Shown piece after piece: positions 1-64,000 of a DNA stretch of 64,000 nucleotides. The DNA is taken from NCBI RefSeq assembly GCF_014697415.1, contig NZ_JACJRT010000003.1, positions 62,001 through 126,000 of the forward strand, read 5' to 3'. A program made the translations under genes and the position numbers. This stretch comes from Cyanobium sp. FACHB-13342. Its GTDB lineage: Bacteria > Cyanobacteriota > Cyanobacteriia > PCC-6307 > Cyanobiaceae. Below the pieces are notes generated by a model that ran no database searches, was not told where the DNA came from, and saw nothing but the letters and a program-made list of their open reading frames with translations. Within the stretch, counting starts at the first letter, position 1. Each line of letters starts with the position of its first letter.

Positions 1-436
1 AGCAGCCGGGTGAGCCCGCGGCGCCGGGCCAGGGCCTGTAGGGGCGTGCCGGTGTAGGCCCGCAGGGGCGCCAGGGCGGCCCGCAGTCGCTTGGGGTAGG
101 GGAGCAGGCTGAACAGCAGTTTGCGGAAGGTCCGCTGGGCAGGCGTACGCAGCTCCGGCGCGTTGAGTTGGGGGCGGGTGGCCTCGATCAGCTGGTCGTA
201 GCGCACGCCAGATGGGCAGGCCGTGACGCAGGCGAAGCAGCCCAGGCAGCTGTCGAAATGGGAGGCCACGGTGGCGTCCAGTTCCAGCTCGCCGGCCTCA
301 ATCGCCTTGAGGGCGTGAATGCGGCCCCGGGGAGAGTCCATCTCCGTGCCCAGCACCCGATAGCTGGCACAGGTGGGCAGGCAGAAGCCGCAGTGCACGC
401 AGGGGTCGGTGGCCCCAGCAGGTAGGCCCGGCAGGC

Positions 437-440
<4 letters not shown>
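1..440 (-). CDS. glcF: Glycolate oxidase iron-sulfur subunit (GlcF-like), 3' part outside window
   Basis: Only the first 146 codons are present; the gene runs off the left edge. Two ferredoxin-type C-x2-C-x2-C-x3-C motifs are visible, Cys14/17/20/24 and Cys65/68/71/75, each suited to bind a [4Fe-4S] cluster. That pair followed by a CCG-type domain is typical of GlcF, which passes electrons from glycolate oxidation to the membrane; glycolate is the photorespiratory product in cyanobacteria. The ATG overlaps the stop of the icd gene as ATGA, so the two are probably translationally coupled. Other (Fe-S)-binding LutA/GlpC-type proteins share the motifs, so the substrate is inferred from family resemblance. 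Confidence 0.75.
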
Positions 441-1885
<1,445 letters not shown>

Positions 1886-2046
1886 GGCGATATCACTGGG
1901 GCGAGCCTATGCCTGGGCTGACTGCAGAAAAGTTTGGTGTGATCCCTGCCGGAACGGTCGTTGTGCTGAGGCGCACCGCCTGGCCTCCTGTCGGCACCTG
2001 CCGATGGAACGCTGCACCGGGAGCCAGCTGCCGTCAGGATGGCTCC

Positions 2047-2505
2047 ATGAATGCCGCCGAGCAGGCCCGATCTCTGGCGCTGGCCCAGGCGATCGCCTCG
2101 GTGGCGGTCCTGTTTCGCGGTCACTTCCCTGACGCCCGCGCCAACCTCACGCCCTGGCGGGATGACCCCCTCACCCGCGCCTTCGCCGAGCAGGAAAGCG
2201 TTGATCTCTCCTTCCACCTGCCGGGTTGGAGCCCCCGCAGCCAGTGCCGCTCGTTTTTCGTGCAGTTGCAGCTGGATGGGGCCCCGGGTCCAGCGGCCGA
2301 TGCGCGGCCCCGGCTGCTTGGGGTGGTGATCCGCGGGCTCACCTACGAGAGTGAGCGCTGGCGGTTGGCCACCATGGGCGACTGGCAGCCGTCGGGGAGC
2401 CATCTGCCCCAGGCGGAGGTGGCGCAGAAGCTGCAGCAGTTCTGCCGGGAGCTGTTCGATCTCTTCGGCGGCGCCGAGCACGGCGACCAGCCGCTGGCGG
2501 CGTAA
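2047..2505 (+). CDS. Conserved-looking hypothetical protein (152 aa)
   Basis: I do not recognise this family. The frame is open further upstream, but the ATG at 2047 after a 161-base divergent gap is the likely start. The protein is soluble-looking, with no signal peptide or membrane segment, and has an alternating hydrophobic pattern (SFFVQLQLDG, LLGVVIRGLTY) suggesting a beta-sheet core, then a C-terminal amphipathic helix (VAQKLQQFCRELFDLF). It sits 77 bases before the heme oxygenase gene on the same strand and may share its transcript. Coding use matches its neighbours. No function is proposed. Confidence 0.7.
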   Translation: MNAAEQARSLALAQAIASVAVLFRGHFPDARANLTPWRDDPLTRAFAEQESVDLSFHLPGWSPRSQCRSFFVQLQLDGAPGPAADARPRLLGVVIRGLTYESERWRLATMGDWQPSGSHLPQAEVAQKLQQFCRELFDLFGGAEHGDQPLAA

Positions 2506-2582
2506 CCCTTCGCAACCTTGGCGCCCGGCCCGGCAAAGGCCGCGCCTAATTTGGCCCTTCGCCCGTGCAGCGCCCCCGTCTG

Positions 2583-3296
2583 ATGGCTGTCGCCCTTGCT
2601 TCCCAACTGCGTGAAGGCACCAAGAAAGCCCACACGATGGCGGAGAACACCGGCTTCGTGAGCTGCTTCCTCAAGGGGGTGGTCGATAAGGCCAGTTACC
2701 GCACCCTGGTGGCCGACCTCTACTTCGTCTATTCGGCCATGGAGGAGGAGTTCGGCAAGCTCAGGGACCACCCGGTGGTGGGGCCGGTCGGCTTCCCGGA
2801 GCTCAACCGCCGCGACAGCCTGGAGCAGGACCTCGCCTTCTATTTCGGCAGCGACTGGCGCAGTGCCGTCCAGCCCACCCCTGGCGCCCAGCAGTACGTC
2901 GACCGCCTGCACCAGGTGGCTCGGGAGTGCCCCGAGCTGCTGGTGGGCCACCACTACACCCGCTATATCGGCGACCTCTCCGGCGGTCAGATCCTCAAGA
3001 ACATCGCCCAGAAGGCGATGAATCTGGGTGAACACGACGGCCTGCGCTTCTACGAATTCGACGCCATTCCCGACGAGAAGGGCTTCAAGGCCAACTACCG
3101 CGCCGTGCTCGACAGCCTGCCGATCGATCAGGCCATGGCCGATCGCATCGTGGAGGAGGCCAATCAGGCCTTCCACCTCAACATGGTCATGTTCCAGGAG
3201 CTCGAGGGCAACCTGATCGCCGCCATCGGCAAGGTGCTGTTCGGCTTCCTCACCCGCCGCCAGCGGGCCGGCAGCACCGAGGCCGTCGCCGCCTGA
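2583..3296 (+). CDS. ho1: Heme oxygenase (biliverdin-producing)
   Basis: Opens heme to biliverdin IX-alpha, first step toward phycocyanobilin and other phycobilins, using reduced ferredoxin. The 237-residue protein shows the proximal-ligand region LREGTKKAHT with His17, the distal-helix YIGDLSGGQIL and the HHYTRYIGD stretch of HO-1 enzymes; length matches the cyanobacterial family (about 235-240). The ATG at 2583 is preferred over a GTG at 2565 because family members begin close to this point. It is followed by an unrelated glycosyltransferase 17 bases downstream. The bilin-making role is established for the family. Confidence 0.96.
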   Translation: MAVALASQLREGTKKAHTMAENTGFVSCFLKGVVDKASYRTLVADLYFVYSAMEEEFGKLRDHPVVGPVGFPELNRRDSLEQDLAFYFGSDWRSAVQPTPGAQQYVDRLHQVARECPELLVGHHYTRYIGDLSGGQILKNIAQKAMNLGEHDGLRFYEFDAIPDEKGFKANYRAVLDSLPIDQAMADRIVEEANQAFHLNMVMFQELEGNLIAAIGKVLFGFLTRRQRAGSTEAVAA

Positions 3297-3313
3297 CTTC
3301 GCCCCCCCAGCCC

Positions 3314-4387
3314 TTGAGGCCCCTTCGCTTTCTGGTTCCCGGCACCACCGGCAGGTTTCGCTGCGGTGGACTGTTGGTGGAGCAGCAGACCGCCCGCCTG
3401 TTGGCTGACCTGGTGCCCACCCAGTTGGTCACCTACCGGCAGCGGGAAGCGGACGTGCCCTATCTGGCCGACCTGTTGCGGGCGGAGCCCCTGGGTGCCG
3501 CCGCTGCTGATCAGGCCCTTTGGATCGTGAGCTGGGGTTTCGATGTGCCCCGTCAGTTGCGGGCGTTGCGGGGCAGGCCGGCGGCCTATCACGCCCACAG
3601 CAGCGGCTATGGCTTTCGGCTGCCCCCCGGGGTGCCGGTGCTGGCGGTGAGCCGCAACACCCTGGGCTACTGGGGCCAGTGGGCCAGCCGCAATCCCCTG
3701 TTTCTGGTGCCCAATGCCCTCGGGGCCAGTTGGATCGCCCGGGGAGCTCGCCCCGCCAATCTGGGCGCCCCGCCAGAGCCTGGCGGCCGCTCGATCGATG
3801 TGCTGGTGCAACGGCGCAAGTGCAGCGCCTACGTGCTGGAGCAGTTGGTGCCGGCCCTGCGGGCCCGGGGGCTGCGGGTGGAGGTGCAGGACGGCTGGGT
3901 GGACGATCTGGTGGGCCTGTTCAACAGCGCCACGGTGGTGCTCTACGACTCGGCCGACCACTGGCGCTGCAGCGGCGTGAGTGAGGGGTTTGGCCTGCCG
4001 CCGGTGGAGGCCCTGGCCTGTGGCTGCGTGCTGTTCAGCAGCTTCAACCATGCCCTGGCCGACACCCTCGATCCCGGCGGTCTGGCCCATCAGATCGGGG
4101 CGGGCACCCTGGCGGCCGATGTGGAACGGATCACGGCGGCGGTGGCCGATCCGTCTACCTGGCTGCCGCCGCCGCGCCAGCTGGAGGAGCTGCTCGAAGA
4201 GCTGAGCGAGCCCCGGTTGCGGGAGCGCTGGCGCCAGGCCCTGGTGGCCATCAACGCCCACTTGGATCGGCTCCAGGGGGGTGACGTGCCGCTGCGAGCT
4301 CCTTCCCTGGCCCGGTTGCGGCTGGAGCGCTGGCGGCAGCGGTTGGGCAAGCGGCTTCCCGCTGGACTGGCCCGCCGGCTTGCCTAG
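3314..4387 (+). CDS. Glycosyltransferase, GT-B fold (group 1-like)
   Basis: The 357-residue protein has a C-terminal half typical of GT-B glycosyltransferases: a donor-site stretch SGVSEGFGLPPVEALACGC, close to the E-x7-E pattern of group 1/4 enzymes, followed by a domain resembling nucleotide-sugar binding. The N-terminal half lacks a signal peptide or membrane segment. There is no ATG in the frame; the TTG at 3314 is the first start after the heme oxygenase stop. The acceptor cannot be told from sequence; with several LPS and sugar-nucleotide genes in this region a surface polysaccharide is plausible, but that is inference. Confidence 0.75.
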   Translation: MRPLRFLVPGTTGRFRCGGLLVEQQTARLLADLVPTQLVTYRQREADVPYLADLLRAEPLGAAAADQALWIVSWGFDVPRQLRALRGRPAAYHAHSSGYGFRLPPGVPVLAVSRNTLGYWGQWASRNPLFLVPNALGASWIARGARPANLGAPPEPGGRSIDVLVQRRKCSAYVLEQLVPALRARGLRVEVQDGWVDDLVGLFNSATVVLYDSADHWRCSGVSEGFGLPPVEALACGCVLFSSFNHALADTLDPGGLAHQIGAGTLAADVERITAAVADPSTWLPPPRQLEELLEELSEPRLRERWRQALVAINAHLDRLQGGDVPLRAPSLARLRLERWRQRLGKRLPAGLARRLA

Positions 4388-4397
4388 GGTCGGCCCC

Positions 4398-6794
4398 ATG
4401 AGTGCTTTCCTCGCCGGCCTGAACGACGCCCAGCGCAAGGCGGTGGACCACCACACCGGCCCGCTGCTGGTGGTGGCCGGTGCGGGCAGCGGTAAAACGC
4501 GAGCTCTCACCCACCGCATCGCCCACCTGATCGGCCACCACGGCGCCGATCCGGCCCATCTGCTCGCCGTCACATTCACCAACAAGGCGGCCCGCGAGAT
4601 GAAGGAGCGGCTGGAGCTGCTGCTGGCCCAGAAGCTGGCCCAGAGCCAGTTCGGCCAGCCCTGGAGCACCCTGCCGGCGGTGGAGCAGCGCCAGCTGCGC
4701 AGCCGCATCTATCGCGAGGTGATCAAGGAGCTGTGGATCGGCACCTTCCACGCCCTGTTCGCCCGGCTGCTGCGCTTCGATATCGACAAGTTCAAGGATC
4801 CCGAAGGGCTCAGCTGGACGCGCCAGTTCTCGATCTACGACGAGAACGACGTACAGAGCCTGATCAAGGAGATCGTGACCCAGGAGCTGCAGCTCGATCC
4901 CAAACGCTTTGAGCCCAAGAAGGTGCGCTGGGCCATCAGCAACGCCAAGAACCAGGGCTGGATGCCCGAGCAGCTGGAAGCCGATGCCGGAGGCCAGCGG
5001 GGTCGGTTGATGGCGGAGACGTACCGGCGCTATCGGCGCGCCCTGGCTGCCAACAACGCCCTCGATTTCGACGACCTGCTGTTGTTGCCGGTGCAGCTGC
5101 TGCGCCAGAACGAGCAGATCCGCGATTACTGGCACCGGCGTTTCCGCCACGTGCTGGTGGATGAATACCAGGACACCAACCGCACCCAGTACGACCTGAT
5201 CAAGCTGCTGGTCACCAATGGTCGCGATCCGGCCGCCTACGACGACTGGAATGGCCGTTCGGTGTTCGTGGTGGGCGATGCCGACCAGAGCATCTACAGC
5301 TTCCGCGCCGCCGACTTCACGATCTTGATGGGCTTTCAGGACGATTTCGGCGACGGTGCCCCCGGCGATGTCACCAACACGATGGTGAAGCTGGAGGAGA
5401 ACTACCGCTCCACCGCCACGATCCTGGAGGCGGCCAACGCCCTGATTGCCCACAACAGCGAGCGGATCGACAAGGTGCTGCGGCCCACCCGCGGCGAGGG
5501 GGAGCTGATCTCCCTCACCCGCTGCGACGACGAGATCGCCGAAGCCGAGGCGGTGGTGCACCGCATGCGCATGCTCGAAGCCGCCCACCCCGATCTCAGC
5601 TGGGGCGACATGGCGGTGCTCTATCGCACCAATGCCCAGAGTCGGGCGATGGAGGAGTCGCTGGTGCGCTGGGGCATCCCCTACATCGTGGTGGGAGGGC
5701 TGCGCTTCTACGACCGCCGCGAGATCAAGGATGTGCTCGCGTACCTGAAGTTGCTGGTGAATCCCGCCGATACCGTCAGCCTGCTGCGGGTGCTGAACAC
5801 CCCCAAGCGCGGCATCGGCAAAACCACCATCGAGCGGCTCACCGACGCCTCCAACCAGCTCGGCATTCCCCTCTGGGACGTGGTGAGTGATGCGGAGGCG
5901 GTGCGCTCCCTGGGGGGGCGGTCGGCGAAGGGGCTGTTGCAGTTCTGCGAGCTGATCAATGGCCTGCAGGCCTGCGCCCAGGACATCGCCCCGTCCGAGC
6001 TGGTGCAGCGGGTGATGGAGCAGAGCGGCTACGTGGCCGAGCTGATCGCCGACGGCACCGATGAAGCGGAAGACCGCCGCCGGAACCTCAACGAACTGGT
6101 GAATGCTGCGCTCCAGTACCAGGAGGAGAACGAGGAGGGCTCCCTGGAGGATTTCCTCGCTTCGGCGGCCCTGGCCAGCGACGCCGACAGCAAGGACACC
6201 GAGCAGGACCGGGTCACCCTGATGACCCTGCACGCCAGCAAGGGCCTCGAATTTCCGGTGGTCTATCTGGTGGGGATGGAGCAGGGCCTCTTCCCCAGCT
6301 ACCGCTCCCTGGAAGACCCCTCCGCCCTGGAGGAGGAGCGCCGCCTTTGTTATGTGGGCCTCACCCGGGCCAAGGAGCGCCTGTTCCTCTCCCATGCCAG
6401 TGAGCGGCGGCTCTGGGGTGGCATGCGGGAACCGGCGGTGCCGTCGGTGTTTCTCTCCGAACTCCCGAGCGAGCTGGTTCAGGGGGACATTCCCCATAGC
6501 GGCGGTGCGGCCATCCGCCGGGAGCAGCGCCTGGATCGCCTCACCCGGGTGGATCGCGAGGATTCACGCCAGGTAGCTGGTGGCGGTGCGGCCGGTGCTC
6601 CCGCCAATGCGGTGCGACGGCGGGCGGCGAGCCGGGCCTGGGCGGTGGGGGATCGCCTGCGGCACAGCAGTTTCGGGGAGGGTCAGGTGACCCACCTGTT
6701 CGGCAGTGGTGAGAAGGTGTCGATTGCGGTGAAATTCCAGGGGATGGGGCCCAAGATCCTCGACCCCCGTCTGGCCCCGATCGAACCTGTGTGA
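4398..6794 (+). CDS. pcrA: UvrD/PcrA-type superfamily 1 DNA helicase
   Basis: ATP-driven 3'-5' DNA unwinding in repair and replication. Motifs in order in the 798-residue protein: Q-motif LNDAQRKAV (8-16), Walker A AGAGSGKT (27-34), TFTNKAAREM, Walker B DEYQDTN, GDADQSIYSFRAA (motif III), the LEENYRST motif IV, and LMTLHASKGLEF and VGLTRAKERL near residues 600-680. The C-terminus ends in the PcrA-like tail with GDRLRHSSFGEG that in Gram-positive PcrA contacts RNA polymerase. The frame extends upstream into the glycosyltransferase gene, but the ATG at 4398 matches the family N-terminus. Whether to call it PcrA, UvrD or Rep is a naming choice. Confidence 0.95.
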   Translation: MSAFLAGLNDAQRKAVDHHTGPLLVVAGAGSGKTRALTHRIAHLIGHHGADPAHLLAVTFTNKAAREMKERLELLLAQKLAQSQFGQPWSTLPAVEQRQLRSRIYREVIKELWIGTFHALFARLLRFDIDKFKDPEGLSWTRQFSIYDENDVQSLIKEIVTQELQLDPKRFEPKKVRWAISNAKNQGWMPEQLEADAGGQRGRLMAETYRRYRRALAANNALDFDDLLLLPVQLLRQNEQIRDYWHRRFRHVLVDEYQDTNRTQYDLIKLLVTNGRDPAAYDDWNGRSVFVVGDADQSIYSFRAADFTILMGFQDDFGDGAPGDVTNTMVKLEENYRSTATILEAANALIAHNSERIDKVLRPTRGEGELISLTRCDDEIAEAEAVVHRMRMLEAAHPDLSWGDMAVLYRTNAQSRAMEESLVRWGIPYIVVGGLRFYDRREIKDVLAYLKLLVNPADTVSLLRVLNTPKRGIGKTTIERLTDASNQLGIPLWDVVSDAEAVRSLGGRSAKGLLQFCELINGLQACAQDIAPSELVQRVMEQSGYVAELIADGTDEAEDRRRNLNELVNAALQYQEENEEGSLEDFLASAALASDADSKDTEQDRVTLMTLHASKGLEFPVVYLVGMEQGLFPSYRSLEDPSALEEERRLCYVGLTRAKERLFLSHASERRLWGGMREPAVPSVFLSELPSELVQGDIPHSGGAAIRREQRLDRLTRVDREDSRQVAGGGAAGAPANAVRRRAASRAWAVGDRLRHSSFGEGQVTHLFGSGEKVSIAVKFQGMGPKILDPRLAPIEPV

Positions 6795-6817
6795 TGCCCT
6801 TCGCCGCAGAGGCCTAG

Positions 6818-8032
6818 GTGGAGATTCCCGGCATCCCCGCCCCCGTGTTGACGGCCCTGGGCGCGGTCCGGACGGGCCGGGTCGCCCTGGTGGGCGGCGC
6901 CGTGCGCGATCTGCTGTTGCATCGGGTGCACAACGACCCCTGGCTCGGGGTGCCCGATCTGGATCTGGTGGCGGAGGGTCCGGCCTCCGCTCTGGTGGAG
7001 GCGCTGGTGGCGCAGCTGGGGCCGGAGGTGGTGCAGCGCTGCCAGGAGCACGGGGCCTACGGCACGGTGGAGTTGGAACTCAACCTGGCCGGCGAGCTGG
7101 TGTTGCTCGATGTGGCCAGGGCCCGGCGAGAGACCTATCCGGTGCCGGCTGAAAACCCCCAGGTGAGCTTTGGCGGCCTGGCCGACGACCTGGCCCGCCG
7201 CGACTTCAGCATCAATGCCATGGCCCTGGAGTTGGCCAGTGGCCACCTGCTCGATCCCCACGGAGGGCAGCGGGATCTGGAGCAGCGGCAGCTGCGTTTT
7301 CTCCATGACGGCAGCGTTCGCGACGATCCCACCCGCTTGGTGCGCGGTGCCCGCTATGCCGCCCGGCTCGGGCTGGAGCTGGAGCCCGGCAGCGTCGACC
7401 AGGCCCGCTCCGCCCTGGCGGTCTGGCCCTGGGGCTGGCGGCCGGGGGATCCGCCGGGGCAGGCACCGGCGGCCCTGGGCACCCGCCTGCGCATGGAGCT
7501 GGAGCTGCTGTTGGAGCGGGAGCCCTGGCTGGCGGCGCTCACGGTGTTGCAGGGCTGGGGTGCCCTGGCCCTGCTGGATCCGGTCCTGCAGGCCGATGGG
7601 GCCTGGCCGCGGCGCCTGCGCTGGGCCCAGCGGCTGGGGCTGCCCCTGTTGGTGGCGCTGGTGGCCGGGGCCAGGGATCCGCTGGCCTTGGCGGAGCGGC
7701 TGCAGCTGCCCCATCGCCAGCATCGGCTTTTGGTGCACTGGTTGGAGCTACGCCGCCGGATCGGGGAGCAGCCCCAGGTCTGCAACCTGACGGTGGAGCA
7801 GTGGTGTGCCCTGTTGGAGGCCCCGGGCTGCGGCGTCGAGGCCGTGGCCCTGGCCCTGGCCTGCGACACCGGGCCGCGGCGGCCCCTGCTGCGCTGGTGG
7901 CTGCGCTGGCGCCACCTCAAGAGTGAGCAGGCTGCGGCCGACCTGCTGGCCAGTGGGATGGGCCAGGGGCCGGAGCTGGGCCAGCGGCTGCGGGACCTGC
8001 GGGCTGAGCGGCTGCGGCGGGAGCGGCTTTAG
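6818..8032 (+). CDS. CCA tRNA nucleotidyltransferase / poly(A) polymerase family protein
   Basis: Class II nucleotidyltransferase fold. The N-terminus has GGAVRDLLL and, after a spacer, PDLDLVAEG: the G-G-x-V-R-D and D-x-D metal-binding pattern. Next come RRDFSINAMAL (motif B/C region) and DDPTRLVRGARYAARLG (motif D, nucleotide selection). At 404 residues it is in the usual range for CCA-adding or A-adding enzymes, but cyanobacteria often split C- and A-addition between paralogues, so the exact specificity is open. Start is the GTG at 6818, 23 bases after the helicase stop. No HD domain is evident in the C-terminal half. Confidence 0.88.
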   Translation: MEIPGIPAPVLTALGAVRTGRVALVGGAVRDLLLHRVHNDPWLGVPDLDLVAEGPASALVEALVAQLGPEVVQRCQEHGAYGTVELELNLAGELVLLDVARARRETYPVPAENPQVSFGGLADDLARRDFSINAMALELASGHLLDPHGGQRDLEQRQLRFLHDGSVRDDPTRLVRGARYAARLGLELEPGSVDQARSALAVWPWGWRPGDPPGQAPAALGTRLRMELELLLEREPWLAALTVLQGWGALALLDPVLQADGAWPRRLRWAQRLGLPLLVALVAGARDPLALAERLQLPHRQHRLLVHWLELRRRIGEQPQVCNLTVEQWCALLEAPGCGVEAVALALACDTGPRRPLLRWWLRWRHLKSEQAAADLLASGMGQGPELGQRLRDLRAERLRRERL

Positions 8033-8041
8033 CGTCAGCCC

Positions 8042-8824
8042 ATGACCGATTCGGTGCCTGATCCCTGCGTCGTGGTGGCCGTGCCGGCCCGGCTGGAATC
8101 GGCTCGGCTGCCTGGCAAGTTGCTCGCCGACATCGCCGGTAAGCCCATGCTCCAGCATGTTCTCGAGCGCTGCCGTCAGGCCAGGGGCGTGGCGGCCGTG
8201 GTGGTGTGCACCGACAGCGATCAGGTGCGTGCGGGTGCCGCTGCCTGGGGCTTTCCGGTGCTGATGACCTCCCCCAGCTGCCGCTCCGGCAGTGAGCGTC
8301 TAGCCAGCGTGGTGGAGCAGCTGGTGGCCATGGCGGGGGGCCTGTCTGCAGACACCCTGGTGATCAACGTCCAGGGGGACCAGCCGCTGCTGGATCCGGG
8401 AATCATCGAGGCGATGGTTCACCAGTTCGTGGCCCTGGAGCGGCCGCCGGTGCTGACCCCCGTCTATCCGCTGGCGGCCGACAAGCTGCACGATCCCAAC
8501 GTGGTGAAGGTGTTGCGGGCCGGCGACGGGCGGGCCATCACCTTCTCCCGCAGTGCCCTGCCCCACCTGCGCGGGGTGCCGCCGGAGCAGTGGGCCGACC
8601 ACACCACCTACTGGGGCCACGTGGGCCTCTACGGCTACCGGGCCGATGTGCTGGCCGGTTGGATGGCCCTGCCCGTGTCTCCCCTCGAGGATCTCGAGAA
8701 GTTGGAGCAGTTGCGCCTGATCGACGCGGGCATTCCCCTGCTCACCTTCGTGGTGGATCAGGACTGCCTCTCGGTGGACACCCCGGAGCAGCTGGAGCAG
8801 GCCCGGGCCCTGGCCCAGCCTTAG
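8042..8824 (+). CDS. kdsB: 3-deoxy-manno-octulosonate cytidylyltransferase
   Basis: Activates Kdo with CTP to CMP-Kdo, the donor for Kdo transfer to lipid A in the cytoplasm. The 260-residue protein has the N-terminal CTP-binding signature PARLESARLPGK (15-26), SGSERL, and the metal-binding VQGDQPLL near residues 109-116, all standard for KdsB. It is convergent with kdsC and the two stops share four bases (8821-8824). All three other Kdo supply genes lie immediately to the right on the opposite strand, which strongly supports the assignment. Confidence 0.95.
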   Translation: MTDSVPDPCVVVAVPARLESARLPGKLLADIAGKPMLQHVLERCRQARGVAAVVVCTDSDQVRAGAAAWGFPVLMTSPSCRSGSERLASVVEQLVAMAGGLSADTLVINVQGDQPLLDPGIIEAMVHQFVALERPPVLTPVYPLAADKLHDPNVVKVLRAGDGRAITFSRSALPHLRGVPPEQWADHTTYWGHVGLYGYRADVLAGWMALPVSPLEDLEKLEQLRLIDAGIPLLTFVVDQDCLSVDTPEQLEQARALAQP

Positions 8825-9390
8825 GCGTTGCCCTCGCGCCAGCCCTGTCGGTTGAGCTGACGCCACAGCCCCCGCTGGTGCAGTAGGGACTCCGCCAATT
8901 CCCGCACGGCGCCGTCGCCGCCCCGGCGCCGCAGCACCCAGTCGGCTTGGCGGCGCAGGCCCGCAGCTCCATCGGCAGGGCTGATCAGCAGCCCCGTGGC
9001 GGGGCGCACCGTGAGGTCGTTGAGGTCATCGCCGATGAAGGCGGTGTGCTCCCGAGCCAGCTTCAGCGTGCCCTGGAGTTGCTCCAGGGCCGCGAGCTTG
9101 TCGCCCACCCCCACCAGGCAGTGGCCCACCTGCAGGTGGCGGGCCCGTTGCTCGATGGCGCCGCTGCGCCCACCACTCAGAAAGGCCACCTCGATGCCGG
9201 CCCGTTGCAGCATTCGGATCGCCAGCCCGTCCCGCACGTCGAAGCGCTTCACCACCCGGCCCTGTTCGTCGTAGTGCAGCCCCCCATCGGTGAGCACCCC
9301 ATCCACATCGCACACCAGCAGGCGGATCTGGCGCAGGCGTGGCCTGAGCAGGCGCCGTTGCAGCCGCGAGCGCAGATGCAACCGGCTCAC
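8821..9390 (-). CDS. kdsC: 3-deoxy-D-manno-octulosonate 8-phosphate phosphatase (HAD family)
   Basis: Removes phosphate from Kdo-8-phosphate before activation by KdsB. It is a compact C0-type HAD enzyme of 189 residues: nucleophile motif [11 protein letters not shown] (Asp28/Asp30), [10 protein letters not shown], motif II FLSGG, and the metal motif GDDLNDL, with no cap domain, as in KdsC. The GDKLAAL segment is also KdsC-like. Start ATG overlaps the kdsA stop by four bases. Order on this strand is kdsD-kdsA-kdsC, i.e. the three chemical steps from ribulose-5-phosphate to Kdo are coupled. Confidence 0.93.
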
Positions 9391-10217
9391 AGGCTGCTCG
9401 CCGCCAGGCCGCCCTCTAGCCCCTGGCGCAGGGCCAGCAGCTGGCGGAGCAGGGCTTCGAGCCGGTGCAAGGGCACCATGTTCGGCCCGTCGCTGAGGGC
9501 GTTGTCGGGATCGGGATGGGTTTCCATGAACAGGCCATCCACGCCCACGGCCACCGCGGCCCTGGCGAGCGGTGCCACAAACTCCCGCTGGCCACCGGTG
9601 CTGGTGCCGCGCCCTCCCGGCTGCTGCACGGCGTGGGTGGCATCGAAGATCACCGGGCAGCCCAGGGCCTGCATCTGGGGGATGCCGCGGTAGTCCACTA
9701 CGAGCGTGTTGTAGCCAAAGCTGGAGCCCCGTTCGGTGAGCCAGAGGCGGCCGCTGGCCGGATCCAGGCCGAATTCCGTCATTTTGTTCACCACCTGGGC
9801 CATGTCCCAGGGCGCCAGAAATTGCCCCTTCTTGACGTTCACCACCTTGGTGGTGCCGGCCACGGCCTGGGCGGCGGCCTCCAGCAGGTCGGTCTGGCGG
9901 CAGAGGAAAGCGGGAATCTGCAGCACGTCCACGGCCTGGGCGGCGGCGGCGGCCTGATGGCTTTCGTGGATGTCGGTGAGCACCGGCACCCCGAAGCTCT
10001 GGCCTACCTCCTGCAGGATCGCCAGCCCCTCCTCGGGGCCTGGACCGCGAAAGGATTGGCCCGAGCTGCGGTTGGCCTTGTCGAAGCTGGCCTTGAACAC
10101 GTAGCGGATGCCCAGCTTCTGGCAGAGCGTGCTCACCTGCTCGGCAACCTGCAGCACCAGATCGCGGTTTTCGATCACGCAGGGCCCGGCGATCAGGGTG
10201 AAGGGAATGGCCGTCAT
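9387..10217 (-). CDS. kdsA: 3-deoxy-8-phosphooctulonate synthase
   Basis: Condenses phosphoenolpyruvate with arabinose-5-phosphate to Kdo-8-phosphate. The 276-residue protein shows IAGPCVIEN (9-17), [12 protein letters not shown] (41-52), the GPGPEEGL loop, and [16 protein letters not shown], all hallmarks of KdsA rather than the related DAHP synthase. The conserved KANRS and late-sequence features are compatible with either metal-dependent or independent subclasses; the Asn in VIEN suggests the metal-independent type, as in E. coli, but this needs alignment. ATGA overlaps tie it to kdsD upstream and kdsC downstream. Confidence 0.96.
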
Positions 10218-11245
10218 GGGCGCTCAGCGGCGGGGCTGGTGGTGAACCCAGCCTGCACCAGATCGTGCAGCCGAAGCAGGCCCATCAGTTGGCGGGGCTG
10301 GGTCGGATCCACCACCGGTAGCACCGAAATCGCCTGGCGGGGATTGCGTTCCATCAGTTCCAAGGCCGCGACGGCCAGGGTGTCGGGCGCCACGGTGATC
10401 GGGTTGGCGGTGGCCATGGCGCCGGCGCGCAGGGCGGCCCAGCTGTCGGGGGGATGGCGTTGCAGGGTTCGGCGCAGGTCCCCGTCAGTGATCAGCCCGG
10501 CCAGCTCGGCGGGGTTGTCGGCGGCCTGCACCCAGGCGGCCCCAAGGCTGCCCTTGCCGTTGCTGCCCTCGGTGAGACGACCGATCACCTCAGCTAGGGG
10601 CGCCTCGGGGGACAGACCCTCCAGATCGCTGGCCGGCACCATCAAATCGGCCACGGTGAGGGTGAGCTGGCGGCCCAGGGATCCGGCCGGGTGGTTGATG
10701 GCGAAGTCCTCCGGTGAGATGCCGGCCCGCTCCATCCACACCGCCGCCAGGGCATCGCCGATCGCCATCGCCACCGCCGTGCTGGCGGTGGGGGCCAGGT
10801 TGAGCGGGCAGACCTCCCGATCCACCGCCCCATCCAGCACCACGTCGCAGCCTTGCGCCAGGCTGGAGACCAGGCGTCCCACCAGGGCGATGCGGGCGGT
10901 GCCGCGGCGGCGCAGGTGGGGAAGGATGGCGAGGAGCTCCTCGGTTTCGCCGCTGTTCGAGAGCAGCAGGGCCACGTCGTCGGCCGCCACGATGCCCAGG
11001 TCGCCGTGCAGGGCGTCGACGGGGTTGAGAAACACGGCCGTCAGGCCGATTGAAGAGAAGGTGGCGGCGATCTTGCGGGCGACGATGCCGCTCTTGCCCA
11101 CGCCGGTCAGTACCAATTTGGCGCGTCGTTGCCGGCAGCCTTCGAGCAGGTCCAGGGCCGCCTCCACCTGGGTGCTGCTGAGGCGCTGGGCGGCGGCGGC
11201 GATGGCAGCAGCCTCTTCCTCCAGGCAGCGGGTGAGGGCAGACAA
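10214..11245 (-). CDS. kdsD: D-arabinose-5-phosphate isomerase (SIS plus two CBS domains)
   Basis: Converts ribulose-5-phosphate to arabinose-5-phosphate, the first committed step to Kdo. SIS domain at about 30-180 with GVGKSG (48-53), HGDLG (80-84) and SNSGET (96-101); the C-terminal third (about 205-335) has two CBS repeats, including [11 protein letters not shown] and the end-stretch [14 protein letters not shown]. Full family length at 343 residues. First gene of the kdsD-kdsA-kdsC run, 54 bases after the selD fusion gene on the same strand. GutQ-type paralogues share this architecture; adjacency to kdsA favours KdsD. Confidence 0.93.
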
Positions 11246-11299
11246 GACGCCGGGATCAGCAGTGGAGCCATTCTCCCTGCCGGTTCGCTGCAGCGAGAT

Positions 11300-13399
11300 T
11301 TAGGTGTGCACTTGGCCGATCAGGGTCGCTTTGGAGAATCCGGCCTGTTGCAGGTCGGCGAGGGCGGCGTCGCATTGATCGGCGGGAATGGCCGCCAGCA
11401 GGGGGCCGCAGGTCTGGGGGTCGATCAGCAGGCCCCGGCGGGCGGCGTCGGCCGGGCCATCGAGCTCGATCCGCTTCCCCAGCAGGGCGAGGGCGCTGGC
11501 GTTGGAGGGGGCCAGGCTGCTGGCCCAGCCCTGCTCCAGCAGGGGCAGGGCCCCGGCGAGGGCCGGGATTGCGGCGGCTTTCAACGTGACGCGCCGGGGG
11601 GCGGGGCTGGCGGCCAGCATCTCGCCCAGGTGGCCGAGTAACCCGAAGCCGGTCACATCGGTGCAGGCCCGGCAGCCATGGCGGGCCAGGAGCTCCACCA
11701 GGGCCGCCTGGCTTCGTTGCATCTCAAGCAGGGCAGCGTCGATCCAGGCGGGCTCGGCGCTGCCCGCCATGGCGGCGGCAAACAGCACGCCGCTGCCGAT
11801 CGGCCGGCTCAGCAGCAGGCCATCGCCCGGCCGCAACGGCCCCTTGGCCCAGGGCACCCCGGCGGCCGTGCAGCCATTCACGTTCAACACCAGGCTCAGG
11901 CCACCCGGAAGCCCCGAAGGGCCGTGGCTGTCACGGGCCTCCAAGGTGTGGCCGCCGATGAGCCGCGCACCCAGGGGTTCCAGCACCGATTGGATTCCGG
12001 CCAGGGTGTCGCTGAGCAGGTCGGCCTGGATCCGCTCCCCCAGCTCGGGCAGGGTGACCACGGCTTGCACGGTTGTCACCCGGGCGCCGCAGGCCCAGAG
12101 GTCGCTGCAGGCGTGCAGGGTGGTGAGCCGCGCATTCAGCCAGGCGTCATCCACCAGCGCGGGGAAGCCATCCACGCTCTGCAGCAGGTGCCTGCCTTCC
12201 AGGGTGTGGCCGATCACGGCGGCGTCCTCAGCGCTCCCCGGGGTGCTCCCGCCCAGACCGTTGCGCGCCAGGGCGTCCTGGAGGGGGCTGGCGGCCAGCT
12301 TGGCGGCGCAGCCGCGGCAGGCCATGGGGGTGACTTTGCCTCGTTCCATCGCCTGGAGGCCGCTGAAGCGGTCCATGAAGCGTTGATCGAGGTGGTGCTT
12401 CCAGCGCCAGAGCAGCCGGCTGGGCCCGAAGGCCCAGGGCCCCCAGAAGGCGACCGCCTGGGGCTTCTGCCGCAGGCTTCCGCCATCGCCCAGCAGCTGC
12501 AGGGCCCAGCGTTGGGCCCGCCAGGACCGCAGCGGGCGGCCCATCACGGCGGCGCTCAGGTTGTGGGCCAGGGTCGGGGCGCAGCGCACGGCCCACACGC
12601 CCGAGGGGGGGCGGGGCTGGTCGGCGAGGACGCCGCAGTCGCCGCTGGCGAACAGTCCTGGATGGTTCAGCACTTCCAGGCTGGCCCCTGTGAGCAGCCG
12701 CCCCCGGGCATCGCTGGGCAGTCCGCTGGCGGCAAGCCAACGGGGGGCACGGCTGCCGGTGCAGGCCAGGTCGGCCCCCGCACCTTCGGGGCTGTGTGTC
12801 TGGAGCGTGATGCCGGCGGCCTGGAGCAACCGTTCGCCCAGCCGGTTGGCCGCTGCCGAGCCCAGATGGAGCGCGCTGCCCCGCAATCGCAGCTCCGGTT
12901 GCAGCCCCCGGGCCCGCAGGGCCAGGGCCACCTCCACGGCCGCCGCGCCACCGCCCCGGATTCGGATTCCGCCCTGGTGCTGCTGTCCGCACCACTGCAG
13001 GAACGGCTCCAGGGGCTTGATGGCCATCGCCCCTTCCTCGATGTCGATGGTTTCGGCCCCCACATCGAGGCTGAGCCAGTCCCAGCCCAGCCTGGGCCGT
13101 CCTTTCAGCTGCAGCTCCCGGGCCTGGGGATCGAGGCCCGTGATCTCCGCCTGCACGAAGGTCACCCCGGCCAGCCGGCAGAGGCGGCGCAGGTCGATGC
13201 TGCAGGCCCGGATGTCGTACAGACCGGCCACCAGCCCCGGCACCATGCCCGAATAAAGGGCCGTGCTGTGGCGACTCACCAGGGTGATTCGGGCCGGTGG
13301 GCGTCGACCGGGCCCACCCCGTGCCATCGCCCACATTCGCAGCACGAGGGCATGGCTGTGGCCGCCACCGGCCAGCACCAGCCTGCCTTCAGTGGCCAT
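11300..13399 (-). CDS. selD: FAD-dependent oxidoreductase / selenophosphate synthase (SelD) fusion
   Basis: A 699-residue two-domain protein. Residues about 1-330 are an NDH-2-like pyridine nucleotide-disulfide oxidoreductase: FAD-binding GGGHSH (11-16) and a second FAD segment LFASGDCGVL. Residues about 355-699 are SelD: the catalytic motif CRGCAAK puts Cys364 and Lys367 at the spacing of E. coli SelD Cys17/Lys20, followed by TPGSAEDAAVI and DVTGFGLLGHL. The active-site residue is Cys, not Sec. The ATG at 13399 lies inside the end of galE (11-base overlap); the frame is open further upstream but the Rossmann start fits this ATG. Such fusions are known in other organisms. No SelU (tRNA 2-selenouridine synthase) gene is in the window. 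Confidence 0.9.
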   Translation of the reverse strand: MATEGRLVLAGGGHSHALVLRMWAMARGGPGRRPPARITLVSRHSTALYSGMVPGLVAGLYDIRACSIDLRRLCRLAGVTFVQAEITGLDPQARELQLKGRPRLGWDWLSLDVGAETIDIEEGAMAIKPLEPFLQWCGQQHQGGIRIRGGGAAAVEVALALRARGLQPELRLRGSALHLGSAAANRLGERLLQAAGITLQTHSPEGAGADLACTGSRAPRWLAASGLPSDARGRLLTGASLEVLNHPGLFASGDCGVLADQPRPPSGVWAVRCAPTLAHNLSAAVMGRPLRSWRAQRWALQLLGDGGSLRQKPQAVAFWGPWAFGPSRLLWRWKHHLDQRFMDRFSGLQAMERGKVTPMACRGCAAKLAASPLQDALARNGLGGSTPGSAEDAAVIGHTLEGRHLLQSVDGFPALVDDAWLNARLTTLHACSDLWACGARVTTVQAVVTLPELGERIQADLLSDTLAGIQSVLEPLGARLIGGHTLEARDSHGPSGLPGGLSLVLNVNGCTAAGVPWAKGPLRPGDGLLLSRPIGSGVLFAAAMAGSAEPAWIDAALLEMQRSQAALVELLARHGCRACTDVTGFGLLGHLGEMLAASPAPRRVTLKAAAIPALAGALPLLEQGWASSLAPSNASALALLGKRIELDGPADAARRGLLIDPQTCGPLLAAIPADQCDAALADLQQAGFSKATLIGQVHT

Positions 13400-14441
13400 A
13401 GCCGTGGGGATTGGCCTGTTGCCAGCACCAGCCGTCGCGACACATGTCGGCCAGCCCGCGGCGGGTGCGCCAGCCCAGCCGTTCGGCGGCCAGGCGCGGA
13501 TCGGCCACCGTGCTGGCGGCATCGCCGTCGCGCCGGGCGACGATCTGGAAGGGCACCGGGCGACCACTGGCGGCTTCAAACGCCCGCACCACATCGAGTA
13601 CGGAGTGGCCCTCGCCGCTGCCCAGGTTGAGGGTGAGCAGCTGGGGCGGCTCCGCGAGCAGCACATCGAGGGCGGCCCGGTGCCCCTCGGCCAGATCCAT
13701 CACGTGGATGTAGTCGCGGATGCCGCTGCCATCGGGGGTAGGCCAGTCGCCACCGAACACCTGCAGCTCCGCCCGCCGCCCCACCGCCACCTGGCTCACG
13801 AAGGGGAACAGGTTGTTGGGGACGCCGCTGGGGTCTTCGCCGATGCGCCCACTGGGGTGGGCCCCCACGGGGTTGAAGTAGCGCAGTCGGGCGATGCGCC
13901 AACCGGGCTCACTGGCGGCCAGATCGTCCAGCAGCTGCTCCACGGCGGCCTTGCTGTGGCCGTAGGGGTTGATTGGCTGGATCGGGGCCGTCTCGGGGAT
14001 CGGCACCACTTCGGGGTAGCCGTAAAGGGTGGCGCTGCTGCTGAACACCAGGGTGCGGCAGCCGTGGGCCTGCATGGCTGCCAGCAGCTGGCGTGAGCCC
14101 GCCAGGTTCACATCCCAGTAGCGCAGCGGCTCGCGCACCGATTCCCCCACCGCCTTGAGCCCGGCGAAGTGGATCACCGCCGCCACGGGCTGGTCGCCGG
14201 GGGCCGCGGCGAAGGTGCGATCCAGATCGGCTGCCGAGCGGATGTCGCCCTCCACAACCGTCAACCGCTGGGCGGCTTCAGGGCCGGCCAGCTCCTGCAC
14301 CCGCCGCAGGGCTTCCGGGGCGCTGTTGGAGAAATTGTCGAGCACCACCAGGTTGTGGCCGGCCTCCAGCAACACCAGGGCGGTGTGGCTGCCGATGAAG
14401 CCGGCGCCTCCCGTAATCAGCAGTTGGGCCAAGCGGGTCAT
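13389..14441 (-). CDS. galE: UDP-glucose 4-epimerase
   Basis: Extended SDR that interconverts UDP-glucose and UDP-galactose. Rossmann motif TGGAGFIGSH at residues 10-19, LDNFSNS, the VIHFAGLKAVGES segment and the catalytic YGHSK (Y-x3-K), then LRYFNPVGAHPSG, characteristic of GalE rather than generic SDRs. The 350-residue length fits. Start chosen at the ATG 14441 directly before the Rossmann strand; an upstream Met-containing extension would overlap the divergent dehydrogenase gene. The 44-base gap to that gene must hold both sets of start signals. Its 3' end overlaps the selD fusion start. Confidence 0.95.
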   Translation of the reverse strand: MTRLAQLLITGGAGFIGSHTALVLLEAGHNLVVLDNFSNSAPEALRRVQELAGPEAAQRLTVVEGDIRSAADLDRTFAAAPGDQPVAAVIHFAGLKAVGESVREPLRYWDVNLAGSRQLLAAMQAHGCRTLVFSSSATLYGYPEVVPIPETAPIQPINPYGHSKAAVEQLLDDLAASEPGWRIARLRYFNPVGAHPSGRIGEDPSGVPNNLFPFVSQVAVGRRAELQVFGGDWPTPDGSGIRDYIHVMDLAEGHRAALDVLLAEPPQLLTLNLGSGEGHSVLDVVRAFEAASGRPVPFQIVARRDGDAASTVADPRLAAERLGWRTRRGLADMCRDGWCWQQANPHGYGH

Positions 14442-14485
14442 CCATGCTTCCGGAATAGTCTCTCCCTCTGGGCTTGCCCCGTTCC

Positions 14486-15883
14486 ATGGCGTCACCAACC
14501 ATCCGCAGCATTTGCTGCATCGGCGCGGGCTACGTGGGTGGGCCGACGATGGCGGTGATTGCCGACCGCTGCCCTGAGCTCCAGGTGACGGTGGTTGATC
14601 TGAATGCCGAGCGGATCGCCGCCTGGAACGATCCCGACCTCAGCCAGCTGCCCGTCTACGAGCCGGGACTCGATGCGGTGGTGGGCCGCTGCCGGGGCCG
14701 CAATCTGCACTTTTCCACGGCGGTGGAGGAGGCGATCGCGGCGGCCGACATGGTGTTCCTGTCGGTGAACACCCCCACCAAAACCAAGGGCCTGGGGGCC
14801 GGCCAGGCCAGCGATCTCAAGTGGGTGGAAGCCAGTGCCCGCACCGTGGCCCAGGCGGCCCAGGGCCACACGATCGTGGTGGAGAAGAGCACCCTGCCGG
14901 TGCGCACGGCTGCGGCGGTGAAGGCGATTCTGGATGCGGGGCCGGCGGGCAAGAGTTTCGCGGTGCTCTCCAACCCCGAATTCCTGGCGGAGGGTACGGC
15001 GATTGCGGATCTGGAGGCTCCTGATCGGGTGCTGATCGGCGGGGAGGACCCCGAGGCGATCGCGGCCCTGGCGGGCATCTACGGCCAGTGGGTGGAGCCC
15101 CAGAAAATCCTGCGCACTAATCTCTGGAGCAGTGAGCTCTCCAAGCTCACGGCCAATGCCTTTCTGGCCCAGCGGATCAGCTCGATCAACAGCATTGCCG
15201 CCTTCTGCGAGGCCACGGGGGCGGATGTGCGGGAGGTGGCCCGGGCGATCGGGGCCGACAGCCGCATCGGGCCGAAGTTTCTGCAGGCGGGGCCGGGGTT
15301 TGGGGGCAGTTGCTTCCAGAAGGACATCCTGAATCTGGTGTACCTGTGCCGCCACTACGGCCTGGAGGAGGTGGCGGCCTACTGGGAGCAGGTGGTGACG
15401 CTCAACACCTGGCAGCAGCACCGCATTGCCAAGTTGGTGGTGAACAAGCTGTTCGGCACGGTGAGCGGTAAGCGGATCGGGATCCTTGGCTTTGCCTTCA
15501 AGGCCGATACCAACGACACCCGTGAATCGCCGGCGATCCGCATCTGCCGGGATCTGCTGGAGGAGGGGGCGGTGTTGGCGATCGTGGATCCCAAGGTGAG
15601 CGAGGGGCAGATGGCTCGCGACCTGGGCCAGCCGGCAGGTGCGGCCAGTGGCGAACACGCAGCCGAGGGGAGCTGGCACGCTGTGAGCGATGTGCAGCAG
15701 GCGGCCAGCGGTGCCGATGCCCTGCTGCTGCTCACGGAGTGGCAACAGTTTGCCGCGATCGATTGGCCGGCAGTGGCGGCGCTGATGCGCCAGCCGGCCT
15801 GGCTGTTTGATGCCCGGGCCAGGGCGGACGCCGGCGCTGCCCGCGCCGCGGGTCTGCAGGTGTGGACCGTGGGGGAGGGCTGA
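14486..15883 (+). CDS. ugd: UDP-glucose 6-dehydrogenase
   Basis: NAD-dependent four-electron oxidation of UDP-glucose to UDP-glucuronate. Motifs: GAGYVGG (13-19), the PTKTKG loop, TLPVRT, LSNPEFLAEGTAI, and the catalytic GFGGSCFQKD with the thiol at Cys276, followed by LGFAFKADTNDTRESP. The 465-residue length and PTKTKG loop resemble the animal/plant-type UGDH more than the shorter bacterial Ugd. ATG at 14486 preferred over TTG 14474. It is three bases upstream of UDP-xylose synthase, whose substrate it makes. Confidence 0.95.
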   Translation: MASPTIRSICCIGAGYVGGPTMAVIADRCPELQVTVVDLNAERIAAWNDPDLSQLPVYEPGLDAVVGRCRGRNLHFSTAVEEAIAAADMVFLSVNTPTKTKGLGAGQASDLKWVEASARTVAQAAQGHTIVVEKSTLPVRTAAAVKAILDAGPAGKSFAVLSNPEFLAEGTAIADLEAPDRVLIGGEDPEAIAALAGIYGQWVEPQKILRTNLWSSELSKLTANAFLAQRISSINSIAAFCEATGADVREVARAIGADSRIGPKFLQAGPGFGGSCFQKDILNLVYLCRHYGLEEVAAYWEQVVTLNTWQQHRIAKLVVNKLFGTVSGKRIGILGFAFKADTNDTRESPAIRICRDLLEEGAVLAIVDPKVSEGQMARDLGQPAGAASGEHAAEGSWHAVSDVQQAASGADALLLLTEWQQFAAIDWPAVAALMRQPAWLFDARARADAGAARAAGLQVWTVGEG

Positions 15884-15886
15884 GTC

Positions 15887-16828
15887 ATGCCCGTTTCTCT
15901 CCCCCGCAACCTGGTCACCGGCGGCGCCGGCTTCGTGGGGTCGCACCTGGTGGACCGGCTGATGGCGGCCGGCGAGGAGGTGCTCTGCCTCGACAACTAC
16001 TTCACCGGCCGCAAGGCCAACGTGGAGCAGTGGATCGGCCATCCGCGCTTTGAGCTGATCCGCCACGATGTCACCGAGCCGATCAAGCTCGAGGTGGATC
16101 GGATCTGGCACCTCGCCTGCCCGGCCTCACCGGTGCACTACCAGCACAACCCGATCAAGACCGCCAAAACCAGCTTCCTGGGCACCTACAACATGCTCGG
16201 CCTGGCCCGGCGGGTGGGGGCGCGGTTGCTGCTGGCCAGCACCAGTGAGGTGTATGGCGATCCGGAGGTGCATCCCCAGCCCGAGAGCTACCGGGGTTGC
16301 GTCAACACCATTGGATTGCGCAGCTGCTATGACGAGGGCAAGCGCATCGCCGAGACGCTGTGCTTCGACTACCGGCGCATGCACGGCACCGAGATCCGGG
16401 TGGCGCGGATCTTCAACACCTACGGGCCGCGGATGCTGCCCGACGACGGCCGGGTGGTGAGCAACTTCATTGTTCAGGCGTTGCGCGGTGAACCGCTCAC
16501 CCTCTATGGCACCGGCAGTCAAACCCGCTCGTTTTGCTACGTGGACGATCTGGTGGAGGGTCTGATCCGGCTGATGAATGGGGCCCACACCGGCCCGATC
16601 AACATTGGCAACCCGGGCGAATTCACCATCCGCCAGCTGGCGGAGCTGGTGCGCGAGCGGATCAACCCCGAGCTGCCGCTGATCGAACAACCCCTGCCGG
16701 CGGATGATCCGCTGCAACGCCAACCGGTGATCGCGCTGGCGCAGCAGGAGCTGGGCTGGCAGCCCACGGTGCCGCTGGAGCAGGGGCTGGAGCCCACCAT
16801 CGCCTTCTTCCGCGAGGCGCTCAGCTGA
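15887..16828 (+). CDS. uxs: UDP-glucuronate decarboxylase (UDP-xylose synthase)
   Basis: Extended SDR of 313 residues. [10 protein letters not shown] at 11-20, then [36 protein letters not shown], and Y148-x3-K152 in SCYDEGK, followed by FNTYGPRM. The HDVTEPI, ASPVHYQ and SCYDEGKR signatures are the ones that distinguish UXS from dTDP-glucose dehydratase. The product is UDP-xylose. It starts three bases after the UDP-glucose dehydrogenase stop, so substrate and enzyme are made from one transcript. No membrane anchor, unlike the Golgi forms of plants. Confidence 0.92.
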
Positions 16829-16938
16829 ATGCCGAAGGACCCCTCCCCCCAGCTGCCCTCCCTGATTCCGTACAGCTTGACCAGAACTCAGCCCAGGCTC
16901 CTGTGGAGTGATCAAGCCGCTCCCCCCGCCCGCTGCCC

Positions 16939-17973
16939 ATGACCATTTTCGTCACGGGTGCCGCGGGCTTCATCGGTGCGGCCGTGTGCGAGCGCCTGTT
17001 GGCCCGCGGCGAGCGGGTGGTGGGGTTGGACAACTTCAATCCCTACTACGACCCTGTGTTGAAGCGGGCGCGGATCGCCCAGCTGCAGCCAACGCAGTCC
17101 CGCACCGGCGGTGCTTCCTGGACGCTGATTGAGGCCGATCTGGAGGATCGGGCGGCGGTGGAGGCCGTCTTCGCCCAGCACAAGCCCACCAGGGTGATCC
17201 ACCTGGCCGCCCAGGCGGGGGTGCGCTATTCGCTGGAGAATCCGGCGGCCTACATCCAGAGCAATCTGGTGGGGTTTGGCCACATCCTTGAGGGCTGCCG
17301 CCACCACGATGTGGAGCATCTGGTGTACGCCTCCAGTAGCTCGGTGTACGGCGGCAATACCAACCTGCCGTTCACGGAGCACCAGCCGGTGAACCACCCG
17401 GTGAGCCTGTATGCGGCCACCAAAAAGGCCAACGAACTGATGGCCCACACCTACAGCCACCTCTACGGGCTACCGGCCACCGGCCTGCGCTTCTTCACGG
17501 TGTACGGCCCCTGGGGCCGGCCCGACATGGCGCCGATGCTGTTCGCCAAAGCGATCCTGGCCGGCGAGCCGATCCGGGTGTTCAACCAGGGCCGCATGCG
17601 CCGGGATTTCACCTACATCGATGACATCGTCTCCGGGGTGATCGCCTGCGCCGACCGGCCCGCCACCCCCAATCCCGCCTTCGATGCCTCGGTGCCCGAT
17701 CCAGCCACCAGCTGGGCCCCGCACCGGGTGTTCAACATCGGCAACAGCGAGCCGGTGGAGCTGCTGCACTTCATCGACGTGCTGGAGCAGGCCCTGGGCC
17801 GGCGGGCGATCCGGGATCTGCAACCGATGCAGCCCGGTGATGTGGAGGCCACCGCCGCTGACACGGCCCTGCTGGAGGCCTGGGTGGGCTTTCGGCCCGC
17901 GACGTCGATCGAGGTGGGGGTGGAGCGCTTCGCCCGCTGGTACCGCGCCACCTACGCCGCCAGTTCCGCCTGA
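16939..17973 (+). CDS. UDP-glucuronate 4-epimerase
   Basis: Extended SDR of 344 residues: TGAAGFIG at 6-13, LDNFNPYYDPVLKRARI, LAAQAGVRYSLENP, SSSSVYGGN, Y158-x3-K162 (YAATK), and FFTVYGPWGRPDMA. NPYYD and AQAGVRYS are typical of the epimerases that turn UDP-glucuronate into UDP-galacturonate (GAE/LpsL/Cap1J). It follows uxs by 110 bases on the same strand. With ugd it would give a branch from UDP-glucuronate to both UDP-xylose and UDP-galacturonate, sugars of LPS, capsule or sheath. WbpP-type UDP-GlcNAc epimerases are relatives; substrate choice is by motif similarity. Confidence 0.88.
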   Translation: MTIFVTGAAGFIGAAVCERLLARGERVVGLDNFNPYYDPVLKRARIAQLQPTQSRTGGASWTLIEADLEDRAAVEAVFAQHKPTRVIHLAAQAGVRYSLENPAAYIQSNLVGFGHILEGCRHHDVEHLVYASSSSVYGGNTNLPFTEHQPVNHPVSLYAATKKANELMAHTYSHLYGLPATGLRFFTVYGPWGRPDMAPMLFAKAILAGEPIRVFNQGRMRRDFTYIDDIVSGVIACADRPATPNPAFDASVPDPATSWAPHRVFNIGNSEPVELLHFIDVLEQALGRRAIRDLQPMQPGDVEATAADTALLEAWVGFRPATSIEVGVERFARWYRATYAASSA

Positions 17974-18012
17974 GCGCCGGCAGGCAGACTCACCCCACCC
18001 GCTCCTTTCGCC

Positions 18013-19293
18013 TTGGCGTCGCTGCAGAGCCTGCGTGGCATGGTCGATCTGTTGCCGGAGCAGATCGCGTTGTGGCAGCACGTGGAGGCCACGGCCCGGG
18101 ACCAGTTCCGCCGTGCCGGTATCGCCGAGATCCGCACGCCCCTGCTGGAGGTCACCGAGCTGTTCGCCCGCGGCATCGGCGAGGCCACCGATGTGGTGGG
18201 CAAGGAGATGTACACCTTTCTCGATCGCGGCGAGCGCAGCTGCACCCTGCGACCGGAAGGCACCGCATCGGTGGTGCGGGCGGCGATCCAGCACGGTCTG
18301 CTGAGCCAGGGGCCCCAGCGGCTTTGGTATGGCGGGCCGATGTTCCGCTATGAACGCCCCCAGGCGGGTCGTCAGCGCCAGTTCCACCAGATCGGGGTGG
18401 AGCTCTTGGGCTTTGCCGATGCCTGCAGCGATGTGGAGGCCATTGCGGTGGCCTGGGATCTGCTGGCCGAACTGGGCGTGGGTGGCCTGGCTCTGGAACT
18501 CAATTCCCTGGGCAGCGCCGAGGACCGGGCCCGCTATCGCGAGCAGCTGGTGGCCTGGCTGGAGCAGCGGCGCGAGCGGCTCGATGCCGATTCCCAGGAC
18601 CGCATCCACACCAATCCCCTGCGGGTGCTCGACAGCAAGAACCCGGATACCCAGGCCCTGCTCGCGGAGGCCCCCAGCCTGGCCTCGGCCCTCAGTGAGG
18701 AGAGCCAGGCCCGGTTTGTGGCCGTGCAGCAGGCCCTTACGACCCTGGGCATCCCCTATGTGCTCAACCCCCGGCTGGTGCGGGGCCTGGACTATTACAG
18801 CCACACGGCCTTTGAGATCACCAGCAGCCAGCTGGGCGCCCAGGCCACGGTGTGCGGTGGCGGCCGCTACGACGGGCTGGTGCAGCAACTGGGCGGGCCG
18901 GCGACGCCGGCGATCGGCTGGGCCCTGGGGATGGAGCGCTTGGTGTTGCTGCTCAGCCAGCTGGAGCAGCCGATGGCGACCATTCCGGCGTTGGATCTCT
19001 ATGTGGTGAGCCGCGGTGAGGCGGCGGCTACCCAGGCCCTGGCCCTGGCGCGCCGCTGCCGCCAGGCCGGGTTGGCAGTGGAGCGCGATGCCAGTGGAGC
19101 CGCCTTTGGTAAGCAGTTCAAGCGGGCCGATCGCTCCGGAGCGCGCTGGGCGGCCGTGATTGGCGACCAGGAGGCCATCGATGGCGTGGTGGGCCTCAAG
19201 GATCTGCGCTCCGGCAGTGATCAGCAAGCCGATCGGCGGCTCAGCCCCGAAGCCCTGCTTGAGGCCCTCGCAGCGTCCCTGCCGAGATCATGA
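18013..19293 (+). CDS. hisS: Histidine-tRNA ligase
   Basis: Class II aminoacyl-tRNA synthetase charging tRNA-His. The 426-residue protein begins with [15 protein letters not shown], has motif 2 [13 protein letters not shown] and [17 protein letters not shown], HisA motif [15 protein letters not shown], and GGGRYDGLV, followed by the motif 3 region GWALGMERL and a C-terminal anticodon-binding domain (about 325-425). The only start near the family N-terminus is a TTG at 18013. Neighbouring genes are not functionally related. Confidence 0.96.
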
Positions 19294-19384
19294 CGCCGTA
19301 GGACCTGTCCACCGGAGCAGGCCACTCCCGGGTGCTGGGCCTTTGACTGCCTACACCACTGAGAGCGGAGCAGCTGCGGCCCTG

Positions 19385-20218
19385 ATGGGTGATCCGACCC
19401 TCGCGATCATTGCCGGTGAGGGCGCATTGCCGAGGATGCTCTCGGAGGCTCTCACCCGCGCGGGCCGCGCCCACATTGCCTGTTACCCCCATGGACTGGA
19501 GGTGGAGGTGCCGGCGGCGGAGGAATTTTTCTTCGAGCGTTCGATTGCCTTCATCAAGTCGTTGCAGCAGCGGGGCATCGACCAGATCGTGATGGTGGGC
19601 AAGTTTGTGCGGCCGCGGTCGCTCAACTTGCTGCGCTTTGAGGGGTCCACCTTGATGGCCGCCCCCCGCATCCTGGCGTCGCTGCGCAATGGCGATGACG
19701 CCTCCCTGCGGGCCCTAGCCCAGATCATCGAGGAGCACGGCCTGAAGGTGGTGGGCATCGAGGACGTGGCCCCGAATCTGCTGCCGGAGCCCGGCCTCTA
19801 CGCCAGCACCGTGCCCAGCGATCTGGATCGGGCCGACGTGGAGCGGGCGGCTTACATCGTCGAGGCCATCTCCCAGGTGGATGTGGGCCAGGGTGCGGTA
19901 GTGGCCAAGGGCCTGTGCCTCGCCACCGAAGCCCTGCCTGGCACGGACGCCATGCTCGAGTGGGTGGCTTCCACCCGCACCGATCGGCCGGAGTCGGGCC
20001 GCTCCGGGGTGCTGTACAAGGCCCCCAAGCTCAACCAGGACCGGCGCATGGATCTTCCCGGCATTGGGCCCACCACCGTGGCCAAGGCCGCAGCGGCGGG
20101 CTTGGCTGGCATCGCCTGGGAGGCCCGCAGCGCCCTGTTGCTCGATGCCGAGCAAACCATGGCTGACGCCGAGCGCCTAGGGCTGTTTTTGTGGTCGCGG
20201 GAGCCGAATGTGGACTGA
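19385..20218 (+). CDS. lpxI: UDP-2,3-diacylglucosamine pyrophosphatase, LpxI family
   Basis: Hydrolyses UDP-2,3-diacylglucosamine to lipid X, the fourth step of lipid A synthesis. The 277-residue protein has the LpxI (former DUF1009) pattern: IIAGEGALPRML at the N-terminus, VMVGKFVRP in the middle, and the C-terminal run MDLPGIGPTTVAKAAAAG followed by GIAWEA, which is strongly family-specific. It replaces LpxH, which is absent from the window. The frame is open upstream through hisS; the ATG at 19385 fits the family start. Product feeds LpxB, encoded at 42743. Confidence 0.9.
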   Translation: MGDPTLAIIAGEGALPRMLSEALTRAGRAHIACYPHGLEVEVPAAEEFFFERSIAFIKSLQQRGIDQIVMVGKFVRPRSLNLLRFEGSTLMAAPRILASLRNGDDASLRALAQIIEEHGLKVVGIEDVAPNLLPEPGLYASTVPSDLDRADVERAAYIVEAISQVDVGQGAVVAKGLCLATEALPGTDAMLEWVASTRTDRPESGRSGVLYKAPKLNQDRRMDLPGIGPTTVAKAAAAGLAGIAWEARSALLLDAEQTMADAERLGLFLWSREPNVD

Positions 20219-20233
20219 ACCGTGACCCGGTTC
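20217..20233. terminator. Short hairpin between convergent lpxI and hisB
   Basis: GAACCG at 20217-20222 pairs perfectly with CGGTTC at 20228-20233 across a five-base loop. It overlaps the end of lpxI and lies just before the hisB stop, so it could act for both strands, but there is no T-run on either side. Weak evidence for a terminator. Confidence 0.3.
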
Positions 20234-20247
20234 GGGCTCGATTCGAT

Positions 20248-20880
20248 TCATCCTCCCGCCTGCTCCAGCACCCCTTTGCTGCTGGGTACGGCGCCGGCCC
20301 GGCGGGGATCCAGTTCCACCGCCAGCCGTAGGGCCCGCGCAAACGCTTTGAAGCAAGCTTCCACGATGTGGTGGGAGTTCACCCCATCCAGCTGGCGGAT
20401 GTGCAGGGTGAGGCCACTGTTGTTGGCCACGGCCACGAAGAACTCCTTCACCAGCTCCGTGTCGTAGCTGCCGATCTTCTGGGCCGGAATCTTCAGGCCG
20501 TAGCTGAGGTGGGGCCGGCCGGAGCAGTCGAGGGCCACTTGCACCAGGGCCTCATCCAGAGGGGCCACGAAGTGGCCGAAGCGGTGGATGCCGCGACGGT
20601 CGCCCAGGGCCTGGGCCAGGGCCTGGCCCACGGCGATGCCCACGTCCTCGTTGGTGTGGTGGTCGTCGATGTGGGTGTCGCCCTTGGCGCTGATCTCCAG
20701 GTCGATCAGTCCATGGCTGGCCAGCTGGTGGAGCATGTGGTCGAGAAACGGCACGCCGGTGTTCACCGTGCAGCGGCCGCTGCCATCCAGTCCCAGCGTC
20801 ACGCGCACATCGGTCTCGCCGGTGGTGCGATGCACGGTGCCCCGTCGGTTGAGACCGTTCTGCCCTACGACGGCTGTCAT
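20248..20880 (-). CDS. hisB: Imidazoleglycerol-phosphate dehydratase
   Basis: Histidine biosynthesis: dehydrates imidazoleglycerol phosphate to imidazole-acetol phosphate. The 210-residue protein is the monofunctional form, with the two His-rich manganese motifs: [12 protein letters not shown] then [17 protein letters not shown] in the first repeat, and [17 protein letters not shown] in the second. Starts four bases after the aguB stop on the same strand, so it is the last gene of fabI-aguA-aguB-hisB. Confidence 0.96.
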
Positions 20881-20884
20881 GCCT

Positions 20885-21820
20885 TCACTGCACGCGCTCT
20901 GGATTCCCCATGCTGACAGCAGAATCCCGCCAGCGCTGCAGCAGGTCGCCGTAGGCGTCCACGCGCCGATCCCGCAGAAAGGGCCACCAGCGCCGCACCG
21001 TTTCGCTGCGGCCCAGGTCCAGGTCCACGGTTAACGCGGACTCCCCGTCGACGGGCGCCTCGGCGAGCAGCTCTCCCTGGGGTCCGCAGGCGAAGCTGCT
21101 GCCCCAGAACTCGAGCCCTGATCCCGAGGCCTTTGGGTCCCGCTCCAGTCCACAGCGGTTCACGGCCAGGACGGGCAGTCCATTGGCGATGGCATGGCCC
21201 CGCTGCACCGTGATCCAGGCCTGACGCTGGCGCTGGCGTTCGTCCGCCTCCTCGTCGGGATCCCAGCCAATCGCCGTTGGGTAGACCAGCAGCTCAGCTC
21301 CGGCCAGGGCCATCAGCCGCGCCGCCTCCGGATACCACTGATCCCAGCAGATCAGTACCCCCAGCCGGCCGACGCTGGTGGTGATCGGTTCAAAGCCCAG
21401 ATCTCCAGGGGCGAAATAGAACTTCTCGTGGAAGCCTGGATCGTCCGGGATGTGCATCTTGCGGTAGGTGCCGGCGATGGTGCCGTCCCGCTCCAGCACC
21501 ACTGCGGTGTTGTGGCTCAAGCCTGGCGCCCGCCGCTCAAACAGGCTGATCACCAGCACCACCCCCAGCTCCCGGGCCAGTTCGCCGTACACCCGCGTCG
21601 AGGGGCCGGGAATCGGCTCCGCCAGATCATGCAGGGCCACGTCCTCGCGCTGGCAGAAATAGGGACCGGCCTGGAGTTCCTGGAAGATCACCAACTGGGC
21701 ACCGGCGCTGGCCACCCGGCGCACCGCCGCTTCGGTGGCCTGGCGCATCGCTTCCGCCTCGCCGCGCCAGCGTTGTTGCAGCAACCCCACCCGCAGGGTC
21801 CGGCCCGATGGGTCCTGCAT
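20885..21820 (-). CDS. aguB: N-carbamoylputrescine amidase (nitrilase superfamily)
   Basis: Hydrolyses N-carbamoylputrescine to putrescine, CO2 and ammonia. The 311-residue protein has the nitrilase-fold Glu-Lys-Cys triad: Glu48 in IFQELQ, Lys in YRKMHIPDD and Cys in [13 protein letters not shown]; the [11 protein letters not shown] and DQWYPEAAR segments are typical of AguB. Start taken at ATG 21820; a TTG at 21832 would give TTGA overlap with the aguA stop and four more residues. Downstream partner of aguA. Confidence 0.92.
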
Positions 21821-21828
21821 CCTCACGG

Positions 21829-22893
21829 TCAACGGAACACCTCCGCCGGGATCTGCATCGTCGCGCAGTGCAGGGAGCCGTGCTGCAGCAGCAGCGCCGT
21901 GCAGTCGAGGGGGAGGATCCTCCAGCCCGGGCAGGCCTGGCTCCAGGCCGCTGCGGCCGCCCCATCCCGTGCGGGGTCCCCGTAGGTCGGGAGCAGCAGG
22001 GTGCCGTTCAGGAAGAGGGCATTGGCGTAGGTGGCTGGAAGTGGTCTGTCGTCATCGGGGGCGCGCCGTGTCGGCCCTGCCGGCAGGGGGACCAGCCGGT
22101 AGGGGGCGCCGGTGGCTGTGCGCAACGTCTGCAGTTGGCGCTGGAGTGCCGCGTCGGCCACGTGCACCAGGGTGTCCTGGGGGCAGAAGCGCACCAGGGT
22201 GTCGATGTGGGCGTCGGTGTCATCCCCGGCCAGGGCCTCCTGTTCCAGCCACAGCACCCGGTCTGCCCCGAGCTGCTGGCGCAGCTCCCCCTCCAACGCC
22301 GAGCGGTCCAGGTCCGGGTTGCGGCTGGACGCCAGCAGACAGTTGCTGGTGGTCAGCAGCGTGCCTTGCCCGTCACTGTCGATGCTGCCGCCCTCGAGCA
22401 CCAGCGGCAGCCGCTGCAGGGGGGTGGGGCCCAGGGCTCCGGCGGCGTGCAGGGCACCGGTGGCGGCGTCATCTCCCGTGCTGTCGTACTTGCCGCCCCA
22501 GCCGTTGAAGCGGAAATCCAGCAGCAGGGGGACCTCCCGTGCGCTGCCCTGGGGTGTGGTGGGCCTCTCCAGCACGGTGATCGGGCCGTAGTCGCGCGTC
22601 CAGGTGTCGCGGGCGGGGCTGGCCAGCACCTGGAGCCGCGGCTTGGGGCCTGCAGCCAGGCAGGCCAGGGCAGGGCCTAGCTCGGCCAGGGCTCGCTCAC
22701 GGTCTTCCACCAGCAGCAGCACGGGCACGAGCTCCGTGAGCACCGTCAGGAGTTGCCGGTAGCAGGCCCGCACCTCCTCCAGATAGGGCTGCCAGTCCCC
22801 TCCGGCGCGGGGCCAGGCCAGCAGCACCGCGCCCACCGGTTCCCACTCCGCTGGTAGGCGGCGGCTGGGTGCTCCCTCAGCGGTGCCGCTCAC
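21829..22893 (-). CDS. aguA: Agmatine deiminase
   Basis: Converts agmatine to N-carbamoylputrescine. The 354-residue protein belongs to the guanidino-group modifying superfamily: WEPVGAVLLAWP near the N-terminus, RDTWTRDYGP, FNGWGGKY, LEGGSIDSDG, DTDAHIDTLVRF with the catalytic His/Asp region, and the C-terminal catalytic Cys in GSLHCATMQ. Length is normal. Start is GTG 22893 overlapping the fabI TGA as GTGA. With aguB it forms the plant-type arginine-decarboxylase route to putrescine; an arginine decarboxylase is not in the window. Confidence 0.92.
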   Translation of the reverse strand: MSGTAEGAPSRRLPAEWEPVGAVLLAWPRAGGDWQPYLEEVRACYRQLLTVLTELVPVLLLVEDRERALAELGPALACLAAGPKPRLQVLASPARDTWTRDYGPITVLERPTTPQGSAREVPLLLDFRFNGWGGKYDSTGDDAATGALHAAGALGPTPLQRLPLVLEGGSIDSDGQGTLLTTSNCLLASSRNPDLDRSALEGELRQQLGADRVLWLEQEALAGDDTDAHIDTLVRFCPQDTLVHVADAALQRQLQTLRTATGAPYRLVPLPAGPTRRAPDDDRPLPATYANALFLNGTLLLPTYGDPARDGAAAAAWSQACPGWRILPLDCTALLLQHGSLHCATMQIPAEVFR

Positions 22894-23672
22894 ATCCCGG
22901 TGATGCAGTAGCCGGCGTCCACGTAGATCACCTGACCGGTGATGCCGGAGCTCAGGGGGCTGGCCAGGAAGGCGGCGGTGCTGCCCACCTCCTCCTGGGT
23001 CACGGTGCGCTGCAGGGGGGCCTTGGCCTCCACGTTGTGGATCATGTCGAGGATGCCGCCGATGGCGCTGCTGGCCAGGGTGCGGATCGGGCCGGCGCTG
23101 ATGGCATTCACCCGCACCTGCTTCTCGGGGCCCAGCTCGGCGGCCAGGTAGCGCACCGAAGCCTCCAGGGCCGCCTTGGCCACGCCCATCACGTTGTAGT
23201 TGGGGATGGCCCGCTCGGCCCCCAGATAGCTCAGGGTGATCACGCTGCCGCCCGGGTTGAACAGGGGCTTGGCGTAGCGGCAGAGGGGTGCCAGGGAGTA
23301 GGCGCTCACCTCCAGGGCCCGGGCGAAGCCCTCGGGGCTGATGGCGGAGTAGTCGCCGATCAGTTCGTCCTTGCCGGCGAAGGCCAGGCAGTGCACCAAC
23401 ACGTCGATGGAACCCCACTGCTCCTTCACCCGGGCGAACACGGCTTCGATCTGGGCCGGGTCCTGCACGTTGAGGGGTTCGAACAGGGTGGGGGCCAGGG
23501 GGGCGGTGAGCTCGCGCACCTTGCCCTCGAAGCGGCCCTTGTCATCGGGCAAGTAGGTGACGCCGAGCTCAGCACCGGCGGCGTGCAGCTGCTGGGCGAT
23601 CCCCCAGGCGATCGACTTGTTGTTGGCGATGCCCGTCACCAGGGCTGTCTTGCCGCGCAAATCAAGGAGCAT
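22890..23672 (-). CDS. fabI: Enoyl-[acyl-carrier-protein] reductase (NADH)
   Basis: Final reduction of each fatty acid elongation cycle. The 260-residue SDR has the FabI-specific glycine motif GIANNKSIAWG (14-24), LVHCLAFAGKDEL, TLSYLGAERAIPNY and the Y-x6-K catalytic pair in YNVMGVAK, ending GYCITGM. Start at ATG 23672 matches the family; a longer frame upstream runs into the divergent gene. Only 26 bases separate it from the photolyase-like gene on the other strand. First gene of a coupled run with aguA, aguB and hisB. Confidence 0.96.
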   Translation of the reverse strand: MLLDLRGKTALVTGIANNKSIAWGIAQQLHAAGAELGVTYLPDDKGRFEGKVRELTAPLAPTLFEPLNVQDPAQIEAVFARVKEQWGSIDVLVHCLAFAGKDELIGDYSAISPEGFARALEVSAYSLAPLCRYAKPLFNPGGSVITLSYLGAERAIPNYNVMGVAKAALEASVRYLAAELGPEKQVRVNAISAGPIRTLASSAIGGILDMIHNVEAKAPLQRTVTQEEVGSTAAFLASPLSSGITGQVIYVDAGYCITGM

Positions 23673-23698
23673 GGGAGCAGGAGCCGGGAGCCGGAACG

Positions 23699-24532
23699 AT
23701 GCGATCGGGGGATTCTCTCCCACCCGGGGATCTGCCCCGCCAGTTCGCCAGCCGAACGGAGCTGCAGGCCACCCTGCGGCAGCTGTTTCCCGAGGCTGCC
23801 GGCGACCTGAGCCCGATCCGGGGGGGACGCCAAGCCGCTGCTGCTGCCCTGGCGGCCATCGATCCAGGCGCCTATGGCCGCAGCCGCAATCACCTCGATG
23901 GGGCGGTGACCCGCCTGTCGCCCTGGATCCGCCATGGCGTGCTCAGCCTGGTGGAGGTGCGTGAGGAGGTGTTCGCCTGGCTGGAGCGCAGCGGCCAGCC
24001 TCCCCAGGCCGCCGCCAAGTTGATCAATGAACTGGGCTGGCGCGACTACTGGCAGCGGCTCTGGCGCCAGCTCGGCGATGGCATCTGGCGCGATCGCGAA
24101 CCGCTCAAGACGGGCCATGCCCCCGAGCACTACGCCAACGCGCTGCCGGCGGATCTGCTCGAGGCCCGCACCGGTCTGGCCTGCATGGATGGCTTTGTGC
24201 AGGAGCTGCACACCACCGGCTGGCTGCATAACCATGCCCGGATGTGGTTGGCCAGCTACGTGGTGCACTGGCGCCGGGTGCGTTGGCAGGCCGGCGCCCG
24301 TTGGTTTCTGCAGCACCTGCTCGACGGGGATCCCGCCAGCAACAACCTCAGCTGGCAGTGGGTGGCCAGCAGCTTCAGCAGCAAGCCCTACCTGTTCAAC
24401 CGCGACAACCTGGAGCGCTTCAGCTCCGGGCGCTACTGCCGCGTCTGCAGGGCCGCCACCGATGGCACCTGCCCGTTTGACGCCAGCTACGAGCAGCTTC
24501 AGGCCGCGTTGCTGGGGGCGCCGTCATGCTGA
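23699..24532 (+). CDS. Photolyase/cryptochrome FAD-binding domain alone, with Fe-S type cysteines
   Basis: The 277-residue protein corresponds only to the C-terminal helical domain of photolyases. TRLSPWIRHGVLS (71-83) matches the flavin-binding TSxLSPYLxxG, LGWRDYWQRL (112-121) the ELxWREFY segment, TGWLHNHARM (173-182) the TGxMHNRxRM motif and LDGDPASNNLSWQW (208-221) the DGDPASNxGGWQW motif. The alpha/beta antenna domain is missing; a matching protein is encoded next. Cys162 (TGLACMDG) plus Cys247, Cys250 and Cys258 (YCRVC and TCPF) sit where Fe-S bacterial photolyases/cryptochromes place their four [4Fe-4S] ligands, judged from memory of PhrB/CryB. Repair versus signalling role is unknown. 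Confidence 0.85.
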   Translation: MRSGDSLPPGDLPRQFASRTELQATLRQLFPEAAGDLSPIRGGRQAAAAALAAIDPGAYGRSRNHLDGAVTRLSPWIRHGVLSLVEVREEVFAWLERSGQPPQAAAKLINELGWRDYWQRLWRQLGDGIWRDREPLKTGHAPEHYANALPADLLEARTGLACMDGFVQELHTTGWLHNHARMWLASYVVHWRRVRWQAGARWFLQHLLDGDPASNNLSWQWVASSFSSKPYLFNRDNLERFSSGRYCRVCRAATDGTCPFDASYEQLQAALLGAPSC

Positions 24533-24990
24533 GGCCCGTGCTCTGGATTCACGGCGAGGCCCTCGGGCCGGCCAACCCCGCCCTGGTGGCCCACCCGGGG
24601 GCCCCGGCGGTGTTCGTGTTTGATCGGGACTTGATCGTGCAGGCGGACCTGAGCCTCAAGCGCCTGGGCTTTCTTTACGAGTGCCTGCTGGAGCTGCCGG
24701 TGACCCTGCGCCACGGCGATGGGGCCGAGGAGGTGCTGACCTTTGCCCGTCGCCATGGGGCCGATGGGGTGGTGACCAGCGCGGCGGTGGATCCCCGCTT
24801 CGAGGCTTTGCGGGAACGGATCGCTGCCCAGCTGCCGGTGCAGGTGCTCGAGCCCGAGCCCTTCGTAGAGCTGCCGGAGCCGCTGGATCTGGGCCGTTTC
24901 AGTCGCTACTGGCGCCGGGCTGAGCCGGCGCTGTGGGCGCGGGCTGGAGCAGCCGCTCCTCCTGTTCCAGCACGGCGTTGGGATCGCTGA
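24526..24990 (+). CDS. Photolyase N-terminal (alpha/beta antenna) domain-like protein
   Basis: The 154-residue protein resembles the N-terminal Rossmann-like domain of photolyases: VLWIHGEALGPANPAL where photolyases have VxWFRRDLRxxDNPAL, then AVFVFD, LKRLGFLYECLLEL (cf. RxxFLxESLxxL), LRHGDGAEEVLTFARRHGADGV and the strand-helix VLEPEPFVEL. The RRDLR arginines are lost, so antenna-pigment and DNA contacts may differ. The ATG lies seven bases inside the end of the flavin-domain gene, implying translational coupling. Domain order is reversed relative to one-chain photolyases. Its last 92 bases overlap the convergent lipoprotein gene. Confidence 0.7.
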   Translation: MLRPVLWIHGEALGPANPALVAHPGAPAVFVFDRDLIVQADLSLKRLGFLYECLLELPVTLRHGDGAEEVLTFARRHGADGVVTSAAVDPRFEALRERIAAQLPVQVLEPEPFVELPEPLDLGRFSRYWRRAEPALWARAGAAAPPVPARRWDR

Positions 24991-25480
24991 GCAGGTCGGC
25001 TTCCTCCAGCAGGGGGTAGGGCACGGGTTTGATCTCTTGGGCCGTGCGGGGCGGCTCCACCCAGCTGAAGCTGCTGCGTGGTGCCCGCCCGCGGCACAGG
25101 GCCTCGCTCTGCTCGCGCAGGGCCCGGCGCACGTCCGCCCGGGCGACGGCCTGGAAGAATTCCTGGCGCGGGGCCAGGCCCGAGCTGAAGGGGGCCGTGC
25201 CATTGCCGTTGAACAGGCGGGCCGCATCGGCGCTCCAGCGGGGCTGGCAGCGTCCGCTCTGGCGGGTGTCGGTGTCGATCCAGATGTGCAGGCCGTAGCC
25301 ATCGGGCTGGCTCACCACGGCGAGGCCGTCGTGGGGCAGCCGGCGCTGCAGGGGGTAGATCGCCCAGGTGGCATGGCGGTGGGCCGGCACGCAAGCACTG
25401 AGAAGGCTGGCTCCCAGGCCGGTGGCGAGGACCGTGGCCAGGGCACGGCTCAGGCTGGGGAGTCTCCGGAATGGGGTCAC
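24899..25480 (-). CDS. Putative lipoprotein of unknown function (193 aa)
   Basis: A GTG at 25480 opens a classic lipoprotein signal: basic VTPFRR, a hydrophobic stretch, then lipobox LLSAC with Cys30. The mature part is about 163 residues and has HGLAVVSQPDGYGLHIWIDTD and a C-terminal Pro/Glu-rich tail; I do not recognise the family. An ATG at 25513 in the same frame would put extra residues before the basic segment and collide with the divergent start at 25512, so the GTG is preferred. It converges on the split-photolyase gene with a 92-base overlap. Confidence 0.6.
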   Translation of the reverse strand: MTPFRRLPSLSRALATVLATGLGASLLSACVPAHRHATWAIYPLQRRLPHDGLAVVSQPDGYGLHIWIDTDTRQSGRCQPRWSADAARLFNGNGTAPFSSGLAPRQEFFQAVARADVRRALREQSEALCRGRAPRSSFSWVEPPRTAQEIKPVPYPLLEEADLLSDPNAVLEQEERLLQPAPTAPAQPGASSD

Positions 25481-25511
25481 AATTGGGTCGCATTGCGGAG
25501 CGATGGGAATC

Positions 25512-26129
25512 ATGGCCCTCACCCCCTCCACGATGCTGCCGCTGGGCACACCGTTGCCCCTGGAGAGGATCGCCGACGAGCTGGACGCCGGCAGCACCCG
25601 CCAGGTGAGCGGCGCTCCTCTCGATCTGGCGGCACTGGCGGGGCGCCCGGTGCTGGTGCTGTTTCTCTGCGCCCACTGTCCGTTTGTGAAGCACATCGAG
25701 CCCGAGATCACCCGGCTAGCGGGCGATCACGCGGGAGGCACGGGCCCCGATGGGCTGCAGCTGATCGGCATCTCCAGTAACAGCACCCTCAGCCATCCCC
25801 AGGACGGCCCGGAGGGTCTGCGGGCCCAGGCCGCTGCCTGTCACTGGACCTTCCCCTACCTCTTTGATGCCGACCAGGCCCTGGCCCGGGCGTTTCAGGC
25901 GGCCTGTACGCCCGACCCGTTCCTGTTTGGGCCTGACCATCGGCTGGCGTATCGCGGCCAGTTGGATGGCACCCGTCCCGGTCAGGGCGAGCCCTGCGAC
26001 GGTCGGGATCTGCGGGCCGCCATCGCTGCCGTCCTCGCGGGAGATCCGGTGAACGGGGAGCAGCGCCCGTCGATCGGCTGCAACATCAAGTGGCATCCCG
26101 GCCGCGAGCCGGAGTGGTGGGCGACTTAA
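25512..26129 (+). CDS. Thioredoxin-fold protein (AhpC/TSA-like, CxxC)
   Basis: The 205-residue protein has the thioredoxin/peroxiredoxin-like strand VLVLFLCAHCPFVKHI with a Cys53-x2-Cys56 pair, IGISSNS, then FPYLFDADQALARAF and PDPFLFGPDHRLAYRG, a pattern shared by thioredoxin-family proteins common in cyanobacteria. It is predicted cytoplasmic (no signal peptide). The C-terminal PSIGCNIKW with a further Cys is typical of this subgroup. Start ATG 25512; ATG 25503 is an alternative. It lies ten bases before the DegT-type aminotransferase gene. Substrate unknown. Confidence 0.8.
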   Translation: MALTPSTMLPLGTPLPLERIADELDAGSTRQVSGAPLDLAALAGRPVLVLFLCAHCPFVKHIEPEITRLAGDHAGGTGPDGLQLIGISSNSTLSHPQDGPEGLRAQAAACHWTFPYLFDADQALARAFQAACTPDPFLFGPDHRLAYRGQLDGTRPGQGEPCDGRDLRAAIAAVLAGDPVNGEQRPSIGCNIKWHPGREPEWWAT

Positions 26130-26139
26130 GTTGCTCCCC

Positions 26140-27345
26140 ATGCAAGTGCCCCCCTTCAGCCTCAGCGAGCAGATCCAGGAGCTGGGTGCAGCTCTCGATC
26201 AGGCCGTGCTGGAGGTGTTGCGCAGTGGTCAATACATCGGCGGCGCCACGATTGCCCGCTTTGAAGCCGACTTCGCCACGGCCTGTGGCGTCCCCCACGC
26301 CATCGGCTGCAACAGCGGCACCGATGCCCTGATCCTGGCCCTGCGGGCCCTGGGCATCGGCCCAGGCGATGAGGTGATCACGGCCTCCTTCAGCTTTTTC
26401 GCCACCGCTGAAGCGATCAGCGCCGTGGGCGCCACGCCGGTGTTTGTGGATGTGGAAGAGAGCAGCTATCTGATCGATCTCGACCAGCTGGAAGCGGCCA
26501 TCACCCCCGCCACCAGGGCCCTGCTCCCGGTCCATCTGTTCGGCCGCCCCGTGGACATGGAGCGGGTGTGCGCGATCGCGGCCCGTCATGGCCTCAAGGT
26601 GATCGAAGACTGTGCCCAGGCCACGGGAGCCAGCTGGGCCGGCCGACCCGTGGGCAGCTGGGGGGATGCGGGCTGTTTCAGTTTCTTCCCCACCAAGAAT
26701 CTCGGTGGCGGCGGGGATGGGGGCGCGATCACCTGCCGGGATACCGAGCTGGCCCAGGCCATCCGCGAGCTGGCGGTGCACGGCATGCCCCGCCGCTACC
26801 TCCACACGGCCCTGGGTTACAACAGCCGCCTCGACGCCATCCAGGCGGCCGTTCTCAACGTCAAGCTGCCCCATCTGCCCCGCTGGGTGGAGCGCCGCGG
26901 CGCCATCGCCCGCCATTACCGCGAGCAGCTGGCCGCCCTGGGCGCCGTGGCCTTACCGGAAGCCGGTCCCGCTGGGCACAGCTGGAACCAATTCGTGCTG
27001 CGGGTGCCCCAGTGCCCGGGTGCCCGGGCCTGCGAGGCGGCCCCGGGGGCCTGTGTGCCCTCGTCCGACAGCGCCACGTTCTCCCTTCCCGAGGCCTGCT
27101 GCCGCGACTGGCTCAAGCAGCAGCTGCAGGAGGCTGGCGTCAGCACGATCATCTATTACCCCATCCCCATCCACCGCCAGCCGGCCTACGACGCGCTGGG
27201 CTACGGCCCGGGATCGCTGCCGATCACCGAGCGTCTCTGCAGTGAGGTGCTCAGCCTGCCGATTTTCCCCGAGCTCAGCGACGTGCAGCAGCAGCGGGTG
27301 ATCGAGGTGCTCCACAGCGTGGTGGGCCAACCCGTCGCTGTTTGA
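26140..27345 (+). CDS. DegT/DnrJ/EryC1/StrS-type sugar aminotransferase
   Basis: PLP enzyme of fold type I acting on keto-sugar nucleotides. The 401-residue protein shows SGQYIGG, CNSGTDALILAL, GDEVITASFSFFATAEAI, VHLFGRPVDM, EDCAQATGA and the Schiff-base Lys186 in FSFFPTKNLGGGGDGG, then GYNSRLDAIQAAVL. Start ATG 26140. The closest named families include GnnB/WbpE-type 3-aminotransferases of lipid A and O-antigen sugars, but the exact substrate is not readable. A Gfo/Idh/MocA dehydrogenase that could supply a 3-keto sugar lies 28 kb away at 54498. Confidence 0.88.
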   Translation: MQVPPFSLSEQIQELGAALDQAVLEVLRSGQYIGGATIARFEADFATACGVPHAIGCNSGTDALILALRALGIGPGDEVITASFSFFATAEAISAVGATPVFVDVEESSYLIDLDQLEAAITPATRALLPVHLFGRPVDMERVCAIAARHGLKVIEDCAQATGASWAGRPVGSWGDAGCFSFFPTKNLGGGGDGGAITCRDTELAQAIRELAVHGMPRRYLHTALGYNSRLDAIQAAVLNVKLPHLPRWVERRGAIARHYREQLAALGAVALPEAGPAGHSWNQFVLRVPQCPGARACEAAPGACVPSSDSATFSLPEACCRDWLKQQLQEAGVSTIIYYPIPIHRQPAYDALGYGPGSLPITERLCSEVLSLPIFPELSDVQQQRVIEVLHSVVGQPVAV

Positions 27346-27357
27346 GCCCCGCCTGAC

Positions 27358-28830
27358 TCAAGCCTTGATCGTGGCGTAGAGGTCCTTGAAACGGGCCTGT
27401 TGGCTTTTGTGGTTCACCAAGGGTGCCGGGTAGCCCCGGCGCTCCAGGGGCGCGATCTCGCCACTGATCAGGTCGCGGGTGCTCACATGGCTGAGCTCTG
27501 GCAGCCAGGTGCGGATGTAGGTGCCCTCGGGATCGAACTTGCTGGCCTGGGTGGCCGGATTGAAGATGCGCAGGGGCTTGGGGTCCATGCCGCTGCTGGC
27601 ACTCCATTGCCAGCCGCCGTTGTTGGCGGCCAGATCACCATCCACCAGCCGCGCCATGAAGGCGGCTTCACCCCAGCGCCAGTCGCAGATCAGGTCCTTC
27701 ACCAGGAAGGACGCCACGATCATGCGGCAGCGGTTGTGCATCCAGCCGCTGGCGTTGAGCTGGCGCATGGCCGCATCGATGATCGGCATGCCCGTGAGCC
27801 CCTCGCTCCAGGCCTCAAACCAGCCGCGGTCGTTGTCCCAGGGGAAGGCGCGCCACTGGGGCCGGTAGGGCCCGTCCGCCAGCTCCGGGAAATGGAACAG
27901 GGCCTGTTGGTAGAACTCGCGCCAGGCCAGTTCCTGCTCCCACACCTGGATGGAGTGCTCCTCCTCCTGGCTGCGGGCCAGCGGACGGGCCTGTTGGGCG
28001 GCGGCCCAGGCCTGGCGGGGGCTGAGTGTGCCGAACTTGAGGGCGGCGCTCAGGCTCGACGTGCCCGCTTCGCCCGGGATGTTGCGGCCCGGTTCGTAGC
28101 CCAGCAGGGGGATGGAGCGGCCATCGCCATTGCAGAAGGTTTGCAGCTGTTCCTGGGACGCCCGTTCGCCGGGGTGGCAGGGGCACTGCGCGGCGCCGCT
28201 AAAGCCATGCTCCAAGTCCGGGCTCGCGATCGGCAGATCTGCTAGGGCTCCGGCGAGCTGGGCGGGATCAAGATCGATCAGGGCATTTGGCGGCGGCAGG
28301 GGATCCAAGCCACCGGAGGCTGCTGTGCCGGCAGCGCTGGCTTCCTCCACCTTGCGGCGCCAGCTGCGCCAGAAGGGTCCATAGACCCGATAGGGGTCGC
28401 CGTTGCCGGTTTTGAGGGCTTCCGGGGGGATCAGCAGCTGGTCCCAATCGGCCAGCACCTTGCGCCCCTCCGCCTGCAGGGCCCGCGCCACCCGCCGGTC
28501 GCGCTCGCGCCCGAACGGCTCCACGTCCCGGTTCCACGCCACCACGTCGGCGCCAAGGGCGCAGGCCAGGCGCGGCAGGAGTTCGGCTGGATCTCCGCGG
28601 AGCACCACCAGCCTGCTGCCGGCCTGCTGCCAGCTCTGCTCCAGCTCCTTCAGGCTCTCAGACAGAAACCACAGCCGTGCCGGCGCCATGGTGGGCTCCG
28701 ACAGGATGGCCGGATCCAGCACAAACACCCCGGTGACCGCCGGGGTGGTGGCGGCCGCAGCAGCCAGGCCCCGGTTGTCCGCCAGGCGCAGGTCGCGGCG
28801 GTGCCAGAACAGCCAGCGGGGTGGAGTCAT
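27358..28830 (-). CDS. phrB: Deoxyribodipyrimidine photolyase (class I CPD type)
   Basis: Light-driven repair of cyclobutane pyrimidine dimers with FADH-. The full-length 490-residue chain has the antenna domain (LFWHRRDLRLADN at the N-terminus, RLVVLRGDPAELLP) and FAD domain (SSLSAALKFGTLSP, ELAWREFYQQ, GWMHNRCRMIVASFLVKD, DGDLAANNGGWQW, FNPATQASKFDPEG). It resembles the 8-HDF-type cyanobacterial enzyme. It shares one base with the Nudix gene stop (TGATG). It lacks the four Fe-S cysteines seen in the split photolyase at 23699, so the window encodes two distinct members of the superfamily. Confidence 0.95.
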   Translation of the reverse strand: MTPPRWLFWHRRDLRLADNRGLAAAAATTPAVTGVFVLDPAILSEPTMAPARLWFLSESLKELEQSWQQAGSRLVVLRGDPAELLPRLACALGADVVAWNRDVEPFGRERDRRVARALQAEGRKVLADWDQLLIPPEALKTGNGDPYRVYGPFWRSWRRKVEEASAAGTAASGGLDPLPPPNALIDLDPAQLAGALADLPIASPDLEHGFSGAAQCPCHPGERASQEQLQTFCNGDGRSIPLLGYEPGRNIPGEAGTSSLSAALKFGTLSPRQAWAAAQQARPLARSQEEEHSIQVWEQELAWREFYQQALFHFPELADGPYRPQWRAFPWDNDRGWFEAWSEGLTGMPIIDAAMRQLNASGWMHNRCRMIVASFLVKDLICDWRWGEAAFMARLVDGDLAANNGGWQWSASSGMDPKPLRIFNPATQASKFDPEGTYIRTWLPELSHVSTRDLISGEIAPLERRGYPAPLVNHKSQQARFKDLYATIKA

Positions 28831-29390
28831 CAGAGGCCAAGCAGTTGCTTGGCCCGCAGCCAGGCGGTCACGCTCTTGCCATCGAGGTATTCATTGCCGC
28901 TGGCCAAGGCCGCATCGAGTTCGGCCGGTTCCATCAACAGCACCTCCAGGTCTTCGTCGTCGTCGCCGGCGGGGGGCTCGGCCAGGGGGCTGAGCTCGCG
29001 GGCCAGGAACAGGTGGATCACCTCATCGGAGTAGCCCGGACAGGGCAACATTGCCCCCAGGGCATCCCAGCGGCTGGCGCTGTAGCCGGCCTCCTCCTGG
29101 AGCTCCCGCCGCATGGTGCTGAGGGGATCTTCACCGTCATCGAGGGTGCCGGCGGGGAATTCCAGTAACCGGGTGGCCACCGCGAAGCGGTACTGGCGCA
29201 GCACAACCACCCGGCCGTCGTCGAGTACGGGTACGGCGAGGGAGGCGCCGGGGTGGCGGATCAGGCCGAAGCTGCCCACCACACCCATCGGCAGTTCGAC
29301 CCGGTTCACCTCAAAGCGGATCTTGCGGGCCTCGAGCGCCGCGGTGGTTTCCAGGTGGCGCGCGGGCTCAGGAGCGGGGAGGGGCGCCAT
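28830..29390 (-). CDS. Nudix hydrolase (ADP-ribose pyrophosphatase-like)
   Basis: The 186-residue protein has a complete Nudix box spanning residues 81-103: Gly81, Glu87, then RRELQEEAGY with the metal-binding REx2EE glutamates. The N-terminal region (VVVLRQYRFAVATRLLEFPAG) matches ADP-ribose pyrophosphatases. It lies between folK and phrB on the same strand and overlaps phrB by one base. Hydrolysis of ADP-ribose or a related nucleoside diphosphate is likely; the actual substrate is not determined by the sequence. Confidence 0.88.
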   Translation of the reverse strand: MAPLPAPEPARHLETTAALEARKIRFEVNRVELPMGVVGSFGLIRHPGASLAVPVLDDGRVVVLRQYRFAVATRLLEFPAGTLDDGEDPLSTMRRELQEEAGYSASRWDALGAMLPCPGYSDEVIHLFLARELSPLAEPPAGDDDEDLEVLLMEPAELDAALASGNEYLDGKSVTAWLRAKQLLGL

Positions 29391-29444
29391 GGGCGAGCGG
29401 TGAGTGCAGCGGTGCCGTCAGCATCGCGCAGGGATGGCCGCTGT

Positions 29445-30044
29445 TCACCCACCACGGTTTCCCTCCAGGTGCTCTGGCCAGCCGGCTCGACCGGGGAGGA
29501 CCATCGCCGTGCAGCTTGGTGCCAGGGTTTTTGCTCCTGGACCCTCGCCCAGGGCAGCCAGCGGGGCCAGGACGAAGTCCCGCTCGTGCCAGAGGGGATG
29601 GGGCAGTTGGAGCTGGGGAGTTTGGCAGCGCAGATCCCCCCACCACAGCAGGTCGAGGTCGAGGCTGCGGGGGGCCCAGCGTTCGTGGCGCTCCCGGCCA
29701 AAGTGCTGCTCGAGCCTTTGCAACCGCTCCAGCAGTGCCTCCGCTGCTGTGGTGTGGGGGGGGCTGGGGCCATCCACCAGCACCACGGCATTGAGGTAGT
29801 TGGCTTGGCCAGGGGGGCCGCCCACGGGTTGGGTTTCAAACAGGGGAGACCAGCGAAAGGTTGCTGGCTGCCCAGGCGGCGGCAGGCCCTGGTTCCACCC
29901 CTGCACCCCGGCCTCGAGCAGGGGGCGCACGGCGATCAGGGTGGCGAGCGGGCTGCCACTGGGGCCTGGCAGGTTGGCTCCCAGGGCAATGGCCAGGGTG
30001 GGGGAGGCGCCTGGGCCGGTCTGATCAGCGAGACTGGCGCGCAC
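29445..30044 (-). CDS. folK: 2-amino-4-hydroxy-6-hydroxymethyldihydropteridine pyrophosphokinase
   Basis: Folate synthesis: pyrophosphorylates hydroxymethyl-dihydropterin. The protein has the HPPK features [28 protein letters not shown], and the catalytic [12 protein letters not shown] with WWGD, then [15 protein letters not shown]. At 199 residues with a C-terminal extension past the HPPK core it is slightly long. The start is uncertain: GTG 30044 is preferred because the TTG further upstream lies within chlD coding sequence. The start is 23 bases from the divergent chlD start. Confidence 0.85.
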
Positions 30045-30067
30045 GTGAATCGGACCCGGGCCTCCCC

Positions 30068-32212
30068 ATGGTTGCAAGCGGATCGACGCCCGGCGCCACC
30101 GCCACCAGCAGCGATATCGCCTCGAGAGCCTTTCCCCTGGCCGCCATCACCGGCCACGGCACCCTCAAGCTGGCCCTGCTGTTGGCGGCGGTGGATCCGG
30201 GGCTGGGGGGTGTGGTGATTGCCGGTGGCCGTGGCACCGGCAAATCCGTGCTGGCGCGAGGTCTCCATGCCCTGTTGCCCCCGATCGATGTGCTCGATCT
30301 GGGCACCTCCGCTCCGGGCCAGCCCGCCCCCGCGGCGCTCAACAGTGATCCCCAGCGCCCCGACGACTGGGACGCCGCCACCTGCGCCCGGCTCACCGAG
30401 CTGGGCGCCGATCCCACGGGCGTCGATGCCCACGCCCTGCTGCCCACCCGGGTGATTCCGGCTCCCTTCGTGCAGGTGCCCCTCGGCATCACCGAAGACC
30501 GGCTGGTGGGCTCCGTGGATGTCACGGCCTCCCTGGCCAGCGGCCAGGCGGTGTTCCAGCCGGGCCTCTTGGCGGAAGCCCACCGAGGCGTGCTCTACGT
30601 CGATGAGCTCAACCTGCTCGACGACAACATCACCAACCTGCTGCTCGCGGCGGTGGGCAGCGGTGAAAACCGGATCGAGCGCGAGGGCCTCAGCCTCAGC
30701 CATCCCTGCCGCTGCCTGCTGATCGCCACCTACAACCCCGAGGAGGGGGCTGTGCGGGATCACCTGCTGGATCGTTTCGCCATCTGCCTGAGTGCCAACC
30801 AGGTGCTGGAGCTGGATCAGCGGGTGGAGATCACCCGCAGCGCCATCGGCCACGCCGAATCAAGCGAGCAGTTCCGCCAGACCTGGCAAGAGGACACCGA
30901 TGCCCTGGCCACCCAGCTGCTGCTGGCGCGCCAGTGGCTGCCGGATGTACAGATCTCCCGCGAGCAGATCACCTATCTGGTGGCCGAGGCCCTGCGCGGC
31001 GGCGTGGAGGGTCACCGCAGCGAGCTCTATGCCGTGCGGGTCGCCCGCGCCCATGCCGCCCTCAGCGGCCGGGATCGGGTGGAAGCCGATGACCTGCAGG
31101 TGGCCGTGCGCTTGGTGATCGCCCCAAGGGCGCTGCAGCTGCCACCGCCGGATCCCGATCAGCCCCTGGAACCGCCGCCGCCACCCCCGCCGCCCCAGGG
31201 GGAGCAGGAGCCCGAGCAGCCGGAGCCCCCCGACAACGAGCAGGAGCCCGAGGACGAGAACGACGACGACAACGACGACCAGGAGGAGGACACCTCCGAG
31301 GATCAGGCGCCGCCCCAGGTGCCTGAGGAGTTCCTGCTCGATCCGGAGGCCATCGCCATCGACCCCGATCTGTTGCTGTTCAATGCCGGCAAGGCCAAGA
31401 GTGGCGGCAGTGGCAGCCGGGCCGTGGTGTTCAGCGATTCCCGCGGCCGCTACGTGAAGCCGATGCTGCCCCGAGGCCCCGTCAAGCGCATCGCCGTGGA
31501 TGCCACCCTGCGGGCGGCAGCGCCCTACCAGAAATCCCGCCGCGAGCGCGAACCTCACCGCACCGTGATCGTCGAAGACGGCGACCTGCGGGCTAAGCAA
31601 CTGCAGCGCAAGGCCGGCGCCCTGGTGATCTTCCTGGTGGATGCCAGTGGCTCCATGGCCCTCAACCGCATGCAGAGCGCTAAGGGGGCCGTGATCCGGC
31701 TGCTCACCGAGGCCTACGAAAACCGCGACGAGGTGGCCCTGATCCCCTTCCGCGGCGAGCAGGCCGAGGTGCTGCTCCCCCCCACCCGCTCGATCACCGC
31801 CGCGCGCCGTCGGCTCGAGTCGATGCCCTGCGGCGGCGGTTCACCCCTGGCCCATGGCCTCTCCCAGGCGGCCCGGGTGGGGGCCAACGCCCTGGCCACC
31901 GGCGACCTGGGCCAGGTGGTGGTGGTGGCCATCACCGATGGCCGTGGCAACGTGCCCCTCAGCCGCTCCCTCGGCCAGCCCCAGCTGGAGGGCGAGGAGC
32001 CGGTGGACCTCAAGGAGGAGGTGAAGCAGGTGGCCAGCAGATACCGGGCCCTGGGCCTCAAGCTGCTGGTGATCGACACCGAGCGCAAGTTCATCGGCAG
32101 TGGCATGGGCAAGGATCTCGCCGAGGCCGCTGGCGGCAAATATGTGCAGCTGCCCAAGGCGAGTGATCAGGCCATTGCGGCCATTGCCATGGAGGCGATC
32201 AGCGGGGTTTAG
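30068..32212 (+). CDS. chlD: Magnesium chelatase ATPase subunit D
   Basis: Inserts Mg2+ into protoporphyrin IX, with ChlH and ChlI, at the branch to chlorophyll. Of 714 residues, about 20-340 is the AAA+ domain (Walker A GGRGTGKS 53-60, [15 protein letters not shown]); about 357-420 is a Pro-rich then acidic Glu/Asp linker, a ChlD signature; about 515-714 is a von Willebrand A domain with MIDAS DASGS. The Walker A here is largely intact. Start ATG 30068 is close to the family norm. The 3' end overlaps mlaD (opposite strand) by 14 bases. Confidence 0.95.
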
Positions 32213-33125
32213 GGCCGTCTGCTGCCCGGGCCGCTTTGTCCCGTTCCACTGCGGTCTGGGCGGGGTAGAGCTCGTCGAAGAATTTGCCCAGGCCCACCGC
32301 CACGCTGCGGATTCCATCCATGAAGCGGGGGTCGTCGGTGAGCTTGGTCACATCGCCGCCTACCGCGTTCCATTTGGCCGTGAGCTGTTCCGCGTTGCTC
32401 ACGGTGGTCTGCAGCTCTTGAAGCGTTTTGGGGTTGTCCAAGGCGGCCAGCACCCGCCGCAGGTGGGCGCTGCTGCTGTTGAGGTTGGTGATCGTGGGCT
32501 GGGCCGACTTCACCGTGGTTTCCAATTCCTTGGCCAGCGCCTGGCCATCCTTCATGAAGGCGGAGGTGTCCTTGGCCGTGCGATCAAAGCTGCTGGCGGC
32601 CGTGGACACCTTGCTCAGCAGCTTCATCTGGTCCGTTTCCACCAGCATCTTGTGCATCAGCGTCGTCACGCTGCTGAGGCTTGGGCCCTGAATCCCTGCG
32701 ATGGTGGCCCCATGGCAGAGGGCCAGAGAGGGATTGCAGGCTTTGGAGCGGGGATTCGGTGACCCCGCCGGCAGGGCGTTGCCCGTGCTGATCAGGGCCA
32801 CTTCGGCTTCGCCGCCCAACAGGGAGGCTTCGCCGATCTCGGCCATGGCGGGCCGGGCCAGATTGAGGTCGGGATGGGTGATTTCCAGCTCAGCAATCAC
32901 CGCTTCCGGAGTGACCCGTACCCGCCGGACGCTGCCCACCAGCACCCCCCGATACACGACTGGAGAGCGCTCGGCCAGTCCCTCCGCTTCCTCGAAGCTG
33001 GCGTTCACCGTCCAGTACTGGCGGCTCAGGGAGATGCCGCGCAGCCAGAAGGACAGCCCCACCGCGCTGGCGATGGCTGCCAGTAGGGAGAAGCCGACGA
33101 TCGCTTCACGAATACTGCGGCGCAT
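32199..33125 (-). CDS. mlaD: MlaD-family MCE-domain lipid transport protein
   Basis: Membrane-anchored MCE protein that forms part of an outer-membrane lipid trafficking ABC system. The 308-residue protein starts [12 protein letters not shown], then one transmembrane helix, then the MCE domain with [16 protein letters not shown], followed by a long helical stretch with Ser/Thr/Leu repeats. It is followed closely (5 bases) by the ATPase gene mlaF upstream on this strand. No MlaE permease gene is visible in the window. The ATG 33125 is chosen because it precedes the TM helix; the family in chloroplasts (TGD2) transports phosphatidic acid. Confidence 0.9.
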
Positions 33126-33129
33126 CGAC

Positions 33130-33888
33130 TCAGAGCTCCGCCGGCTGCATCGGTCCGCGCAGACTACCGCTCCTGAACTGCACCACGTAGGGATCGCTGC
33201 AGGTGCGGTAGTCGTCAACCGTGCCGCTCCAGCGGAACTGGCCGTCGTAGAGCAGCACCACCCGCTGTGCTGCGCGTTCGATGGTGCTGTGCACGTGGCT
33301 CACCACCACGGAGGTTGCTCCCGCCACATCGGTGGTGCGCACGATCAGGTCTTCGATGCGGGTGCAGGCCACCGGGTCGAGTCCGGCGGTCGGCTCGTCA
33401 AACAGCAACAGGGGCATCTGGTCTGAGGATTTGCCGGGATCGTCGATCAGGGCCCGGGCAAAGCTGACCCGTTTCTGCATGCCGCCGCTGAGTTCGCCGG
33501 GGAGCTGCTCTTCGATGCCCTGCAGACCTACGGCGTTGAGGGCGGCGCCCACCCGGTTGCGAATCTCCCGCTCGCTGAGGCGGCCGTAGCGGTAGAGGAG
33601 GAAACCGACGTTTTCGCGCACGGTGAGCGAGCCCAGCAGAGCTGGGTTCTGAAACACCAGGCGCACATCGGGCGGGGTGCGTTGATCGAGCCGCAGATAG
33701 GTCTGGGGGAGCCCGTAGAGGCTCAGGGATCCGGAGCTGGGCAACTGCAGCCCGGCCAGCAGACGCAGGATGGTCGACTTGCCGGCTCCGGACGGTCCGA
33801 CCACCACCAGCCGCTCCCCCGGAGCAATGCGCAGGTTGACGCTGTCCAGCACGCGCCGGCTGCCCCAGCGCACGCTGAGGTTGGCCAT
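33130..33888 (-). CDS. mlaF: MlaF-type ABC transporter ATP-binding protein
   Basis: Energises the MlaD/MlaE lipid transporter. The 252-residue protein shows Walker A GPSGAGKST (31-39), the Q-loop VFQNPALLGSLTV, signature LSGGMQKR, Walker B LLLFDEPTAGLDP and the switch His in VVSHV. LSGGMQKRVSFARAL is typical of MlaF/TGD3 rather than general importers. Next gene on this strand is mlaD, four bases away, so they form one operon. A permease must be encoded elsewhere. Confidence 0.92.
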   Translation of the reverse strand: MANLSVRWGSRRVLDSVNLRIAPGERLVVVGPSGAGKSTILRLLAGLQLPSSGSLSLYGLPQTYLRLDQRTPPDVRLVFQNPALLGSLTVRENVGFLLYRYGRLSEREIRNRVGAALNAVGLQGIEEQLPGELSGGMQKRVSFARALIDDPGKSSDQMPLLLFDEPTAGLDPVACTRIEDLIVRTTDVAGATSVVVSHVHSTIERAAQRVVLLYDGQFRWSGTVDDYRTCSDPYVVQFRSGSLRGPMQPAEL

Positions 33889-34125
33889 CTCCGCCAGGGG
33901 CGTGGGTTGGGCTGGTGCAGGGGTGGCCAGAACGGGGCGTTGCGGACCGTTCCCACTCTGGCCCTTTGCGCCCGGGATGGGTCTCCGTAAAGTTCAGCCA
34001 CTTGCGGCAGCGTCCTCCCCCGCCCTTTGCGCCCCCCCGTTCCGGCCTCCCGATTGCGGCGATCCCGCCGACCGCTGCCGAAACCGGGCTGGCTGGGCCG
34101 CGGCGATCTGCGCCAGAAGGATCTG

Positions 34126-35448
34126 ATGAGCCGCTCCCGCCGGGCGGCCCGCTGGCTGCAACCCGGGCTGGTGGTGAAGCGCTGGGTGCTCACCTCAGGC
34201 CTCGGCTTGCTCGTGGCCCTGCTCGGTGCGGCGGTGTGGGCCGATCTGCAGCCGATCTACTGGATGCTCTCCAGCATTCAGTGGCTGCTGGCCCAGGTCA
34301 CCGGGGTGTTGCCCCGCAAAATCACCGGGCCCCTGGTGCTGCTGGTTGGTGCGGTGTTGATCTGGCTGGGCCAAAGCCGCAGTTTTGGCTCCATCCAGCA
34401 GGCCCTGGCTCCGGAAAAGGACACCTTGCTGGTGGACGCCCTGCTTGCCCAGCGCCGCCTGAATCGGGGGCCAAGCATCGTGGCGATCGGGGGTGGAACT
34501 GGGCTCTCCACCTTGCTCAGTGGCCTGAAGCGCTACAGCAGCAATCTCACCGCCATTGTCACGGTCGCTGACGACGGTGGGAGCAGTGGCGTGCTGCGCC
34601 GGGAACTCGGGGTGCAGCCACCGGGGGACATTCGCAATTGCCTGGCGGCCTTGGCCCGGGAGGAACCCCTGCTCACCCGCCTGTTCCAGTACCGCTTCAA
34701 GGCGGGCAGCGGGTTGGAGGGTCACAGTTTCGGCAACCTGTTTCTCTCGGCCCTCACAGCCATCACCGGCAACCTCGAATCGGCCATCACCGCCAGCAGC
34801 CGGGTGCTGGCCGTGCAGGGGCAGGTGGTGCCAGCTACCAACGCCGATGTGCGGCTGTGGGCGGAGCTGGAGAACGGGGATCGGATTGAGGGGGAATCGA
34901 AGATCGGCCATGCGGCCAGCCCGATCGTGCGGCTGGGCTGCACGCCGGAGCGACCGCCGGCCCTGCCGAGGGCCCTGGAGGCCATTGCCCATGCCGACCT
35001 GATCGTGCTGGGGCCGGGCAGTCTCTACACCTCGCTGTTGCCCAACTTGCTGGTGCCCGAGTTGGTGGAGGCCATCCGCCGCAGCAAGGCCCCCCGTCTG
35101 TACATCTGCAACCTGATGACCCAGCCCGGGGAAACCGATGGGCTCGATGTGGAAGGCCACCTGCGGGCCATTGAGGCCCAGCTGGCCAGCCTGGGGGTGG
35201 AGGAGCGTCTGTTCACAGCCGTGTTGGCCCAGGAGGATCTGGGCGACTCCCTTCTGGTGGACCATTACCGCCATCAGGGAGCCGAACCGGTGGTCTGTGA
35301 TGTGCGCCAGTTGCGTCGCCAGGGCTATGACGTGACCCTGGCACCCCTCCAGGGCGCCCGCCCTACGGCCACCCTTCGTCACGATCCACGCAGCGTTGCT
35401 TTAGCTGTGATGCGCTATTTCCGCAAGCACCAGCGGGGCGCTCAGTAG
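34126..35448 (+). CDS. YvcK/GlmR-family (CofD-like) protein with N-terminal membrane segments
   Basis: The C-terminal about 320 residues match the YvcK/CofD family: [15 protein letters not shown] (about 120-134), [33 protein letters not shown] and [15 protein letters not shown]. YvcK binds UDP-GlcNAc and affects cell wall and carbon metabolism in Bacillus. Here about 100 N-terminal residues add two hydrophobic helices, as in other cyanobacterial homologues, so the protein is probably membrane-bound. ATG 34126 is chosen; a TTG at 34027 would add 33 residues. The preceding 237-base gap shows no other gene. The end overlaps ndhJ by seven bases, convergently. Confidence 0.85.
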
Positions 35449-36053
35449 GCGTCCTGCATTTCGTAGAAGTCCGGCTGCACGTAGTCCTTGCGCAGCGGAT
35501 AGCCCTTCCAGTCCTCTGGCATCAGCAGCCGTTTGGGGTGGGGGTGGCCTTCAAAACGGATGCCGTACATGTCGAAGGTTTCCCGCTCCTGCCAGTCCGC
35601 TCCCCGGAACAGGCCATAGAGGGTGGGGATGGTGAGGTCCCCATCGCGGGCGAGGAACACCTTCAGGCGCACCTCCTCGGGGGCCTGATCGGCGGAGACG
35701 ACCCCGTGGTTGCTGCGATCGGCCAGGGCCGCCAGTTTCACCAGGTGGTAAAAGCTCACCAGCCGGCCCCCGGGGCCTTCGTCGTAGCCGCCCTGGCATT
35801 GCAGGTAGTCGAAGCCCTGGGTTTTCAGGGCGGTTGCGATCACGGGCAGGAACACCGGTTCGACGCCGATCATTTCGACACCGAGGTGGTCGGTGCCCAG
35901 GGCAACCTGGTCGAAGCCTTGGCTGGTTAGCCAGGCGCCCACGGCCCCAGCAGCGGGAGCAGCAGAACTGTCCAGCGCCCCATCCTCTGGAGTCGCTGCA
36001 GGGGCTGCCTCGGGCGATGGCTCAGGCGAGGGGATGGGAGTCTCTTCGGGCAT
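35442..36053 (-). CDS. ndhJ: NAD(P)H-quinone oxidoreductase subunit J
   Basis: Peripheral-arm subunit of cyanobacterial NDH-1, homologous to NuoC/30 kDa. The 203-residue protein has the conserved block near residues 95-150 ([18 protein letters not shown]) and the C-terminal [20 protein letters not shown] followed by [17 protein letters not shown]. An Ala/Pro-rich acidic N-terminal stretch is extra. Third gene of the ndhC-ndhK-ndhJ run used for cyclic electron flow, respiration and CO2 uptake; the ndhK stop is 12 bases upstream. Confidence 0.95.
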
Positions 36054-36065
36054 GGCAGGTGGCGC

Positions 36066-36803
36066 TCAGGCGTTGGCTTTGGCTGGGATGGCGGCCGCCG
36101 GAGCGGGCATCGGCAGGGCGCTGGCCGCAGCCAGGGCCTGCTTTTGGGTTTCGGCGGCGAGGTATTGGCCGTTCACGATGGGTTCCACCGCTTTCATCTG
36201 GTGGGACACCGTGCAGTAGCGGTGGGTCTGCTGGAGGTTGCCTCGCTCGGCCAGGGCCTCGTTGCCCACCTTCTTGCGCAGCTTGATCACCGCATCGAAG
36301 ATCGCCTCCGGCCGGGGCGGGCAGCCGGGTAGGTAGAGATCCACAGGGATGAGTTTGTCCACGCCCCGCACCGCGGTGGTGGAGTCGGCGGAGAACATGC
36401 CGCCGGTGATCGTGCAGGCCCCCATGGCGATCACATATTTGGGTTCCGGCATTTGCTCATAGAGCCGCACCAGAGCCGGGGCCATCTTCATGGTGACGGT
36501 GCCGGCCACGATCAGCAGGTCGGCCTGGCGGGGGCTGGAGCGGGGCACAAGCCCGAAGCGGTCGAAGTCAAAGCGCGAACCGATCAGGGCCGCGAATTCG
36601 ATGAAGCAGCAGGCGGTGCCGTAGAGCAGCGGCCACAGGCTGCTGAGTCGGGCCCAGTTGTGGATGTCATCCAGCGTGGTGAGGATCACGTTCTCGGACA
36701 GATCCGAGGTCACCGTCGGCGCTCCGACTGGATTGCAGCTGGCCGCCCGCACATCCTTGAGGGCGTTGATGGAGAGGCTTTCGGAGGGGATCGTGTTGGT
36801 CAT
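36066..36803 (-). CDS. ndhK: NAD(P)H-quinone oxidoreductase subunit K
   Basis: Carries the N2 [4Fe-4S] cluster of NDH-1 (NuoB homologue). Cys65-Cys66 in GTACCFIEF, Cys in MGACTITGG and Cys in PGCPPRPEA are the four cluster ligands. The 245-residue length is normal for cyanobacteria. [20 protein letters not shown] is a further NdhK hallmark. It sits between ndhC and ndhJ with tiny gaps, an order shared by cyanobacteria and plastids. Confidence 0.97.
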
Positions 36804-36806
36804 GGG

Positions 36807-37169
36807 TCAGCTCCACTCGAGGGCGCCCTTGCGCCAGGCGTAGGCCAGGGCCACCACGAGGATGGCAATGAAGATCAGGGCTTCAATGAAGGCCAGCAAG
36901 CCCAGGCGGTGGAACGCCACGGCCCACGGATAGAGGAACACGGTTTCCACGTCAAAGATGACGAAGACCAGCGCAAACATGTAGTAGCGAATATTGAACT
37001 GAATCCAGGCACCACCAATGGGCTCCATGCCCGATTCGTAGGTGAGCTCCCGTTCACCAACCCGGCTCTTCGGCGAGAGCAGTTTGTTGGCCACCAACGC
37101 GAGCACGGGCACGGCCGCCGAGATCAGCAGGAAGCCCAGAAAGGCGTCGTAGCCGGAGAGCACGAACAT
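36807..37169 (-). CDS. ndhC: NAD(P)H-quinone oxidoreductase subunit 3 (NdhC)
   Basis: Small membrane-arm subunit (NuoA homologue) of NDH-1. The 120-residue protein has three transmembrane helices and the characteristic [20 protein letters not shown] loop, followed by the helix with [12 protein letters not shown]. Start ATG 37169 gives exactly the usual length; a longer frame upstream is not used. It is first in ndhC-ndhK-ndhJ and divergent from rubA across 91 bases. Confidence 0.97.
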
Positions 37170-37260
37170 TCGGGCCAGCCAAACTTGGCAGGCAGTCTGG
37201 CATCCGCGCCCGGGGCCTGGGGCCCGTCGATACAGTGGGCCCACCACCTCAGGCCCTGGG

Positions 37261-37677
37261 ATGAGCTCTACCGAAACGCCCGAGCCCCTTCCTGAGGCCA
37301 TCTCGGCCCCTGAGCCCAATCCGGCCCTTGCGCCCGCCCCAGTGGCCGAGCCCGCGGTGGATCCGGCCACCCATCGCTTTGAGTGCCGCAGCTGTGGTTT
37401 CGTCTATGACCCCGCCGAGGGGGTTCGCAAGTTGGCCATTGAGCCCGGCACGCCCTTCGTGGAGCTGGATCCCATCGGCTTCCGCTGCCCGGTCTGCCGC
37501 AGCCGGGTGGGCGCCTTCAAGGACATCGGCCCCCGCAACAAGCCCAGTGGCTTCGAGGAGAATCTCAATTTCGGCCTCGGAGTCAACCGCCTCACCCCCG
37601 GCCAAAAGAACGTGTTGATCTTCGGGGGCTTCGCCCTGGCCTTTGCCTTCTTCCTCTCCCTCTATTCCCTGCGCTGA
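37261..37677 (+). CDS. rubA: Membrane-anchored rubredoxin (RubA)
   Basis: Single-iron electron carrier needed for photosystem assembly. A Pro/Ala-rich N-terminus (about 1-36) is followed by the rubredoxin fold with iron ligands in CRSCG (Cys42, Cys45) and CPVCR (Cys76, Cys79); a C-terminal transmembrane helix (about 117-137) anchors it to the thylakoid. The 138-residue architecture matches cyanobacterial RubA/plant RBD1. Its TGA shares one base with the ycf48 ATG (TGATG), and psbEFLJ follow, the conserved assembly-factor cluster. Confidence 0.95.
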
Positions 37678-38699
37678 TGACTGGTCCTTCCCTGTCCCGT
37701 CCCTTTCAGCCTTTGCTGCGTCCCCTGATCAGCCTGCTTCTGGTGATCGGACTGGGCTTCGGGCTCTCCGGCTGTGTCACCACGGGCTTGCCAGCGGCCG
37801 CCACCAGTCCCTGGCAGCCCGTAGCCCTGACCACCAAGGCCAATCCCCTCGATGTGGCCTTCACCAATGACCGGCACGGCTTTTTGGTGGGCAGCAACCG
37901 GCTGATTCTGGAAACCGAGGACGGAGGGGCCAGTTGGTCCGAGCGGGCCCTCGACCTGCCGGAGGAGGAAAACTTCCGTCTGATCAGCATCGATTTCCGT
38001 GGGGATGAGGGCTGGATCGCCGGCCAGCCCGGCCTGTTGTTGCACACGACCGACGCCGGCCAAAACTGGAGCCGCCTGTTCCTGGATACCAAGCTGCCCG
38101 GGGAGCCGTACCTGATCACGGCTCTGGGTCCCAACCAGGCCGAGTTGGCCACCAACGTGGGTGCCATCTACAACACCCGTGACGGGGGCACCAATTGGCA
38201 GGCCGAGGTGGAGGACGCCGCTGGCGCAGTGCGGGAGCTGCGCCGGTTCGCTGATGGCCGCTATGTGAGCGTCAGCAGCCTGGGCAACTTCTTTTCCACC
38301 TGGAACCCGGGTGAGGGCACCTGGCAGCCCCACCAGCGCATGAGCAGCCAGCGGCTGCAGTCGATGGGCTTCCAGCCCGATGGAACGCTGTGGATGCTTG
38401 CCCGCGGCGCCCAGATCCGCTTCAACCCCGATGCCGCGAACGTGGAGGAGTGGGGCAAAGCCGTGGTGCCGATCACCAATGGCTATGGCTATCTGGATAT
38501 GGCCTGGGCCCCCGATGGCTCGATCTGGACCGGAGGTGGCAGTGGCACCCTGCTGGTGTCCAACGATGGTGGCAAGAGCTGGCAGAAGGATCCGGTGGGG
38601 GCAGCCCAGCCCTCCAACTTCACCCGCATCAGCTTCAGCGCCGATGGCAAGGGCTTCGTGCTGGGGGAACGGGGCTCCCTCCTGCGCTGGGTGGGTTGA
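37677..38699 (+). CDS. ycf48: Photosystem II assembly factor Ycf48 (HCF136)
   Basis: Lumen-facing lipoprotein helping D1 assembly into the PSII reaction centre. The N-terminus has a hydrophobic signal and lipobox LSGC with Cys33. The mature part is a seven-bladed beta-propeller with repeated WxxV-type and GxxGxTW motifs, e.g. GGASWSERAL, GQNWSRLF, GGTNWQAEVE and GGKSWQKDPV. At 340 residues it is standard. It is translationally coupled to rubA and precedes psbE by 101 bases. Confidence 0.95.
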   Translation: MTGPSLSRPFQPLLRPLISLLLVIGLGFGLSGCVTTGLPAAATSPWQPVALTTKANPLDVAFTNDRHGFLVGSNRLILETEDGGASWSERALDLPEEENFRLISIDFRGDEGWIAGQPGLLLHTTDAGQNWSRLFLDTKLPGEPYLITALGPNQAELATNVGAIYNTRDGGTNWQAEVEDAAGAVRELRRFADGRYVSVSSLGNFFSTWNPGEGTWQPHQRMSSQRLQSMGFQPDGTLWMLARGAQIRFNPDAANVEEWGKAVVPITNGYGYLDMAWAPDGSIWTGGGSGTLLVSNDGGKSWQKDPVGAAQPSNFTRISFSADGKGFVLGERGSLLRWVG

Positions 38700-38800
38700 G
38701 CAGGTGGGCCCTGGCCGCCAACTTCTGTAACCAAGGCGCCGTTGCACTCCCATCCGCCGGCGGCGCACCCCTAGGATCTTCGAGCTGAACGCTTGTCGCT

Positions 38801-39049
38801 ATGGCTGCCGGCTCAACTGGAGAACGCCCGTTCTTCGAAATCATCACGAGCATTCGTTACTGGGTCATCCATGCGGTGACCCTGCCTGCCATCTTCCTGG
38901 CTGGCTTCCTGTTCGTGTCCACGGGCCTGGCCTACGACGCCTTTGGCACGCCCCGTCCTGATGCCTATTTCCAGGCTCAGGAAAGCAAGGCTCCTGTCGT
39001 GAGCCAGCGCTACGAGGGCAAGAGCCAGCTTGACCTGCGCCTGCAATAA
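38801..39049 (+). CDS. psbE: Cytochrome b559 subunit alpha
   Basis: PSII reaction-centre haem subunit. The 82-residue protein has the conserved TM helix with haem ligand His24 ([17 protein letters not shown]) and the lumenal tail [10 protein letters not shown]. It begins the psbE-psbF-psbL-psbJ operon. A possible -10 element TAGGAT at 38772-38777 precedes the start closely, but the spacing to TTGCAC at 38742 is too long to be a convincing sigma-70 promoter. Confidence 0.98.
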
Positions 39050-39052
39050 GCC

Positions 39053-39190
39053 ATGACCCAGTCTCCCGTTTCGACCACGCCCCGCAACTATCCGATCTTC
39101 ACGGTTCGCTGGTTGTCGGTGCATGCCCTTGGCATTCCGACGGTGTTTTTTCTGGGGGCCCTGGCCGCCATGCAATTCGTTCGCCGTTGA
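39053..39190 (+). CDS. psbF: Cytochrome b559 subunit beta
   Basis: 45-residue PSII haem partner of PsbE. Read directly from the sequence: ATG at 39053, TGA at 39188-39190. One TM helix with His24 in [18 protein letters not shown], the second axial ligand for the b559 haem, ending in the charged QFVRR. It follows psbE by three bases. Confidence 0.98.
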
Positions 39191-39211
39191 GCCGGTTTCT
39201 CACCACCAGCC

Positions 39212-39331
39212 ATGCAACGCTCCCCCAACCCCAACAATCTGCCGGTTGAGCTCAACCGCACCAGCCTTTATCTCGGCTTGCTGTTCGTGTTCACGATCGG
39301 CATCCTCTTCTCGAGCTACTTCTTCAACTAA
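39212..39331 (+). CDS. psbL: Photosystem II protein L
   Basis: 39-residue single-helix PSII subunit at the dimer interface. Starts at ATG 39212 and ends with TAA at 39329-39331. [20 protein letters not shown] is the conserved stromal part, followed by a TM helix and SSYFFN. It lies 21 bases after psbF and 29 before psbJ. Confidence 0.98.
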
Positions 39332-39360
39332 GCCTTCGTCACGTCACCCGGAGAGCCCCG

Positions 39361-39561
39361 ATGAGCGGCAAGAAATCCAACCTGCCTGACGGCCGGATCC
39401 CGGATCGTCTGCCCGATGGTCGCCCGGCCGTCGCCTGGCGTTCCCGCTGGACCGAAGGGGTACTTCCCCTTTGGCTGGTTGCTACCGCCGGTGGCATGGC
39501 CGTCATTTTCGTGGTCGGCCTGTTCTTCTACGGCTCCTACGTGGGTGTGGGTTCCGCCTGA
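39361..39561 (+). CDS. psbJ: Photosystem II protein J
   Basis: 66-residue PSII subunit involved in assembly and electron transfer on the acceptor side. The conserved part [17 protein letters not shown]-like core appears as [12 protein letters not shown], with the TM helix and C-terminal [12 protein letters not shown]. The N-terminal 25 residues ([15 protein letters not shown] and on) are longer than in plastids, as in marine picocyanobacteria. Last gene before a clear terminator. Confidence 0.97.
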
Positions 39562-39584
39562 CGCTCCCCAGGGATGCCTCTCTG

Positions 39585-39630
39585 AAAACCCCCTGCAGGG
39601 TCGTCTTCGGGCGATCTGCCGGGGGTTTTT
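39585..39630 (+). terminator. Intrinsic terminator after psbEFLJ
   Basis: AAAACCCCC at 39585-39593 pairs with GGGGGTTTT at 39621-39629, with an internal smaller CTGCAGGG/GCCG region in the loop and a run of T at the 3' side. It lies 24 bases after psbJ and before the LPS genes, so it closes the psbEFLJ transcript. Confidence 0.8.
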
Positions 39631-39715
39631 CGTGATCAGGCGGTCCCATCGGGCCTTCGCCGATCCATGGGCGAGCAAGCTGGACGACGGGGCTTGCCGA
39701 AGCAGGTGACTTGGT

Positions 39716-40378
39716 TTGGCGAAGAAACGAACACTGTTCAACAACCGCCTCCTGGCCACCTTGGCCGGGCTGCTTCTCAATGCCTATGGCGAGTTGTTTC
39801 GCCGGACCTCCCGGATCCGCTTTCAGGCCCACCCCGGGGTGGAGCACTTGGTGAGGGAGCAGGGCGCTGCGGTGATCTTCGCCCTCTGGCACCGGCATGC
39901 CTTTTTCGTGCCGCTGTTGAGGGGCTTCCGGCGCCAGCCCATCACCGTGCTGCTTAGCGCCCATAGGGATGCCCAGATCGTGGCGGTGGCGGTGCGGCTC
40001 CGGGGCCTGAAGGTCGTGGCTGGCTCCTCGACCCGCGGCGGGCTGAAGGCCTATTTGCATCTTCGTAGGGTTCTGGACCAGCGCCAGTCGGTCTGCATCA
40101 CGCCGGATGGGCCGAAGGGACCGGCCGAGCAGGTCAAGGCTGGGGTGATTCATCTGGCCCAGCTCTCCGGTTGCGCGATCGTTCCGGTGGCGGTCTCCTG
40201 TTCCCGCGTGCACCGTCTGCGTTCCTGGGATCGATCGGTGCTGCCCCTGCCCTTTTCCCGTGTGGTGATCGCCCTCGGGGAGCCCCTGCGTTCGGAGGGG
40301 CCACTCGAAGAGGGACAGGAACGGCTGGCCGCGGGTCTTCGCCAGGTGGCCGCTCTGGCGGGCGAGCCATTGCCGTGA
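39716..40378 (+). CDS. DUF374 lysophospholipid acyltransferase-like protein (LpxJ candidate)
   Basis: 220-residue acyltransferase-like protein (DUF374/COG2121). Seen: ALWHRHAFFVPL and LLSAHRDAQIV near the start of the catalytic half, GSSTRGG, TPDGPKGPAEQVKAG and a C-terminal stretch with VVIALGEPL. DUF374 proteins in Helicobacter and Campylobacter (LpxJ) add secondary acyl chains to lipid A. It opens a coupled run with waaA, lpxK, lpxB and msbA, which supports a late lipid A acylation role. Start is TTG 39716; there is no earlier ATG. GTGA overlap with waaA. Confidence 0.8.
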   Translation: MAKKRTLFNNRLLATLAGLLLNAYGELFRRTSRIRFQAHPGVEHLVREQGAAVIFALWHRHAFFVPLLRGFRRQPITVLLSAHRDAQIVAVAVRLRGLKVVAGSSTRGGLKAYLHLRRVLDQRQSVCITPDGPKGPAEQVKAGVIHLAQLSGCAIVPVAVSCSRVHRLRSWDRSVLPLPFSRVVIALGEPLRSEGPLEEGQERLAAGLRQVAALAGEPLP

Positions 40379-41679
40379 GGGTCTTCCGCCTGTTTCTGCT
40401 GGGCCTCTATCGGCTGCTCGCCCTGGTGCTGACGCCCCTGTGGTTGGCTGTGTTGCTGGTGCGAGTGGTCCAGGGCAAGGAAGACCCCCGGCGCGTCATG
40501 GAGCGGTTGGGCTGGCCCACCTGCCGCCGGCCCCCAGGTCCGTTGGTGTGGTTTCACGCGGCCAGCGTCGGGGAACTCAACAGCCTGCTGCCGGTGCTCC
40601 GCGAGCTGCGAGGCCGCGCTGGTGCTCCTGGCGTGCTGATCACCACGGTGACACGCACATCCGCAACCCTGGCGGCGCGCGTCTTGCCCGCTGGGGTGAT
40701 CCATCAATTTGTGCCGATCGACCACTGGCTGGCGTTTCTTCCCTTTCGCTGGCACTGGCGGCCCCGGCTGGGTCTGTTGTCCGAAGCCGAGCTCTGGCCA
40801 GAGCTCGTGGAGGCGATGCCCCATCTGCAGCTCATCAACGCCCGCATGAGCGAGCGCTCCTTTCGGCGCCATCAGCGTTTCCCCTGGTATGCGGGCTGGT
40901 TGCTCTCCAGGGTTGAGGTCTGCTTGGCCCAATCGCAGGCCGATGCCGTGCGGTTCGGCAGGCTGGGCGCTCGCGACGTGCGTGCCGTCGGGTCCACCAA
41001 GCTCGATGCGGCTCCGCCGCCCGTTGATGCCGGCCATCTGCAACGGCTGCAGCAGCTGTTTGCCGGCCGGCCGGTGCTGGTGCTAGCCAGCAGCCATCCC
41101 GGCGAGGAGCAGCAGTGGCTGCGGGCGTGGTGCGGCGGCAATTTGGCGGGCCGCGGTTTCGGTCTGTTGTTGGTTCCCCGCCATCCCCAACGGGCTGGGG
41201 AGGTGGCTGACCTGGTGCGCTCTTGTGGGCTGGTGGCCACCCTCTGGAGTGAATGGGCCTCTGGGGCTGGGGCATCGGTTCCCACGGCGTCGCCAGCCGA
41301 CGTGCTGGTGGCGGATGTGATTGGTGAGATGGGCACCTGGATCGCCGCGGCGACGGTGGTCGTGATGGGCGGTAGTTTTTACCCATTGGGGCAGCCCCAT
41401 GGAGGTCAGAATCCCCTGGAGCCCGCCGCCTTGGGGCGTCCCGTGGTCTGCGGCCCCGATATGGCCAACTTTTCCGACCTGATCGATCCGTTGGTGGCGG
41501 CAGGCTGTCTGCAGCAATGCGCCGATGTGGATGGCGCCCTGGCCGCGGCCCTGCCTCTGCTGGAACAGGCCGCGGCGGCCCCGTTGGCGGCCCGGGCTCT
41601 CCAGGCGCCATCGGCACGCCTGCGCTGGCAGGGCCCCTCGACGCTGGTGGCCGAGCTGGTGTGGGCTCGCTGCCGCTGA
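40375..41679 (+). CDS. waaA: 3-deoxy-D-manno-octulosonic acid transferase
   Basis: Transfers Kdo from CMP-Kdo to lipid IVA at the inner membrane. The 434-residue GT30 protein has an N-terminal membrane-associated helix (about 1-22), then VWFHAASVGELNSLLPVL with the catalytic Glu, SEAELWPE, GSTKLDA and the C-terminal sugar-nucleotide domain with GGSFYPLGQPHGGQNPLEPA. GTG 40375 overlaps the DUF374 stop as GTGA. Combined with kdsABCD at 8.0-11.2 kb it argues strongly for Kdo in the LPS, or at least the capacity for it. Confidence 0.93.
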   Translation: MRVFRLFLLGLYRLLALVLTPLWLAVLLVRVVQGKEDPRRVMERLGWPTCRRPPGPLVWFHAASVGELNSLLPVLRELRGRAGAPGVLITTVTRTSATLAARVLPAGVIHQFVPIDHWLAFLPFRWHWRPRLGLLSEAELWPELVEAMPHLQLINARMSERSFRRHQRFPWYAGWLLSRVEVCLAQSQADAVRFGRLGARDVRAVGSTKLDAAPPPVDAGHLQRLQQLFAGRPVLVLASSHPGEEQQWLRAWCGGNLAGRGFGLLLVPRHPQRAGEVADLVRSCGLVATLWSEWASGAGASVPTASPADVLVADVIGEMGTWIAAATVVVMGGSFYPLGQPHGGQNPLEPAALGRPVVCGPDMANFSDLIDPLVAAGCLQQCADVDGALAAALPLLEQAAAAPLAARALQAPSARLRWQGPSTLVAELVWARCR

Positions 41680-41697
41680 TGCCACATCTGTGACGCC

Positions 41698-42750
41698 ATG
41701 CCCCTCACCACGCCCCGCTTCTGGTACGCACGCCATCGCAGCTGGCAGACCTGGCTGCTGGGGCCTTTGGGCTGGCTCTATGGCAAGGCCGTGGGCTTGC
41801 ATCGGCACCGCACGCGCCCCTGGCGTTGCGACGTGCCCGTGCTCTCGATCGGCAACCTCACCCTGGGGGGAACGGGCAAGACCCCCTTGGGTATCGCCCT
41901 TGCCCAGGGACTGGCCCAGCGGGGGTGGCGGGTGGCCGTGTTGCTGCGGGGCTATGGCGCCCGGCGGCGGGAGTCACGCCAGCTCACCCCGGCCAGTCGC
42001 TTCGAGGATGTGGGCGATGAGGCCCTGGAATATGGCCGCGGTCTGGGAGCTGGTCTCGGCCCCTGGCCTGTGGCGGTGTGGGTGGGGTCCAACCGCTGCC
42101 ACAGCGCTGAGCGGGCGATCGCGGCCGGTGCGGATCTGATCCTCCTGGACGATGGCCTGCAGCACTGGCCCCTCGCCCGGGACCTGGACGTGTCGGTGCT
42201 GGATGGCCGCCATGGCCTCGGCAACCGGCAGGTGTTCCCGGCGGGGCCCCTGCGGGAGCCCATTGAGCAGCTGGCCCGGGCAGACGTGCTGGTGCTCACC
42301 GGTTCTGGACCCGCGGCCCCGGTTCCGGCCGAAACCGGCGAGTGGTGTCCGGCGGAGTGGCCCCTGGACAAGCCCTGGTTTGCGGTGCGCTTTCGTCTGG
42401 AGCCCCCGCCTGAACTGCACGGCGAACCCTTGTTGGCGTTCTGTGGCATCGGCCTGCCGCAGAAATTCTTTGCGGCGCTGCGGGCCTGTGGCCTTCAGCT
42501 GATGGCGACGGAATCCTTCCCGGATCACCACGTCTATGCTGACGCCGACCTGAATCGCCTGTTGGATTTGGCCCACGCCAACAGCGCCCATCTGGTCACC
42601 ACGGTCAAGGATGGCCAGCGCTTGCCCCCCGCTTTTCGTGAGGCCGTGACGCTGGTACCCCTGCGGGTTGAGCCCACCAGCCTGCAGCCCCTGCTGGAGC
42701 TGGTGGATCGACGCCTGTCGGCCCTTGTCGCCCCCCATCCCCATGGTTGA
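41698..42750 (+). CDS. lpxK: Tetraacyldisaccharide 4'-kinase
   Basis: Phosphorylates the disaccharide precursor to lipid IVA. The 350-residue protein has a TM/amphipathic N-terminus, a P-loop near 57-64 (GGTGKTPL), GYGARR, and LDDGLQHWPLARDLDVSVLD, which is the LpxK-specific motif region (cf. DDGLQH). FPDHHVYADAD is another. Its stop overlaps the lpxB start by eight bases. Confidence 0.95.
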   Translation: MPLTTPRFWYARHRSWQTWLLGPLGWLYGKAVGLHRHRTRPWRCDVPVLSIGNLTLGGTGKTPLGIALAQGLAQRGWRVAVLLRGYGARRRESRQLTPASRFEDVGDEALEYGRGLGAGLGPWPVAVWVGSNRCHSAERAIAAGADLILLDDGLQHWPLARDLDVSVLDGRHGLGNRQVFPAGPLREPIEQLARADVLVLTGSGPAAPVPAETGEWCPAEWPLDKPWFAVRFRLEPPPELHGEPLLAFCGIGLPQKFFAALRACGLQLMATESFPDHHVYADADLNRLLDLAHANSAHLVTTVKDGQRLPPAFREAVTLVPLRVEPTSLQPLLELVDRRLSALVAPHPHG

Positions 42751-43876
42751 CAGGGGTCGGCGTCGGGTTTTGCTTGTTGCCGGCGAGGCTTCCGGTGACC
42801 TCCACGGTGGGTTTCTCGTGCAAGAGCTCCAGCGTCAGTTGCCTGGGGTTGCTGTTGCCGCCGTGGGCGGCGACCACCTGCGGGCCTGCGGCATCGACAT
42901 CCTGGCTGATGTGCGTCTGCTCTCGGCGGCGGGGTTGGTGGAGATCGTCAGCAGCCTGCGCCGTCACCACCGGGTGATGGAGCTGCTCAAGCAGCAGATG
43001 GACCAGCAGCGTCCCGACGTGGTGGTGCTGGTTGACTACCCGGGTTTCAACCTGTTTGTGGCCAAGGAAGCCAAGAAGCGGGGGATCCCGGTGTTTTTCT
43101 ACATCGCCCCCCAGGTCTGGGCCTGGGGCAAGGGCCGCGCCAAAAAGATGGAGCGGCTGATCGAGAGGCTGGCGGTCATTTTTCCCTTTGAGGAGGCGAT
43201 CTTCAACGCCCATGGCAGGACCTTCGCCCGCTATGTGGGCCACCCCTTAGTCGATGAGCTGCATGTCAGCGGCACCCGGGAGCAGATTCGGGAACGGCAC
43301 GGCCTGTCCCTCGACCAGTCTCTGCTGGTGTTGATGCCCGGCAGCCGCCGCTCCGAGGTGCGGCTGCTGTTGCCTGCGATGCTGCAGGCGGCCCAGCAGC
43401 TCAAGAGCGATGGCTGGCAGGTGGTGTTGCTCAAGGCCCCCACCATTGATCGCTCCTATCTGGAGGAGGTGATGGGGGGGCGGCCGCTGCCGGTTGGTCT
43501 GATTGACGGCGATGCCTACAACCTGCTGCATGCCGCTGATGCCGGCGTGATCGCCTCCGGCACGGCCACCCTGGAGGCGGCCCTGCTGGGCTGTCCCCAT
43601 GTGATTCTCTATCGCTTTTCCCTGCTCACCTACCTGATCGCCAAGCTGGTGATCGGTCGGCGCATCATTGGCCTTCCCAATGTGATTCTTGGCAGGCCGT
43701 TATTCCCTGAGTTGATTCAGCGGGACGTCACCGCTGCCAACATTGTGAAGTCCGTGCGGCGGATTGTTGCTGATCGCGGGGTCTTTGATCAGGCGGTAAC
43801 AGAGTTGCAGGCCACCATGGGTCCCCCAGGGGCTTCCCAGCGAGCTGCACAGGAGTTGGTGGAGCTGATTCGATGA
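42743..43876 (+). CDS. lpxB: Lipid-A-disaccharide synthase
   Basis: Condenses UDP-2,3-diacylglucosamine with lipid X. The 377-residue GT19 protein has AGEASGD (13-19), the membrane-associated DYPGFNLFVAKEAKKRGIPV, YIAPQVWAWGKGR, MPGSRRSEVRLLLP and SGTATLEAALLGCP. Start ATG 42743 is inside the lpxK end. The stop shares ATGA with the exporter gene msbA, so the pathway enzymes and the flippase are made together. LpxI at 19385 makes its substrate. Confidence 0.96.
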   Translation: MVDRGRRRVLLVAGEASGDLHGGFLVQELQRQLPGVAVAAVGGDHLRACGIDILADVRLLSAAGLVEIVSSLRRHHRVMELLKQQMDQQRPDVVVLVDYPGFNLFVAKEAKKRGIPVFFYIAPQVWAWGKGRAKKMERLIERLAVIFPFEEAIFNAHGRTFARYVGHPLVDELHVSGTREQIRERHGLSLDQSLLVLMPGSRRSEVRLLLPAMLQAAQQLKSDGWQVVLLKAPTIDRSYLEEVMGGRPLPVGLIDGDAYNLLHAADAGVIASGTATLEAALLGCPHVILYRFSLLTYLIAKLVIGRRIIGLPNVILGRPLFPELIQRDVTAANIVKSVRRIVADRGVFDQAVTELQATMGPPGASQRAAQELVELIR

Positions 43877-45621
43877 AGTCCACGATTTACCGCCGATTGG
43901 CTCGATATGGTCGCCGCCATCTTTGGCCTGCATTTTCTTTCGCCCTTTTCTTTAATTTCTTGTATGGGGCCTCCACTGGGTTTGTTCCCCTAGTCATTCG
44001 CTATTTGTTTGATGATATTTTGCCTTCGAGTGATCGAAGTAGGCTTTATCTGGCCCCGATTGTTATTTTAGCGGTCATTCTTCTGCGAGCTGTTTCCCAG
44101 TATCTCGGTGCCTATCTCACGGAGTCCGTGGGCCAGTCGATCACCGCTGATCTTCGTCACGATCTGGCTGAGCGAATCCTGGATCTGCCCCAGTCCTACG
44201 TGGATCGCAATCCTTCCACGGTTTTGGTGTCTCGGGTGCTCACTGATGTGACCCTGGTTAAAACAGGGATCGTTGATGGCTTTTCATCGGTTTTTAAAGA
44301 CAGTCTTACTTTGGTGGTGTTGGTTGGTGTGGCCTTTTATCAAGATTGGCTGCTCTCCATCATTGCCTTCATTCTGTTTCCTCTGGCGATTTATCCCGTA
44401 CTAAATTCCTCCAAAAAGGTGCGTCGTCACTCCAGCAAGGGCCAGCTGAGTTTGGCTCGGTTGGCTTCCTTTCTGCAGGAGTCGGTGGTCGGTTTGCGGG
44501 TGGTCAAAATCTTTGGGATGCAGTCCTATGAGTTATCCCGTTTTGAAGAGGAAAACCAATCGGTGTTGCGGGCTGCTCTGAAGACCACTCGGGCCAAGCT
44601 GGCCAATCAGCCCTTGATGGAAGTTCTGGGGGCAATAGGGTTTAGTGCGGTGTTGTTGTATGGCGGTGAAAATGTTATTGCTGGCACGAGGACGACTGGC
44701 AACTTCTTTGCCTTTCTGACATCCCTCTACCTGTGTTACGCCCCGTTCAAAGGGATTGCCCGCTCCAATTCAACGCTGCAACAGGGGGTGTCGGCTGCGC
44801 AGGATTTGTTTGATATTCTTGATACCCAGTCCGATCCTCCCGACCCCGCCCAGCCCCTTGAGCTCACCTCGATCTCCCGAGGGATCAAGGCCAGTCATGT
44901 CTGTTTCGCCTATGAGGACGAGCGGGTCATCGACGACCTAGATCTGGACTTGCCCATGGGCTGCACCGTTGCCCTCGTAGGGGCGAGTGGTGGGGGTAAG
45001 AGCACGATCATTGATCTGTTTTGCCGCTTCTATGACCCCACCTCAGGGGTCATCACCATCGATGGGGTCGATCTCCGGGACGTGTCTTTAGGGTCGTTGC
45101 GCGCCCTGATCTCCGTGGTTGATCAGAACACGTTTCTGTTTAACGACACCGTGTCCGGCAACATTGCCTATGGGCTGTCCACCGCGACCGCCGAGCAGAT
45201 TGAGCAGGCGGCCCGGGCGGCCAATGCCCACGACTTCATTAGCCAGTTGCCCGACGGTTACGCCACGGTGATTGGCGAAAACGGCACCATGCTCTCCGGT
45301 GGTCAGCGCCAGAGAATTGCCATTGCCCGGGCCCTGATCAAGAACGCCCCGCTGCTGTTCCTCGATGAGGCGACCTCGGCGCTGGATTCCGCATCCGAAC
45401 AGGTGGTGCAGGAGGCCCTCGATCGGCTGATGGCGAACCGCACCACCCTGGTGGTGGCCCACCGACTCTCCACGGTGGTGAAGGCGGATCGCATCTGTGT
45501 GATTGCTGGTGGCCGGGTGGTCGAGTCAGGCACCCACGCCGAGCTGCTCGCTCGCGGTGGCCGTTATTCCCACCTATTTTCGACACAATTCGCCAGCGCT
45601 GAAGCGGGATCTCCTGGATGA
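43873..45621 (+). CDS. msbA: MsbA-like ABC exporter, lipid A/LPS flippase candidate
   Basis: 582-residue ABC half-transporter: membrane domain with about six helices (1-310) fused to an NBD (345-582) with Walker A GASGGGKST, signature MLSGGQRQRIAIARAL, Walker B LLFLDEATSALDS and switch His. Its ATG overlaps the lpxB stop by four bases, which fits an LPS flippase more than a drug exporter. The first 1 kb has markedly more A/T in the sequence than the surrounding genes, while the NBD half returns to GC-rich use; see findings. Its stop overlaps the carotenoid oxygenase ATG (ATGA). Confidence 0.88.
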   Translation: MKSTIYRRLARYGRRHLWPAFSFALFFNFLYGASTGFVPLVIRYLFDDILPSSDRSRLYLAPIVILAVILLRAVSQYLGAYLTESVGQSITADLRHDLAERILDLPQSYVDRNPSTVLVSRVLTDVTLVKTGIVDGFSSVFKDSLTLVVLVGVAFYQDWLLSIIAFILFPLAIYPVLNSSKKVRRHSSKGQLSLARLASFLQESVVGLRVVKIFGMQSYELSRFEEENQSVLRAALKTTRAKLANQPLMEVLGAIGFSAVLLYGGENVIAGTRTTGNFFAFLTSLYLCYAPFKGIARSNSTLQQGVSAAQDLFDILDTQSDPPDPAQPLELTSISRGIKASHVCFAYEDERVIDDLDLDLPMGCTVALVGASGGGKSTIIDLFCRFYDPTSGVITIDGVDLRDVSLGSLRALISVVDQNTFLFNDTVSGNIAYGLSTATAEQIEQAARAANAHDFISQLPDGYATVIGENGTMLSGGQRQRIAIARALIKNAPLLFLDEATSALDSASEQVVQEALDRLMANRTTLVVAHRLSTVVKADRICVIAGGRVVESGTHAELLARGGRYSHLFSTQFASAEAGSPG

Positions 45622-47120
45622 CCATCACCGCCGCCGCTGGGCAACCAGGCCTCGAGCCCACCTTTGACCGCGACGACTGGTCCAGTGCCTTTGGCAACGT
45701 GGAGCTCGAGCTCGATGGCGCTCCGCTGCAGGTGGTGCGCGGCACCATTCCCGAGCAGCTCAAGGGCACCCTGTATCGCAACGGCCCCGGTCGGCTGGAG
45801 CGCGGCGGCCAATGGGTGCATCACCCGTTCGATGGCGACGGCATGATCGCGGCCCTGCGCTTTGAAGGGGGCCAGGCCACCCTGCGCAACCGTTTCGTGC
45901 GCACCGAGGGCTGGTTGGCTGAGGAGCGGGCGGACCAGTTCCTGTATCGCGGCGTTTTTGGCACCCAGAAGCCTGGCGGCCCCTTGGCCAACGCCTTGGA
46001 TCTGCGGCTCAAAAACATCGCCAACACCCATGTGGTGCGGCTGGGCGATCAACTGCTGGCCCTGTGGGAAGCGGCTGAACCCCATGCGCTCGATCCCGAA
46101 ACCCTGGAGACCAGGGGCATCACCCTGCTGGACGGGGTGTTGCGCAAGGGCGACGCCTTCAGTGCCCACCCCCGCTTTGACCCCGGCCACCACGGTGCAC
46201 CGCGGATGGTCACCTTTGGCGTCAAGGCCGGTCCGCGCAGCACGGTGCGCTTGATGGAGTTCGCGGTGGAGGACGACCCGGCAGCTGGGGTCAAAGCTGG
46301 CCAGTTGCTCAGTGAGCGCCGCGACAGCTTCAACGGCTTCGCCTTCCTGCACGACTTCGCCATCACCCCCAACTGGGCACTGTTTTTACAGAACGCGATC
46401 GCGTTCAATCCCCTGCCCTACGTGACCGGTCAGAAGGGCGCCGCCCAGTGCCTGCAGTCTAAGCCGGGCGGTCAGGCCAAGTTCTGGTTGATCCCCCGCG
46501 AGAGCGGGGCCTTTGCTGGCCAGCCGCCCCGCATCCTCGATGCGCCTGAAGGCTTTGTGTTCCACCACCTCAACGCCTGGGAAGACCAGGGAGCGGTGGT
46601 GGTGGAGAGCATCTACTACAGCGATTTCCCATCGATCGGCCCCGATCAGGATTTTCGTGCCATCGACTTCGAGCTGCTGCCCGAGGGTTTGCTCGAGCAG
46701 TGCCGCATTGATCTGGATGCCGGCACGGTCAGCACAACCCGGCTGAGCGAGCGCTGTTGCGAATTCGCCATGGTGAACCCCGAACGCGAAGGGCTGCCAT
46801 CCCGCTACGCCTGGATGGCGGTGGCCGAGCGCGAAACCGGGAATGACCCCCTGCAGGCGATCAAGAAGCTCGACCTGCACAGTGGTGAACGGTGCGTCTG
46901 GAGTGCCGCACCGCGGGGTTTCGTCACTGAGCCGGTGATGGTGCCACGGCCTGGTGCCGAAGCTGAGGATGACGGCTGGGTGCTGGTGCTGGTCTGGAAT
47001 GGGGCCCGTCGCGCCAGCGATTTGGTGATCCTCAAGGCTGATGATCTGGGCGAGCAGGCCGTGCTGGAACTCCCGCTGGCGATTCCCTACGGCTTGCACG
47101 GCAGCTGGGCCCAGGCCTGA
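45618..47120 (+). CDS. Carotenoid cleavage oxygenase (RPE65/apocarotenoid oxygenase family)
   Basis: Non-haem iron enzyme cleaving carotenoids or apocarotenoids. The 500-residue beta-propeller has the family N-terminal region (IPEQLKGTLYRNGPGRLE, HPFDGDGM) and the four iron-ligand histidines in FSAHPRF, FLHDFAIT, FHHLNAW and YGLHGSW, each in its expected context. The reaction site on the polyene is not readable. It is coupled by ATGA to the exporter gene, an odd partner; see findings. Confidence 0.92.
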   Translation: MTITAAAGQPGLEPTFDRDDWSSAFGNVELELDGAPLQVVRGTIPEQLKGTLYRNGPGRLERGGQWVHHPFDGDGMIAALRFEGGQATLRNRFVRTEGWLAEERADQFLYRGVFGTQKPGGPLANALDLRLKNIANTHVVRLGDQLLALWEAAEPHALDPETLETRGITLLDGVLRKGDAFSAHPRFDPGHHGAPRMVTFGVKAGPRSTVRLMEFAVEDDPAAGVKAGQLLSERRDSFNGFAFLHDFAITPNWALFLQNAIAFNPLPYVTGQKGAAQCLQSKPGGQAKFWLIPRESGAFAGQPPRILDAPEGFVFHHLNAWEDQGAVVVESIYYSDFPSIGPDQDFRAIDFELLPEGLLEQCRIDLDAGTVSTTRLSERCCEFAMVNPEREGLPSRYAWMAVAERETGNDPLQAIKKLDLHSGERCVWSAAPRGFVTEPVMVPRPGAEAEDDGWVLVLVWNGARRASDLVILKADDLGEQAVLELPLAIPYGLHGSWAQA

Positions 47121-47143
47121 TGGCCTGCCCACCAGCCCGCTGA

Positions 47144-47755
47144 TCAGAGCTTGAGCAGCTTGAGCAGGGCCGGTGCGAGCTGGGCGAAGGCCCTGCCCCG
47201 GTGACCGATCTGGCCCTTCAGGGCACTGTCCATTTCCGCGAAGGTGAGACCGACTGCCGGCACCAGGAACACCGGGTCGTAGCCAAAGCCTCCCGTGCCC
47301 CTCGGCGTCTCCAGGATCACGCCGGGGCAGCGCCCCTCCACCTCGAGCTGAATGCGGCCGCTGGGGTCGGCCAGGGCCAGGGCGGCGGCGAAATGGGCCT
47401 GGCGGTTGGACTGGCCCATGCCGGCGTGGGCCCGTTCGAGCTCCTGAAGCAGTCGGGCGATGCGGGCCTTGTCGCTGTCGGCGTAGCGGGCTGAATGCAC
47501 GCCGGGCGCACCCCCCAGGGCATCCACGCTCAGGCCCGAATCGTCGGCCAGGGCCCATTCGCCGGTGGCTTGCGCAACGGCGATGGCCTTGAGGCGGGCA
47601 TTTTCGGCAAAGGTGGCGCCTGTTTCTTCCACCTCCAGCCCCACCGGCTGGGGCTGGATCTCCAGGCCGAGGTCGGCCAGCAGGGCGCTGAATTCGCGCA
47701 CCTTGCCGGCGTTACCACTGGCGATCACCAGTTTGCTGGGGGAAGAGGGGGGCAT
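47144..47755 (-). CDS. rdgB: RdgB/HAM1-family non-canonical purine NTP pyrophosphatase
   Basis: Hydrolyses ITP, dITP and XTP, keeping deaminated purines out of nucleic acids. The 203-residue protein starts with KLVIASGNAGKVREF, has TFAENARLKA and the catalytic DDSGLSVDAL, GAPGVHSARYA, GGFGYDPVF and the C-terminal SHRG-equivalent IGHRGRA (Ile for Ser). Family length is usual. It is convergent with the carotenoid oxygenase and precedes the phosphomutase on the same strand by 20 bases in reverse order. Confidence 0.93.
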   Translation of the reverse strand: MPPSSPSKLVIASGNAGKVREFSALLADLGLEIQPQPVGLEVEETGATFAENARLKAIAVAQATGEWALADDSGLSVDALGGAPGVHSARYADSDKARIARLLQELERAHAGMGQSNRQAHFAAALALADPSGRIQLEVEGRCPGVILETPRGTGGFGYDPVFLVPAVGLTFAEMDSALKGQIGHRGRAFAQLAPALLKLLKL

Positions 47756-47775
47756 GGCGTCTGCAGGGACGGGGG

Positions 47776-49245
47776 TCAGATCGCCTCCGCCAGCGCGCGC
47801 GCCCAGCCCAGCACCTCGTGCACCCGGGCCTCACTGGGGGCTTCGCAGTAGAGCCGTAGCAGGGGTTCGGTGCCGGAAAAGCGCAGCATCAACCAGTGGC
47901 TGGGGCCAAGACGCAGCTTCACCCCATCGGTGGTGATCACCTCCAACACGGGGCTGCCGGCGACCTCGCGCGGTGGGGCGGCGGCCAATGTCGCCTCCAG
48001 CCGCCGGCGGGATTCCATGTCGGGCAGGCGCAGGTCGAGCCGGTCGTAGGCGGCGGCCCCCCCGCAGCGCTGCTGCAGGGCATCGATCCGCTCGCCCAGG
48101 GGCACGCCGCCCTCCACCAGCGCCTCGATCAGCAGCAGGGCCGCGAAGGGCGCATCGCGCTCGGGCAGGTGCATGCCGAATCCCACCCCGCCCGACTCCT
48201 CACCGCCCACCAGCACCTCACCCTGCAGCATTTCGGCGGCGATGTATTTGAAACCCACCGGCTTTTCCAGCACGGTGCGCCCCAGGCCCTCCGCCACCAA
48301 CTGCATCAGGTCGGAGCCGCTGACGGTTTTGATCACGCAGCCCGGCAGCTGGCGGGCCCGGGCCAGGTGGTCGATGAACAGGGGCATCAGCAGCTGGGTG
48401 CTGCAGAAGCGGCCGCGTTCATCCACCGCGGCGATGCGGTCCCCGTCGCCGTCGAACACGATTCCCACCGCCGGTCGGCCAGCGGCCGTGCTGGCCCGAA
48501 CCGCGGCGATCAGGTCGACCAGGTAGGGGGCGAGGGGTTCGGGGGGATTGCCCCCAAACAAGGGATCGCGGTTCGCCCGGATTTCGCGGATGGCGCCGCT
48601 GGCGCTGGCCCGTTCGCCCAGCAGGGCCGGCAGCACCCCGGCCGCCGAGCCATGCATCGGGTCGACGATCACGGTGAGCCCCAGGCGCTCGAGTCCATCC
48701 GCCAGGGCGGCGGTGTTCACCTTGGCCTGGAGTCCGCTCACGTACGCGTCCAGGGCCGCCAGGCGGGGCGGTTTCCCTCCAATGGGCACGCTGATGCCGC
48801 CCGCGGCCAGTCGCGTCTCCACGCGGCGGGTGAAGTCGCCTTCCACCGAGCCGCCGAAGGGGCCCTTGATTTTCAGGCCCAGCCATTCCGGCGGGTTGTG
48901 GCTGGCGGTGATGACCAGGGCGCCAAGGGCCTGGCGTTGCACCACCGCCCAGCTGGCGGCGGGCGTGGGAGTGGGGGTGTCGCAGAGCAGGGGTGCGAGG
49001 CCACAGCCCCGCACGGCGCTGCAGATCGCTTCAGCCAGTTCGGGGGCCAGGAAGCGGCGGTCGTAGCCGATCACCACCTCCTGGCTGGCCAGGCCCTCGG
49101 GGGCGGAGTGGGCCAGTTCCTGGGCGGCGGCCGCCGCCACCGGCAGCAGGCGTTCCATGGTGATGTCGACGCCGAGAATGCCGCGCCAGCCATCGGTGCC
49201 GAAGGCGATCGGACTGGCCTCCAGGGGCAGGGGGGCTGAGGCCAT
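47776..49245 (-). CDS. Phosphoglucomutase/phosphomannomutase family protein
   Basis: Alpha-D-phosphohexomutase of 489 residues with four domains: FGTDGWRGI at the N-terminus, the active-site phosphoserine loop in ITASHNPPEW, the metal loop FDGDGDRIAAVDE, the sugar-specificity GGEESGG loop, and the phosphate-binding FSGTEPLLRLYCEA at the C-terminus. The GEESGG loop favours phosphoglucomutase activity (glucose-1-phosphate, precursor of UDP-glucose and glycogen), but paralogues act on mannose and glucosamine phosphates. A supply role for the UDP-glucose branch genes at 13-18 kb is possible. Confidence 0.9.
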   Translation of the reverse strand: MASAPLPLEASPIAFGTDGWRGILGVDITMERLLPVAAAAAQELAHSAPEGLASQEVVIGYDRRFLAPELAEAICSAVRGCGLAPLLCDTPTPTPAASWAVVQRQALGALVITASHNPPEWLGLKIKGPFGGSVEGDFTRRVETRLAAGGISVPIGGKPPRLAALDAYVSGLQAKVNTAALADGLERLGLTVIVDPMHGSAAGVLPALLGERASASGAIREIRANRDPLFGGNPPEPLAPYLVDLIAAVRASTAAGRPAVGIVFDGDGDRIAAVDERGRFCSTQLLMPLFIDHLARARQLPGCVIKTVSGSDLMQLVAEGLGRTVLEKPVGFKYIAAEMLQGEVLVGGEESGGVGFGMHLPERDAPFAALLLIEALVEGGVPLGERIDALQQRCGGAAAYDRLDLRLPDMESRRRLEATLAAAPPREVAGSPVLEVITTDGVKLRLGPSHWLMLRFSGTEPLLRLYCEAPSEARVHEVLGWARALAEAI

Positions 49246-49318
49246 GGGGGCGGGAACGCCGAGCTGGGTCGATTCTGCTGTGCCGCCGGCGCTCCAGCCC
49301 TAGCGTTTGCGCTGGTGG

Positions 49319-50821
49319 ATGCCCTCCTTGACGCCACTGCCCCTAACGCCTCTGTCCCAGACGCCGGCGCCCTTGACCGATCGGCTGCTGCGCAGCTGGC
49401 TGCGCTGCCGGCGCCGTGCCTGGCTCGATCGCTTTGGTGCGCCGGAGGACCGTCAGTGGAATGCCCATCGCGCCCTGGCCCTCCACGATCAGCTGCGCAG
49501 TTTTCAGACCCTGCTGCCCAACAGGCCTGGCCACGGCGAGGCCGCCTGCGCCGCTGGGGCGCCTGGGGTGGTGGGGGTGCGTCTGAAGGGGACGGCCCCT
49601 CTGGCGCTGGGGGTTCCCCTGGAAGCCCATCCCGCCCTGTTGGAGCGCATTGCGGGGCAGAGCCGTTGGGGCGATTTCGCCTACCGGCCCGTGCTGGCCA
49701 GGCAGGGGCGGCGGCTGACGCGGGAGGCTCGTTTGGTGCTGGGACTGTGGGGGCGTTTGCTGGCTGACCACCAGCAGGCTCCCGTTCCCCATGGGCTGGT
49801 GCTGGCGGGTGACGGCCGGGCCCTGCAGCGGGAACGGCTCGCCCTCGGCGGCGGGCTTCAGCACCAACTTGACGACAGTCTGCTGCGCCTGGCTGCCGAT
49901 CTGGACCAATCCACCCCTCCGCCCCTGGTGAGTGACCGCAAGAAATGCACGCTCTGCAGTTGGCGCGGCCTTTGCGACCGGGAGGCGGTGGGGGTGGGGC
50001 ACCTCAGTGAGGTGAGTGGCATCGGTGGCAAGCGCCGGGAGATGTTGCTGGAGCTGGGGGTGACCAGCCTGGCGGCCCTGGCGGCCCGGGAGCCCGAGCA
50101 GCTGGCTGAGGAGCTCGCCGTCTACGGCGAGCAGCATCGGGAGATGGCTGCAGAGCTCGTGGCCCAGGCCCGCGTCCAGGCCAGCGGCGTCCCCGAGCGG
50201 CTGGGTCACGAGCCGGTGCTGCCTGAGCTGGAGGCAGCGCCCGGAGTGCTGCTGTACGACATCGAATCCGATCCCGATGCCCGCGACGACTTTCTGCACG
50301 GGTTCCTGGTGCTGGAGCGGGAGCCTGGGGGGGGCTGGAATCCTGAGTTGGCGCGGTATCAGCCGCTGTTGGCCCTCCAGGAACACGGTGAGCAACGTCT
50401 GTGGCAGCGCTTGCAGCGCCTGCTGGACCGCTATCCAGATTGGCCGGTGCTGCACTACGGCGAAACCGAGGTGATTGGCCTGGTGCGCCTGGCCCAACGC
50501 CAGGGTGCCAGTGAGGCTGAGGTGCAGCGGCTGCGCGGGCGCATGCTGGATGTGCACGCCCGGGTACGGCGCCACTGGCGCTTGCCGGTGAGCAGCTACG
50601 GACTCAAGGCAGTGGCGGCCTGGCTGGGCTTTGCCTGGAGCCAGAAGGGGGTGGATGGGGCCCGTTGCCTGCTCTGGTGGCGGCAGTGGCGGCAGTGGCA
50701 TCGGGCCGGTGGGGCGCGGGGGCGTGCCAGCCGCCACCAACTGCAGCGCATCTTTCTCTACAACCGCGACGACAGCCTGGCCACCTGGGCCGTGGTGCGC
50801 TGGCTCTTGGCCCAGCCCTGA
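49319..50821 (+). CDS. TM0106-family RecB-like nuclease with RNase H-like domain
   Basis: The 500-residue protein has an N-terminal segment where RecB-type proteins start (LLRSWLRCRRRAWLDRFG) and the cysteine cluster CTLCSWRGLC near residue 210, as in TM0106/CRISPR Cas4-like nucleases. The C-terminal half has LLYDIESDPDARDDFLHGF, the first acidic motif of an RNase_H_2/3'-5' exonuclease-like domain, then YNRDDSLATWAVV. Start: ATG 49319 rather than TTG 49307. It is not next to CRISPR genes. Role in DNA metabolism is inferred from domains only. Confidence 0.8.
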   Translation: MPSLTPLPLTPLSQTPAPLTDRLLRSWLRCRRRAWLDRFGAPEDRQWNAHRALALHDQLRSFQTLLPNRPGHGEAACAAGAPGVVGVRLKGTAPLALGVPLEAHPALLERIAGQSRWGDFAYRPVLARQGRRLTREARLVLGLWGRLLADHQQAPVPHGLVLAGDGRALQRERLALGGGLQHQLDDSLLRLAADLDQSTPPPLVSDRKKCTLCSWRGLCDREAVGVGHLSEVSGIGGKRREMLLELGVTSLAALAAREPEQLAEELAVYGEQHREMAAELVAQARVQASGVPERLGHEPVLPELEAAPGVLLYDIESDPDARDDFLHGFLVLEREPGGGWNPELARYQPLLALQEHGEQRLWQRLQRLLDRYPDWPVLHYGETEVIGLVRLAQRQGASEAEVQRLRGRMLDVHARVRRHWRLPVSSYGLKAVAAWLGFAWSQKGVDGARCLLWWRQWRQWHRAGGARGRASRHQLQRIFLYNRDDSLATWAVVRWLLAQP

Positions 50822-50832
50822 CTCCTCAGGCC

Positions 50833-51780
50833 TCAGGGCTGACGACCGGCTCCCACCGGCGGATCCACGAACCCTGGTGGCCGCGACAGCTGCAGGTAGG
50901 GAGCCTGGGGTCCGTTACCGGCCAAGAGTTCAGGTTGATCCAGGGCCTGGCGGCGCACCAGGGCCAGGCCGATCCAGAGGCCATCGCCGAGGTGCAGAGC
51001 TGAGGTGATCTGCCCGGCCCGTCGGCTGCTGTCCTCCCCTTCGCCTGGGCTGAACAGGGCACTGGCAGGGCTGGTGCTGGCCGGTGAGTGCCAGTGCCAG
51101 CGCCGCAGTTGGCGTTTCACCCCGTCGTAGGTCGCCAGTTTCGCCAGGGTTTCCTGGCCCACGTAGCACCCCTTGCTCAGGCTCACCCGATCGGCCAGGC
51201 CCACTTCAAAGGGGTTGGTGTCCTCGTTGATTTCGCCTGGGGCGGTTGGCGTGCCCTGTTGGATCCGCCAACGCTCCTGTTCCTGGGGGGAGAGGGGAGG
51301 GCGATCGGCCAGCCAGAGCGGCAGTGCCGCGTCGGGCTGCAGCACCAATCGCGATCCCACCAGCCAGCCGCTGCCGTCCTCCAGGGCCAGCCAGCGGCCC
51401 TCGGGGCTCCTGGGCAGGTTTTCGGTGGCGTCTCCAACGGGAGCCATGAGCTGGGCTGGCATCACGGGGCCCAGCCGTACCTGATCGGCGGGGAACAGCA
51501 CCCGATCGAGGGCCTGCCAGATGCTCTCTGCGTCGCCACTGGTCAGCAGCAGCCAGGCGCCGTTGTCATCGACCAGCACCTCCGCAAGGGCCCGGAGGCG
51601 GCCTGTGGCCGTGATGCAGCAGGTGGGAATCCAGCTGCCGGGCTGCTGGGTTTCGATCGCCGCACTGGTTTGGCCGTGCAGGAACCGCCGGGTGTCAGGG
51701 CCCTCAAGCCGGATCAGGCTGGCGTCTTGCTGACGGCGGCGGGGCCCGCCTGGCTGCCAGTCCCAAGGAGTGGCCGTCAT
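50833..51780 (-). CDS. ygfZ: YgfZ/GcvT-domain folate-binding protein
   Basis: Tetrahydrofolate-dependent helper for Fe-S cluster protein maturation. The 315-residue protein has FLHGQTSA early, and the signature KGCYVGQET with the redox-active Cys (K-G-C-Y-x-G-Q-E). It is coupled to pyrE upstream by an ATGA overlap, and converges on the TM0106 gene with 11 bases between stops. GcvT of the glycine cleavage system is a paralogue, but the KGCYxGQE motif and length assign it to the YgfZ group. Confidence 0.9.
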
Positions 51781-52385
51781 GGGGTGGCCAGCTGGGCGGC
51801 CGCGGCCGCCACCTCCTCCAGCAGAAACAGGCTGCGCAGCTCCAGTCCCGCCTCCGTCATGGCCTCCAGGCCCCCTTCCTGGCGATCCACGATCGTCACC
51901 ACCCGCTGCACCTGATAACCCGCTTCCCGCAGCTGGTGCACGGCCTTCAGCGAGGAGCCACCGGTGGTGACCACGTCTTCCAGCACGGTGATGGTGCTCC
52001 CCGGTTCCGGCAGCGGACCCTCCAGCCAGGCGCCGGTGCCATGCCCCTTGGCCTCCTTGCGCACGATCAGGGCGTCGAGTTCCCGTCCGCCCAAGGCGGC
52101 CCGCATCGCCACGGCGCTCACCAGGGGGTCGGCTCCGAGGGTGAGGCCCGCGACGGCGACGGCTTCAGGTTCCACCTGCTCCAGCATCAAGGCCCCCAGC
52201 AGGGCCAGCCCCGTGCCGCTGAGGCTGACGGGCTTGCAGTTCACGTAGTGGTGGCTGGTGCGCCCGGAAGCCAGGGTGAACGTGCCGTGGCGGTAGGCCC
52301 GGGTGGCGAGCAGCGGCAGCAGGGCCTCCTTCTGTTCGCCCGTGCTGGCGGCGGGGGAGGTGGCAGCTGGAGAAACGGTCGACAA
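51777..52385 (-). CDS. pyrE: Orotate phosphoribosyltransferase
   Basis: De novo pyrimidine synthesis: orotate plus PRPP to OMP. Seen: [30 protein letters not shown] and the PRPP loop [16 protein letters not shown], with the catalytic Lys in VRKEAKG. TTG 52385 is the likely start, giving 202 residues; TTG 52397 is an alternative, and no ATG or GTG lies near. ATGA overlap with ygfZ. Divergent from a secreted protein gene. Confidence 0.92.
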
Positions 52386-52460
52386 GATCTGGTGCAATCG
52401 CGATTGGTTGACTAGTTTGCGTCCAACGTGACATGTCCAGCTGTAGGGCTGACTGGATCC

Positions 52461-53021
52461 ATGGCGATTGCAAACCCCCTCACCGTTTTGACCAGTGCCG
52501 TTGGCCCCCGCTTGGCGCTCGGTGTTTCCTGGGCGGCGCTCGGCGGCCTGCTGGTGGCTCCGGCCTCGGCAGGGCCCGTGGTCTGCACCACGACGTTGGA
52601 AGCCCCTCTGGTCACCGGTCAGACGGCGGCCAGCGGGCCGGTGGAAGTGACCCGTTGTGGTGTCGTCCAGACGACCCCCCAACTGATGGAGAAGCGCTTC
52701 TTCAGTTACACCGCCCCCTTTGCCCGGGGCGTCAGCCTGACCAACCAGGTCAGGGATATCTTTGGAATTGCCACCGGTGGTGGCGATGGCACCAAGGTCA
52801 TGGGCTTTGGCTTCCCCGATCAGACGATCGTCTGGGATGGCACCGCCGTGGAGAACACCTACCAGGTGTTGCTGGAGCAGCAAAGCGACCCCATGCCCTG
52901 GCGCACGGCTGATGTGACCAATGGCTACTCCGGCAGCCTCGGCTCGGCCGGGGTGCCCCAGCAGAGCGCTTGGCAGGATGGCGGGGTCAGCTACGGGGCG
53001 CCGGTTCGGGGCCTCTGGTAG
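52461..53021 (+). CDS. Secreted protein of unknown function (186 aa)
   Basis: I do not recognise the family. ATG 52461 opens a signal peptide (about 1-37) with hydrophobic [19 protein letters not shown] and an Ala-x-Ala type cleavage before GPVVC. The mature part has two cysteines (about residues 41 and 65: [10 protein letters not shown] and VTRCGVVQ) that could form one disulfide, a [18 protein letters not shown] stretch and a glycine-rich region around IATGGGDGT. It is probably periplasmic or outer-membrane associated. Just downstream, after 12 bases, is the tRNA gene. Confidence 0.7.
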
Positions 53022-53033
53022 CCCTGGCCCCTC

Positions 53034-53106
53034 GGGGGTCTAGCAATCTGGTGAATGCAGCGAACTCATAATTCGCCTTAGGCGAGTTCGATCCTCGCGA
53101 CCCCCA
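53034..53106 (+). tRNA. tRNA with CAU anticodon (tRNA-Met, possibly tRNA-Ile2)
   Basis: Full 73-nt cloverleaf: acceptor GGGGGTC (53034-53040) pairs with GACCCCC (53099-53105), discriminator A at 53106, anticodon stem GCGAA/TTCGC with loop CTCATAA and anticodon CAT at 53067-53069, variable loop CTTAG, T stem GCGAG/CTCGC with TTCGATC. The 3' CCA is not encoded. The D-arm is irregular: GCA pairs with TGC only three deep around a ten-base loop. G1-C72 argues against an initiator. A/T pairs flanking the anticodon loop also resemble lysidine-modified tRNA-Ile(CAU), so elongator Met versus Ile2 is not settled here. Confidence 0.88.
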
Positions 53107-53108
53107 TC

Positions 53109-53127
53109 TGGCTGGGGACTCCAGCCA
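53109..53127 (+). terminator. Hairpin right after the tRNA
   Basis: TGGCTGG at 53109-53115 pairs with CCAGCCA at 53121-53127, loop GGACT. It lies three bases after the mature tRNA. There is no T-run, so it may be a processing or termination element; weak evidence. Confidence 0.35.
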
Positions 53128-53172
53128 CCCCTATCCTCGGGCCAGTGATGGCTCCCCGGGTGGGGTCTCCCC

Positions 53173-54501
53173 GTGATTCAAGTCCTGGCGCTGGCCATTC
53201 TGCTGGCCATGTTGGCCTTCTTTGCGGCTGGGGAATTCGCCCTGATCCGGCTGCGGCCCAGCAGGGTGCGGCAGCTCGAGGAAGCTGGTGAGCCTGGGGC
53301 CAAGGCCGTGGCCAAGCTGCAGCACCGGCTGCGGCGCGTGTTGGTGGCCACCCAACTGGGGGCGGTTCTGGCCCTGGTGGCCTTGGGTTGGGCTGGCCGG
53401 GGGCTGGCTGAGCGTCTGGGAGCCTGGCTGGCCAGCCAGCCTGGCCTGGGCCCCTGGCCCCAGGGGTGGCTCGATGCCGCCGTCTTTCTCGTGCTGGTGC
53501 TGCTCGCCACCGTGCTGGGGGGGCTGCTGCCCAAGGCCTGGGTGTTGCACCGCCCCGAGGTCTCGGCCCTGCGGCTTGCCCCCCTGCTGGATTCCGTCAG
53601 CCGGAGCCTGGCACCGCTGCTCTCGCTGATTGAACGCTTCAGTGGTGTTCTGTTGCGCTTGCTGGGACTGCCGCGCAACTGGGATGAGCTGGTGCCCGTC
53701 CTGTCCGCCGGCGAGCTGGAGACCCTGATTGAAACGGGCAGCGTCACGGGTCTGATGCCCGACGAACGCAACATCCTGGAGGGGGTCTTCTCATTGCGCG
53801 ACACGCTTGTGCGCGAGGTGATGGTGCCGCGCGCCGGCATGGTGACCCTTCCCCTCGACGTCAGTTTTGCGGAATTGATGCGCGAGGTGCATGACACGGC
53901 CCATGCCCGCTTTCCCGTGATCGGCAGCTCCCTCGACGATGTGCGCGGCCTGCTCGACCTCAGGCGGCTGGCGGATCCCATCGCCAGGGGCCTGCTCAGT
54001 GCCGATACGCCCCTGGCGCCCTACATCACCCCCGTCACGCGGGTTCAGGAGAGCACACCGCTGGCCGACCTGCTGCCCCTGATTCGCAGTGGTCAGCCCC
54101 TGCTGGTGGTCGTTGATGAACACGGCGGCACCGAAGGGCTCGTCACCGTGGCCGACCTCACCAGTGAGATCGTCGGTGAAGAGGACGGTTCCCTGGAGGC
54201 GGCCCAGGACCTCCAGCAGCTGGGGGAGGGGTCCTGGTCGGTGGCTGGGGATCTGGAGATCTTCGAGCTCAACCGCCAGCTGGCCCTGCAGCTGCCGGAG
54301 GCGGAAGGACACCACACCCTGGCGGGCTTTCTGCTCGAGCGGCTCCAGCACATCCCCTCGCCTGGGGAGGGCCTGCGCTGGAAGGGCCATCAGTTTCTCG
54401 TGCTGGCCATGGATGGTCCCCGCATCGAACGGGTCCAGATCGATCGACCGCAGGCCGAGCCGATCACTGATAATGCCGCCAGCCGCGAGCCCTTGCCTTG
54501 A
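53173..54501 (+). CDS. CNNM/CorC (HlyC-type) transporter-like protein with CBS domains
   Basis: 442 residues: about 130 residues of membrane segments (DUF21: LLAMLAFFAAGEFALIRLR), then a CBS pair at about 200-330 (VREVMVPRAGMVTLP and DLLPLIRSGQPLLVVVDEHG), then the CorC_HlyC domain at the C-terminus. Many such proteins handle Mg2+ or Co2+ export; the ion is not readable. Start is GTG 53173 because no ATG in that frame is near. A 67-base gap separates it from the tRNA. The stop overlaps the Gfo gene start (TTGA). Confidence 0.88.
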   Translation: MIQVLALAILLAMLAFFAAGEFALIRLRPSRVRQLEEAGEPGAKAVAKLQHRLRRVLVATQLGAVLALVALGWAGRGLAERLGAWLASQPGLGPWPQGWLDAAVFLVLVLLATVLGGLLPKAWVLHRPEVSALRLAPLLDSVSRSLAPLLSLIERFSGVLLRLLGLPRNWDELVPVLSAGELETLIETGSVTGLMPDERNILEGVFSLRDTLVREVMVPRAGMVTLPLDVSFAELMREVHDTAHARFPVIGSSLDDVRGLLDLRRLADPIARGLLSADTPLAPYITPVTRVQESTPLADLLPLIRSGQPLLVVVDEHGGTEGLVTVADLTSEIVGEEDGSLEAAQDLQQLGEGSWSVAGDLEIFELNRQLALQLPEAEGHHTLAGFLLERLQHIPSPGEGLRWKGHQFLVLAMDGPRIERVQIDRPQAEPITDNAASREPLP

Positions 54502-55490
54502 ACCCTGTGCGTGTGGGTGTCATCGGCATTGGCAACATGGGCTGGCACCACGCCCGGGTGTTGAGCCTGATTAAGGACGCCCAGCTGGTGGGGGTGGCTG
54601 ATCCGGATCCGGTTCGTGGACAACTCGCTACCGAACAGTTCCGCTGTCGCTGGTTTCCCAGTTACGAGGCCATGCTCCCTGAGGTGGATGCGGTCTGCAT
54701 CGCCGTGCCCACCCTGTTGCACCACCGCGTCGGACTGGCCTGCCTCCGCGCCGGAGTGCACGTGTTGATCGAGAAGCCGATCGCTGCCAGCCAGGAGGAA
54801 GCCGCTGAACTGATCCAGGCCGCGGAGCAGGCGGGGCGCCTGTTGCAGGTGGGCCATATCGAGCGCTTCAACCCCGCCTTCCGCGAGTTGGTGAAGGTGG
54901 TGGCCCATGAGGAGGTGGTGGTGCTGGAGGCGCGGCGCCACAGCCCCAACGCCGACCGGGCCAATGACGTGTCGGTGGTGCTCGATCTGATGATCCACGA
55001 CATTGATTTGGTGCTGGAGCTGGCGGCCTCCCCTGTGGTCCGCCTGGCCGCGGCGGGGGGGCGCAGCAGCGAGGGGCCGATCGACTACGTGAATGCCACC
55101 CTGGCCTTCGCCAATGGCGTGGTGGCCAGCCTCACGGCCAGCAAAATGGCGCACCGCAAGATCCGGAGGCTGTATTGCCACTGCCGCAGCAGCTTGATGG
55201 AGACCGATTTCCTCAACCGAACCCTGCGCATCCACCGCCGGGCCCATGAGTCTGTGAGTGCCGACCACGGTGAGCTGGTCTACCGCAACGACGGCTTCAT
55301 TGAGGAGGTGAGCACCACGTCGATCGAACCGCTGTATGCCGAGCTGGAGCATTTCCTGCGCTGCGTGCGTGGCCTCGACACCCCTGCGGTCGATGGCCTG
55401 CAAGCCTCCCGGGCCCTCCAGCTGGCCGATCTGATCGAACAGTGCGTGGAGCAGCCCAACCTCTGCATGAGCCTCGACGAGCCGATCTAG
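54498..55490 (+). CDS. Gfo/Idh/MocA-family sugar dehydrogenase
   Basis: NAD(P)-dependent dehydrogenase of 330 residues: Rossmann GVIGIGNMGWHHAR, AVPTLLHHRV, the catalytic EKPIAAS, and a substrate-domain strand QVGHIERFNPAF, common to UDP-GlcNAc/uronate 3-dehydrogenases and related proteins. The TTG 54498 start overlaps the CorC-type stop as TTGA. Its stop overlaps that of the convergent large GH15-type gene (CTAG). Substrate unknown; the IERFNPA motif makes a UDP-sugar a reasonable guess. Confidence 0.85.
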   Translation: MNPVRVGVIGIGNMGWHHARVLSLIKDAQLVGVADPDPVRGQLATEQFRCRWFPSYEAMLPEVDAVCIAVPTLLHHRVGLACLRAGVHVLIEKPIAASQEEAAELIQAAEQAGRLLQVGHIERFNPAFRELVKVVAHEEVVVLEARRHSPNADRANDVSVVLDLMIHDIDLVLELAASPVVRLAAAGGRSSEGPIDYVNATLAFANGVVASLTASKMAHRKIRRLYCHCRSSLMETDFLNRTLRIHRRAHESVSADHGELVYRNDGFIEEVSTTSIEPLYAELEHFLRCVRGLDTPAVDGLQASRALQLADLIEQCVEQPNLCMSLDEPI

Positions 55491-58400
55491 GCCTTGCTGG
55501 TCTCGGTGAGCTGCCGCAGGGCTGCCAGTTGCCAGTGGCGGCAGTCCGCCGGTGAGGAGAGGTAAAACGCATCCCAGGCATCCGCCTTGTGCTGGCCGTA
55601 CTGCTCTGGGGGGATGGTGGGATGTCGTTCTTGCCAGCCCACCCGCACGGCGTGACCGATCACCACGTCGAGGACGAGGTCATCGTCGAAGACCACCGTG
55701 GGGTTGGCCCCCACGAAGGCGATCAGGGTGATCAGGGTTTCGGTGCAGAGCTGGCGGTAGTCCGGGGCCTCAATCTTGCTCAGCAGGTGATCCACAAGGG
55801 CGGCGAAGTTGTGTTCGCCCGGGGTCTTCTCGCTCAGCAGCGGAGCGCTGTCGAGCCGGTTGCGTTTCTCCAGTTTGTCGCCTATGACGATGCCACGGCA
55901 GTGGTGCAGCAGATCCCAGATGCCGGGATAGAAATCCCGGGGCACCCGGCCCAGGGCGCCGAGGCGCAGGCGGTGCTGCAGCCAGCAGCCCTCCCTGGGC
56001 AGCTCCTCGAGGGGATCGGGCACGTCCCAGCGCACCCGCCCGCTCACATGCAGTTGTTCCTTGCGCTGCAGGGCAGCCTTGGCGTGTTCCAGGTCGGCGA
56101 GCACGGCCCGCAACCGCCGTTGGATGGCGTGGGGGGGTTGGTCGCAGAGGGCTTCAAAGGCGTCGATTGGACTGAGGTCGGCTTCGGTGGCCAGCTCACC
56201 GGTGAGCAACAGCAGCAGCTGCCCCAATTGCAGGGTGAGGCTGCCATTGAGTAGGTCAGGCTCGCGCCGGGCCAGGCCATCGAGGGCCAGCAGCAGTTCC
56301 TGCTGCAGCATCCATTCCCGGCCATCTTCCCCGCTGAAGCGCTTGATCATGGCGGCGATGCTGGCGCTGCCCTGGGGTTCCCTGATCCGGGAATCGCTGG
56401 TGTAGTTCCGTCCCACCACCACCTGCTTCTGGCGCACCAACAGGTCGGTGAGGGCATCCTCCAGCTGGGGATGCACCAGGTCCAGGGACCCTGCCACCCG
56501 CCGCACCACGTTCCAGTCGGCTTCGGCCAAAGCGCGGCGGTAGACCTCCTCCAGCAGATCCCGCAGCCGCACGGCCTGGCTTCCCGCGGGCCCCTGCAGG
56601 CGGGAATCCGGCCCCAGGCGCCGCACCAGCTGCTCCAGCACCTCGCCTTGCTCCTCCAGGGACGAACTGCGCCAGAGCCGCTCGGCCAGTTCGCCGATGC
56701 TGATGTCGTCGCGCTCGAGCTCCTGTTCCTCCCGGGCGGACAGGGGGGCCTGGCTGGTGCTGGCCCGCAGGGGGATCGGCGCCGGGGACTCCGGGCTGGA
56801 TCCCGGGATGGCCTGGGGGGGCAAGGAAACCCAGCAGGCCTGATCCACCAGCTCAGCCAGGGGGGCCAGCTGCACCGGCACGCCGTCGAGCAGGCCCCCC
56901 TGCAGCTCGCGCCCCAGCCTCAGAAAGGCCTCTGGATTGGCCTGGAAGGCCCCTGGGGCCACGGGCACCAGCAGCAGCGGTGCGCCGCTCCCCCGCCAGT
57001 GACGTTGCAGCAGGCGCACTTCTGCCCGGACGGTGTCGACCAGCTGTTCGGGGTCGTCGGCGAGATAGAAGGTGTCCTCCTCGAGGACGGCAGGCAGAAA
57101 GGCGTGCTGGCTGTCGCCCTGCCGGTAGAGGCGCGCCGTGGCCATGGTTTCCATCCGCACCCGGGGATGGCCCGTGAGCCCCAGCTTGGGGTTGGCCCCG
57201 ACTTGGGCCATCCGCTGGGCCAGGGCCCGGGAGCTGCCGATCTGCACGTTGCCGGGGTGGGCGCTGTCGTGGGCAACGGGGAGACCCGCGGCCCGCAAGG
57301 CCGTGGTGATGGCGGGAGTGCCGGGCACCAGGGCCACAAGCACCTGCTCAGCGCCCAGGGGGCTGGGTCGCCGGCGTCCGATCGGATCCAGGTCGTCCGG
57401 GGTGATCAGTCCATGCAGGAGCAGGTCGGAGAGCCAGGTGAGGCTCTGGGTCCAGAGCAGGGGAACGTTGGGATTGGCCACCCGGCGCTGGCTGCCCGGC
57501 TGGCGCCGTTCCGCCTCAATCGCCTCCTCGGGCACAAGGTAGAGCTCGGGCAGGAGCGCACCCCCCTCCTGCTCCAGACTCACCGCCGCCAGACGCTGGC
57601 GCCACTGGCGCGCTTCCTCCCAGCGCTCCTCGCAACAGGCCGTGATCAGCTCGTAGGCCCAGAACAGGGGCCACTCACACTCCAGGTGCTCGAATTCGGC
57701 CAGTTCCTCCCGCTCGTAATGCAGGCGGGTGTGGTCTTCGACCACGGTCTGGTGGCCGTCGCGGCGAAAGCGCTTGTAGCCGTAGGTGCCCCCCAGTTCC
57801 GTGCGGATCTTGGCCCGGGTGCGCTGGCTCAGCTGGGGATCTTCCACGGCCCAGGCTGGATAGCCAATCACCGAGAGGCAGGCACTGTCGACCTCCTTGC
57901 TGGCTGATTCCCTGGGCAGCAGGCTTCGCAGGGCGCGGCGCAGCCGCACGATCGCGTCGTGGGGGATCACCAGACAGCAGCTGCCGTCGCCATGGGGGCC
58001 GAAGAGGTCCAGGCCCTCCAGGGATTCGAGGGCGGCCTTCACCAGGCCGATCGAGCTGGCGTTGCGCTCGGGTTGGCCGTGGTTGCCCTTGTCTCCCCGT
58101 TCCCAGATGCCGTAGTCGGACACCCGGTAGGCCCGTGCCACGTAGTACACGAGGTTTTGCACGAAGTCGCACTCGTGGCTGCTCTGCAGCACCACCAGGC
58201 CAGAGCGGGTCAGCTGGGCCAGCTGCAACAGGAACAGGGCGGTGGCATCCAGCTGGAGATGGCCCCAGCCGTCGTCGGGCACCACCGGGGCCCCGGTGGC
58301 CGTGTCGAACTTGGCGTGGATGGCATGCAGCCGGTGCAGGCTGTGTTTGAACCGCTCCACCTTCGGCGCCTGGCGCAGCATGGCGTTGAGCAGGCCGCGC

Positions 58401-58732
58401 ATCAGCTGCAGCACCCGGGCCTCCAGCTCGTACACCCGCCGGTTCGCTCCCCGCAGCCGCCGATGGGCCAGGGCCAGACCCCAGACGCACTGGATCGAAT
58501 AGACGCAGTCGCGCACCCAGGCATCGCCGTAGTTGCCGTGCACGGTGTGGGCGGTGCTGGCGGGCAGCAGGCCGGTGATCGGATGCTGGCGGGCCAGCAC
58601 CACCCGATCGATCTGGGCGTCGAGCTCCTGCAGCACCGCCCAGGCCTGGGCAGGATGGGCGACGTTCGGTTTTGGCGCGTCAGTCGCACCGGTGCCGTCG
58701 GTGGAACCCTTCATCGGCAGGGATTGCGCCAT
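55487..58732 (-). CDS. GH15/phosphorylase-kinase alpha-beta-like protein (1081 aa)
   Basis: Very large cytoplasmic-looking protein. The N-terminal part has LPASTAHTVHGNYGDAWVRD at about 56-75, the DAWVRDNxYSIxxVWGL signature of the glucoamylase-like domain of eukaryotic phosphorylase kinase alpha/beta. Near the C-terminus TPGEHNFAALVDHLLSKI followed by PDYRQLCTETLITL (about 969-1000) matches the PhK alpha/beta C-terminal region. Family: GH15-related. A carbohydrate-binding or hydrolase role is possible; kinase activity is not expected because PhK alpha has none. Start ATG 58732; ATG 58714 is an alternative. Divergent from a WecG-type glycosyltransferase (59 bases). Confidence 0.85.
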   Translation of the reverse strand: MAQSLPMKGSTDGTGATDAPKPNVAHPAQAWAVLQELDAQIDRVVLARQHPITGLLPASTAHTVHGNYGDAWVRDCVYSIQCVWGLALAHRRLRGANRRVYELEARVLQLMRGLLNAMLRQAPKVERFKHSLHRLHAIHAKFDTATGAPVVPDDGWGHLQLDATALFLLQLAQLTRSGLVVLQSSHECDFVQNLVYYVARAYRVSDYGIWERGDKGNHGQPERNASSIGLVKAALESLEGLDLFGPHGDGSCCLVIPHDAIVRLRRALRSLLPRESASKEVDSACLSVIGYPAWAVEDPQLSQRTRAKIRTELGGTYGYKRFRRDGHQTVVEDHTRLHYEREELAEFEHLECEWPLFWAYELITACCEERWEEARQWRQRLAAVSLEQEGGALLPELYLVPEEAIEAERRQPGSQRRVANPNVPLLWTQSLTWLSDLLLHGLITPDDLDPIGRRRPSPLGAEQVLVALVPGTPAITTALRAAGLPVAHDSAHPGNVQIGSSRALAQRMAQVGANPKLGLTGHPRVRMETMATARLYRQGDSQHAFLPAVLEEDTFYLADDPEQLVDTVRAEVRLLQRHWRGSGAPLLLVPVAPGAFQANPEAFLRLGRELQGGLLDGVPVQLAPLAELVDQACWVSLPPQAIPGSSPESPAPIPLRASTSQAPLSAREEQELERDDISIGELAERLWRSSSLEEQGEVLEQLVRRLGPDSRLQGPAGSQAVRLRDLLEEVYRRALAEADWNVVRRVAGSLDLVHPQLEDALTDLLVRQKQVVVGRNYTSDSRIREPQGSASIAAMIKRFSGEDGREWMLQQELLLALDGLARREPDLLNGSLTLQLGQLLLLLTGELATEADLSPIDAFEALCDQPPHAIQRRLRAVLADLEHAKAALQRKEQLHVSGRVRWDVPDPLEELPREGCWLQHRLRLGALGRVPRDFYPGIWDLLHHCRGIVIGDKLEKRNRLDSAPLLSEKTPGEHNFAALVDHLLSKIEAPDYRQLCTETLITLIAFVGANPTVVFDDDLVLDVVIGHAVRVGWQERHPTIPPEQYGQHKADAWDAFYLSSPADCRHWQLAALRQLTETSKA

Positions 58733-58791
58733 CGATGTCCCAGTGCCAGTGACAGGCCAGCCATAGATTCTCCACCCGCACCGCACCCCTG

Positions 58792-59517
58792 ATGGCAGCA
58801 ACGGCAACCGAACCTCTCCGCACCAGCGTCCTGGGGGTCCCGGTGAGCGTGTGCCCCGACGTGTTCGACGCTGCCCTGGCGCTGCACCAGCAGGGCGGGG
58901 GCCAGATCGTCACCCTGAATGCGGAGATGACCATGGCGGCCAAGGCGGACCCTGCCCTGGGCGCGGCCATCGCTGCGGCGTCCCTGGTGATTCCCGATGG
59001 CGCCGGGGTGGTGTGGGCCCTCGGGCGCCAGGGCTACCGGGTGCGGCGCAGCCCCGGGATCGAGCTCGCCCGGGATCTGTTGACCCATGCGGCTGCCCAG
59101 GGTTGGAAGGTGGCCCTTGTGGGCGCTTCCCCCGCGGTGATGGAGCAACTCACCCAGCGACTGCGCCGGGAGCTCCCCGGGCTCCAGCTGGTGCTCACGG
59201 CCCACGGCTACCAGCCACAGGAGGCCTGGCCAGGCCTCGAGCAGCAGCTCCTGGCTGCCCGGCCGGACCTGGTGCTGGTGGCCCTCGGGGTGCCGCGGCA
59301 GGAAACCTGGATTCAGCAGTTTCCGGGGCGGCGCGTCGGCCTGTGGATGGGCGTGGGTGGCAGCTTTGACGTCTGGGCTGGGGTCAAAAAAAGGGCCCCC
59401 GCCTGGATGGGAGCCCTACAGATTGAGTGGTTGTATCGGCTGCTTCAGGAGCCGGCGCGCTGGCGTCGAATGCTCTCCCTGCCCGCCTTCGCCTGGGCCG
59501 TGCTCCGGCAGGGATGA
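58792..59517 (+). CDS. WecG/TagA/CpsF-family glycosyltransferase
   Basis: 241-residue GT26 enzyme that transfers a sugar (N-acetylmannosamine or its uronate in the characterised cases) to a lipid-linked carrier in polysaccharide synthesis. Seen: TLNAEMTMAAKAD, IPDGAGVVWALG, GIELARDLL, VALVGASP, VALGVPRQETW and the C-terminal AGVKKRAPAWMGALQIEWLYRLLQEP, all family motifs. No signal peptide. The acceptor and donor are unknown. It is divergent from the GH15-type gene and convergent with psbK. Confidence 0.88.
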   Translation: MAATATEPLRTSVLGVPVSVCPDVFDAALALHQQGGGQIVTLNAEMTMAAKADPALGAAIAAASLVIPDGAGVVWALGRQGYRVRRSPGIELARDLLTHAAAQGWKVALVGASPAVMEQLTQRLRRELPGLQLVLTAHGYQPQEAWPGLEQQLLAARPDLVLVALGVPRQETWIQQFPGRRVGLWMGVGGSFDVWAGVKKRAPAWMGALQIEWLYRLLQEPARWRRMLSLPAFAWAVLRQG

Positions 59518-59569
59518 GGGGTGAATCTGAACGCGTGGAAACTCCTCAGCTTCAGGGAGCCCCAAGGGT

Positions 59570-59713
59570 TCAGCGGAAACCCACCGAGGCTTGCCACACA
59601 AAGGCCAGCAGCAGGAAGAACAGGGGGATGATCGGCAGGATGTCCACCAGGGGGCCGAAGGCCTGGTAGGCCTCGGGGAGCTGGGCCAGGGTCTGCAGGG
59701 CGTAGGCGGCCAT
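59570..59713 (-). CDS. psbK: Photosystem II protein K
   Basis: 47-residue precursor of PsbK, found on the minus strand. The mature part follows [20 protein letters not shown], with the conserved Pro-rich lumenal part and one TM helix ending [12 protein letters not shown] 59713. It follows tgt by 29 bases on the same strand and so may be co-transcribed with it. Confidence 0.95.
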
Positions 59714-59742
59714 CCCGAAAATCGCTGAGCGTGAGGCGGACG

Positions 59743-60786
59743 CTACCACGTGTGGGCGGCCGGAGACTCGGGTTCCCAGGGAGCGAAATCCTCTGCAAAA
59801 CAGCCGTCCTCGATGGCCCGGCCCATGGCGCTGGTGAAGCGCACCAGCTGGGTGATGTTGTGCAGGCTCAGCAGGATCTTGCCCAGCAGTTCTTCGCTCT
59901 TGATCAGGTGGTGCAGGTAGGCCCGGCTGTGCTGCCGGCAGGCCAGGCAGGGGCAGCTGGCATCCAGCGGCGTGTGGTCGTGGCGGAAGCGGGCGTTCTT
60001 GAGGTTCCAGCGCTCGCCGCCCACCAGGGCAGCGCCGTGGCGGCCCAGGCGGGTGGGGATCACGCAGTCGAACAGGTCGAAGCCATTGGCCACGGCGATG
60101 GCCATTTCCCGCAGGGTTCCCACTCCCATCAGGTAGTGGGGCACGGCCTCGGGCAGCAGCGCCCCCACCTGGCGCACGATCCGGTGCATCTCCTCGGCGG
60201 GTTCCCCCACACTCACGCCCCCCACGGCGATGCCCGGCAGGCCCATCGAGGCCACCACCTGGGCTGAGTCCCGGCGCAGGTGGGGAAAGCAGCCCCCCTG
60301 CACGATGCCGAACAGGGCCTGATCGGCCTTGGTGTGGCTGCTGACGCAGCGCTCCAGCCAGCTGTGGGTGCGCCGGCAGGCGGCAGCCACGTCTGCCTCG
60401 CTGGCGGGATAGGGGGGGCACTGGTCGAAGGCCATGGCCACATCGGCCCCCAGGGCCATTTGGATTTCCATGGCCCGCTCCGGCGTGAGCTCGATCCGGG
60501 CTCCGTCGCGGGGTGAGCGGAACACCACGCCGTGGTCGTTGATCGTGTTGATGTCGCCCAGGCTGAACACCTGGAAGCCACCGGAATCGGTCAGCATCGG
60601 GCCGTTCCAGCCCATGAAGCGGTGCAATCCACCGGCGTCGGCCACGATCTGCTCGCCCGGTTGCAGATGCAGGTGGTACGTGTTGGAGAGCACCATCTGG
60701 GCGCCTGTTTCGCCCAGCTGGCTGGTGGTGATGCCCTTCACCGTGGCCAGGGTGCCCACCGGCATGAAGCGGGGGGTGGTGACCAC
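59743..60786 (-). CDS. tgt: tRNA-guanine transglycosylase (Tgt), start codon problem
   Basis: Inserts queuine/preQ1 at the wobble base of tRNAs with GUN anticodons. Seen: [26 protein letters not shown] with the catalytic Asp, [18 protein letters not shown] with the nucleophile Asp, and the zinc site CPCLACR plus a later His. The GTG 60786 is the first ATG/GTG/TTG in frame, but the open frame upstream encodes a clear Tgt N-terminus, [19 protein letters not shown], with no canonical start; see findings. A 377-residue product from an ATC at 60876 would equal the family length of about 370-375. Confidence 0.9.
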
Positions 60787-60913
60787 GCCATGGGGGGTGT
60801 GGAAGCAGCCGCAGCGGGCCCGCGTGCGTGGGCACTGGGCCGTGATCGAGAAGGAGAAGGCGGGTGGGAAGCTGATTGCGCCGAAGAGGTGCTGTTCTGA
60901 CGCTAGGTGTCGC

Positions 60914-61681
60914 TTGTCGAAGCCTTTCCCCGCGTTGACCCCAGGCTGGCTTGCCGATCTGGCCGGGGCCTGGGTGTTCTATTCCGTCTTGCCCGCCTGG
61001 CCTGGGCTGACGCCGCGCTTTGAGCGGATCGCCCGCTTCGGTCCCCTGATCGGTCTGGTGCTGGGGGGGCTTCAGGCCCTGTTCTGGTGGCTGACGGCCA
61101 GCTGGCTGCCGCTCGGTGCCCAGGTGGCCCTGGTGCTTGCCCTTGGCCTGGTGCTCACGGGCGGCCTGCATGTAGATGGGGCGATGGACACGGCCGATGG
61201 TCTCGGTGCCGGTTCCCGGGCCCTGGAGGCGATGGCGGACAGCCGCGTCGGGGCTTCCGGGGTGCAGGCCCTGGCGCTGTTGTTGTTGCTGCGGGTGGCG
61301 GCGCTGGCCTGCCTGGCCACGGCAGCTCCGTTGGCCCTTCTCTGGGCTGCGTTCTGGGGCCGGGTGGCCCCCCTGCTGGCGATGGCGTGGTTTCCCTATC
61401 TGCGGGACCAGGGCAGTGCCGCCTTCCACCGGCAGCACTGGCGGGGTTTGCTGCCGGAGTTGGTACCGGCGCTGCTGGCCCTGTTGCTGGCCGTGCTGGC
61501 CTGGGCCTGGGCCGGTTGGCCGCTGCCCGATGGGATCGGCATCCTGCCGGCGCTGCTGGTGCCCCTGTGGTTCGGGCGCCGGCTGGGCGGCCACAGCGGG
61601 GACAGCTACGGCGCTTGCGTGGAGTGGGTGGAGACCCTGGCTCTGCTGCTCAGTGGCCTGGGGCTGCGGCTGGCAGGCTGA
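60914..61681 (+). CDS. cobS: Adenosylcobinamide-GDP ribazoletransferase
   Basis: Membrane enzyme joining adenosylcobinamide-GDP to alpha-ribazole in the last steps of cobalamin (or pseudocobalamin) synthesis. About 255 residues with roughly six TM helices, and the family block [18 protein letters not shown] and [10 protein letters not shown], plus PYLRDQGSA. The start is TTG 60914; there is no ATG near. It is divergent from tgt and overlaps the histidine kinase 3' end by 32 bases (convergent). Confidence 0.9.
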
Positions 61682-62774
61682 GGCAGAACGCATTGCCGTG
61701 CCCTGGCAGCTCCGGGGCGATGGCGGCTGGCGGGAGCACCAGGGTGAGGTCGCCGCCGAGGTTTCGGGCCAGGTCCCTGGCCAGGGCCAGGCCCAGGCCG
61801 GTGCCCGTTCGGGCCTGGCCCGCGCGGCCCCGGAAGCCCCGCTCGAAGATCGCCCCACGCTCTTCGGCGGCAATCGGCTCGCCGGCATCCCAGACCGTCA
61901 GTTGCCAGGGGCCCGCCGTGGTGGCCTGGCAGTGGAGTCCGATGGCGCTGCCGGCGGGGCTGTAACGGAACGCATTTTCCAGCAGGTTGGCCAGGATCTC
62001 GGCTACGGCGCCACTGTCGCCCCGCCAGCTCGGAATGCAGGCGGGTGGGTGCCAGGGGCGGCCCTGGAGGGCTGCCGTGGCCGCAGCCCGTTGCAGCAGG
62101 GGCTCGAGCCAGTCCTGCAGGGGCTCTCCCTCGGGTCCGATTAACACGGGGGGCAGCAGCAGGGGCTGGCTGGCGTCGCCCGTGACCGCCGGAGTGTCGC
62201 GCTGGCCCAGCTGGGAGAGGGCATCGACGTAGCGGTTGAGCTGGCGTTGCTCCGCCAGGAGCCCCTCCACCAGGGGTCGATTCTGGTTGTCCTGCTCGAG
62301 GCGCCGCAACAGCAACTGGCCAAAGGTGCGCAGGGCGGCCAGGGGGTTGCGCAGCTGATGCAGCAGCAGGTCCAGTTCCGCGTGTTGCTCCTGCAGGGTG
62401 CGTTGCAGCCGCTGTTGTTCCAGATCCAGGCAGAGGGCCTCGGTGAGGCAGAGGGCGACGGCCTGCAACCGCTGGCCGAGGGTGTCAGGCCAGGGCACCA
62501 CCGAGGTTTCCACCTGAATCGCCCCCAGCAACACGTTCTGGTGCCGCAGCGGCAGCCAGCGCCGTTCCTCGGATGGCACCCGCAGGGGGCTGCTGGCCTC
62601 CACGGGCGGGAGGGCCCGACCATCGCTGGGCCACTGGCCGATCGGCACCAGGCTGGGGGCGCTGCCATTGCCTGGCTGGGTCACGTAGACCACCAAGGAG
62701 CGCAGATCAGCCCGGTCGGCGAACTGGGCCAACTGGAAGCGGAGCAGGGCTGAAAAGCGGGTGGAGACTTGCAT
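61650..62774 (-). CDS. Sensor histidine kinase with N-terminal GAF-like region
   Basis: 374 residues. The C-terminal half is a HisKA/HATPase pair: phospho-acceptor His139 in [17 protein letters not shown]-box [14 protein letters not shown]-box [20 protein letters not shown]. The N-terminal 120 residues (with VTQPGNG and [13 protein letters not shown]) look like a small GAF-type input domain without TM helices, so the kinase is probably cytoplasmic. No response regulator is adjacent. ATG 62774. Confidence 0.88.
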
Positions 62775-63209
62775 CTGGGGCGTTCAACCGCCGTCCTGCC
62801 GCAGAAATTTTCGAACGGGTGTGTGAAAACCGGGAAAAAGTCTTAAGATCCTTGGTATCGACCAATACGACGCGGTCCGCAAGCGGGCAGCGGCTCATCG
62901 TCGTGACACCCTCACCCTCGGTTGCCCTTTGAGGTTTTCGAGGCTACAGCAGAGACAGATCCGACTTCTCGCCGATCCCTCCTCTCTGCTGTTCCGCAAC
63001 CCGAATGGGCGGGTTGTGGCGTCACTGACCTTTGGGCCTGCTGACCCCTCCGGACAACAGAACGTTTGGGCGTCGCCCGTGCTGTCCGGCCTTTCGGATG
63101 GCTGGGCGGGCTGAGTCACGGGCCCTGCGCATGTCTTGCGCTCCCAAGGTCCGTTCCCCCCTCCGGTTTCTTCTCGTCCCCTCAATCCTCCCCCAGCGGG
63201 AGCAGCTCA
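62775..63209. other. 435-base intergenic region with no recognised gene
   Basis: Lies between the divergent kinase and DUF3155 genes. It has two AT-richer patches (about 62803-62870 and 62925-62945), a TAAGAT at 62844-62849 that could be a -10 element, and an inverted repeat GCCCGTG (63075-63081)/CACGGGC (63117-63123) enclosing TCCG (63085-63088)/CGGA (63095-63098). I found no coding sequence I believe and no match to a known cyanobacterial sRNA by eye. Confidence 0.5.
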
Positions 63210-63581
63210 ATGTCCAAGAAGCGCAAGCGGATCAGCCGTCGCCGGCTCGCAGGCCAGCGGGTGCTGGCGCATGTCCCCACCTTCAATCTGGAGACCGGCT
63301 CCCATAAGCCGGTCACCGCCGCCCGTCGCTACATCGCCGAGGAGCTGCTGGTGCCCCCGGCGATCCTCAACGTCCGCCGCAACGAGCACACCACCGACCG
63401 CTTCTTCTGGGGCGAGAAGGGTCTGTTCAGCGCCCAGTACGCCGAGGAAAACCACTTCCTGTTCCCGTCCCTGCGTTCGATCGTCGATCGCATCGGAGAG
63501 GAGGTCCTGTTCGAAGGCATTGAGGCCCTTGCCGCCGACGACTGGGAGGAGATGGAGGAGTACGAGTACGCCTTTGTCTGA
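63210..63581 (+). CDS. DUF3155-type conserved cyanobacterial protein
   Basis: 123 residues, very basic N-terminus (MSKKRKRISRRRLAGQR), followed by HVPTFNLETG, VTAARRYI, RRNEHTTDRFFWGEKGLF and AQYAEENHFLFPSLR, a pattern I associate with DUF3155, a cyanobacteria-restricted family of unknown function, and an acidic C-terminal tail WEEMEEYEYAFV. Start ATG 63210 follows GGGAG at a normal ribosome binding site distance. The long leader before it is described separately. Confidence 0.8.
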   Translation: MSKKRKRISRRRLAGQRVLAHVPTFNLETGSHKPVTAARRYIAEELLVPPAILNVRRNEHTTDRFFWGEKGLFSAQYAEENHFLFPSLRSIVDRIGEEVLFEGIEALAADDWEEMEEYEYAFV

Positions 63582-63602
63582 AAACTGACGGCCCGTCCGT
63601 GA

Positions 63603-63626
63603 GCCTGGCTGGCCCCTCAGCCAGGC
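63603..63626. terminator. Perfect hairpin between convergent DUF3155 and esterase genes
   Basis: GCCTGGCTG (63603-63611) and CAGCCAGGC (63618-63626) form a nine-base perfect stem over a six-base loop. It covers the stop of the esterase gene (TCA at 63617-63619 on this strand) and lies 21 bases after the DUF3155 stop. No T-run follows on either side, so it may terminate both strands weakly or help by blocking readthrough. Confidence 0.5.
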
Positions 63627-64000
63627 CATTGGCTTGTCAGGTACTCGCGTAGGGCGGGGAACAGGCTGCTGTCGATGGTGTGTCCGCCGGCAAAGCCAAT
63701 CAGGTCCGCGTCGAACCCGCTTTGACGCAACTGCTTTTGGAGCACTTCACTGGCCCCGTAGGGCACCACCGGATCCTGCTCGCCGTGCGTGAGCAGGATT
63801 GATTTGTTCGATTGCAGGCCAGGCTCCCAGGCTGGATGGGGGTAGCCGCTGCAGCTGATCAGGCCTGCCAGGGGCAGGCCTTCCCCGGCCGTGGCCACAT
63901 CCAGGGCCATGGCGGCCCCCTGGGAGAAGCCGAGCAGCACCGTCTGTTCCAGGGGAACCTCTGAGGCCAGCGTCCGTAACCGCGCGACCAGATTCGCTCT
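63617..64000 (-). CDS. Alpha/beta hydrolase, carboxylesterase/phospholipase type, 5' end outside window
   Basis: Only the last 127 codons are present; the frame is open to the window edge (RANLVARLRTLASE at the edge). The nucleophile elbow GFSQGAAMAL has the G-x-S-x-G motif; the acid is in THGEQDPVVPY and the His in FAGGHTIDS, so the catalytic triad is complete. The C-terminal ALREYLTSQW is like the esterase family YpfH/carboxylesterase 2. Substrate unknown. Confidence 0.85.
   Translation of the reverse strand, partial: RANLVARLRTLASEVPLEQTVLLGFSQGAAMALDVATAGEGLPLAGLISCSGYPHPAWEPGLQSNKSILLTHGEQDPVVPYGASEVLQKQLRQSGFDADLIGFAGGHTIDSSLFPALREYLTSQWPG

Follow-up and report, generated by a model that had tools for sequence, protein, structure and literature searches.

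By combining sequence comparison, structure prediction and a survey of related genomes, we propose that the adjacent genes phr4 and phr5 of Cyanobium sp. FACHB-13342 encode a Cyanobium-type two-subunit photolyase for DNA repair, which is probably the best explanation of the observations as a whole. In this arrangement, Phr4 would serve as the catalytic subunit, carrying FAD and repairing UV dimers by light-driven electron transfer, and Phr5, a stand-alone alpha/beta domain, would bind to Phr4 and probably either position it or harvest light for it. The two would be made as separate polypeptides, presumably coupled translationally through the ATGCTGA overlap of their genes, without frameshifting. 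The cluster, the antenna pigment and the lesion are parts of this heterodimer proposal that we infer.

Gene arrangement and earlier work

The genes lie in a stretch of 64,000 nucleotides (the window), together with a separate photolyase gene in the same neighbourhood:

23699-24532, + strand: phr4, FAD-domain subunit, 277 aa (Pfam FAD_binding_7, 80.6 bits; 14-row orthologue alignment; in 86 of 388 class genomes)
24526-24990, + strand: phr5, alpha/beta (antenna-type) subunit, 154 aa (AlphaFold2 model; Foldseek, VIA and hhalign matches)
24526-24532, + strand: seven-base start/stop overlap ATGCTGA, the phr5 start lying within the phr4 end (sequence)
27358-28830, - strand: class I photolyase, separate gene (both Pfam domains; TIGR03556 as best model, below its cut-off)

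As the original prediction had it, the photolyase is spread over two genes in reversed domain order with a seven-base overlap: the product of the first open reading frame matches FAD_binding_7 above the cut-off (E 1.4e-22), and the second encodes the photolyase alpha/beta fold. The normal photolyase predicted at 27358 is likewise present as a class I gene; its best match is an 8-HDF-type model, with a score under that model's cut-off, and by domain content and model match it corresponds to the phr3 of Haney et al. By Phr5, the nearest named loci among the best 80 of 364 relatives are those of Cyanobium usitatum and Synechococcus sp. 8F6 (85-86%).

Elsewhere, the genome also encodes a DPRP-type (PF04244) photolyase (G000:C17:236086) and an extra photolyase/cryptochrome frame of 516 aa (G000:C17:461510), in which the residues at the active-site positions of the alignment are unlike those of class I. 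Upstream of the pair, the longest frame of the divergent fabI (enoyl-ACP reductase; 22890-23723, - strand) overlaps the phr4 start at 23699, so that the promoter region of both genes would be very short or overlapping; the true fabI start probably lies further inside the frame.

The locus in the window adds another example to a kind of gene pair that is already in print. Haney et al. (2022, mBio; PMC9426592, part of whose text is drawn on here) described phr4/phr5, together with a fused form, phr6, from marine Synechococcus and Cyanobium. In phr4/phr5, the domain order is reversed and there are four Fe-S cysteines, which every Phr4 and Phr6 in their data set possesses. In strain RS9916, phr3 lies several genes from phr4/phr5; disruption of phr4 lowered survival of UV-C 20-30 fold, with no measurable effect for UV-B. 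Sensitive E. coli was protected by phr4/phr5 after UV-C only and to an extent not significantly different in light and dark (PMC9426592), a light-independence that is odd for a photolyase. The UV-B/UV-C pattern was read as fitting (6-4) repair, and a possible +1 programmed frameshift was proposed, the reading frames being seven G-C base pairs apart and in constant frame in the strains studied (PMC9426592). Whether the pair had been characterised before, a point raised with the original prediction, has a divided answer: it was described and genetically tested in 2022, while in vitro work was declared by the same authors to be still needed (PMC9426592). No biochemistry of the phr4/phr5 pair was found in the literature searched.

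Co-occurrence of the two genes

We searched 388 class genomes using profiles built from 14 Phr4 and 14 Phr5 orthologues, counting Phr4 at 167 bits or more and Phr5 at 78 bits or more. Left uncounted were 13 genomes in which the Phr5 profile scored 26-32 bits against open frames of 508-586 aa, whose length marks them as ordinary photolyases, and a further 28 in which the Phr4 profile gave 102-117 bits with SPL-type or ordinary photolyases. In raw counts, uncorrected for relatedness, Phr4 occurs in 86 genomes, Phr5 in 88 and both in 86. Phr4 went undetected in two Phr5-bearing genomes, one whose contig begins inside phr5 (G362) and one in about 250 contigs (G108). Nine cyanobacterial family codes keep both genes together, and within the genus a Phr4 orthologue is found in 10 of 16 genomes, including that of the window.

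In 60 of the 86 genomes, phr4 and phr5 neighbour each other on the same strand, with fusions in two of these (G285, G384); the other 26 lack such a same-strand arrangement within 300 nt. There, they are on different contigs in ten, more than 80 kb apart on one contig in eleven, and 0.3-1.9 kb apart in five. Subunit genes are expected to co-occur even where they are not neighbours, and the 21 genomes in which the contigs differ or the distance exceeds 80 kb point to two cooperating polypeptides. Co-occurrence thus suggests that the Phr4 and Phr5 halves would be real partners.

Neither gene looks decayed: when the window is compared with five congeners, phr4 has a dN/dS of 0.15-0.24 and phr5 one of 0.19-0.33.

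Junctions, fusions and spread

Across the window and nine congeners, the junction reads ATGCTGA, GTGCTGA or GTGTTGA, GTGA, or TGATG, with the phr5 start overlapping or abutting the phr4 stop (GTG at the window's offset in seven of the nine congeners, a GTGA overlap in one, TGATG in one); such junctions have the usual look of what would be translational coupling. In the genome collection, 364 Phr5 relatives were found, of which the best 80 loci, i.e. the closest ones, were kept. These comprise 65 pairs, eight fused genes and seven loci without Phr4 in the flank; one of the seven stands at a contig start, and five of the genomes have Phr4 outside the flank (about 8 kb away in the genome of L105 and about 5 kb in that of L108). 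Among the 65 pairs of these best 80, phr5 lies in relative frame 2 in 35, frame 0 in 17 and frame 1 in 13, and the distance between the genes varies from an overlap to hundreds of bases, with three gaps above 200 nt. The spacer of seven G-C base pairs in constant frame reported by Haney et al., a trait that we regard as incidental and not as defining the system, is absent from the window, where there is a seven-base overlap, and all three frames are present among the 65 pairs. At one locus, from the metagenome-assembled genome (MAG) TMED177, the phr4 frame overlaps phr5 by about 100 nt, which is unusually long and possibly a sequencing error.

Natural fusions were found in picocyanobacteria and Deinococcus. 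In the plasmid collection, all four Phr5-matching records are from Deinococcus: plasmids of D. psychrotolerans, D. wulumuqiensis and Deinococcus sp. AJ005 carry a fused gene whose product is annotated as FAD-binding domain-containing protein, and that of Deinococcus sp. QL22 carries a split form with a four-base overlap. A narrow literature search, with most subscription journals outside its reach, returned no paper on a reversed or split Deinococcus photolyase. On viral contigs, 42 stretches matched the Phr5 pattern, none of them encoding a relative; PHROGs holds one family of unknown function for Phr4 and none for Phr5. Two MAG loci labelled Blastopirellula (L079) and Chloroflexota (L106) may be mis-binned cyanobacterial contigs and were excluded as evidence of spread outside cyanobacteria. 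In the latter MAG (L106/L175), phr4 and phr5 are about 1.6 kb apart, and a further frame upstream of phr4 scores 32.6 bits with the Phr4 profile, within the range of FeS-BCP.

In a tree of 61 FAD domains, a starred branch separates class I from Phr4/Phr6, the family f24 described below, SPL and FeS-BCP; the grouping of FeS-BCP with SPL, where long branches meet, we regard as unreliable. The Phr6 label needs three changes on this tree, so that fusion or fission would have occurred more than once.

Phr4 and its four cysteines

Four cysteines of Phr4 are candidate cluster ligands, as claimed from the first inspection of the sequence:

24182-24184, + strand: Cys162 codon, candidate ligand 1 (aligns with an FeS-BCP cysteine, 10/10)
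24437-24439, + strand: Cys247 codon, candidate ligand 2 (FeS-BCP alignment; 125-row survey)
24446-24448, + strand: Cys250 codon, candidate ligand 3 (FeS-BCP alignment; 125-row survey)
24470-24472, + strand: Cys258 codon, candidate ligand 4 (FeS-BCP alignment; 125-row survey)

They are located where claimed and align with the four cysteines in all ten FeS-BCP sequences compared. The complete set is present in 118 of 125 Phr4-type rows (124 distinct domains above 150 bits plus the protein of the window, which duplicates L004), and Phr4 probably carries a [4Fe-4S] cluster on these residues, as predicted from the alignments. Six of the 125 rows have none of the four; they belong to one cyanobacterial family (code f24; L202-L207), and in each of these loci a phr5 gene follows within 40 nt downstream of the cysteine-less phr4, implying that the Phr4/Phr5 partnership does not require the cluster. 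A Bacteroidota protein of SPL type in the same survey (L226) also is without the cysteine set. Neither the cysteine-less branch nor the Deinococcus copies were found mentioned in the part of PMC9426592 drawn on here. The proposed likeness to PhrB/CryB stands for the C-terminal cysteine motif, and does not extend to the aligned catalytic residues or the N-terminal domain family.

Active-site residues

In pairwise alignment, Glu111, Trp114, Asn178, Met182 and Asn215 of Phr4 correspond to Glu283, Trp286, Asn349, Met353 and Asn386 of 1owl, the Glu, Trp, Asn and Met positions being ones that we take to be active-site residues. Trp219 and Trp221 align with Trp390 and Trp392. The electron chain of class I photolyases includes a distal Trp, for which no Trp counterpart was seen in the Phr4 alignment. 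Asn178 and His179 are each present in 125/125 Phr4 rows, position 182 is Met in 116 and Leu in nine, and position 111 is Glu in 120, Gln in four and a gap in one. All ten FeS-BCP compared have Gln, His and Leu at positions 111, 178 and 182. A minority of Phr4 rows (e.g. L017 and L210) resemble FeS-BCP in having Gln at position 111 and Leu at position 182, and an Asn-His-x-Arg-Met stretch is common to Phr4 and all six SPL-type rows.

A His at the Asn178 position is needed for (6-4) repair. The Phr4 active site would accordingly be of CPD/SPL type, which argues against the (6-4) assignment, for which the cysteines and the UV-B/UV-C pattern had been the basis, and from this alignment CPD repair, perhaps in single-stranded DNA, is predicted as likelier than (6-4) repair. 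The UV-C phenotype and the light-independence in E. coli are left unaccounted for by this CPD/SPL-type reading.

Fold of Phr5

The product of phr5 matches Pfam DNA_photolyase under the cut-off (E 0.0037, 17.7 bits); 11 of 14 Phr5 orthologues match this domain at E <= 0.05, and one of the 14 weakly matches PF04244 (DPRP; E 0.016). As the Phr5 sequence had no significant match in the PDB (calsequestrins and a few others), and its profile retrieved a single cryptochrome (E 0.016), we turned to fold comparison. The AlphaFold2 model (pLDDT 86.9, pTM 0.76) was built on a 52-row alignment, A4, of 51 of the 73 distinct Phr5 rows plus the protein of the window. The top 20 Foldseek rows are all photolyases or cryptochromes (best E 4.2e-5); in VIA, photolyases and cryptochromes reach Z 12.9, the tightest rows having an rmsd of 2.0-2.3 over 107-110 residues, and universal-stress-type proteins score lower (Z up to 10.2). 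The expectation that the second protein resembles the photolyase alpha/beta domain is hence borne out by the model, and so is the absence of the RRDLR arginines, as hhalign gives no counterpart in Phr5 of this motif of the window's class I photolyase. Profile comparison using hhalign assigns Phr5 to class I N-domains with 96.9% (global) and 96.6% (local), and to those of FeS-BCP with 86.1% (local) and 60.7% (global).

We also considered the C-terminal region of SPL proteins as a homologue of Phr5; profile comparison using five of the six SPL-type rows lends this no support (probability 0.6%).

Structure prediction for L049, a naturally fused homologue, gives a single body (pLDDT 91.4, pTM 0.91) from an alignment, A3, of seven of the eight fused, 46 of the 65 Phr4 and 51 of the 73 distinct Phr5 rows plus the two proteins of the window; structure comparison of this fused model matched mostly its FAD half.

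Discussion

Set beside the two-subunit repair photolyase, the prediction of Haney et al., a (6-4) photolyase with both the cluster and the activity of FeS-BCP, is in our view rather unlikely. It would explain the alignment of the four cysteines with all ten FeS-BCP and the phenotype in UV-C, not UV-B, of RS9916 (PMC9426592), and it draws on the whole-domain match to PhrB (4dja; E 4.5e-8), on the VIA scores of several FeS-BCP structures with the FAD half (Z 15.3-17.6), level with or slightly above those of class I (up to 15.9), and on the few Phr4 with Gln in place of Glu111 and Leu in place of Met182. However, Asn instead of the FeS-BCP His occupies position 178 in every Phr4 row, neither protein of the window has a DPRP match in Pfam, and the cysteines are missing from six pairs. 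In addition, the sequence search puts class I (E 1.1e-25) far above PhrB, and Foldseek also ranks class I first for the FAD half. A light sensor or cryptochrome in place of a repair enzyme appears improbable: CryB, an FeS-BCP relative, acts in regulation (PMC9178010, in the part drawn on here, which also calls for further work on cluster function), and the protection of E. coli did not depend on light, but loss of phr4 in RS9916 cuts UV-C survival 20-30 fold (PMC9426592) and the aligned repair residues are conserved over the 125 rows.

Production of a single fused protein by programmed +1 frameshifting at the junction, also proposed by Haney et al., we regard as very improbable, even though natural fusions exist and the junction was reported to be constant in the strains of that study (PMC9426592). 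Fusion in the window would need a -1 (or +2) shift, not +1; phr5 of WH7803 (L083) is in frame 0; and 21 of 86 genomes have the genes on separate contigs or over 80 kb from each other. The three frames and variable spacing observed among the 65 pairs of the best 80 of 364 loci are difficult to square with a conserved +1 frameshift, although recoding may occur in single strains. Decay of a normal photolyase into a remnant, to which the short Phr5 without RRDLR and the absence of a Phr4 orthologue from 6 of 16 same-genus genomes could be attributed, is barely credible given the dN/dS of 0.15-0.33 for both genes and their joint retention in nine cyanobacterial family codes. Of the roles considered in the original prediction, i.e. 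repair enzyme, light sensor or relic module, repair fits best on account of the UV-C survival conferred by the marine orthologue (PMC9426592), and purifying selection and co-occurrence make a relic unlikely; overall, that interpretation is partly supported.

Returning to the two-subunit repair photolyase, we tentatively raise the possibility, in which our confidence is limited, that it represents a photolyase class of its own, whose antenna-type subunit is obligate and provided in trans and whose catalytic chain, of CPD/SPL type, carries a dispensable FeS-BCP-type cluster, lost or never gained in one family, the genes being split, unlinked or fused in cyanobacteria and fused or split on Deinococcus plasmids. 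If so, this photolyase, naturally in two pieces, would illustrate how two-domain photolyases could have been assembled. Co-occurrence, frame variation, the active-site residues, the cysteine-less f24 pairs and the Deinococcus plasmid copies are added here beyond the part of PMC9426592 drawn on. These comparative data address two open points of that work, namely two chains versus a frameshift product, and CPD-type residues versus (6-4) repair. In a photolyase with a separate antenna-type subunit and with cluster ligands that can be absent, the roles of antenna and cluster would become testable independently.

Comparison with known systems

The class I CPD photolyases (1owl, 1tez, 1dnp) provide the best sequence match of the Phr4 FAD domain and share with the pair the Glu, Trp, Asn and Met active-site residues of Phr4 and the alpha/beta fold of Phr5. 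They differ in being single chains with the alpha/beta domain first, in having Arg at the His179 position and RRDLR, and in lacking the cysteine cluster in the 16 class I rows compared. FeS-BCP or prokaryotic (6-4) photolyases (PhrB, CryB, SePhrB) resemble Phr4 in the four cysteines, within a C-terminal motif of the KPY...C..C...CPF type, but have His and Leu (10/10) where Phr4 has Asn178 and Met182, and are single chains with a DPRP (PF04244) N-domain.

With the short photolyase-like proteins, SPL/NewPHL, Phr4 has in common an FAD domain without an N-terminal alpha/beta domain and the Asn-His-x-Arg-Met stretch (6/6 SPL-type rows), and Phr7 is nearest in the tree of Haney et al. (PMC9426592). 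In contrast, the SPL-type chains compared carry a C-terminal region of their own of 150-175 residues, whereas Phr4 ends at residue 277, 19 residues past the last cluster cysteine, with no C-terminal Z-domain in the chain; no SPL-type row has all four cysteines, three having one at an aligned column. From the published Phr4/Phr5 (PMC9426592), the pair in the window differs in the seven-base overlap of its reading frames and in a frame other than the reported +1. It resembles Phr4/Phr5/Phr6 in the order of an FAD domain followed by an alpha/beta domain, encoded in two adjacent frames or one fused frame, and Phr4/Phr5 in the four Fe-S cysteines, the phr3-type gene nearby and the picocyanobacterial hosts (PMC9426592).
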